From NCBI GenBank assembly GCA_005787565.1, contig SYAP01000298.1, positions 1-34,292 of the forward strand: a DNA stretch of 34,292 nt, given 5' to 3'. This stretch comes from Verrucomicrobiaceae bacterium (GTDB lineage Bacteria; Verrucomicrobiota; Verrucomicrobiia; Verrucomicrobiales; Akkermansiaceae). How positions within the stretch are numbered: position 1 is the first letter of the stretch; every line of letters begins with the position of its first letter. This document shows, one piece after another, positions 1 to 34,292 of this stretch. The notes beneath the pieces were generated by a model. That model was not told where the DNA came from. It made no database searches and saw nothing but the letters and a program-made list of their open reading frames with translations. The position numbers were made by a program, and so were the translations under genes.

Positions 1-696
1 GGGAGTGCGACGACTGAGGGCGGGTGCGGGCGGGCGGCGGCGTTGGGTGTGCGGTTTTTCGCTGGAGTGGGGAACGAGGTGGAGCCGTGTCCGGCGCGGA
101 TGGGTGAGGTGGTGCGGGTGGATGTTTCCGGCATGATCAAGCTGCCGGAGATGGTGGCGGCGTGCGATGTGGACAATCCGCTGTTAGGTGAACGCGGGGC
201 GACGGCGGTGTTTTCAAGGCAGAAGGGTGCGCGGGAGGATGATCTAACGGGATTGGAGGCGGCGATGGCGCGGGTGGTGGAGCTGAGCGGTGGCGAAGGG
301 GTGGCGGCGATGCCGGGAGCGGGGGCTGCGGGTGGATTGGGGTTCGGGCTGATGCATTTCACGCGGGCGAGGCTGGAGTCGGGATTTGATCTGGTGGCGG
401 ATTTGTTAGGGTTGGAGGAGCGGTTGGGGAGTTGTGATGGTTTGCTGACGGGTGAGGGATCGCTGGATATCCAGAGTCTTTCCGGGAAGGGGCCGGTGGG
501 GTTGGCGAAGTTGGCGCAACGGCGCGGGGTGGTGGCGATGGCGTTTTGCGGGCAGGCGGATGAGGCGGCGAGGGGGAGTGGGATTTTCCGGTCGATTCAT
601 GCGTTGGCTGATACGGGATTGCCGCTGGAGGTTTTGATCGCGAGGGCGGGGGACTTGCTTGCGGAGCAGGTGGAGCGGGCGATGAAGGGTTTTTGA
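1..696 (+). CDS. Glycerate kinase, C-terminal part (5' end outside window)
   Basis: The frame is open from base 1 and begins with a GSATTEGG motif, the glycine-rich signature of the GlxK/GarK class of glycerate kinases (type I), so the N-terminal half lies upstream of the window. The family phosphorylates D-glycerate with ATP to feed glyoxylate or serine carbon into lower glycolysis in the cytoplasm. Further family signatures are VACDVDNPLLGERGA (about residues 53-67 of this fragment), VFSRQKGA, PGAGAAGGLGFGL and LLTGEGSLD. The first methionine-like codon, near base 43, is internal to the conserved region and is not the real start. The gene ends with TGA 13 bases before a cupin gene and probably shares its transcript. 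Family assignment is firm; whether the product is 2- or 3-phosphoglycerate cannot be read from this fragment. Confidence 0.93.
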   Translation, partial: GSATTEGGCGRAAALGVRFFAGVGNEVEPCPARMGEVVRVDVSGMIKLPEMVAACDVDNPLLGERGATAVFSRQKGAREDDLTGLEAAMARVVELSGGEGVAAMPGAGAAGGLGFGLMHFTRARLESGFDLVADLLGLEERLGSCDGLLTGEGSLDIQSLSGKGPVGLAKLAQRRGVVAMAFCGQADEAARGSGIFRSIHALADTGLPLEVLIARAGDLLAEQVERAMKGF

Positions 697-709
697 TCTA
701 ACAAACTTT

Positions 710-1111
710 ATGAAAAAGCACGCATTCATCACGGAGAACGAGTCGATCAAGGAGGATTTCAAGGGGCGGACGAACCATTGGGTTTGCCGTCCGGAGATTG
801 CGGAGACGAAGGGTTTGCAGATTTGCCGGGCGATATTGCCCGCGGGGGAGGGGCATCACTTTCATCATCATCCGGAGTTGGAGGAGGTGATTTATGTGTT
901 GGAGGGCGAGGTGGAGCAGTGGGTGGATCGTGAAAAGCGGGTAATGAAAGCGGGAGAGGTGGCGCATATTCCGGCTGGGGTGGTGCATGCGACGTTCAAC
1001 GCGTGGGATGGTGATTCGGTGATTTTGGCTATTTTGGCGCCTGCGGCGTGCGAGGGACCGTTTCTGGTGGATGTGAGTGCGGAGGAGCCGTGGTGTTCGC
1101 TGAGGGCTTGA
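710..1111 (+). CDS. Small single-domain cupin protein
   Basis: A 133-residue protein with both cupin motifs: motif 1 around residues 45-65 (GEGHHFHHHPELEEVIYVLEG, with the metal-binding His-x-His pattern and the following Glu) and motif 2 around residues 84-99 (GEVAHIPAGVVHATFN, supplying the last His). It is therefore probably a metal-binding beta-barrel in the cytoplasm, since no signal peptide is visible. Single-domain cupins range from sugar isomerases and dioxygenases to ligand sensors, and nothing here fixes the substrate. It starts with ATG 13 bases after the glycerate kinase stop, and the exported ThuA-like gene follows about 50 bases downstream. Co-transcription with sugar-acid metabolism suggests a carbohydrate-related role, which is inference only. 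Confidence 0.85.
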   Translation: MKKHAFITENESIKEDFKGRTNHWVCRPEIAETKGLQICRAILPAGEGHHFHHHPELEEVIYVLEGEVEQWVDREKRVMKAGEVAHIPAGVVHATFNAWDGDSVILAILAPAACEGPFLVDVSAEEPWCSLRA

Positions 1112-1159
1112 AGAAAGAACGTGACGGGGCCGGAAGTAGGTGGAAGATTCCGCCAACTC

Positions 1160-1927
1160 ATGAAGACTCCATCACCCATTTCAAAGGGCGCCGTCACGAT
1201 CGGCGCGGCCATTTTCGGATCGCTTCTGATTTTTGCTGCAGCGCCGGATAGCATCGAGCCGATGGGCTTGAGTTTCGGGGAAAAGAAGGCGGATCAGCTG
1301 CGGGTGTTGTTGGTGGGCTCGGGGAGTTCGCATGATTTCCCGAAGTATTTCCTGGGGACGGATTTGCAGACGTTGAAGGCAGCGGGAGGGATGGATGTGG
1401 CCGCCACGCCGAATCTGGATGAGGCGTTGAAGTTGGCTCCGGAGGCGGACGTGATTGTTTTCTCAGGGAATCATCCGCAGTGGGGGCGTGCGCCATTTCA
1501 GAAGGCGCTGAATGATCATGCGGATGCTGGGAAGGGATTGGTGATTTTGCATGCGGGGGCGTGGGTGCATCCGTGGGAGGGATACAATCAGCGCTTTGTG
1601 GCGGGCGGCTCGGCGGGGCACGGTTATGGTGAGATCGAGGTGACGGTGAAGAATGCGGAGCATCCGGTGATGGCGGGGGTGCCGGCGACTTTCAAGATCA
1701 CGGATGAGAGTTATCACCACCAGTTCGGTGAGGGGGCGAAGGTGGAGATTCTGGCTGAGAATGCTGCGGATGATCGCACGAAGGTGCCGCATGCGAGCGT
1801 GTGGGTGGTGAAGGATGAGAAGGCGAAGATTGTCTGCATCACGCATGGCCACGCGGCTGAGGCGCATGACAATCCGGCCTATCAGAAGGTGATCGCGAAC
1901 GCGGTGAAGTGGGTGGCGAAACGCTGA
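1160..1927 (+). CDS. Exported ThuA-like domain protein
   Basis: ThuA-like proteins have a class I glutamine-amidotransferase-like fold and are linked to trehalose and other sugar use; many in Planctomycetes and Verrucomicrobia are exported. The 255 residues begin MKTPSPISKGAVTIG followed by a hydrophobic stretch (AAIFGSLLIFAAA), a good signal peptide, which is why the ATG at 1160 is preferred over an in-frame GTG at 1121. Family features include RVLLVGSGSSHDFPKYF near the mature N-terminus, DVIVFSGNHPQW, GLVILHAGAW, and near the C-terminal third EHPVMAGVP followed by FKITDESYHH. The C-terminal part ends in a segment with HGHAAEAHDNPAYQKVIANAV, typical of the family. Its stop lies 11 bases from the convergent stop of the lactonase gene. 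The exact substrate is unknown. Confidence 0.87.
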   Translation: MKTPSPISKGAVTIGAAIFGSLLIFAAAPDSIEPMGLSFGEKKADQLRVLLVGSGSSHDFPKYFLGTDLQTLKAAGGMDVAATPNLDEALKLAPEADVIVFSGNHPQWGRAPFQKALNDHADAGKGLVILHAGAWVHPWEGYNQRFVAGGSAGHGYGEIEVTVKNAEHPVMAGVPATFKITDESYHHQFGEGAKVEILAENAADDRTKVPHASVWVVKDEKAKIVCITHGHAAEAHDNPAYQKVIANAVKWVAKR

Positions 1928-1938
1928 TGTGTGATCGG

Positions 1939-3051
1939 TCAGCGTGGGAAGAGGATGCAGATGGGAGCCGGGCAATCGACGGTTGAGGTTGGGGCTCCGA
2001 GTTTGCCGGTGGCGGGATCGAGGGGGAGCACGCTGATGGTGTTGGATCCTTGATGGCCGCAGAGGAGCCATTTGCCGGAGGGGTCGATGGCGAAGTGGCG
2101 CGGGGTTTTTCCGCCGCAGGGGGCGTGTTGGACAAAGGTGAGTTTGCCGGTTTCCGGATCGCGGGCGTAGACGACGATGGAGTCGTGGCCGCGGTTGGAG
2201 CCGTAGACGAATTTTCCGTTGGAGTGGACTTCGATTTCGGCGGTGGTGTTCTGGCCTTTGAAATCGGCGGGGAGTGTGGGGACGGTCTGAATTTCTGTTA
2301 GTGTGCCCTTTTCCGCGTTGTAGGATGCGGCGAGTATGGTGTTGTCGAGTTCGTTGATGACGTAGGCGTGTTTTTCGTCGGGTGAGAAGTCCATGTGGCG
2401 GGGTCCGGCACCGGGTGCGGATTTGAGGCCGACGGGGTTGTGTGGGCGGATGACGGAGGTTCCGGCGTCGAACTGATAGACGAGGGTGGTGTCGAGACCG
2501 AGGTCGGGGACGAAGAGGTGTTTGTTGGCTTTGTCGAAGTAGAGGCCGTGGGCGTGGGGGCCGTCCTGGCGTTGGGTGTTGGGGCCTTCTCCCTTGTTGA
2601 GGATGATGCTGGCGGCTTTGCCGGGGAGTCCGTCCTTGTCGAGGGTGATGGTGACGATGCTGCCATCGCCGTAGTTGGCGACGGCGAGGGTTTTTCCGGT
2701 GGCATCGACGACGAGGTGGCAGGGGCCGCGTCCGCCGCATGAGGCATCGGCGAGGAATTTCAGCGAGTGGTCGTCGGCGATGGAGAAGGCGGCGACGGAG
2801 CCGGAGCCGTTAGGGAAGGGTTTTTTGGGGTTGCCGATGGAGTAGAGGATGGGTTTTTCCGGATGGAGGGCAAGGAAGCCAGGGGAGTTGTATTCGGCGG
2901 CGAGGGTGGGGGCGGTGAGTTTGCCGGAGGCGGCGTCGAAGTCCGCGCGGTAGATGCCTTTGGCATCGCCACCGCCGGTGCCGATGAAGACTGGGGCGGC
3001 GGTGAGCGGGAGGACGAGGAAGCCGAGCGGGAGGTGGAGCAGATGGCGCAT
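1939..3051 (-). CDS. Exported lactonase-family seven-bladed beta-propeller (6-phosphogluconolactonase type)
   Basis: The protein has the repeated blade pattern of the lactonase family (Pgl/YkgB type): FIGTGGGDAKGIYRADFD at the mature N-terminus, then recurring GxGPRHMDFSPDEKHAYVINE, PRHFAIDPSGKWLLCG and DSIVVYARDPETGKLTFVQ segments. Family members hydrolyse sugar lactones such as 6-phosphogluconolactone; an exported version more likely acts on free lactones or polymers. The chosen ATG (complement of 3049-3051) starts MRHLLHLPLGFLVLPLTAA, a clear signal peptide. The frame stays open for 27 codons upstream, but that stretch is Pro/His-rich and unlike a protein start. The length of 370 residues is normal for the family. 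It is transcribed divergently from the DUF1549/DUF1553 gene and convergently with the ThuA-like gene, which places it in the same carbohydrate neighbourhood. Confidence 0.88.
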   Translation of the reverse strand: MRHLLHLPLGFLVLPLTAAPVFIGTGGGDAKGIYRADFDAASGKLTAPTLAAEYNSPGFLALHPEKPILYSIGNPKKPFPNGSGSVAAFSIADDHSLKFLADASCGGRGPCHLVVDATGKTLAVANYGDGSIVTITLDKDGLPGKAASIILNKGEGPNTQRQDGPHAHGLYFDKANKHLFVPDLGLDTTLVYQFDAGTSVIRPHNPVGLKSAPGAGPRHMDFSPDEKHAYVINELDNTILAASYNAEKGTLTEIQTVPTLPADFKGQNTTAEIEVHSNGKFVYGSNRGHDSIVVYARDPETGKLTFVQHAPCGGKTPRHFAIDPSGKWLLCGHQGSNTISVLPLDPATGKLGAPTSTVDCPAPICILFPR

Positions 3052-3167
3052 TGGGTGAAAACGGTGAATGGGCGGTGGATGTTTCGGCGAGTTCGGAGTG
3101 GGGTGGGTGATTCGCCCTTGCGGGTGAAACAATCGGGGGCTTTGGTGACGTATCGGGTCAAGATTTC
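3052..3167. promoter_or_regulatory. Divergent intergenic region between lactonase and DUF1549/DUF1553 genes
   Basis: These 116 bases separate two genes read away from each other, so promoters for both must lie here or overlap the coding ends. I see no convincing -35/-10 pair and no strong ribosome binding site for either gene. Confidence 0.3.
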
Positions 3168-6020
3168 ATGATGTTTCCTCGATTGGCATTTTTCGCATTG
3201 GTTGCGGTGGTTTTTCCTGCTTTGTGTTTCGCGGAGGAGGTTCGGTTCAACCGCGACATTCGGCCGCTTTTGACGAAGCATTGCACGGCGTGCCATGGCG
3301 GGGTGAAGGAGGCGGGGGATGTGTCTTTCATTTTCCGTGAGAAGGCCTTGGGGAAGGGTGAGTCGGGGAATGCGACGATTGTTCCGGGAAAGCCGGAGTT
3401 GTCGGAGATGGTTCGGCGGATCAAGAGCAGCGATCCGGATGAGGTGATGCCGCAGCCGAAGCACGGGCCGCCGCTTTCGAAGGAGGAGATCGCGCTGGTG
3501 GAGCAGTGGATTCGCGAGGGTGCGAAGTGGCAGGATCATTGGGCGTTCATGCCACCGGTGGATTCGGGTGCGCCGAAGGTTTCCAACAGCGGGTGGGTTT
3601 CGGTGCCGTTTGACGCGCATGTTCTCGGTCGGTTGGAGCGGGAGAAGCTTGCTCCGTCCCCGGAGGCGCCGCCGGCGGAGTGGTTGCGGCGGGTTTCGTT
3701 CGATCTAACAGGAGTGCCGCCGTCGATGGAGGAGCTTGCGGCCTTCGAGGCGGCCTTTGCGGCGGATGCGAATGGCGCGCGGGTGGCGGTGGTGGATCGT
3801 TTGTTAGGTTCGCCGCGGTTTGGCGAGCGTTGGGCGGCGATGTGGTTGGATCTGGCGCGTTATTCCGACACGTATGGGTTTGAGAAGGACCCGCACCGTG
3901 ATATCTGGCCGTTCCGGGATTGGGTGATCCGGGCGTTCAATGCGGACATGCCTTACGATCAGTTCACGATCGAGCAGTTGGCGGGGGACTTGCTGCCGAA
4001 TCCGACGGCGGACCAGCGGTTGGCGACGGCGTTTCATCGCAACACGCAGACGAATACGGAGGGTGGGACGGACGATGAGGAGTTCCGGGTGGCGGCTGTG
4101 ATCGACCGGGTGAGCACGACGTGGACGACGTGGCAGGCGACGACTTTCGGATGTGTGCAGTGTCATTCGCATCCGTATGATCCGATTCCGCACGAGGATT
4201 TCTATCGGTTCGCGGCGTTTTTCAACAGCAGCGAGGATACGGATCTGGATGATGATTTTCCGAAGATGCGGATCGCGAATGATCCTGCGTTGAGGGATGA
4301 GGCATCGTCGTTGGAGGTGCGGTCGCGGGCGTTGCGGCAGCAGATCAATGAGGGTGGGAGTTCGCTGGCGGCATCGACGGCGGATTGGTGGCGGTTCAAG
4401 GCGGATCAGTTCGCGCCGACGCATGGGAAGTTGATTGCTGGTGATGATGGGATTGTTCGTGCGGAGGGGACGTTTCCTGCGGGGAATATCCACAAGGTTT
4501 CCGGGCCGGCGCAGGGTTTCACGGCATTGAGATTGCAGATTTTGCCGGAGAGTGATGATCCGAAGAAGTGGCCTGAGCGGGGGTCGTTCGTGAATGAGTT
4601 TACGGTGAATTTAGTGGATGCCGCGGGAGTGGCGACGAAGGTGGAGATGAAGGAGGTATTTGCGGACTTCCTGGCAGGGCCGCATGAGCCGAATGCGGGC
4701 GGGAATGTTGGGGATTATCCGAAACTGCATTCGCCGCGATGGTTCGTGTTTGTGCCTGCGGCACCGGTGGTGGTGGCGGAGGGTGTGCGGTTGGAGGTCT
4801 CGATGCGGCAGGGGCTTTCGACGACTGGGAATCAAGGGACACCGGTGAGGCGGTTCGCGGTGGATTTTTCCAACAGGCCGGAATGGACGGCGGTGGTGCA
4901 GGATCCGGCGCGGGCGGCGCAGTGGGCGGAGTTGGGGCAGATGCGGCAGCGGCATGGGCAGATTCCCGGGATGGATGTTCCGGTGATGCTGGAGCGGCCT
5001 GCCGCGGGGGCGCGTGAGACGCGGGTGTTTGCCCGGGGCAACCGGTTGACGAAGGATGATGCGGTGAAGCCGGGGTTGCCGTCGTTGTTGAGTTCGGAGC
5101 TGCATGATGCGGCGGCAACGCGGCTTGATATGGCGAAGTGGCTGGTGGATGGAGAGAACCCGCTGACGGCGCGGGTGTTGGCCAACCGCTTGTGGGGTGA
5201 GATGTTCGGTATCGGGATTGTGGAGACTGCGGAGGACTTCGGGACCTCGGGCACGCCGCCGACGCATCCAGAGCTGTTAGATCATCTGGCGTTGAGATTG
5301 CAGGGGGAGCACAAGTGGTCGATGAAGTCGTTTTTGCGGGAGATCGCGCTTTCATCGACTTACCGGCAGTCGCATCGGGTGAGTGGTGATCTGGCGAAGC
5401 GTGATCCGATGAACAAGCTGCTGGCGCGGGGTCCGCGGTTGCGTTTGACGGCGGAGATGGTGCGGGATCAGGCGCTGGCAGCGGGAGGATTGCTATCTGC
5501 GAAGATGCATGGGCCACCGGTGTATCCGCCACAGCCTGCGGGGGTTTGGAATGCTGTTTACAGCGGGATGGCGTGGAACGAGTCGCAGGGCGAGGACCGG
5601 TATCGGCGTGGGATTTACACCTACTCGCGGCGGACCAGCGGATTTCCCGGGTTTCTAACATTCGATGCGCCGAGCCGTGATCTTTGCACCGCGCGGCGGA
5701 TTTCCACCAACACGCCATTGCAAGCGTTGGTGACTTTGAATGATCCTGCGCACCTTGAGGCGGCGAAGGCGTTGGTGAAGCGGATGACTGGGCATTCCGG
5801 GGATTTGCGCGAGCGTCTTGCGTTTGGATACCGGGTGGTCACGCAGCAGTCCGCAACGCCGGCGATTCTGGATGATCTTGCGAAGTTGCATGCTGATGCT
5901 CAGAGCGAGTATGCCGCGACGCCAGCGGAGTCGGCCAAGTTGGGAGCAACACCGGATGAAGCGGCACTGGTGTTGGTAGGCAATACGCTGCTGAATCTTG
6001 ATTCCGCCCTAACCAAATAG
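3168..6020 (+). CDS. Secreted planctomycete-type cytochrome c with DUF1549 and DUF1553 domains
   Basis: A 950-residue exported protein with signal peptide MMFPRLAFFALVAVVFPALCFA. The order of parts is: a PSCyt1-type heme region with CTACH around residues 38-42 (covalent c-type heme), a DUF1549 region from about residue 140 (FDAHVLGRLEREKL, WLRRVSFDLTGVPP, ERWAAMWLDLARYSDTYG), a second CVQCH motif near residue 330 followed by HPYDPIPHEDFY, a variable beta-rich insert to about residue 640, and DUF1553 at the C-terminus (ANRLWGEMFGIGIVETAEDFG, RTSGFPGFLTFDAPSRDLC, TPLQALVTLNDPAHLEAAKAL). These families are abundant in Planctomycetes and Verrucomicrobia and are thought to act in periplasmic oxidation of complex carbohydrates, although the reaction is not established. 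The DUF1501 partner starts 11 bases downstream, the usual pairing, so the two are probably co-translated and work together. Confidence 0.94.
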   Translation: MMFPRLAFFALVAVVFPALCFAEEVRFNRDIRPLLTKHCTACHGGVKEAGDVSFIFREKALGKGESGNATIVPGKPELSEMVRRIKSSDPDEVMPQPKHGPPLSKEEIALVEQWIREGAKWQDHWAFMPPVDSGAPKVSNSGWVSVPFDAHVLGRLEREKLAPSPEAPPAEWLRRVSFDLTGVPPSMEELAAFEAAFAADANGARVAVVDRLLGSPRFGERWAAMWLDLARYSDTYGFEKDPHRDIWPFRDWVIRAFNADMPYDQFTIEQLAGDLLPNPTADQRLATAFHRNTQTNTEGGTDDEEFRVAAVIDRVSTTWTTWQATTFGCVQCHSHPYDPIPHEDFYRFAAFFNSSEDTDLDDDFPKMRIANDPALRDEASSLEVRSRALRQQINEGGSSLAASTADWWRFKADQFAPTHGKLIAGDDGIVRAEGTFPAGNIHKVSGPAQGFTALRLQILPESDDPKKWPERGSFVNEFTVNLVDAAGVATKVEMKEVFADFLAGPHEPNAGGNVGDYPKLHSPRWFVFVPAAPVVVAEGVRLEVSMRQGLSTTGNQGTPVRRFAVDFSNRPEWTAVVQDPARAAQWAELGQMRQRHGQIPGMDVPVMLERPAAGARETRVFARGNRLTKDDAVKPGLPSLLSSELHDAAATRLDMAKWLVDGENPLTARVLANRLWGEMFGIGIVETAEDFGTSGTPPTHPELLDHLALRLQGEHKWSMKSFLREIALSSTYRQSHRVSGDLAKRDPMNKLLARGPRLRLTAEMVRDQALAAGGLLSAKMHGPPVYPPQPAGVWNAVYSGMAWNESQGEDRYRRGIYTYSRRTSGFPGFLTFDAPSRDLCTARRISTNTPLQALVTLNDPAHLEAAKALVKRMTGHSGDLRERLAFGYRVVTQQSATPAILDDLAKLHADAQSEYAATPAESAKLGATPDEAALVLVGNTLLNLDSALTK

Positions 6021-6031
6021 ATATTACGACC

Positions 6032-7510
6032 ATGATTCCGGAACTTGAATACACGCGGTTGCAGCATGTGACGCGGCGCCATTTCCTGTCGAAGTGCTCG
6101 ACCGGTTTGGGTGCGATGTGGCTTTCGACGTTGGCGGGCAAGGTTTGGGGAGCATCGGGGCCGTTGGTGAAGGATGCGGCGAATCCGTTCGCGCCGGCGA
6201 TGCCGCATTTCGCGCCGAAGGCGAAGCGGGTGATCTATCTGCACATGGCGGGTGCGCCGTCGCAGCATGAGTTGTTTGATTACAAGCCGGAGCTTGCGCG
6301 GCTTGATGGGAAGGAGTGCCCGAAGGAATTCCTTGAAGGGAAGCAGTTCGCATTCATTCAGGGTGTTCCGAAGATGTTAGGTCCGCAGTTTCCGTTCAAG
6401 CAGCATGGGCAGAGCGGTGCTTGGGTATCGGACCGGTTGCCGCATTTCAGCTCGGTGGTGGATGATGTGTGTTTCATCAAGTCGATGCACACGGACCAGT
6501 TCAATCATGGTCCGGCGCAGTTGTTGGTGCATACGGGATCGCAGAATTTGGGGTCGCCATCAATCGGGGCGTGGGCGACATACGGGCTAGGAACCGAGAA
6601 CCAGAATTTGCCTGGATTCATCGTGCTGACATCGGGCGGGAAGAACCCCGATGCGGGGAAATCGGTGTGGGGGGCGGGGTATCTGCCGTCGGTCTATCAG
6701 GGTGTGCAATGCCGATCGCAGGGTGAGCCGGTGCTTTATCTGCAGAATCCGGACGGGGTTTCCAGTTCGCAGCGGCGGCGGACGCTTGATGCGCTGGACA
6801 AGATCAACCAGCGGATCGCGCAGGAGGTTGGTGATCCTGAGACGCTGACGCGGATCGCGCAGTATGAGATGGCATTCCGGATGCAGACGCATGCGACGGA
6901 TGCGTTTGATCTGAAGGGAGAGTCGGAGAGTATTCACCAGATGTATGGCACGGAGCCGGGGAAGGAGTCGTTTGCGAACAATTGTTTGCTGGCCCGGCGT
7001 TTGGCGGAGCGAGGGGTGCGTTATATCCAGTTGTTCCATTGGGGGTGGGATTCACATGGAGCGGGGGCGAACGAGGCGCTCAATGCGGGATTCAACGACC
7101 GATGCAAGGAGGTTGATCAACCGATGACCGCTCTGTTGAAGGATCTCAAGCAGCGCGGGTTGCTGGATGATACGCTGGTGATCTGGGGAGGTGAGTTCGG
7201 GCGCACGCCGATGCGTGAGAACCGTGGTGGCAGCGAGATGCAGCTTGTGGGACGCGACCACAATCCGGGGTGTTTCACGATCTGGATGGCGGGTGGGGGG
7301 ATCAAGCCGGGTCTGAGTTATGGTGAGACCGATCCGATTGGTTATGAGGCGATGAAGGATAAGGTTTCTGTGCATGATTTGCATGCGACGATTCTCGACC
7401 GGATGGGATTTGATCACGAGAAGCTGAACTATCCGGCGCAAGGTGTTCCGCAGCGGCTTTCCAATATCACCAAGACTGGGACGCGGGTGGTAAAGGGAAT
7501 TCTGGCGTGA
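6032..7510 (+). CDS. DUF1501 protein with Tat-type signal (sulfatase-like fold)
   Basis: A 492-residue protein starting 11 bases after the DUF1549/DUF1553 gene, the standard two-gene arrangement for these families. The N-terminus has a twin-arginine motif (TRRHFLSK, about residues 10-17) followed by GLGAMWLSTLAG, so export in folded form by the Tat system is likely. Family features are RVIYLHMAGAPSQHELFDYKP, SDRLPHFSSVVDDVCFIKSMHTDQFNHGPA, a long conserved centre, GGEFGRTPMRE, DHNPGCFTIWMAGGGIKPG and HDLHATILDRMGFDHEKLNY. DUF1501 has the alkaline-phosphatase/sulfatase fold but its activity is unknown. The His/Asp/Gly-rich metal-site-like segments are intact, so the protein is probably functional. 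No terminator is visible after the stop. Confidence 0.94.
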   Translation: MIPELEYTRLQHVTRRHFLSKCSTGLGAMWLSTLAGKVWGASGPLVKDAANPFAPAMPHFAPKAKRVIYLHMAGAPSQHELFDYKPELARLDGKECPKEFLEGKQFAFIQGVPKMLGPQFPFKQHGQSGAWVSDRLPHFSSVVDDVCFIKSMHTDQFNHGPAQLLVHTGSQNLGSPSIGAWATYGLGTENQNLPGFIVLTSGGKNPDAGKSVWGAGYLPSVYQGVQCRSQGEPVLYLQNPDGVSSSQRRRTLDALDKINQRIAQEVGDPETLTRIAQYEMAFRMQTHATDAFDLKGESESIHQMYGTEPGKESFANNCLLARRLAERGVRYIQLFHWGWDSHGAGANEALNAGFNDRCKEVDQPMTALLKDLKQRGLLDDTLVIWGGEFGRTPMRENRGGSEMQLVGRDHNPGCFTIWMAGGGIKPGLSYGETDPIGYEAMKDKVSVHDLHATILDRMGFDHEKLNYPAQGVPQRLSNITKTGTRVVKGILA

Positions 7511-7689
7511 GAGTTGGAGGGTTCTGCTTGCGGGTAGGGCAGTAAGGGTGGGTTTGGGATTAGACGAAGCATTGACTCGCCAAACGGGGGCGGGTTGGTG
7601 GAGGGGAAAGGTGATCTTGCAATGATAGAAGCGGGGGTTGTTGGCTGTAGCGGTGTGCCCGATGGTTTGATGGGGTTAACCTGATTTTG

Positions 7690-8784
7690 ATGATGCGTTT
7701 GTTGTTTTTCATTGCGGCTTTGTTTTTGTCATCTCTTGCAGCGCAGGATGCGGGTGGGGATTTGAATCTGGGGGATCGGGTGCGTCCGTTGCCGGGGGCG
7801 AATCGGTTCGAGTTGAGCGACCATTTTGTTTGGTGTGGGGCACCGGTGAAGGGGCCGGATGGGAAGTATCATCTGTTTTATTCGCGCTGGCCGGTGAAGG
7901 TGGGATTTGCGCCGGGGTGGGCGATTCATTCGGAGATTGCGTATGCGGTGTCTGACGGGCCGGCGGGGCCTTTCCGTCATGTGAATGTGGCGCTGCCGAG
8001 GCGAGGGGTGAATCCGGCCACGGGTAGGAAGTATTGGGATGCGGACGTGACGCACAATGCGAACGCGTTTTTCCACGAGGGTAAGTATTATCTTTATTAC
8101 ATGGGAAATCATGGGGACGGGAAAAGTTATCCGATGCACCGGAACCACCAGCGGATTGGTGTGGCGTGGGCGGAGAATCCGGTAGGTCCGTGGACCAGGT
8201 TGGATGAGCCGATCGTGAGTATCAGTGCGGATCGGAAGGTCTTTGATTCATTGTGTGTGACGAATCCTGCGGCGTGCGTGCGGCCGGATGGTGGGGTTCT
8301 GTTGGTTTACAAGGCGGTGGAGATTCAGGAGGGGAAGGAGATGGGAGGAAAGGTCCGGTATGGGGTTGCGATGGCGGATCATCCGGAGGGGCGTTATGAG
8401 AAGAGGGCGGGTCGGATTTTCGAAGCGGAGAAACCCGGGGCGCATTGGATGGTGGCGGAGGATCCGTTCATTTTTCACAGCCGGAAATATGGGGACCGTT
8501 ACTATGCGGTGACGCGTGATGTGGTGGGGACCTTCACCGGGGCGGAGGGTGGGATCTGTCTGTTTGAGTCGGTGGATGGCTTGGATTGGCGTCCAGCGAA
8601 GCATCCCTCGGTGTTGGGTGGGCGGTTTCGATTGGAGGGGGGTGGGCTGAGCGATTTCAAGATCGAGCGGCCGGCGTTGTTGATCGAGGAGGGCGAGCCG
8701 ACTTATCTGTTCGGGGCGACGGACGGCTATCTGAAGGTAGGGAAGATCAGCAGCAACGTGCAGATTCCGCTGATCGGTCCTTGA
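7690..8784 (+). CDS. Secreted glycoside-hydrolase-like five-bladed beta-propeller protein
   Basis: The 364 residues start MMRLLFFIAALFLSSLAAQD, a signal peptide, and continue with a repeating propeller pattern seen in clan GH-F/J-like hydrolases (GH43, GH117 and relatives): DHFVWCGAPVKGPDGKYHLFYSRW, then GWAIHSEIAYAVSDGPAGPFRH, WDADVTHNANAFFHEGKYYLYYMGN, GVAWAENPVGPWTRLDEP, VAEDPFIFHSRKYGDRYYAV and IERPALLIEEGEPTYLFGA. Each blade supplies Asp/Glu/His at positions where the family keeps catalytic groups, but I do not assign the catalytic triad. ATG at 7690 is preferred to the TTG one codon earlier. The substrate is probably an oligosaccharide outside the cytoplasm. The preceding 179 bases hold no gene and no recognisable promoter. 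The giant CotH-type gene follows after 36 bases, suggesting co-expression. Confidence 0.82.
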   Translation: MMRLLFFIAALFLSSLAAQDAGGDLNLGDRVRPLPGANRFELSDHFVWCGAPVKGPDGKYHLFYSRWPVKVGFAPGWAIHSEIAYAVSDGPAGPFRHVNVALPRRGVNPATGRKYWDADVTHNANAFFHEGKYYLYYMGNHGDGKSYPMHRNHQRIGVAWAENPVGPWTRLDEPIVSISADRKVFDSLCVTNPAACVRPDGGVLLVYKAVEIQEGKEMGGKVRYGVAMADHPEGRYEKRAGRIFEAEKPGAHWMVAEDPFIFHSRKYGDRYYAVTRDVVGTFTGAEGGICLFESVDGLDWRPAKHPSVLGGRFRLEGGGLSDFKIERPALLIEEGEPTYLFGATDGYLKVGKISSNVQIPLIGP

Positions 8785-8820
8785 TTTCCATCGCATTTGA
8801 GTGGAACGGTTGAGGTGCCG

Positions 8821-11800
8821 ATGTTTCCTGCTTTCCATGGCAGCGAATCGCGTGTGTTGTTCCGGTGTTCGCAGGATTGGCGCGGTGATTGCGTGACAAG
8901 TGCGAACGAAATCCCAAAACCCAGTGAACCGGTGAAATCCCATTGTTTTTCCAAGCCCTCGTTCCGAGTTCATGTGGTGGCCGTGATCGGTTTCCTTTTC
9001 GGGCTGATGAGGTTGCCTGTTGACGCATTCACGCCGGTGGATCCTGATGATGCGCTGGGGATATGGGATTTCAACAGCACGGCTATTGCCGGGCAATCGG
9101 CGGATCTGCTGATGGGGGTTCCGATTGTCTATCAGGGAGGGACTACTTTCAGTTCCAACGGTGGCGGGCGTTCGGAGCAGGCAGGTGATCGGGCGATGAA
9201 TTTCGGCACATCCGGGAGCAATTCGGCGACGATTAGCGATGCAGCGTTCATGGCGTTGTTGAACAGCCGGAATTTGGCGGGTGACCAGTTGAGCGTGGTG
9301 ATGTGGCAGCGGTGGAATACGGCGGTGAGCAATTCCTCCTCGATTTGGTTCAATTCTGCGTCGGCAACTGGGACGAATCGTGGATTTCAGGTTCATCTTC
9401 CATGGGGTGACAATAACATTTATTTTGATACGTCCGGTTGTTGTGCGGTTCCAGCGCAGAGGTTGTCGGTGAATCCTTCCAATAGCTGGCAGAACTGGAC
9501 GCACGTCGCATTGATCAAGAATGGTGGAGCGAAGCAGATTTGGATCAATGGGGTGATGGTGGCTTCGCAGAGTTCAGGAGTTTCGGCACTTCTGGGTGAC
9601 TGGACGAGTGTTTTGTTAGGTCAGCAGGGTGGTTCTTCAACGGGAGGGCTGAAGGGGATGATTGATGATCTGGCGATTTTTTCGACGGCGTTGGATTCAT
9701 TGCAGATCGCGGAGCTGGCGTCGGGTGCGAGTCCGTCTTCGATTCTGGTTCCGTTGTCGGAGTTGCCACCACAGATCACTTCGTTGGTTCCCGCGGCTGG
9801 GACGACGTTTCATCCGGTGGGGGGTGGGCTTGGATTTTCGGTTCAGACGGTTTCGCCGAACACGGTTGGGACGGGTGGCATCCGGTTGTTTTTGAACGGG
9901 GAGGAGATTACGAACACGTTGAGCATCGGCGGAACGGCGCAGAGCCGGACGGTGACCTCGAGTTTCGCGCTGTTGCCGAACCGGTTTTATAGCGTGCGGG
10001 CGGAGGCGACGGATCAGGAGAGCCGGACGGGTGTTGGGAGTTGGACGTTTGATACTTCGGATCCAGCGACGACGCTGAATCATCCGGCGTTGAATCTGCC
10101 ATCGATGGCGGAGGCCAGGGTTTCCGGTTCCGGGGCGGCGCTGGCATCGTTGGTCGATGGAAACGCGGCGACGTTTGGAGTGACTGCGGATGTGGAGGGG
10201 GCCTACATCGAGTTGGAGTTGGATCGGAAGGTGAGGACATCGCGGATCGATCTAACCGCACCGATGGGTGCGGAGTATGATGGGATTCTGGATGGGGCTC
10301 GGTTGCGGGTGTATGGATTGGACGAGCAGTTGCTTTATGAGGGGATGGTGCCATCGGTGGAGCCCGGGGGGACGTGGGCGTTTTTCCTGCCGCTGGGGAT
10401 TGATGCGCGGTTGATGCGGATTGATCATCCGAGCGGACAGTTGAATGGTTTGGGTGATCATCGGTTGGGATTGGCGGATTGGCGTGTGATCGGAGACCCG
10501 TCGCCGGAAGCGGGTCCGTTGAATTTGGCGGCGATCGGGGTTGTGACGCAGTCTTCGACGAACGGTGCGAACGCGGCGAGTCTGGCGATTGATGGGAACT
10601 GGGCGACGAGCAGCCAGACGCAGAATTTAACGGACAGTCACTGGTTGCTGACGTTGGATCGGGAGCGGCCATTGACGAGGATTGAGATTGTCGCGCCGAA
10701 CGGGACGACTTCGACGCGGGTTGGCGGGTTGGTGATGCGTTTGCTGGATGCTGATTCCAACACGGTGGCAAGTGCGACGGTGAGTCACCCCGGCGTGGGT
10801 GGGACGTGGGGTTTCGATGTTCCGGCCAACACAGCGGATGTGAAGTTTGTGCGGATCGGTTTGGAGAACAACGCGACGAACGGATTTGGAGACCGCGTGG
10901 TTTCGCTGGGTGGGGTGAATGTTTTCACGGGGATCAATCATGCGCTGAACACGCCGTCCTACATGGTTCGTCTAACGGATTCGTTGCCATCGCCGGCGTT
11001 GGCGAACGATGGGAACCACGCGACGTTTACAGAGACGACGACTGCGACAGTGGACGGGTATTGGGAGACGGATCTGGGGCAGGAGCGGGCGCTTTACAGC
11101 GTGCGTGTGGTGGCGTTTGACAGCGGGGCGGACCAGCAGCGGCTTACGCATGCGACGTTGCGGTTGTTTGATGAGAATCACGAGTCGGTTTTCTCGAAGA
11201 AGCTGAGCGGGACGTCCGCTGATTTCGACATTGCTTTGCCGGGGCCGGTTTCTGCGCGATATGTGCGTGTAGGATTGGAGAACAAGGAGCGGACTTCGGC
11301 GAATGGCGGGATCGAGTGGTTGTTGCGGTTGAGGGAGGTGCAGGCGTTCGGAGTGAATGCAGGGGTGATTGGGATTCCATCGTTTGTGGCGACACCGGCT
11401 TCGATTCTCGGTGGTGAGATGACGACGCTGACGTGGCAGGAGGAGGATTTGAGGAGGCTTGCGCTTTATCCGGGATTCGGCTCGGTGGGGGAGTTTGTGG
11501 ATGCTGAGGGAGCGGGATCGGTGATGGTGTCACCTGCGGTGACGACGGAGTATTTGTTAGTGGGAGAGAATCATGATGGTCAGGTGACGCGGGCGGTGAC
11601 GGTGGTGGTGGACGGGCAGATGTTGCCGGTGAGGGTCAGCGAGTTTGTGGCGTCGAACCAGTTCTCGCTAACAGACGGGTATGGACAGGAGCCGGATTGG
11701 ATCGAGTTGCACAATCCGAACGGGGTTGCGGTGGATTTGACTGGGCACGGGTTGAGTGACTCGGCAGGGAATCCGTTCAAGTGGGTTTTCCCGGGCGGGA

Positions 11801-14800
11801 CGACGATTCCGGCGAACGGGCATTTGATTGTTTTTGCTTCGGGTGATCCGATTTCGGTGGATCCGTTCGGGAATCTGCATTCGAATTTCAGTCTTTCGGC
11901 CTTGGGAGAGTCGGTGGTTCTAACCGCTCCTGGCGGGCAGGTTCTGGATGCGGTTTATGATTATCCCGCCCAGCGCGATGATCTGGCTTATGGGCGGGCT
12001 TTGGATGGGACGACGGGTTATCTAACACCGACGCCGCGCGGGCACAATCTGGCGGAGCGTGTGGAGGGTTGGCTGGCGGCCCCGGTTTTCAGTCATGCGC
12101 GTGGGTTTTATGATGCCGCGTTTTCGTTGACGCTGAGTCATCCGGATCCTGCGGCCGAGCTGTTGTATTCGACCGACGGGACGGAGCCGTCTGTGCCTTA
12201 TGTGGGGCCGATCGCGGTGAACGGATTGGTGGCGGTGCGAGCGGGAGTGAGGCGGGCAGGTTATGTTTCGCCGGCGACGGAGACGCATACCTATCTGTTT
12301 CGCGACAGCGTGATGAGTTCGCCGCTGATGAATACGACCTACACGCAGGGGGCGCTATCGACGAGGTTGCGGAATGGTCTGACGCAGATTCCGACGATTT
12401 CTCTAACAGTTCCGACGTTGCCGGATGATTACATCGAGCGTCCCGCGTCAATCGAGGTGTTTTTGCCGGATGGTTCTCCGCCGGTGCAGGTGAACGCGGG
12501 GCTTGCGCGGTTTGGTGGTGCGTGGACGGCTTTCGCGAAGAAGAGCTATCGGGTTCGTTTCCGGTCGGAATATGGGGCGAAGAAGCTGGAGTCGCCGTTG
12601 TTTCGCGGTTTTGACAACGGGATGCCGGCGTTGGACCGGATTGACACGCTTGATCTATCGGCGGGGAATCATGATGCGGTGGAGCGCGGGTTTTACATGT
12701 CCAACCGGTTCGTTGAGGACACGATGTTGGAGATGGGGAGTCTGAATCCGCACGGGAGGTATGCGCATGTTTACATCAACGGCGTTTATTGGGGGCAGTA
12801 TAACGCGCATGAGCGGTTGGATGATGATTTCCTGGCGGGGTATCTGGGTGGGAGTGATGACGATTATCTGGTGGTTCGAGGCAACGACAACGTGGGGGAC
12901 AATTTCGTTACGGGGACGCCGGATCCGGACAAGCGGGCGGCGTGGGAGACGGTGCGGGCGAACCGCAACTCGTATATGGCTGTTAGGGATCGGTTGGATG
13001 TTCCGCATTTGATCGATTTCATGCTGGTTTGGTTCTATGGGAACAACGAGAGCGAGTTCCGGGCTGCGGGGCCTGATGCTCCGGGGACGGGTTTCAAGTT
13101 CTGGCTGGCGGATGCGGACGGGTTTTTGCGGACGAGTGCGTTGACGTTGGACCGGACGAATAATTCCGGGCCTGGCGGGTTGTTCGGAGCGTTGGTGAGC
13201 GAGGGGCATCCGGATTTCAGGATGTTGCTGGCGGACCGGATTCACCGGCATTTTTTCAATGGCGGTGCGTTGACGCCGGAGAGGAATCTGGCGCGGTTGA
13301 ACAAGCGGATGGCGGAGATTCAGGACAGCCTGATCGCGGAATGCGCGCGTTGGGGGTACCGGACACCAACGAATTGGGAGAGTGCCGCGCAGACGATCCG
13401 GACGGGGTTGTTTCCGCAGCGGACGACCAATTTGCTGAACTTGCTCAAGACTCGGGGGTTTTATCCGTCGGTGAACGCGCCGGTGTTCGGGAAGCATGGA
13501 GGGAGTGTGGCGACTGGGGAGGCGGTGACGATTTCCGGTAGTGCGGGCACGCTTTACTACACCGTCGACGGCACGGATCCGCGGTTGCCGGGAGGAGGCG
13601 TATCACCGAATGCATCCACTGCGGTGACGACTACGACGACCTTGTTCCCGGTGGGATCGAGCTGGAAATACCGGGATATTGGTTCACTGCCGGCGGCCAA
13701 CTGGGCTTCTCCGGCGTATGATGATTCGACTTGGCCGGCGGGGAACGCGCCGCTCGGATATGGGACGGGTGATGAAGGGACCGTTGTGAGTTTCGGACCT
13801 AACAGCGGATCGAAGTATCCCACGACGTATTTTCGGAAATCGTTCAATGTGACCAATCCCGCATCGATCACCGGATTGTCGCTGGGTCTGGTGCGAGATG
13901 ACGGAGCGGTGGTTTACATCAACGGGACGGAAGTTGTCCGGTCCAACATGCCAACGGGCACGATCGGTTATTCGACGCTTGCGTCTTCGGCGATTGAGGG
14001 AAACAACAAGTTGACGGTGAATTCCTTCAGCATTGCTCCGGGAGTCCTGGTGGCTGGAAACAATGTGATCGCGGTGGAGGTTCACCAGGTTACGGCCGGC
14101 AGCGGTGATCTGCGGTTCGATCTGTCGTTGACGCAGAGTCAGTCACCTTCGGTGGTGCTTGTTGAGAACTCGACGGTGAACGCGCGGCTTTTAACAGGTG
14201 GGGTGTGGAGTGCGCTGAATTCGGCGGATTTCCAGGTTGCGTATCCTTTGGCGACGGCCGGGCCGTATGCGTTTTCGGAGTGGAGTGCTGCGGAGCCGGC
14301 CGGGAGCGGTCCGCCGAACCTGACGTTCTATCAGACGGATGTGGCGGATCCGGTTCTGGCGGCTTCGATGGATGCGCGGTGGGAGCTTGGGTATGATTTG
14401 GCGACGCGGAGCCGGATTGTGGGGCTTGGGGAGGCGGGGGTTGGATTCATCAACACTGGGAATCCGCAGGCGGTAGCGGGCGCGGGTTTTGTGGGGTCTG
14501 CGGTGCTTTCGTTGGACACGCAGTCGGTTCAGGACATCCGGGTGAGGTGGACGGGTGGGACGGTTGTGCCGAACGAGAGGGATTATGGGATTCGTTTGCA
14601 ATACCGGGTGGGGAATGTTTCGGCATTCCAGGATGTGTTGGATGCAGGGGGGCAGCCGGTGGAGTATGTTAGAAGTGCTTCGGCGAATCACTCGCAGGTG
14701 ATGGGTCCGGTTTCGTTGCCGGCGGCGGCGGACAACCAGCCGTTGGTTGAGGTGAGGTGGAGGTATCATTTTCGCGGGGGGAGCGGGTCGCGGCCGTTGT

Positions 14801-16362
14801 TGCGGTTGGATGACATTCAGATCAGTGCGGGGCCGGTGATGGCGGAGTCTTTGAATTTGGCGAGTGTGCCGCAGACGGCGCAGGCGGGATCGGTGGCGGG
14901 GTTGGTGGTGGTGCACGCGTTGGGGAGCAACGGTGTGATGGCGGACAGTTACAATGGTCCGGTGACGGTGGCGATCCAAGGGCAGCCGGGGATGCTTGGC
15001 GGGACGGTGACGCGCAATGCGGTGAATGGCGTTGCGAGTTTCGATGATCTGGTGTTTCCGACGGCGGGTGTTTTCACGGTGACGGCTGAAGCGGATGGTC
15101 TAACTGGCGATGCGAGTTCGTTTGTGACGCGGGTGGCGGGACTAACGGAGCTGGTGATGCCCGCGTTCATCCAGGGGGCTTACCCGGAGAATTCGCAGCG
15201 GGTGCCGCATGCGGCGTTGTTGAGGATTGAGGGTTTGATGCCAGCCACGACCTACCGATATGCGAACCAGATGGTGGCGGATGATGATGGGGCGGAGGTT
15301 GAGGGAGCGGGGAACATGATTTTCGCAACGGGCAACGGCGGGGATTTCATCCGCACGGGTAGTTCGCCGCGTTTCCTGCCTGAGGATTTGAATGTCCGGC
15401 ATGGTGAGTTCACGACGGAGGCGGATGGCAGCCACACGGGATGGTTCATCACGGAGCCGACGGGGAATGTGCGATTCACTCCGGGTGCGGAGGTGTTTTC
15501 GAGGATTCTGCTGAACGATGGGGAGGGCGGGGACGTGGCTCATCATGTTCTAACAGCGGATGTTTCCTCGGAGGTGATCGTGTTCGGGACTGGGACGGGC
15601 GAAGGGTCCGCCTTGTATGGTGAGTCTGAGGCGGCGGCGAAGAATTTAATGGTTCTTTATTCGGATGCGGATGGGTTGACGCAGGCTTTGGCGGCGACGC
15701 CGATCGAGGGGACGGGTGTGCCGGTGCTGGCGGGATACGCGCCGTTTTATCAGACGGAGGTGGCGGGTCAGGCGGGGCGTTGGGGGACGTTGGTTCCGAA
15801 CGGGCTGGCGGCTGGGGTGCGGAGATTCGAGGTGCGCGACCGGACGAGCGGGGCGGTGATATCGGCATTTGTCGCACCGGATGGGCATGGGCTGACGACG
15901 GGGTTGGCGACGGGTGTGGAGGCGACGGGGATCCGGATTCCTGCGGGTGGCGGGTTTGAGCGGTGGCAGGCGTTGCGTTTCGATGCAACGGACCTTGCGG
16001 ATGTGGGCGTGGGTGGGGTGGATGGTGATCCGGATGAGGATGGGATGGGCAACTTCCTTGAGTATGTGTTGGGTGGCGATCCTGTAACATCGGATCGGGA
16101 GGTTTTGCCGCAGTTTGCGGTGATGGGCGGGGATGCGGTGTTCAGTTACACGCGTGATGCGGAGTCCGCGACGGATACGTTGCAGGTGATCCAGTATGGT
16201 GCGGGGCTGGATGGCTGGGTGGATCTCGGGATGGAGGCTCCGGAGGTGACTGTGGGTCCGGTGATTTCCGGCAAGCAGACGGTAACGGCGGTGCTGCCGA
16301 TGGCGGCGCTGGTGGAGGGCCGCGTTTTCATGAGGCTGAATGTGAGTGCGGTGCCGGAGTAA
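8821..16362 (+). CDS. Giant secreted multidomain protein: LamG, three discoidin-like, lamin-tail and CotH domains
   Basis: About 2,513 residues. ATG 8821 is chosen because GAGG sits five bases upstream; an in-frame TTG at 8797 and GTGs at 8893 and 8932 are alternatives, the last giving a conventional signal peptide around VVAVIGFLFGLMRLPVDAF. Approximate order of parts: LamG/concanavalin-like fold 80-305; Ig-like linker to 415; three discoidin (F5/8 type C)-like repeats at about 425-565, 568-705 and 705-850; lamin-tail domain 937-1050 (EPDWIELHNPNGVAVDL); chitobiase C-terminal-like repeat 1090-1165 (YSTDGTEPS); CotH domain about 1190-1545 (YAHVYINGVYWGQYNAHERL, FKFWLADADGFL); a second chitobiase-like repeat near 1555 (YTVDGTDPR); a carbohydrate-binding-like domain 1612-1770; further beta-domains; and a Ca-binding-like DPDEDGMGNFLEYVLGGDP near 2402. 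CotH is an atypical secreted kinase family. Probable roles are carbohydrate binding, adhesion and surface-protein modification, by inference. Confidence 0.87.
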   Translation: MFPAFHGSESRVLFRCSQDWRGDCVTSANEIPKPSEPVKSHCFSKPSFRVHVVAVIGFLFGLMRLPVDAFTPVDPDDALGIWDFNSTAIAGQSADLLMGVPIVYQGGTTFSSNGGGRSEQAGDRAMNFGTSGSNSATISDAAFMALLNSRNLAGDQLSVVMWQRWNTAVSNSSSIWFNSASATGTNRGFQVHLPWGDNNIYFDTSGCCAVPAQRLSVNPSNSWQNWTHVALIKNGGAKQIWINGVMVASQSSGVSALLGDWTSVLLGQQGGSSTGGLKGMIDDLAIFSTALDSLQIAELASGASPSSILVPLSELPPQITSLVPAAGTTFHPVGGGLGFSVQTVSPNTVGTGGIRLFLNGEEITNTLSIGGTAQSRTVTSSFALLPNRFYSVRAEATDQESRTGVGSWTFDTSDPATTLNHPALNLPSMAEARVSGSGAALASLVDGNAATFGVTADVEGAYIELELDRKVRTSRIDLTAPMGAEYDGILDGARLRVYGLDEQLLYEGMVPSVEPGGTWAFFLPLGIDARLMRIDHPSGQLNGLGDHRLGLADWRVIGDPSPEAGPLNLAAIGVVTQSSTNGANAASLAIDGNWATSSQTQNLTDSHWLLTLDRERPLTRIEIVAPNGTTSTRVGGLVMRLLDADSNTVASATVSHPGVGGTWGFDVPANTADVKFVRIGLENNATNGFGDRVVSLGGVNVFTGINHALNTPSYMVRLTDSLPSPALANDGNHATFTETTTATVDGYWETDLGQERALYSVRVVAFDSGADQQRLTHATLRLFDENHESVFSKKLSGTSADFDIALPGPVSARYVRVGLENKERTSANGGIEWLLRLREVQAFGVNAGVIGIPSFVATPASILGGEMTTLTWQEEDLRRLALYPGFGSVGEFVDAEGAGSVMVSPAVTTEYLLVGENHDGQVTRAVTVVVDGQMLPVRVSEFVASNQFSLTDGYGQEPDWIELHNPNGVAVDLTGHGLSDSAGNPFKWVFPGGTTIPANGHLIVFASGDPISVDPFGNLHSNFSLSALGESVVLTAPGGQVLDAVYDYPAQRDDLAYGRALDGTTGYLTPTPRGHNLAERVEGWLAAPVFSHARGFYDAAFSLTLSHPDPAAELLYSTDGTEPSVPYVGPIAVNGLVAVRAGVRRAGYVSPATETHTYLFRDSVMSSPLMNTTYTQGALSTRLRNGLTQIPTISLTVPTLPDDYIERPASIEVFLPDGSPPVQVNAGLARFGGAWTAFAKKSYRVRFRSEYGAKKLESPLFRGFDNGMPALDRIDTLDLSAGNHDAVERGFYMSNRFVEDTMLEMGSLNPHGRYAHVYINGVYWGQYNAHERLDDDFLAGYLGGSDDDYLVVRGNDNVGDNFVTGTPDPDKRAAWETVRANRNSYMAVRDRLDVPHLIDFMLVWFYGNNESEFRAAGPDAPGTGFKFWLADADGFLRTSALTLDRTNNSGPGGLFGALVSEGHPDFRMLLADRIHRHFFNGGALTPERNLARLNKRMAEIQDSLIAECARWGYRTPTNWESAAQTIRTGLFPQRTTNLLNLLKTRGFYPSVNAPVFGKHGGSVATGEAVTISGSAGTLYYTVDGTDPRLPGGGVSPNASTAVTTTTTLFPVGSSWKYRDIGSLPAANWASPAYDDSTWPAGNAPLGYGTGDEGTVVSFGPNSGSKYPTTYFRKSFNVTNPASITGLSLGLVRDDGAVVYINGTEVVRSNMPTGTIGYSTLASSAIEGNNKLTVNSFSIAPGVLVAGNNVIAVEVHQVTAGSGDLRFDLSLTQSQSPSVVLVENSTVNARLLTGGVWSALNSADFQVAYPLATAGPYAFSEWSAAEPAGSGPPNLTFYQTDVADPVLAASMDARWELGYDLATRSRIVGLGEAGVGFINTGNPQAVAGAGFVGSAVLSLDTQSVQDIRVRWTGGTVVPNERDYGIRLQYRVGNVSAFQDVLDAGGQPVEYVRSASANHSQVMGPVSLPAAADNQPLVEVRWRYHFRGGSGSRPLLRLDDIQISAGPVMAESLNLASVPQTAQAGSVAGLVVVHALGSNGVMADSYNGPVTVAIQGQPGMLGGTVTRNAVNGVASFDDLVFPTAGVFTVTAEADGLTGDASSFVTRVAGLTELVMPAFIQGAYPENSQRVPHAALLRIEGLMPATTYRYANQMVADDDGAEVEGAGNMIFATGNGGDFIRTGSSPRFLPEDLNVRHGEFTTEADGSHTGWFITEPTGNVRFTPGAEVFSRILLNDGEGGDVAHHVLTADVSSEVIVFGTGTGEGSALYGESEAAAKNLMVLYSDADGLTQALAATPIEGTGVPVLAGYAPFYQTEVAGQAGRWGTLVPNGLAAGVRRFEVRDRTSGAVISAFVAPDGHGLTTGLATGVEATGIRIPAGGGFERWQALRFDATDLADVGVGGVDGDPDEDGMGNFLEYVLGGDPVTSDREVLPQFAVMGGDAVFSYTRDAESATDTLQVIQYGAGLDGWVDLGMEAPEVTVGPVISGKQTVTAVLPMAALVEGRVFMRLNVSAVPE

Positions 16363-16371
16363 CGATTTTTT

Positions 16372-17043
16372 TCAGCCGGCGTTTTTGGCGTCGAACTCGG
16401 CTTTTGCGGCCTTGCGACATTCGGCGACGAAGTGGTTGCAGGCTTCGCGGCAGAGGAGGGGAATGGCTTCGGTTTCCGACAGATTGGATGGGATGCCGTT
16501 GTAGCGGCTGGCCTCGCTATCTGATAGTGGGGTGTTAGGGTCGAGTTTCCAGAGGATGCGTTTGGCGCATTGGTGGGCTGGGCCGCAGACTTTTTGGACG
16601 AGTTGTTGTGCGCCTTCGTCGCTGATGGAGCGGGCAAAGCGGTACATGCCGGTTTGGCGGTTGAGTTTGTCGCGGAGGTTTTCGACTTCGAGGGTGTTGT
16701 CTTTCCAGGATTTCCAGAGTCCGACGGCGGCCGGGTAGAAGAGGTCGAGTGCGGTGCGGAGGTCTTTTTCGGAATCGAGGGTGAGGACCCAACCGCGGCG
16801 GAGGTTGGTCATGCCTTTTGTGAAGCGGTATTCGCCGTCTTCGGAGTAGGTTCCGATGTCGCGTGCGGCATCGGGGCCGTGGTGGTGGTCGAGTCCGCCG
16901 AAGGCGGGTTGGCCGGAGAGGTCGAAGTCGTCGACGTGGCAGAGGAGGTAGTGGAATTCGCAGATGTCCTCCTGGATTTCGATTTGTCCGATGCGGTGGA
17001 TGCCGGAGCGGACGGCCTGGCGTAGCAACTGGGCTTGGGTCAT
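16372..17043 (-). CDS. DR2241-like cysteine-rich (probable Fe-S) protein, partner of the CbiX gene
   Basis: A 223-residue soluble protein starting MTQAQLLRQAVRSGIHRIGQ; the frame is open 26 codons further upstream, but that stretch is Ser/Thr/Pro low complexity and overlaps the chelatase gene. Seven cysteines are present: C28, C35, C153, C159, C198, C202 and C209. The last five form C-x5-C and C-x3-C-x6-C groups that could ligate an iron-sulfur cluster. An HHHGPDAARDIGTYSEDGEYRF region lies in the middle. From memory of the family this resembles the domain fused to CbiX in Deinococcus DR2241; here it is separate and starts 10 bases after the CbiX stop, so it is likely translated with it and acts in the same tetrapyrrole step. 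It ends 9 bases from the convergent stop of the giant secreted gene. Confidence 0.68.
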   Translation of the reverse strand: MTQAQLLRQAVRSGIHRIGQIEIQEDICEFHYLLCHVDDFDLSGQPAFGGLDHHHGPDAARDIGTYSEDGEYRFTKGMTNLRRGWVLTLDSEKDLRTALDLFYPAAVGLWKSWKDNTLEVENLRDKLNRQTGMYRFARSISDEGAQQLVQKVCGPAHQCAKRILWKLDPNTPLSDSEASRYNGIPSNLSETEAIPLLCREACNHFVAECRKAAKAEFDAKNAG

Positions 17044-17053
17044 GGCGGTGGGT

Positions 17054-17887
17054 TCAGGCGGGGAGGGATGCCGGTGAGGTTTGACGGAGGTCGAAGTCGT
17101 GGATTTGGTCGAGGATGACATCGGCGAGGAGGCGTTCGGTGCCGATGGCGGAGGAGTAGTAGAGGGTTTTTCCTTGGAGGCGGTGGGGGTTGTGGCGGAA
17201 GACTTCGCGCTGGCTGGCGGCGGGGCCGACTTCGGGTTCGATGCCTAAGAGGACGGGGATGTCCTGATAGGAGTGGAGGCCATCGGAGATGAAGAAGGGG
17301 ACGACGACGACGTTCGGGGTTTGGGCGAGGGTTGCCCAATCGGCGATGAAGGGTTGTTCCTCCATGTAGGCGTCGAGGACGGCGGCGTAACCTGCGCCGG
17401 AGTTGGCGATGAGGGTGGCTTGGTCCTTGATGGCTTTGGTGGAGTTCTGGTTGAGGCCTGTGCCGTGGCCGGTGATGATGAGGGTGGTTTGTGCTGGGTC
17501 GACTTTTGGTGCGACTTCCTTGGCGCGGCGGAGGATGAGGCCGGTCATGGACGGGTGGACGCCGACGGGGAGGCAGTAGTGCCAGGTTTTTCCGCGAAGG
17601 GTGGTGGTGGGGCCGGTGAGGCCGAGTTCGCGGGGGATGACGTCCTGGGTGAAGTAGCCTTCGCTGATGAAGTCGGGGACGACATAGATTTCATCGGAGT
17701 CGATGAGGTAATGGGCTTCGCGCATGGAGGGTTCCTCTTTCCAGAAGCAGCAGTGGACTTCGGCGAAGAGGTTGCGGCGGCGGATTTCGTCGGCGTGATC
17801 GAAGTAGGGGGTGGATGAGTCCGGATTTTCGGTCGAGCCGTGGCCGACGATGAGGAGGGCGCTATTCGGTTTGGGCGCGATGGGCAT
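17054..17887 (-). CDS. CbiX/SirB-type sirohydrochlorin chelatase, two-domain
   Basis: A 277-residue cytoplasmic protein made of two CbiX-like halves. The first has LLIVGHGSTENPDSSTPYFDHADEIRRR with the metal-binding His16, then YVVPDFISEGYFTQDVIPRELGL; the second has TLIITGHGTGLNQNSTKAI with His141 and VVVVPFFISDGLHSYQDIPVLLG. CbiX and SirB insert cobalt or iron into sirohydrochlorin, giving a cobalamin precursor or siroheme; which metal is used here cannot be told from sequence. The duplicated form mimics the long CbiK/CbiX fold. The gene lies 63 bases after pheA and 10 bases before the cysteine-rich DR2241-like gene, in one leftward operon with scpB and pheA. No other cobalamin or siroheme gene is in the window. 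Confidence 0.83.
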   Translation of the reverse strand: MPIAPKPNSALLIVGHGSTENPDSSTPYFDHADEIRRRNLFAEVHCCFWKEEPSMREAHYLIDSDEIYVVPDFISEGYFTQDVIPRELGLTGPTTTLRGKTWHYCLPVGVHPSMTGLILRRAKEVAPKVDPAQTTLIITGHGTGLNQNSTKAIKDQATLIANSGAGYAAVLDAYMEEQPFIADWATLAQTPNVVVVPFFISDGLHSYQDIPVLLGIEPEVGPAASQREVFRHNPHRLQGKTLYYSSAIGTERLLADVILDQIHDFDLRQTSPASLPA

Positions 17888-17950
17888 GGTGTGGGGGAAG
17901 GTGGGTGGGAATGGCGACCGGTCAACCGGGAAAGTGGCGACGGGCGAGGA

Positions 17951-19021
17951 TCATTCGCCGGCGTCCGGGTAGGAGCCGAGGAGTTTGACCATGGAGCAGT
18001 GTTTGCCGAGTTCTTCGAGGGCGTCTGCGACTTTCGGGTCCTGGCAGTGGCCGGCGAGGTCGACGTAGAAGATATATTCCCAGTCCTTTCGTTTGGAGGG
18101 TCGCGACTCGATTTTCGACATGTTGATGTGGAACTGGTCGAAGGATTTGAGTGCGTTGACGAGAGAGCCGGGCCGGTCGTGGATGGCGAAGAGGATGGAG
18201 GTGCGGTCGTTGCCGGTGGGCGGGCAGGTTTTTTCGCCGATGACGAGGAAGCGTGTGGTGTTGGTGGCGCGGTCCTGGATGGATTCCTCGAGCAGGGTGA
18301 GGCCATACATTTCCGCGGCGAGCGGGCCACCGAGGGCGGCGGCTCCGTCTTTGGCGTTATCGACGGCGAGTTGCGCGGCTTTGGTGGTGGATGAGACTTC
18401 GACGAGGTCGGCCTCGGGGAAATTGGTTAGAATCCAGGCGCGGCATTGGCCGAAGACCTGGGGGTGGGAGTAGAGGGTTTTGATTTGTTCGCGCGGGATG
18501 GCGGCCATGAGGCCGTTTTCGATGCGGAGTAGGATTTGGGCGCAGATGTGGAGTGGGGAATCGACGAAGAGGTCGAGGGTGTGTGAGACGGCTCCTTCGG
18601 TGGAGTTTTCGATAGGGACGACGCCGTAGTCGGCGCGGCGGCGGGCGACCTGGTCGAAGACGTCGGAGAAGTTTGGTTGTGGGGAGTAGCCGACGGAGTG
18701 GCCGAATTTCTTGATGGCGGCTTGGTGTGTCCAGGTGCCTTCGGGGCCGAGGTAAGCGATTTTGAGGTCGTCTTCGAGGGCGAGGGCGGCGGACATGATT
18801 TCCCGATAGATGGCGCGGATGGATTTTTCGGGGAGGCGGCCTTGGTTGAGTTCGATGAGTTTGCGGAGTAGGGCTTCTTCGCGTTCTGGGGCGTAGATTT
18901 GGAGGCCGTCGCGTTTTTTCACGACGCCGACTTCGTGGACGAGGTCGGCTCGGCGAGATAGGAGGTCGAGGAGTTGGCGATCGATGGTGTCGATTTGGCC
19001 GCGGATGTCGTCGAGGTTCAC
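17951..19021 (-). CDS. pheA: Bifunctional chorismate mutase / prephenate dehydratase (P-protein)
   Basis: This 356-residue enzyme converts chorismate to prephenate and then to phenylpyruvate, the committed route to phenylalanine. Domains: an AroQ-type chorismate mutase in residues 1-85 (DIRGQIDTIDRQLLDLLSRR, YAPEREEALL); prephenate dehydratase from about residue 87 (IAYLGPEGTWTHQAA) to about 265, with YGVVPIENSTEGAVSHTLDL and the TTRF motif (NTTRFLVIG); and a C-terminal ACT domain from about 272 (TSILFAIHDRPGSLVNAL) with ESRPSKRKDWEYIFYVD, the segment that binds phenylalanine for feedback inhibition. All expected catalytic segments are present and the length is standard. The start is GTG, 11 bases after the scpB stop, without a clear ribosome binding site, so translation may be coupled to scpB. 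Confidence 0.96.
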   Translation of the reverse strand: MNLDDIRGQIDTIDRQLLDLLSRRADLVHEVGVVKKRDGLQIYAPEREEALLRKLIELNQGRLPEKSIRAIYREIMSAALALEDDLKIAYLGPEGTWTHQAAIKKFGHSVGYSPQPNFSDVFDQVARRRADYGVVPIENSTEGAVSHTLDLFVDSPLHICAQILLRIENGLMAAIPREQIKTLYSHPQVFGQCRAWILTNFPEADLVEVSSTTKAAQLAVDNAKDGAAALGGPLAAEMYGLTLLEESIQDRATNTTRFLVIGEKTCPPTGNDRTSILFAIHDRPGSLVNALKSFDQFHINMSKIESRPSKRKDWEYIFYVDLAGHCQDPKVADALEELGKHCSMVKLLGSYPDAGE

Positions 19022-19032
19022 GGGGATCTGGG

Positions 19033-19758
19033 TCAGGAGGGTTCGTCGTTGGCATCGCCGGCGGGGGCGGCCGGGGTGCCGACGGAGGATAGGGCGAGCT
19101 GTTGTTCGGTTTCGGCGGGGTGAGGAGCTTCCTCGGTGGGTTCCGGGAGTTTCACCTTGCGGAGTTCGTTGGCGTTGGGGAGGTCGTCGATGGAACGGAT
19201 GCCGAAGTGTTCGAAGAAGACGTCGGTGGTTTCATAGAGGAGCGGGCGGCCGGGGAGTTCGGCGCGGCCGCCGATGCGGACGAGGTCGCGGTCGAGGAGT
19301 TTCTGGATCATGCCGTCGCAGGCGACGCCGCGGACGGCTTCGATGGCGGCCTTGGTGATGGGTTGGCGGTAGGCGATGATGGCGAGGGTTTCCATGGCGG
19401 GGCCGCTGAGGCGTTCGGGTTTGCGGCCGGGGAACATCTGGCGGACGAATTCGCCGAATTCGGGGCGGGTGTAGAGTTTCCAGCCTTTCGGGCGTTCGAG
19501 GATGGTGAAGGCGCGGCCGGCGTCGGCGTAGATTTGGTTGAGTTCGGAGATGCAGGTTTGGATTTGGTCGGATGAGGTGGTTGCGAGGGCAGCGAGCCAG
19601 TCCGGGAGGGGTTTGGGTTCGCTTCCGTCTTCGGCGTCGCGCAGGCGGACGTCATCTGCCTCGGCGACACGGGAGCGGACCAGGCGGGCGATCTCGTCAG
19701 AGGCGAGAGGGTCTTGGGAGGCGAGTAGGAGTGCTTCGATGATCGCGCTAAGCTGCAT
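19033..19758 (-). CDS. scpB: Segregation and condensation protein B
   Basis: ScpB is the winged-helix subunit that dimerises and joins ScpA and Smc in the condensin complex that compacts and separates chromosomes. The 241 residues start MQLSAIIEALLLASQDPLA, matching the usual beginning of the family; an in-frame ATG 19 codons earlier would add an atypical tail. The conserved core is present: GWKLYTRPEFGEFVRQMFPGRKPERLSGPAMETLAIIAYRQPITKAAIEAVRGV, followed by LLDRDLVRIGGRAELPGRPLLYETTDVFFEHFGI. The N-terminal half carries an insert around residues 30-60, and the C-terminal tail is acidic and Pro/Ala-rich. The scpA partner is not in the window. It is the first gene of the leftward scpB-pheA-cbiX-DR2241 group. 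Confidence 0.94.
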   Translation of the reverse strand: MQLSAIIEALLLASQDPLASDEIARLVRSRVAEADDVRLRDAEDGSEPKPLPDWLAALATTSSDQIQTCISELNQIYADAGRAFTILERPKGWKLYTRPEFGEFVRQMFPGRKPERLSGPAMETLAIIAYRQPITKAAIEAVRGVACDGMIQKLLDRDLVRIGGRAELPGRPLLYETTDVFFEHFGIRSIDDLPNANELRKVKLPEPTEEAPHPAETEQQLALSSVGTPAAPAGDANDEPS

Positions 19759-19960
19759 GACGGGGCAGCAGCGTAGGGAAGTGTTGGGGCATTTCAAGTC
19801 TGCTGCGAAGCGCATTTGACCGAATTATTTCGTGCGGAATGAATTTTCGCCTTGATGGGGTCGGGAGCAAGGGCTAATCCACCGCGCCCTCCCCGATGGC
19901 GTTGCGTTCATGGCGCCGAGGAAACGGGGCTTATTCTAACAGAATTGAGAGCGACGCGAC

Positions 19961-21052
19961 ATGCCTGCGAAACCTAACTCCTCCTCGGCCGATAAGTCTG
20001 GAAAAGCGAAGAAACCCGCCGCTAAGCCGGTGAAAGCCGCGCCAGCGAAGAAACCGGCTCCGCCGAAAAAGCCTGTGGCAACAGGCAAGAAACCGGCCCC
20101 TGCGAAGAAGGTATCCGCTCCGGTAAAACCCGCACTAGGGAAAAAGCCTGCTGCACCGGCGAAGGGTGCGGCAGCGCCTGCGAAAAAAGCATCACCGGCA
20201 GCAAAGAAGCCAGCGCCTCCGGCCAAGAAGCCGGCAGCTCCCGCGAAGAAAGTTTCAGTTCCTGCGAAGAAGCCAGCCGCGCCAGTGAAAAAGGCTGTTT
20301 CCAAAGCGCCAGCGGCCAAGCCTGCGCCCAAAGTGGCAGCCCCGGTGGCCAAGGCAAAGGAAGTGAAGGGATCGAAGCCGATTCGGCCCGAGGCTGCCCC
20401 GGTGGCCAACGTTGAGTCCCCTATTGCTCCGGTGAAGAAGGCAGCTGAAAAGCCTGTGCCGGTCCGCAAGTCCTCGCTCGTTGATTTTCCAGTCCCTCCA
20501 CCGCCAGTGAAGCCGCCGTTCGTGCCGCCGAAGCCTGTGGCTCCGGTCGATGGTCCGGTTGCGTCTGGGTCGATTGGCACGCACAGCCCCGCATTCATTC
20601 AGAAGCAGCGTCAGCGTTTGCTGGACCTTAGAGATGAGCTCGTGGACGCGATGTCCGGGATGACCCGTGACACGATTCGCAACGCACCCGAAGGTAGTGA
20701 GGCTTCCGGGAGCGGGATGCACCAGGGTGATGCTGGGAGCGATGCGTATGATCGCGATTTCGCCCTTTCCGTGCTCGCGAAGGAGCAGGATGCGCTTTAC
20801 GAAATCGAGCAGGCGCTTCGTAGAATCTCCAAGGGAACTTATGGGACCTGCGAAATGTCGTCGCGGAAGATTCCGCAACCGCGGTTGGAGGCGATTCCGT
20901 TTGCCCGGCTTACGGTTGAGTGCCAGGCCCAGTGGGAGAAGGAGTATGGCAATCGCCGTTTCCGGCCGTCGAATGAAGTTGGCTTCAGTGGAGGAAATTA
21001 TGTCGAGGATGAAGATTCCGAGACGGTTTCGCTTGACGAAGACGACGATTGA
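19961..21052 (+). CDS. TraR/DksA-family protein with degenerate zinc finger and long Lys/Ala/Pro-rich N-terminus
   Basis: The 363 residues fall into two parts. Residues 1 to about 205 are low-complexity KKPA/APAKK repeats, histone H1-like, probably disordered and nucleic-acid or ribosome binding. From about residue 206 comes a TraR/DksA domain: a coiled-coil helix (FIQKQRQRLLDLRDELVDAM), DSYD-like acidic residues (GSDAYDRDFALSVLAKEQDALYEIEQAL), then the zinc-finger position. The finger has lost two of its four cysteines: C297-x2-S300 and T318-x2-C321, so zinc binding is unlikely. DksA-type proteins bind RNA polymerase through the secondary channel and adjust rRNA and amino-acid promoters with ppGpp; cysteine-poor DksA2 forms act when zinc is scarce. 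The tail is acidic. The bL33, bS18 and FolE2 genes follow at once, starting 30 bases downstream. Confidence 0.85.
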   Translation: MPAKPNSSSADKSGKAKKPAAKPVKAAPAKKPAPPKKPVATGKKPAPAKKVSAPVKPALGKKPAAPAKGAAAPAKKASPAAKKPAPPAKKPAAPAKKVSVPAKKPAAPVKKAVSKAPAAKPAPKVAAPVAKAKEVKGSKPIRPEAAPVANVESPIAPVKKAAEKPVPVRKSSLVDFPVPPPPVKPPFVPPKPVAPVDGPVASGSIGTHSPAFIQKQRQRLLDLRDELVDAMSGMTRDTIRNAPEGSEASGSGMHQGDAGSDAYDRDFALSVLAKEQDALYEIEQALRRISKGTYGTCEMSSRKIPQPRLEAIPFARLTVECQAQWEKEYGNRRFRPSNEVGFSGGNYVEDEDSETVSLDEDDD

Positions 21053-21082
21053 ACTAGTTTCCGCCTCCCACGTTTCCACGTC

Positions 21083-21256
21083 ATGCCACGCGATATCATC
21101 ATTCTCGAATGCACCGAAGCCAAGGCTGAGGGTATGCCCACCTCCCGTTACGTCACCACGCGCAACAAGAAAAGCCTTCGTACCCCGGGCCGTCTTGAGA
21201 AGGTGAAGTTCAACCACTTCCTGAAGCGCCGCACGCTTCATCGCGAGCTCCGCTGA
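21083..21256 (+). CDS. rpmG: Ribosomal protein bL33, cysteine-poor (C-minus) form
   Basis: A 57-residue basic protein starting MPRDIIILECTEAKAEG and ending KRRTLHRELR, a clear bL33 of the 50S subunit. Zinc-binding bL33 has two CxxC pairs. Here the first is ECTEA, with one cysteine left, and the second position reads NHFLKRRT with none, so this is the zinc-free form. It lies 30 bases after the DksA-like gene and 24 bases before bS18. The preceding sequence contains no good Shine-Dalgarno motif. Confidence 0.94.
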   Translation: MPRDIIILECTEAKAEGMPTSRYVTTRNKKSLRTPGRLEKVKFNHFLKRRTLHRELR

Positions 21257-21280
21257 TCCGCAATCCTAACTTTTTTTCCC

Positions 21281-21523
21281 ATGTCAGAGCCAAAAACTGT
21301 CGAACGCCGCATTGCTTTCCGCAAAGCGAACCGCCAAATGCCGCGTCGTCGGCACGATATTCCAGCCGATCAGGTCATCGCGACCAATCCCGATCTGCTC
21401 ACCAAGTTCACCACCGAGACGGGCAAGATTCTTCCCCGCCGCGTGACCGGAGTTTCCGCCAAGCTGCACCGCAAGATCACGAACGCGATCAAGCAGTCCC
21501 GCGCGATCAACCTTTTGCCATAA
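21281..21523 (+). CDS. rpsR: Ribosomal protein bS18, cysteine-free form
   Basis: An 80-residue small-subunit protein that contacts bS6 on the platform of the 30S ribosome. The diagnostic C-terminal part is [39 protein letters not shown]. The N-terminal portion, where many bS18 proteins have cysteines, reads [21 protein letters not shown] and the whole protein has no cysteine. The gene sits between bL33 and a terminator, in one probable transcript with the DksA-like gene. Its usual partner rpsF (bS6) is not adjacent, which favours a second or rearranged copy. Confidence 0.94.
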
Positions 21524-21547
21524 GGTTATTTCGATTTCACTCCACAG

Positions 21548-21587
21548 GGAGCCTGTCCGCGCAACCGGGCCGGCTCCTTTTGATTTT
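21548..21587 (+). terminator. Intrinsic terminator after bS18
   Basis: GGAGCC (21548-21553) pairs with GGCTCC (21572-21577), with an inner CCG/CGG stem (21557-21559 with 21566-21568), and is followed directly by TTTTGATTTT. It ends the DksA-bL33-bS18 transcript just before FolE2. Confidence 0.75.
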
Positions 21588-21595
21588 ACGACCCC

Positions 21596-22378
21596 ATGCT
21601 TGAGCTGAAAGATACGCAGAACGAATTTGATGAGCGCCAGATTCCGATTGATCGGGTCGGCGTGAAAGGGCTCCGCTTTCCGGTGGAGGTTCGCGACAAG
21701 GGTGGGGATGTGCAGCGTACGGTGGCGGTGGTTGCTCTAACTGTGGACCTGCCCGCGCATTTCAAGGGGACCCATATGAGCCGGTTTGTCGAGGCGCTGC
21801 ACGCGCATGGCGGGTGCCTGGATGTTCATTCGATGCTGGCGTTGCCGCGTGACATCCTGGGGCGACTGAAAGCGGGGAAAGCCCACGTTTCGTTTGAGTT
21901 TCCGTTTTTCCGTGCGAAGGCCGCCCCGGTTAGCGGGATTGTTGGCTTGTTGGATTATGAGGTGAAATTCGAGGTGGTGGCGGACGCGGATGGATCGAGT
22001 GATTTTGTGGTGACGGTGAAGGTTCCGGTTGCGACGCTTTGCCCTTGTTCAAAAGCGATCAGCGATCGTGGAGCGCACAATCAGCGGGGGTTGGTGACTT
22101 ATTCGGTGCGATTTCGTGAACCGGTGTGGATTGAGGATCTCATCGCGTTGGTCGAGCGATCCGCAAGTTGCGAGCTGTATAGCGTCCTCAAGCGCCCGGA
22201 TGAAAAGGCTGTGACGGAGCGTGCTTATGATCATCCCGTGTTTGTGGAGGATCTGGTGAGAAACATCGCCGCGCGTTCCAATGGTCATGAGACAATTGTT
22301 TGGTATCGAGTGGAGGCGGAAAACTTCGAGTCGATCCATAATCACAATGCCTACGCGGTGATTGAGAAGCGCCTTTGA
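21596..22378 (+). CDS. folE2: GTP cyclohydrolase FolE2 (type IB)
   Basis: FolE2 converts GTP to dihydroneopterin triphosphate, the first step of folate and queuosine-type pathways, in the cytoplasm. It replaces the zinc enzyme FolE and can work with other metals such as manganese. The 260 residues show the family start (FDERQIPIDRVGVKGLRFPV), THMSRFVEALHAH, and the active-site segment TLCPCSKAISDRGAHNQRG, with C149 as the expected metal and catalytic cysteine and C151 beside it. The end FESIHNHNAYAVIEKRL is also typical. The gene starts 9 bases beyond the bS18 terminator, so it may be read through or have a weak promoter of its own inside bS18. No second pterin gene is nearby. Confidence 0.95.
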   Translation: MLELKDTQNEFDERQIPIDRVGVKGLRFPVEVRDKGGDVQRTVAVVALTVDLPAHFKGTHMSRFVEALHAHGGCLDVHSMLALPRDILGRLKAGKAHVSFEFPFFRAKAAPVSGIVGLLDYEVKFEVVADADGSSDFVVTVKVPVATLCPCSKAISDRGAHNQRGLVTYSVRFREPVWIEDLIALVERSASCELYSVLKRPDEKAVTERAYDHPVFVEDLVRNIAARSNGHETIVWYRVEAENFESIHNHNAYAVIEKRL

Positions 22379-22560
22379 GGGTATCAAGTGTTCCTGTTTT
22401 CTTGCAGTTTGCTCGGCCCACGCCGGCAAGATCGCGACTTTCTTATCTTGGTGAAAAGCGCGAATGTGTATCAATGCTGCATGGAAGGTGTGGTGGGCCA
22501 TGTTTTGGCGCAAAGCTCAAGTAGGTCGTCAACCCCATCAAGAGCAAGTGTTGGCCGCTT

Positions 22561-22806
22561 GCCGAGTGCGGGTTCCTCTGGGGCGGGACAATCAAGCTCA
22601 GCAAAACGCTCAGGAGGTATATGGACGGCATCTTGGGATAATTTAACAATTACACGACCTCAGCAGCGATCGAAGCCGTCAACGGCCTGTTACAACTCGC
22701 ACTCCGCAGAGCCAAGGGCTACTGTAAATTCCGCAACTTTCAAGCGATGGGATACTGGATGGCAGGTGGACTAACAATCGATGATAATCATCTGGCAACC
22801 CACTAA
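22561..22806 (+). pseudogene. Remnant of an ISL3-type transposase C-terminus
   Basis: One frame reads KTLRRYMDGILG, a TAA stop at 22639-22641, then NNYTTSAAIEAVNGLLQLAL and continues RRAKGYCKFRNFQAMGYWMAGG to a stop at 22804-22806. This is the characteristic end of ISL3-family transposases (helix after the DDE core, then the NG-x-IxxAxRRAxGY motif). The premature stop and the lack of any intact upstream portion (a further stop at 22522-22524 in this frame) show a dead fragment. No terminal inverted repeats or target duplication are visible. The surrounding gap, 22379-23034, holds nothing else I can recognise: 22379-22560 may be degraded upstream transposase sequence, and 22807-23034 is A/T-richer leader for the next gene. 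Confidence 0.75.
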
Positions 22807-23034
22807 AAGTTCAGCAGCGCCATTCAATTACACAAGAATTGGGATGTGAAGCAAAGGGATTCGTTGTTTGTTGTGGGATTTGTTGTGGTGTTTTTGCTGG
22901 GATGATTGAAGGCGGATTGATGTTCGATTTCTTGTAGAGGAGGATTTTGGCTTGTTGGGGAATGGTTGACGTTGTCGAGGTCATGGCGGAATCGATGGGT
23001 TGCGGTTGGATTTTTTGTCGCTAGGGTTTGGGGG

Positions 23035-25614
23035 ATGGTGCGAATCCGTTTTCTTCTTTTGTTGCCGATCCTGTTGCATGTGTTTGCAAGGGGAGAGTCG
23101 AGGACCCGGCTCGATCCTGACACGGGGATTACTTTACCTGAGGGATTTGATGCCGAGATCCTTTACGAGGTTCCGGCTTCCCAAGGCTCGTGGGTTGCGA
23201 TGGCGTTTGATCCGAAAGGGCGGCTGATTGTTTCCGATCAGGACGACAAGGGCGTGTTCCGGGTCACGCTGCCGGAGAACGGGGCGAGCGGGGTGAGAGT
23301 GGAGGGTTTACCGGGATTTCCTTATGAGCCGATTGACTGGGGGAAGCGCAAGGTCGGCGGGGCGCTGGGTTTTCACTATGCTTTTGAAAGCCTTTACATG
23401 ACCACGATGAAGGGTTTTTACCGCGTTCGCGATACGAATGGTGATGATGCCTTTGATGAGTTCAAGCTGCTCAAGCGGCTGAATCATGGCTATGAGCATT
23501 CCGCCCATTCCATCATCGAGACCGCGGATGGGAAGGGGCTTTATCTTGTTAGCGGGAACTTCACGCGCACTCCGGAAGGAACCACCTCGCTGCAACCGCC
23601 GGTTTGGAAGGAGGACTCGCTGCTATCTCCTCTGCCTGACCCGATGGGGCACGCCGTTGGGTTGAAGGCGCCGGGTGGGTGGATTTGCCGGATTTCGCCG
23701 GATGGATCGGATTGGAAAATGATCGCCTCGGGTTTTCGGAATGCGGTGGACATCGCGCTCAATCGAGAGGGCGAGCTTTTCACTTATGACTCGGATCTTG
23801 AGTTCGACATCGGTGTGCCTTGGTACCGTCCCACGCGGGTGAATCATGTTGTTTCTGGCGCTGAGTTTGGTTGGCGTTCGAGTTCGGCGAAGTGGCATGA
23901 GACGTTTGCGGACAGTTTGGGTGCGGTGATCAATGTCGGCCCCGGATCGCCAACGGGCATCAGCTTCGGGCATCGATCGAATTTTCCAGCCGAGTATCAG
24001 GACAAGCTCTTCATCTGTGATTGGACGTTTGGCACGATTTGCACGGTGGAGCTTGAGGAGAGTGGGGCGAGTTACACTGGCAGGAAGAAGGAGTTCTTGC
24101 ATGGAAAGCCGCTGAACATCGCGGCGATGCGATTTGGGCCGGACGGGGCGATGTATTTCGTCACCGGCGGGCGCACCACGGCATCGAAGCTTTACCGCAT
24201 CCGGCATACTGGAAAGAAGGTTGATGGGCCTGTTAGGTCGCTTCTTGCCAATCAGAAGCTCAGGGATTTGCGGCGATGGCTGGAGAAATGCCATGATGGA
24301 GGGGCGGGAGGAACCGAGGCGGTGGAGATGGCGTGGCCATATCTGGCGCACGACGACCGTCACATTCGTTATGCGGCGCGGATTGCGATCGAGAACCAAG
24401 GTTTGGAGTTGTGGAGGGACCGGGTGTTGGCGGAGACGAATCCCCGGGCAGCGATCCATGCGATCATCGCGCTTTGTCGGCACGGCGATGAGTCTCTTGG
24501 TGACCGGGTGATAGACCGGCTTGGTCGGTTTTCGTTGGCGGATCTTGGAGGGGAGGATCGTTTGGCACTGTTGCGTGCGTATTCGCTTTGCTTCAGCCGT
24601 CTGGGAAGGCCGGGTCCGGACCAAGCTGCTGATGTGATCGCCAGTCTCGATCCGTTCTATCCGGCCGATGACGATCTCTTGGATGCCGAGTTGTGCCGTG
24701 TGCTGTCATTTCTCGATGCGCCGGCGGTTGTTGAGAAGACTATTGGATTGATGAAGCGTACGCGAGCCGAGGCGGTGAGTTACGATAAAGATATGTTAGA
24801 CAGGCATGAGTATGGCGACGCGATTTTGAACATGATGGCGAATACTCCCAATACGCGGAACATTCACTATGCTTACTGCCTGCGCCGAGTGAGCAGAGGG
24901 TGGAGTGAGGAAAGCCGGAGATATTATTTCGGTTGGCTCAACGAATCGCTGATCAAGGATGGGGGCAGGAGTTTTTCGGGATACATCCGTGCGATCCGTG
25001 CGGATGCCGTCGAGCAATTGGGAGCCGAGGAGGCCGCGGCGGTTTCCGAACTGCTGAAGGACATCGGAGCGATTGATCTTTCGGCGTTACCGATGCCGAA
25101 AGGGCCACCGGTTGCGTGGACGGTGGAATCGGCGATGAAGCTTTTCGGGGCTGACTTGAGTGGGAGGGATTTTGAAAACGGGAAGAAGATGTTTTCCGCA
25201 GGGAGATGTGTGGCGTGCCATCGTTTCGGGGGGATGGGGGGTGTTTCCGGGCCTGATCTCGGCTCGGTTGGCAACCGGTTCGCGATCCGCGACATCCTTG
25301 TCGCAATCATTGAGCCCAGCGTTTCGATTTCCGAGCAATACCTCGCCAGTTCGATCATCCTGAAGGACGGGGGTTTGCTTTACGGTCGGCTGCTTTATCA
25401 CAATGATGAGGAGATCGCGGTTGCGCCGAATCCTTTCAATTATGCCGAGCTGTCAAAAGTGCCAGCTGATCAGGTGGAGAAGATCGAGGTCTCGCAGACG
25501 TCGATGATGCCTCCCGGGATGATTTCGGCGATGAACGCAGAGGAGGTGAAGGATCTGATCGCCTACCTTTTGTCGGGTGGGGATCCCGAGCATGGAGCGT
25601 TCAGAGGGCGCTGA
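23035..25614 (+). CDS. Exported PVC-type heme-binding protein: sorbosone-dehydrogenase-like propeller, helical repeats, cytochrome c
   Basis: The 859 residues start MVRIRFLLLLPILLHVFARG, a signal peptide, so the ATG at 23035 is chosen over an in-frame upstream start at 22966. Residues 25 to about 420 form a soluble-quinoprotein-type beta-propeller (GFDAEILYEVPASQGSWVAMAFDPKGRLIVSDQ, NGDDAFDEFKLLK, GPDGAMYFVTGGR). About 430-700 is a HEAT-like helical region with many Leu/Ala repeats. A class I cytochrome c follows, with C725-V-A-C728-H729 in GRCVACHRFGGMGGVSGPDLGSVGNRF, and ends MMPPGMISAMNAEEVKDLIAYLL, where methionines may give the sixth heme ligand. This architecture is abundant in Planctomycetes and Verrucomicrobia and is taken to oxidise sugars outside the cytoplasm. 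No partner gene is adjacent. Confidence 0.9.
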   Translation: MVRIRFLLLLPILLHVFARGESRTRLDPDTGITLPEGFDAEILYEVPASQGSWVAMAFDPKGRLIVSDQDDKGVFRVTLPENGASGVRVEGLPGFPYEPIDWGKRKVGGALGFHYAFESLYMTTMKGFYRVRDTNGDDAFDEFKLLKRLNHGYEHSAHSIIETADGKGLYLVSGNFTRTPEGTTSLQPPVWKEDSLLSPLPDPMGHAVGLKAPGGWICRISPDGSDWKMIASGFRNAVDIALNREGELFTYDSDLEFDIGVPWYRPTRVNHVVSGAEFGWRSSSAKWHETFADSLGAVINVGPGSPTGISFGHRSNFPAEYQDKLFICDWTFGTICTVELEESGASYTGRKKEFLHGKPLNIAAMRFGPDGAMYFVTGGRTTASKLYRIRHTGKKVDGPVRSLLANQKLRDLRRWLEKCHDGGAGGTEAVEMAWPYLAHDDRHIRYAARIAIENQGLELWRDRVLAETNPRAAIHAIIALCRHGDESLGDRVIDRLGRFSLADLGGEDRLALLRAYSLCFSRLGRPGPDQAADVIASLDPFYPADDDLLDAELCRVLSFLDAPAVVEKTIGLMKRTRAEAVSYDKDMLDRHEYGDAILNMMANTPNTRNIHYAYCLRRVSRGWSEESRRYYFGWLNESLIKDGGRSFSGYIRAIRADAVEQLGAEEAAAVSELLKDIGAIDLSALPMPKGPPVAWTVESAMKLFGADLSGRDFENGKKMFSAGRCVACHRFGGMGGVSGPDLGSVGNRFAIRDILVAIIEPSVSISEQYLASSIILKDGGLLYGRLLYHNDEEIAVAPNPFNYAELSKVPADQVEKIEVSQTSMMPPGMISAMNAEEVKDLIAYLLSGGDPEHGAFRGR

Positions 25615-25943
25615 AGGCCTGTGGTTCCGGTTGATCAAGATCTCCGCCGGTATCCGTGATCGCGAGGTGGAGCCGATGAATTGGAAGACAAACGATCCGA
25701 AGTTTCCGGATTCATCCACCATCAGGATCGGCCCGCCGGGGACAGCAGACGTGGAGACAGGCTGGCTTTCCTTGCCGAGGAGAAGGCCAACGTTGAAGAG
25801 TTCCCAGTGAATGGATTTTGTATGAATCGAGTGGCATGGATGGAGCCTCGGAGCGACCGTGTCATCGCGGAAAGGGATCCGGAGGGTTCAAGATGATGGC
25901 AAAAGCGGTGGAGGAGTCGATGGGTTCGCCTCACTTTGGATGA

Positions 25944-25999
25944 TTTCAAAATCATGAAAAAAATGCATGATCGGCCGAGTTTTGCGGAAAAATTTTCCG
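25944..25999. promoter_or_regulatory. A/T-rich inverted repeats, possible operator region
   Basis: Three overlapping dyads occur here: TTTCA (25944-25948) with TGAAA (25955-25959), ATCATG (25951-25956) with CATGAT (25966-25971), and the near-perfect palindrome CGGAAAA/TTTTCCG around one central A (25985-25999). The 13-mer ATCATGAAAAAAA is repeated upstream of the leftward helix-turn-helix gene at 32619-32631 with slight offset. Confidence 0.4.
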
Positions 26000-26194
26000 G
26001 ATGTTTTTTGGGTGATTCAAGCCCCTTGTTGTTTGAACTTGTTTAATCGGCTGAAAATGAATTTGTTGAGTATTTAAGTTAATCTTGGCATGGAGGTAGC
26101 GGATGGGATTGCCGGATGAAGTCAGAAAAATGCGAAGCACGAACCGACCTTCCATGGTCAAGTGAAGGGGTCGTGATCCGCTTTGCTGACGGAC

Positions 26195-26331
26195 GGAGGT
26201 ACCATGTGGGTCCGAGACTTTCAATGAGGATCAGGCGAGGGCATCACCTGAGAGTCCGCGTGCATCGGTGTTGTCCATTCTTGATCGTGTGGTGTCGTTG
26301 TGTGCAAGGGAACGGAAGGACTCTTAGTCCT
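26195..26331 (+). promoter_or_regulatory. Attenuator-like leader with short ORF and alternative stems
   Basis: GGAGG (26195-26199) stands four bases before ATG at 26204, opening a seven-codon frame MWVRDFQ that stops at 26225-26227. Four segments can pair in mutually exclusive ways: GACTTTCA (26216-26223) with TGAGAGTC (26249-26256); AGAGTCC (26251-26257) with GGACTCT (26318-26324); AGGACT (26317-26322) with AGTCCT (26326-26331). The last stem ends ten bases before the ATG at 26341. Function is inferred from layout only. Confidence 0.4.
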
Positions 26332-26340
26332 GTCACTGGA

Positions 26341-27195
26341 ATGAAGGAGAGTAAAAATTCTAAAAAAGCTGCGCCCGATCTGGTGATCAGACTGGTTCCT
26401 GAGTTGTTTGACAAGGGCGCCGATCTTGGTGATTTCGATGAGGATCTGCACGGAGAGATTGATGATTATGAATTGTATCCGGCAGGCTCCCCGAAATCGG
26501 TTCCTATTGCATTCGGTAGAAGCGCTTCAGCGTTTGCGACAAACCAATCCACTTTTCCAGAGTCCAAAGCAAAAAGAAGTTCACCAAGTGGTTTGAACTG
26601 TAGTCCCGCCGTGCGCAGGCGAATCATGCAGGAGATCCGAAATGGTGAGTATGACGAGACCCTTGTTTTCAATTTCCTTAATGGTCTTGTTCCAGGGACT
26701 CCGGAATTCAACGCAGCCTATGTGAATGCCCGAATCAAGCAATACGGTGAACAGAGTCGTCCAGATGCCGTGAACTGTCTGAAAGCGGAAGAGCCGTATC
26801 AGGGGTTGACCATTGACGAGGAGTTCGGGGTCACGAAGCCCAAGGAGGTCCATTCCGTGGACGAGAGATTGCTGCTCAGAAATCCGTGGGTGATCCGGTC
26901 CTTTCGAGATGTGGAAGCGATCTTCGGACTCGGATTCTGGGTGTGGATCCTCCTGCAGTTAGGGTCCGAGATCAGTCTGGTGTGGGCGTTGGTTGATCAG
27001 TTTTATCTGAAGGCGACCCTTGTGGTTCCGGTTGTGATCGGACTCTATCTGGCTGCGGACCTGGTTCTTTGGGCGCGGATACGGATGAGAGTTTATCATC
27101 ATGCGGTCAGGCCAGCGCTGCTAGTGTTGGCAGGCGGCGCTCTCATTCCTGCGGCCCTATGGCTCAGCGTTATCCTTTGGGAGGTGAAGATTTAA
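26341..27195 (+). CDS. Hypothetical membrane protein with three C-terminal helices
   Basis: I do not recognise this 284-residue protein. The N-terminal half is hydrophilic, starting MKESKNSKKAAPDLVIRLVP, then an acidic stretch (LGDFDEDLHGEIDDYELYP), a Ser-rich region and a helical segment (SPAVRRRIMQEIRNGEYDETLVFNFLNG). The C-terminal third holds three hydrophobic segments: about residues 193-220 (GFWVWILLQLGSEISLVW), 226-246 (ATLVVPVVIGLYLAADLVLW) and 259-281 (PALLVLAGGALIPAALWLSVIL). It is therefore probably an inner-membrane protein with a cytoplasmic N-terminal domain. The frame stays open back to 26116; the ATG at 26341 is chosen because upstream codons look non-coding. The next gene starts seven bases later. 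It is the first of a tight five-gene cluster of unknown function. Confidence 0.72.
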   Translation: MKESKNSKKAAPDLVIRLVPELFDKGADLGDFDEDLHGEIDDYELYPAGSPKSVPIAFGRSASAFATNQSTFPESKAKRSSPSGLNCSPAVRRRIMQEIRNGEYDETLVFNFLNGLVPGTPEFNAAYVNARIKQYGEQSRPDAVNCLKAEEPYQGLTIDEEFGVTKPKEVHSVDERLLLRNPWVIRSFRDVEAIFGLGFWVWILLQLGSEISLVWALVDQFYLKATLVVPVVIGLYLAADLVLWARIRMRVYHHAVRPALLVLAGGALIPAALWLSVILWEVKI

Positions 27196-27202
27196 TCCGG
27201 CG

Positions 27203-27676
27203 ATGAGTGATCGAATTCGAATGAAGAATTTCATGAGGAGCCTTGAAGAGCTGGGCGATTTTGAATCGATCGCCAGCAAGTTCCTCGAATTGGCGACTCC
27301 CTTCGAGGGGGTGGTTTCCCCTAGCAAAGTGGAGGATCTCGGGTTTCTGGTGGCATTTTGCAATCATTTCCGCATGCCTTTGGCGGAGATGTATTGGGAA
27401 GGTGAAGGGGAGGTTGACATGCAGGTGATGGCTTGGCTTGCGGATGTGGCAACGGTGCCGACCTCGATCCTGTATAGTCCAAGCTCCGGATTGCGACAGG
27501 CTTTGGGGCCGTTTGTGATGCGTTTCGGCATGATGCCCCGGAGCAAGTACGATTTATTCATCCGTCCGGGGGTGGTGCCCGAAGATGAGTCCATTGAAGA
27601 GGTTCCCTCGCACAAGTGGGCGACCAACGTTGTTGTGGACTTCAGAATGTTGAACGCAGCGTCGAATCCATCATGA
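27203..27676 (+). CDS. Hypothetical soluble protein
   Basis: I do not recognise this 157-residue protein. It starts MSDRIRMKNFMRSLEELGDF and is predicted soluble, with mixed helix and strand: FLELATPFEGVVSP, then LGFLVAFCNHFRMPLAEMYW (amphipathic), ending VVVDFRMLNAASNPS. There are no cysteine clusters, signal peptide or Walker motifs. It begins seven bases after the membrane-protein gene, and its TGA stop overlaps the ATG of the next small gene (ATGA), which supports translational coupling and argues that both are genuine. It could act with the membrane protein, since the two are always next to each other here, but that is inference from position. Confidence 0.68.
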   Translation: MSDRIRMKNFMRSLEELGDFESIASKFLELATPFEGVVSPSKVEDLGFLVAFCNHFRMPLAEMYWEGEGEVDMQVMAWLADVATVPTSILYSPSSGLRQALGPFVMRFGMMPRSKYDLFIRPGVVPEDESIEEVPSHKWATNVVVDFRMLNAASNPS

Positions 27677-27813
27677 ATTTCTACCAATTTCGCCGAATTG
27701 CCGTTCTTCTTTGTCTTCTTCATGCTGTGGAGAGGCTCAGGGCGGAGGATTTGAGCGAGCCACGAATGACTTTCCCGATCACAGGCAACATCAGAAATCC
27801 AAGTTATGAATGA
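27673..27813 (+). CDS. Small exported peptide (46 residues), hypothetical
   Basis: This gene starts inside the stop codon of the previous one (ATGA) and its own end overlaps the start of the helix-turn-helix gene by eight bases, which is good evidence that it is real despite its size. The N-terminus, MNFYQFRRIAVLLCLLHAVE, is Arg/Arg plus a short hydrophobic run, like a secretion signal; the cysteine at residue 15 (LLCLL) does not sit in a standard lipobox. The mature part would be only about 22 polar residues (EDLSEPRMTFPITGNIRN). It could be a secreted signal, a membrane-associated peptide or a remnant. No homologue comes to mind. Confidence 0.55.
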   Translation: MNFYQFRRIAVLLCLLHAVERLRAEDLSEPRMTFPITGNIRNPSYE

Positions 27814-28273
27814 ACCATCCGAAGAGCAAGATAAGTGGTTGGCTTTGCAGCGTGCTTTGGAAAGCCAGGTTGACCTTTCCGGTGATGAGATCGGAGGGAA
27901 GGAGATTGCGGGCAAGAGAGTCAGACATAGCCCAAGGGTGAAATTGATGTGTGTGATGGAAGCGCTTAAGAACGAGAAGCGGCAGGTGGATATCGCAAAG
28001 ATATACGGGGTTTCCCCGCCCTTGGTGAGCATTTGGAAGAAGCGCGCGCTTGAGGGAATCGTTTTCGCCCTGACCAACCAGACGAAGATCCCGATGATGC
28101 CGGTGGCATCGTTCGGAGGGGATATTCTGGAGGTGGAAGACGTGATCCGTCCGGAGCCAACGAAGTCTCCAGAGCGTGTCTCCAATGGAGAGGGGAATGT
28201 GGGATCGATCCATCCGGAGATCATCCAGTGGATGAAGCAGATTGAGGGCCGGTTGTCCAAGTTGGCGATTTGA
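27806..28273 (+). CDS. Helix-turn-helix protein, transposase-OrfA-like DNA-binding domain
   Basis: A 155-residue protein with a helix-turn-helix at about residues 44-83: RVKLMCVMEALKNEKRQVDI, then AKIYGVSPPLVSIWKKRALEG, the pattern of IS3 OrfA and related homeodomain-like domains (helix 2 with Q-x-x-IA, helix 3 with VS-x-W). The remainder is polar, without a DDE nuclease, and ends in an amphipathic helix (EIIQWMKQIEGRLSKLAI) that could dimerise. With no second transposase frame after it and no inverted repeats, domestication as a regulator is more likely than an active insertion sequence. It overlaps the small exported-peptide gene by eight bases and is followed by the last gene of the cluster. 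Confidence 0.68.
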   Translation: MNEPSEEQDKWLALQRALESQVDLSGDEIGGKEIAGKRVRHSPRVKLMCVMEALKNEKRQVDIAKIYGVSPPLVSIWKKRALEGIVFALTNQTKIPMMPVASFGGDILEVEDVIRPEPTKSPERVSNGEGNVGSIHPEIIQWMKQIEGRLSKLAI

Positions 28274-28296
28274 GAACGAACCAGACCAAAGAGATT

Positions 28297-28791
28297 ATGA
28301 TTTCACCCGACCAACGGATGAAAGCCTGTAAGGGGGCACACCAGGATCCGGAAGGAGTTTTACAAGACTCCCTCCGGGTCCACAGGGTTGGTATGGGTAT
28401 GATTTCCACCATGGGACCCGGGGGGGAAAGCATGGTGGATGCCGGCCGTCAACGGCTGGCAAAGGCGGAGGTGCGGAGCGCTGTGCCCGTGCCTCCGCCT
28501 ACACTTTCAGCGGAGTTTGGACTGTCCGGGCGGAGCCATGGCATGAGGTTTCCTCCAGCCATGCCCGTGATGAGGACGGATGCCATGATTGAAGGCAAGG
28601 GAGAAGGATTGGCGGTTTCCGAGGAGCGGAGGAAGGCGGATTTGTTGATCGAGGCACTGACTGGGGTTGATCCCTCCTTCGGGGAGAAACGGGGGGTGAG
28701 TCCATTCACTTTCGTGATGTGGAGATCACGGGCAGTGATGGCCATTCTGAAGGAGTTCAGAGATTGGGATGAGAAGCCCGCTGGTTGGTGA
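28297..28791 (+). CDS. Hypothetical protein, last gene of the orphan cluster
   Basis: I do not recognise this protein (164 residues from ATG 28297; a TTG at 28270 that overlaps the previous stop as TTGA would add nine residues). The first two thirds are low complexity, rich in Gly, Met, Pro and Arg, and lie over a run of strong RNA hairpins, so their translation is doubtful. The last 75 residues look like an ordinary folded domain: SEERRKADLLIEALTGVDPS, then FGEKRGVSPFTFVMWRSRAV and an aromatic end (FRDWDEKPAGW). An in-frame ATG at 28570, just past the hairpins, would give a 73-residue protein containing only that domain. It ends 63 bases before the convergent stop of the kinase gene. Confidence 0.5.
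   Translation: MISPDQRMKACKGAHQDPEGVLQDSLRVHRVGMGMISTMGPGGESMVDAGRQRLAKAEVRSAVPVPPPTLSAEFGLSGRSHGMRFPPAMPVMRTDAMIEGKGEGLAVSEERRKADLLIEALTGVDPSFGEKRGVSPFTFVMWRSRAVMAILKEFRDWDEKPAGW
28344..28563. repeat. Run of five consecutive imperfect hairpins
   Basis: Arms: (i) GGATCCGGAAGGAGT 28344-28358 with ACTCCCTCCGGGTCC 28367-28381; (ii) TCCACCATG 28405-28413 with CATGGTGGA 28431-28439; (iii) GCCGGCCG 28441-28448 with CGGCTGGC 28453-28460; (iv) AGGCGGAGGTGC 28463-28474 with GTGCCTCCGCCT 28489-28500; (v) CATGGCATGAGG 28537-28548 with CCTCCAGCCATG 28552-28563. Most imperfections are G-U wobbles when read as RNA. The right arm of (i) could instead pair with GGACCCGGGGGG (28414-28425) in the loop of (ii). 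Confidence 0.65.
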
Positions 28792-28854
28792 AGAGGCGGG
28801 TGGCGGCATTTTCCGCGGTTTTATTCCGCGATGTTGCTGATGGAGAGCATCCGA

Positions 28855-31119
28855 TCAAGCGGGGAGTCCTGCCAAACGAGCAACATTGGCCTCGATGACC
28901 TTGTCGAGCATGAGAATGTCGATGGGTTTTGTTAGGTAGTCGTCCATTCCGGCCTGGATGGCTTCGTCCCGTGCCTCATTGAAGGCGTGGGCCGAGAGGC
29001 CGATGATCCGGGTGGGACGGGTGTTTTTCGAGCGTTCAAGGTTTCTGACCCTCCGAGTGACCTCAAGTCCATCGAGGCCGGGCATTTCGACATCCATGAA
29101 CACGAGATCGAAAGGATTCCTGCGCAGTTCCGCCAGAGCGTCCGATCCGTTGGTTGTGATGGTTGTGTCACAGGATCGTTGCTCTAGGAGGATTTTCAGC
29201 AGTTGGCTGTTCGTTTCGTTGTCTTCAGCGATCAAGACATTGAATTTCGGGCGAGGTTGCTGGGGTCCTGAAGGCTGGAGAGTGGTGCTTTCCAGGGTGG
29301 GGCGGTGAGGGGATGGATCGACCGATCGTGGCAAAGCGCCGTGCGGGATTTGAGCCGTGGTTTGTGCCGGTTGTATGGTTTGTTCCAAGGTTGAAGTGGT
29401 TGATACCGGTATAGAGAAGCTGAACACGCTTCCGACGCCGGTGCGTGACCGGACCTGAATGGTTCCGCCCATCATTTCGATCAAGCGGCGGCAGATTGCG
29501 AGTCCCAGACCTGTTCCGCCGTAATTTCGAGAAGTGGAGTCGTCGACCTGAGAGAAGGGAGCAAAGAGGTTGTCGATCTTGTCCTGGGGGATTCCGATGC
29601 CAGTGTCAGCGACTTCGAAATGGAGGATGGTTGATTCTCCGTGGGTTTCCGAGCTCAGGTTGAGGGACACGGAGCCTGACTCGGTGAATTTGATTCCGTT
29701 TCCCACGAGGTTGTAGAGGACCTGGCGGAGTCTTCCGCTGTCTCCAACAACGGACTGAGGAAAGATTGGGTCGATCTGGATGGACAGATCGATTTTCCGT
29801 TCATCGGCCGCAGTTTGGAGCATATCGACCACCTCGTTGGCGCAACGGATTGCGGAGAAACTCTCTTTCCTGATGGTAACGGTGCCTGATTCGATTTTGG
29901 AGAAGTCGAGAATGTCATTGAGAATGGTCAACAGGTGATCGCCGCTGTTTCTGATGATATTGACGTGATTCCGCTGTTCCGGAGAGAGTTGTGATGTCAT
30001 CAGCAGGTTGGCATAGCCGAGCACACCGTTGAGAGGAGTCCGGATTTCGTGACTCATGGTTGTGACGAACTCGCTTTTCGCACGGTCCGCCATCTCAGCG
30101 CGTTCTCGGGCGGCTGCCTGTTCCCGTTCGGAATCTCGGACCTTCCGGACGTGGACGGAGAACCAAGACGCAAGCCATGTTAGAGAGCCGAGGAAAGTGA
30201 GTCCGAGAAAGGTGGCGAGGCGGTAGAGGCTTGCGAGGTGCACCTCGCGGTCGGTGGAGAAGACGAGCCCCATGCTTTCACCGCCGAGGTTGAGAGGAGT
30301 GTAGACACTGATTACCTTGCGAGTCGAAGGGGTGTGGATATCATGTTCCATCATTCCTTCGAGGCCGTTTTCAAGGTTGGAAGAGATTTCGTTGAGGACG
30401 GAAGGATGGACATGGAATTGTTGGATGGTGAAATTGGACGGGTGGTGAATGAGTTCGGGGATCCGGTTTTGTTCGATGGACCAGATCCAGAGTTCGGATT
30501 GGCCCATGAGGTAGGTTGCAAGCCGGTCGCTGAAGAACTTGCTGTGGTCGACGCGAAGTCTAACATTCCGAATTCTGCTGTGGGCGCCGATAGGGATTTC
30601 CTCGTGAAGGATCAACTGGTCCAACGAGTGCGTGACGGTAGAAGGAGAGGAATGGAGGGCATGGTGTTGGTCATCGATGAGCGGGAGGGTCCTCAAGTAG
30701 TTTCCGGGAAGGAGCTGGATGCTCAAACGAGTGCCGTCGGACTGTTCAAGATCGATTTGATCGATCATTTCCTGATATCTCGCAAAGAAGCGTTTGACCA
30801 AAGCGACGTCGCGGGAGGTTGTAGGCGAATCATCCGAGAAGGCGTCGAAAGCCTCGGTTGAGACGAGGACCCTGAAGTCATCGCGCATTGCGTCGAACTG
30901 GGTTTCGAGGCTACGGGAGGCACCTGCGGCCTGGGAGACGAGATTATCCGCAGCCGACTCGACATCGAGCTTCATGATCCGGATGGACAGAATGACCGCG
31001 AGGACCTGAAAAAGGAAGAAAAGGAGGAGGATCCAATTGTAGAAGATCTTGGTCGATTTTCCTACCTGCGTGGTGGTTTGTGGTTGGGGGGGTGAGTTTT
31101 CATCGTTGCTTGGTTTCAT
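28855..31119 (-). CDS. Membrane-bound hybrid histidine kinase with receiver domain
   Basis: A 754-residue sensor kinase. Order: TM helix about 25-49 (NWILLLFFLFQVLAVILSI); a 250-residue extracytoplasmic sensor of unknown ligand; a second TM helix about 297-321 (LATFLGLTFLGSLTWLASW); a short coiled coil (EREQAAARERAEMADRAKSE); a HisKA domain with phospho-acceptor His357 in SHEIRTPLNG; an HATPase with N box NLVGNGIKF, G1 DTGIGIPQD and G2 GGTGLGLAICRRLIEMMGG; a Pro/Gln-rich linker; and a receiver domain with phospho-acceptor Asp676 in VFMDVEMPG, Thr/Ser at LSAH and Lys in YLTKP. All catalytic residues are present. The ATG overlaps the TGA of the upstream Cache lipoprotein gene (ATGA); an in-frame ATG 10 codons earlier is the alternative. 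There is no DNA-binding output, so it needs a downstream partner. Confidence 0.94.
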   Translation of the reverse strand: MKPSNDENSPPQPQTTTQVGKSTKIFYNWILLLFFLFQVLAVILSIRIMKLDVESAADNLVSQAAGASRSLETQFDAMRDDFRVLVSTEAFDAFSDDSPTTSRDVALVKRFFARYQEMIDQIDLEQSDGTRLSIQLLPGNYLRTLPLIDDQHHALHSSPSTVTHSLDQLILHEEIPIGAHSRIRNVRLRVDHSKFFSDRLATYLMGQSELWIWSIEQNRIPELIHHPSNFTIQQFHVHPSVLNEISSNLENGLEGMMEHDIHTPSTRKVISVYTPLNLGGESMGLVFSTDREVHLASLYRLATFLGLTFLGSLTWLASWFSVHVRKVRDSEREQAAARERAEMADRAKSEFVTTMSHEIRTPLNGVLGYANLLMTSQLSPEQRNHVNIIRNSGDHLLTILNDILDFSKIESGTVTIRKESFSAIRCANEVVDMLQTAADERKIDLSIQIDPIFPQSVVGDSGRLRQVLYNLVGNGIKFTESGSVSLNLSSETHGESTILHFEVADTGIGIPQDKIDNLFAPFSQVDDSTSRNYGGTGLGLAICRRLIEMMGGTIQVRSRTGVGSVFSFSIPVSTTSTLEQTIQPAQTTAQIPHGALPRSVDPSPHRPTLESTTLQPSGPQQPRPKFNVLIAEDNETNSQLLKILLEQRSCDTTITTNGSDALAELRRNPFDLVFMDVEMPGLDGLEVTRRVRNLERSKNTRPTRIIGLSAHAFNEARDEAIQAGMDDYLTKPIDILMLDKVIEANVARLAGLPA

Positions 31120-32156
31120 GGATTTCGGTGGAACTCCATCAGTTTCCAATTGAGATTCGGGATTGGTGTTGCGATGACCTTCCAGCTGTCCGGGTCAGAA
31201 TCGAGGGTTGAAGAGGGCAGGTTGTTGATCAGGAGCTGGGTTGCCATGGTGCGAACCGCCTGAGATCTGCTATGGAGCATGTTGTAGTCCGACGAGCGGA
31301 AAGTGTCCGAACGAACCGTATCGACATAGCGGTGGGATTTGAGATCGGGGAGTCTGAGGATTCTCATGAGAGGTTCGCCTGTTGCGACGACTGTGCCGGC
31401 CGGGGAGACGAGGATGCAGAAGCGGTTCCGGTTTTCGAAATCGAATGTGCGGATGATGGATTCGACGGTGATATCGAGGCCCGGGACACCGACGAGTTGG
31501 CCCTGATGATAGACCGGGGCGATGCAGGAGATCATCCAACCGCGCCCGGCAGGGTCGACATAGGGTTCGTTGACCCAGACGGCGCGTTTTTCGGGATTGT
31601 GTTTTTCGTCAGCGAGGTAGTAGAAATTGTATGCGGGAATGTCCATTCCCGGGGGGTATTGGGGAAGGACGTCGAAGGGTGGATAGATGCGGTTGTAGCT
31701 GTGTTTGTCATTGTAGTAGGCTTGAACGACGGCGGTGCCTACGGCCCGGGTCAGGAGGGGATCGATGGCTTCGGTTCCAAGGACCACGTTCCAGACCGAT
31801 TCAGTGACGGGGACGACGCCCGAGACGAAGACCGCGGGCAAATTGTTTTTGACGGCACCCGGGCGGTGCAGGACGCCATTCGGTCTGAGTTCGTATTGCG
31901 AGCGGTCGGCAGAGCGAGCCCGTTCATCGAGGTCCGGGTAGAGTGCGGTGATTTGGGTGGCAAGTTCCTGCGTTATTTTCTCGGTTTCGAGTAGTTCGTG
32001 TGTGATCGATTGCGCCATGGCTTCGAGAGCTGCGCGATTTCGAGCAACTTCCTTTGCGTTAGAATCGTTTTGGTTGCAAGAGGTGGCGAGGATTGCGGCA
32101 GAGGTGAATGCGACCCAGCTCAAGGAGCTGAGTTTGGTTGACGGGAGTGCGTGCAT
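31116..32156 (-). CDS. Cache-type sensor lipoprotein, partner of the hybrid kinase
   Basis: The 346 residues start MHALPSTKLSSLSWVAFTSA and continue AILATSC, so a lipobox-like cysteine at 27 probably carries a lipid anchor; this is why ATG 32156 is chosen rather than the longer frame from 32249. The mature protein is a double-Cache (PDC-like) sensor: ALYPDLDERARSADRSQYEL, VFVSGVVPVTESVWNVVLGTE, YPPGMDIPAYNFYYLADEKHNP, VNEPYVDPAGRGWMISCIAP, then VPGLDITVESIIRTFDF and ILVSPAGTVVATGEPLM. Cache domains bind small ligands outside the cell, and here the domain has no transmembrane kinase attached. It overlaps the start of the hybrid kinase, so a ligand-loaded lipoprotein that talks to that kinase is a reasonable but unproven model. 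Confidence 0.84.
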   Translation of the reverse strand: MHALPSTKLSSLSWVAFTSAAILATSCNQNDSNAKEVARNRAALEAMAQSITHELLETEKITQELATQITALYPDLDERARSADRSQYELRPNGVLHRPGAVKNNLPAVFVSGVVPVTESVWNVVLGTEAIDPLLTRAVGTAVVQAYYNDKHSYNRIYPPFDVLPQYPPGMDIPAYNFYYLADEKHNPEKRAVWVNEPYVDPAGRGWMISCIAPVYHQGQLVGVPGLDITVESIIRTFDFENRNRFCILVSPAGTVVATGEPLMRILRLPDLKSHRYVDTVRSDTFRSSDYNMLHSRSQAVRTMATQLLINNLPSSTLDSDPDSWKVIATPIPNLNWKLMEFHRNP

Positions 32157-32179
32157 GAATGGGGGGATAGAGGGTTGTC

Positions 32180-32575
32180 TTATTCGTTTGCGATCCTCTT
32201 GGCCGGGATCGGGCCCGAAGTGCTGGCGGAGAGGGTTTTCATGACCCATTCTTCGAGGGTCAAGCCTTCCGCCAGAGCGGCTTTGGAGTAGGCGCGGAAG
32301 CGGTCGAGATCGATTTCGATCGAGAAGATCTGGCTGGGTGATGGGGATCTGGGAGGAATCGGGAGGGTGTGTGTTGTGGAGTTTTCCGGGTGGGCATTGG
32401 ACATGATTTGCTCGAGGAGCCTCAGGGTCTTTGCGGGAAGGGGGAGGGGGGTGGAGAGCCAGTTATCGACGGTCCGTTTGCTGACGTTGCAAGCGCGGGC
32501 AAGCCAATTGCGGTCGAGGCGATGTTGTTTGAGCCAAAGTTTGACTTTGAGTTTGTTTTGCTCGTCCGGGCTCAT
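32180..32575 (-). CDS. Helix-turn-helix regulator at the head of the sensor operon
   Basis: A 131-residue protein starting MSPDEQNKLKVKLWLKQHRL; a TTG 10 codons upstream is possible but weaker. The helix-turn-helix lies around residues 20-45 (DRNWLARACNVSKRTVDNWL), a XRE/phage-repressor-like pattern. A Pro/Ser-rich linker (TLPIPPRSPSPS) follows, then a second segment, FSIEIDLDRFRAYSKAALAEG and LTLEEWVMKTLS, which resembles ribbon-helix-helix or phage-type dimerisation motifs. It is the first gene of the leftward set, 23 bases before the Cache lipoprotein, so all three genes are likely one transcript. An inverted repeat 32-54 bases upstream of its start would suit autoregulation. It is not a response regulator (no receiver domain). 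Confidence 0.82.
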   Translation of the reverse strand: MSPDEQNKLKVKLWLKQHRLDRNWLARACNVSKRTVDNWLSTPLPLPAKTLRLLEQIMSNAHPENSTTHTLPIPPRSPSPSQIFSIEIDLDRFRAYSKAALAEGLTLEEWVMKTLSASTSGPIPAKRIANE

Positions 32576-32606
32576 TTTGACGCGAGTTAATGAATTTTCG
32601 CGCAAG

Positions 32607-32629
32607 TTTTTTCACGGATCATGAAAAAA
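32607..32629. promoter_or_regulatory. Inverted repeat upstream of the helix-turn-helix gene
   Basis: TTTTTTCA (32607-32614) and TGAAAAAA (32622-32629) form an eight-base dyad with a seven-base centre, in an A/T-rich stretch, 32-54 bases upstream of the leftward regulator gene. A likely operator or promoter element. Confidence 0.5.
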
Positions 32630-33001
32630 ACCATCAAAAACGTAGATTTTATTGCGATGGTTGCATTTGGAGGAAGAGGGGAAGGGATTGTGTGAAATGG
32701 TTGCGCAGGCGAGAGATTGTGGTGACTTGGAGTGTGTGTGAAATCCGAATGGTCGAAAGCGGACGATGGGAGTTGGTGGGGGGGGATGGGTTGGGCGGTT
32801 TGGTTTTCGCGCGGGGGCTTTCGGATGGAAGTGAGTCCGGATGATTCCACCGAATGCATCAATCTGACGGCAGAGGATTGGTTTGGCTGACGGCGGATGA
32901 TCAGGCCGGGCATGCGGCGAGCCTAGAGCAGTGCGGCCGAAGGTTTGACGATGGTGGCGGATGCCCAAGCGAGGGAGTTTGGAGTGGGATGCGGCAAGAA
33001 A
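32630..33001. other. Intergenic region with no recognised gene
   Basis: Between the helix-turn-helix promoter and the terminator of the PEP-CTERM gene. Some frames are open for 60-140 codons, but their proteins are low in known motifs and their codon use is unlike the neighbours. Left of 32690 it is A/T-rich; the rest is GC-rich. No RNA gene or repeat is seen. Confidence 0.5.
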
Positions 33002-33036
33002 ACAACGTTTGCCCCCGAAGGGGGGGCAAACGTTGT
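33002..33036 (-). terminator. Strong intrinsic terminator after the first PEP-CTERM gene
   Basis: ACAACGTTTGCCCCC (33002-33016) and its perfect complement (33022-33036) form a 15-bp stem with a five-base loop, 37 bases past the stop of the leftward gene. On the leftward transcript it is followed by TTTTCTTG. It is the strongest hairpin in the window. Confidence 0.9.
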
Positions 33037-33073
33037 GGTTGATTTGCAAGATGGACCAGGTGGGAGGAGACGG

Positions 33074-33748
33074 TCAGCGACGCCGGCGTCGGAGAGCAGG
33101 AAGGCATGCGAGTGACGCGAGAAGAGGGATGGATGGTTCAGGGATGAGAGTGCCGCCGATTTCAATCGGCCGATTGACGTAGAAGAAATCAGAGCTGCTA
33201 TTGTTGGAGGAGATGAAGTTGAGGGTGAGAGTCTCTCCTGCCAGGTGAGCGAGGGATTCGGGGGTGAAGATGACGGGTTCCCACACGGAGGTTTGGGAGT
33301 AGGTGAAGACGACGCTTCCGGAGCTATCGATCAAAGCGATTCCGGCCCATCCGGTGGGGCTTTTGGAAGGGTTGACAGATGCGGTTGAGAGTGGAGGCGG
33401 CTCGGAGTTTTCCATGAGATAGATTTGGCTGATGGAAATGGAGCCACCGGGACTGAGGACGAATTCCGGAGATTGGAGCCAGACGGTGGTCGTGGGGTGA
33501 CTGAAGCCCCTGAAATCCCCGTTGGCATCGATTTGGACGAGATTTGTGACATCGGGCTGGAGGTCGGACCAGGTTGAGGAGAAACTGCGTTCGTGCCATC
33601 CACCGAGAGATTGGGACCGTGAGTAGAGGAGGGTGGATGCGTGTGACGGGGATGTGAGGTTGAGGAGTGTTAGTCCCACGAGGGCAGAGGTGGCGAAGGA
33701 AGGAGGGAGAAGGAGGGGACGTTTATTGATTGATAGATTGATCTTCAT
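33074..33748 (-). CDS. PEP-CTERM sorting-domain protein
   Basis: A 224-residue exported protein. The N-terminus has a basic start (MKINLSINKRPLLLPPS), a hydrophobic stretch (ATSALVGLTLLNL) and a likely cleavage site near SHA-STLLY. The middle is beta-rich and Ser/Thr-rich, with GWHERSFSSTWSDLQPDV, LQSPEFVLSPGGSISISQIYLM and GWAGIALIDSSGSVVFTYS, unlike any family I can name. The C-terminus IPEPSIPLLASLACLPALRR followed by Arg is a PEP-CTERM signal: PEP motif, hydrophobic helix and basic tail, which exosortase recognises for delivery to the cell surface or matrix. No exosortase gene is in the window. A strong terminator follows, so it is probably a single-gene transcript. Confidence 0.87.
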   Translation of the reverse strand: MKINLSINKRPLLLPPSFATSALVGLTLLNLTSPSHASTLLYSRSQSLGGWHERSFSSTWSDLQPDVTNLVQIDANGDFRGFSHPTTTVWLQSPEFVLSPGGSISISQIYLMENSEPPPLSTASVNPSKSPTGWAGIALIDSSGSVVFTYSQTSVWEPVIFTPESLAHLAGETLTLNFISSNNSSSDFFYVNRPIEIGGTLIPEPSIPLLASLACLPALRRRRR

Positions 33749-33893
33749 TGGAGAGATGGATGTGTGTGGATTTGCTATCTGATGTTATGGAAAGTTGACT
33801 GGCTTGGGGAGTAGGGATCGTTGTGAGGTTCTCCGAGGATATGCGGCGGGAGTGGTGCCGGGTGTTTGATTTGAAGATTGAGTGATGGGTTTT

Positions 33894-33931
33894 CAAAAAT
33901 GAAGGCACCCGCAAATGATTGCGGGCGCCTT
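33894..33931 (-). terminator. Intrinsic terminator after the second PEP-CTERM gene
   Basis: On the leftward strand a 13-bp stem (33902-33914 with 33919-33931) closes a four-base loop; one position is a G-U pair in that transcript. It is followed by CATTTTTG (33894-33901). It lies 57 bases past the stop of the leftward gene. Confidence 0.85.
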
Positions 33932-33987
33932 GCATGGGTTTCCGCCGACGGCTTTCCTGCCACCGGCGTGGGTTTTTATGAGATGGA

Positions 33988-34292
33988 TCAGCCGTTGCGC
34001 TTGCGGCGGACCATCAGACCGAGCATGCCGCCACCCAGGAGGAGGGCGGCCGAAGGTTCCGGGATGGCGTTGTAGTTGAGGTAGATGGCGTCCTCGGACT
34101 GGTATAGGGAGAAGGAGGCGTCCGGGCGGAACGAGGAGAGGGTGTTGGAGCCGCTGTCCAGCCAGTCGGTTGGGGCGAGATTGAGGTTTTCGAAGCCGGT
34201 GGTGGTTCCCTGGATATCGAAGATTTTCCACCCTGCGGTTCCGGTGATGCTGGTTTCCCAGTAGGCGTCACGCCAATCGACGAAGCTTCCGA
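33988..34292 (-). CDS. PEP-CTERM protein, C-terminal part (5' end outside window)
   Basis: The leftward frame is open from the window edge and ends at TGA (complement of 33988-33990). The visible 100 residues start GSFVDWRDAYWETSITGTAG and end with a PEP-CTERM signal: IPEPSAALLLGGGMLGLMVR followed by RKRNG. The visible middle (WKIFDIQGTTTGFENLNLAP, SFSLYQSEDAIYLNYN) is beta-rich, and two rows of aromatic and Asp residues suggest a carbohydrate-binding or adhesin-like surface domain, but I cannot name it. Neighbouring frames that are open here are shadows. Together with the 33074-33748 gene this makes two adjacent PEP-CTERM genes, each with its own terminator, hence separate transcripts. Confidence 0.85.
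   Translation of the reverse strand, partial: GSFVDWRDAYWETSITGTAGWKIFDIQGTTTGFENLNLAPTDWLDSGSNTLSSFRPDASFSLYQSEDAIYLNYNAIPEPSAALLLGGGMLGLMVRRKRNG

Follow-up and report, generated by a model that had tools for sequence, protein, structure and literature searches.

The five hairpins at 28,344–28,563 of the window (the whole stretch of DNA that was analysed, a 34,292-nucleotide contig of a Verrucomicrobiaceae bacterium) raise the question of whether this sequence works as protein-coding DNA, as RNA, or as a DNA-level element. The original prediction placed them inside a nominally open frame and offered a structured RNA, a recombination or cruciform element, or a mobile palindromic repeat as alternatives to coding sequence. 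We conclude, with a probability of about 0.9, that the hairpins are one copy of a structured RNA family not catalogued previously. The stretch is probably a small regulatory RNA rather than protein-coding, since the same architecture recurs in related Verrucomicrobiota with its stems replaced, often beside genes for nitric-oxide synthase (NOS) and sensor kinases. Literature searches, which were limited, gave no matching description of such an RNA, and no covariance model of Rfam 15 scored above its gathering threshold in the window, with the element region and its G002 copy (see below) scoring no better than chance (element E value 0.26 or worse).

The hairpin array and its limits

All five successive inverted repeats lie where they had been predicted, and 28,344–28,563 folds with a minimum free energy of -120.7 kcal/mol against -89.2 ± 4.6 kcal/mol for 200 dinucleotide shuffles (z -6.9), none of which was as good. 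A fold scan of the 34-kb window ranks this stretch first on either strand, and it is the strongest of 4190 windows of 200 nt in 432 kb of host genome, with an excess of -40 kcal/mol compared to -29 kcal/mol for the runner-up outside the window. Second in the window comes a fold at 32,891–33,100, which spans a near-perfect 15-bp inverted repeat (ACAACGTTTGCCCCC-GAAGG-GGGGGCAAACGTTGT; 33,002–33,036) close to the end of a minus-strand ORF of 224 aa.

The true unit begins 5’ of the predicted array, at about 28,305–28,324, and stops at about 28,507. Thus delimited by its fold and by an architecture common to six other loci, the whole element occupies 28,305–28,507 of the + strand (core about 28,310–28,507), and the segment 28,310–28,510 folds with a z of -6.1. 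Its first part is a conserved 5’ motif, M1 (GCCTGTAAGGGGG; 28,324–28,336), recognized by its conservation and rarity, which is enclosed together with the long hairpin H1 (28,344–28,381) by an outer helix of ACCCGACCAAC with GTTGGTATGGGT. A GATTTCC flank and hairpin H2 follow (28,401–28,439; the hairpin itself is 28,405–28,439), with the H2 arms paired at 9/9 positions (100%) and a conserved loop, GGACCCGGGGGGGAAAG, in which motif M2 corresponds to 28,417–28,428. The short hairpin H3 (28,440–28,461) is found between H2 and H4 in 7/7 copies with unrelated sequences, and the terminal hairpin H4 (28,463–28,500), followed by ACACTTT, has homologous arms (consensus CAGCGGAGAG) that covary in seven copies. 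The fifth predicted hairpin, H5 (28,537–28,563), is the weakest of the five, has no counterpart in the relatives, and probably lies outside the element. The proposal that the right arm of H1 can pair alternatively with the H2 loop is correct for the window, where the pairing of 28,370–28,381 with 28,414–28,425 exists (12 nt, 92%; -30 kcal/mol, 0/300 shuffles as good), but it is no better than chance in the five relatives examined and so does not constitute a conserved switch.

Relatives of the element and their covariation

Five more genomes of the genus carry this architecture, at six loci in total (G060:C3, G060:C23, G002, G108, G001 and G109), in the shared order M1–H1–GATTTCC–H2–H3–H4 and with nearly all of the stem sequence replaced. 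All seven copies fold beyond chance (z -3.9 to -10.9), and the element measures ~200 nt in the window and 180–430 nt in its relatives. The clearest copies have CCCGGGGGGGAA (M2) as the G-rich loop of H2. M1 is exact in G060, G108 and G001 and has one mismatch in G002 and G109, and the long hairpin to its 3’ side is also seen in G060:C3, G002, G108 and G001; G060:C23 has a shorter one and G109 a weak one. There are exceptions to this pattern: G060:C23 has no clear M1 and a GACTTTC flank, G002 has a GATTTCT flank, G109 carries CATTTTCC, and the G-rich loop is in H4 and not H2 in G108, and in both hairpins in G001 and G109.

When the region was used as a DNA query against 59 related genomes, only the window itself was returned. 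The three founder copies (window, G002 and G060:C3) were chosen without any structural criterion. G002 was reached through a distant homologue of the helix-turn-helix (HTH) protein encoded upstream of the element, with a hairpin array (z -6.1) directly 3’ of the HTH gene, and G060 through a plain string search of its locus with two motifs common to the window and G002. A covariance model added two copies, one that has the full architecture (G060:C23, L082) and one that is a hairpin pair only (G072, L067), both of which are biased towards pairing because the model picked them. A search of NOS flanks added three more: an exact M1 string led to G108 and G001, and the H2 model plus M1 with one mismatch led to G109. 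Both motifs are rare: in 1.01 Mb of sequence not fetched by motif, M1 has four exact matches (0.06 expected), all within elements, and M2 has four (0.44 expected), three of them within elements; ~700 kb of this total consists of arbitrary contigs of G000 and G060, where there are zero exact M1 matches. A scan of genome contigs with the M1–M2 pair gave one match, in JAIXOR010000067.1 (a 104,002 bp Verrucomicrobiaceae bacterium MAG contig, equal in length to the G060 contig). Distant blastn comparison with phages gave no match, nor did searches of viral contigs with the frames or with the motif pair; M1 alone has four matches in viral contigs, which were rejected as unstructured (z -1.0 to +1.3).

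Among the three founders a near-identical H2 loop (G N A/T CCCGGGGGGGAA A/T G) is carried on stems that are wholly different. All nine H2 pairs show compensatory change, with 12 double-change cells and 92.6% of cells paired, compared with at most three compensatory pairs in controls with the registers slid by 1–3 columns, and the picture is the same in five copies that include G060:C23 and G072. In seven copies, double changes occur in 9/11 pairs of H4 and 6/7 pairs at the base of H2; the paired percentages of both (98.7% of cells for H4) are inflated because the arms were paired and aligned manually on the basis of predicted helices; the identity of loops and flanks is not affected. Pairing of H2 and H4 is 91–100% across the alignments, and slid-register controls fall far below the true registers. 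The covariation expected of a structured RNA is therefore found, with compensatory substitutions keeping the helices of H2, H4 and the H2 base. The asymmetry of G-U versus A-C pairs gave no information on the strand.

That the array is part of a coding gene, the 173-codon frame at 28,270–28,791, is very improbable. The frame and its in-frame ATG at 28,570 both exist as predicted, and in the window and in G060:C3 no stop interrupts it across the array, with M1 and M2 sharing one phase in both. However, the same-phase frame of G002 opens only 3’ of M1 and that of L067 closes immediately, M2 has zero synonymous changes in the five copies where it is intact, and coding statistics are weak across the array. 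Neither the window frame nor the G060:C3 frame has a protein-family match (those obtained for the latter are spurious), and the 73-aa C-terminal part (28,570–28,788) finds no relative among 98 related genomes and is thus an uncertain ORF. The open frame is not accompanied by protein-level conservation in the relatives. The broken frames together with the covariation support a structured RNA and not a coding sequence.

A DNA-level or mobile element (a cruciform, a recombination site or a REP-like repeat) is also unlikely. Both strands fold, the position and orientation of the element relative to neighbouring genes vary by locus, two contigs of G060 each carry a copy, and one and the same hairpin, CGGCAGACA-loop-TGTCTGCCG, stands at different loci of G026 and G021. 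Against this, a search for dispersed copies in the host genome (78% complete) found the array sequence once only, leaving a mobile palindromic repeat unsupported; the copies keep their loops and replace their stems, the opposite of REP families; and no recombinase or relaxase was recognized among the nearby proteins scanned. Terminators are found 3’ of H4 on one strand only, with a terminator scan revealing an intrinsic terminator in G060:C3 (GCCGC...GCGGC, AAACTTTTTT) and reading showing a T6 run after the hairpin in G108, and positive evidence for a recombination or cruciform element was not found. Other copies have weaker T runs, as does the window, in which the run after H4 (ACACTTT) is weak and the scan finds no + strand terminator.

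Single hairpins with related G-rich loops are found elsewhere in the family and class (G072, G026/G021, G243, G043/G050 and G726), and lone hairpins of this kind were excluded from membership; several are ordinary terminators or chance. The identical hairpins of G026 (L084:14,108–14,145) and G021 (L085:10,223–10,260), CGGCAGACA-ACCGGGGGGGAA-TGTCTGCCG, are each located 3’ of unrelated genes and are followed by more G-rich-loop hairpins. Weak covariance-model matches in the family and class were rejected: several (L064, L066, L069, L071, L077 and L081) look like coding sequence or chance, L110 is a palindrome at a contig end, and L111, L112 and L116 are apparently plain terminators. L006, with three internal stops, is an IS remnant and was rejected too. 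Further strong folds, in G060 and around NOS genes (L101, L104, L095, L107, L149, L150 and L154, for example), are repeats, long palindromes or folds within other genes and lack M1 and the H2 loop. The G060 loci L095, L101, L104 and L107 have extended inverted repeats, with GGCAGGGACCGATCCTCCGGGCGGTCC as an example of their arms and some of them multicopy, and these resemble a palindromic repeat family distinct from the element.

Gene neighbourhood and nitric oxide

The orphan cluster that precedes the element in the window opens with a 359-aa ORF (26,116–27,195) whose C-terminal part is hydrophobic by reading and which has no Pfam match. A 157-aa protein (27,203–27,676, + strand) belongs to an orphan family that a profile search detects in only 3/73 genomes of the genus (G000, G002 and G060), in each case adjoining a copy of the element. 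Directly upstream of the element is the gene for a 155-aa transposase-OrfA-like HTH protein (27,806–28,273, + strand; weak Pfam matches to HTH_23 and HTH_Tnp_1), a distant homologue of which is encoded directly 5’ of the G002 element. Convergent with the element is a hybrid histidine kinase identified by Pfam (28,855–31,149, minus strand), followed by a Cache-like sensor protein (31,116–32,249, minus strand; weak Pfam Cache match), and these are 57% and 63% identical, respectively, to proteins of the G060 element/NOS locus. The window has no NOS gene.

An NOS gene lies within about 0.2–6 kb of 5/7 copies (G060, G002, G108, G001 and G109), a fraction that is biased in that three copies came from the NOS-flank search, and FIST, hybrid-kinase, MarR or HTH genes also lie close to these copies. 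The G060 element is accompanied by genes for the NO synthase, the 157-aa protein, an Hpt protein and hybrid kinases, that of G002 by FIST, kinase, HTH and NOS genes, and those of G108 and G001 by kinase and MarR genes; the G109 element is just 3’ of NOS. Bacterial NO synthase (PF02898) is encoded in 28/73 genomes of the genus, with the host copy on contig C75, and several of these NOS loci adjoin FIST, hybrid-kinase and MarR genes. We viewed 27 of the 28 NOS neighbourhoods (five of them to only ±1.5 kb), and the element is present in five and absent from 22, so that the association is not a general one. The link of the element to nitric oxide is therefore suggestive.

Possible modes of action and known systems

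The evidence is about evenly balanced as to whether the element is a ~200-nt non-coding regulatory RNA of the nitric-oxide/two-component module, ended by H4. The mechanism we infer for such an RNA is that it would start around M1, with M1 and H1 folding into one domain, that H2 would then expose the C/G-rich loop CCCGGGGGGGAA, and that H4 would provide a terminator-like end. The + strand would be transcribed either from a promoter of its own or together with the upstream regulator gene, the element then forming the 3’ end of an mRNA that is released at H4. The RNA may act in trans on mRNAs of the nitric-oxide/two-component module through base-pairing of the loop or an RNA-binding protein. Such an exposed loop would be a natural candidate for pairing with target mRNAs, protein binding or dimerisation, the last being possible because CCCGGG is self-complementary. 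The only sigma-70-like site upstream in the window (28,270–28,298) is at chance level. The G060:C3 element has no + strand gene within 2.7 kb upstream and so needs its own promoter, a layout that favours an independent transcript.

Somewhat less likely, at roughly one chance in four by our reckoning, is that the tandem hairpins are a 3’-UTR or operon-end structure that terminates the upstream regulator mRNA and blocks 3’ exonucleases, with no role in trans. This is consistent with the terminator-like H4, with the same-strand regulator gene just 5’ of several copies (HTH in the window and G002, MarR in G108, AraC in G060:C23), and with the isolated G-rich-loop hairpins L111, L112 and L116 of other class members, which are intrinsic terminators by reading. 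The G060:C3 layout argues against it, and a mere terminator leaves the invariant M1, GATTTCC and M2 loop unexplained. A cis-acting riboswitch or leader was rejected, as there is no constant type of downstream gene: G002 has NOS at that position and G001 a 162-aa orphan, and the element faces a convergent kinase both in G060:C3 and, beyond the uncertain 73-aa frame, in the window. A bolder extension of the trans-acting reading, and a rather doubtful one, is that the family serves nitric-oxide signalling specifically in Verrucomicrobiota and is made under NOS/FIST/hybrid-kinase control. Its C3G7A2 loop would then be a recognition or kissing (CCCGGG) module, shared with lone hairpins and terminators throughout the class, and would point to a novel RNA-binding partner or a dimerisation mechanism.

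Regulatory RNAs of the Verrucomicrobiota appear to be little explored, and we found no RNA partner described in the literature for bacterial nitric-oxide synthase clusters. This small group of loci, with invariant loops and fully replaced stems, makes the element a clear and testable candidate. Nucleotide searches miss the relatives of such RNAs, which gene neighbourhood and short motifs can find.

Three known systems bear comparison. The element resembles REP/BIME sequences in its intergenic tandem inverted repeats of 20–40 nt, but these would be expected in many near-identical copies, and the element has a single host copy and conserves loops, not stems, between copies. RNAs of the CsrB/RsmZ type sequester CsrA and are under hybrid-kinase control, and the element likewise is a multi-hairpin RNA adjoining hybrid histidine kinases with a GGA in its M2 loop; however, by reading of the fold the window copy has one GGA-bearing loop (H2) and no array of ANGGA loops, and a CsrA sponge was rejected for this reason. 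The third comparison is with the UCCC-loop trans-acting sRNAs under two-component systems, LhrC of Listeria and RsaE, RNAIII and SprD of S. aureus, of which LhrC and RsaE base-pair with target mRNAs through their UCCC loops (PMC4132741). The element resembles these in a series of hairpins that includes a terminator-like one, a conserved C-containing loop motif and a two-component association, but differs in that its loop is UCCC or ACCC followed by six to eight G residues, its stems are GC-rich, and its phylum is Verrucomicrobiota. UCCC is present in most copies, in the H2 loops of G060:C3, G002 and G060:C23 and in H4 of G108 and G001, with ACCC in the window, and the CCC of the loop may pair with the GGG that follows it.
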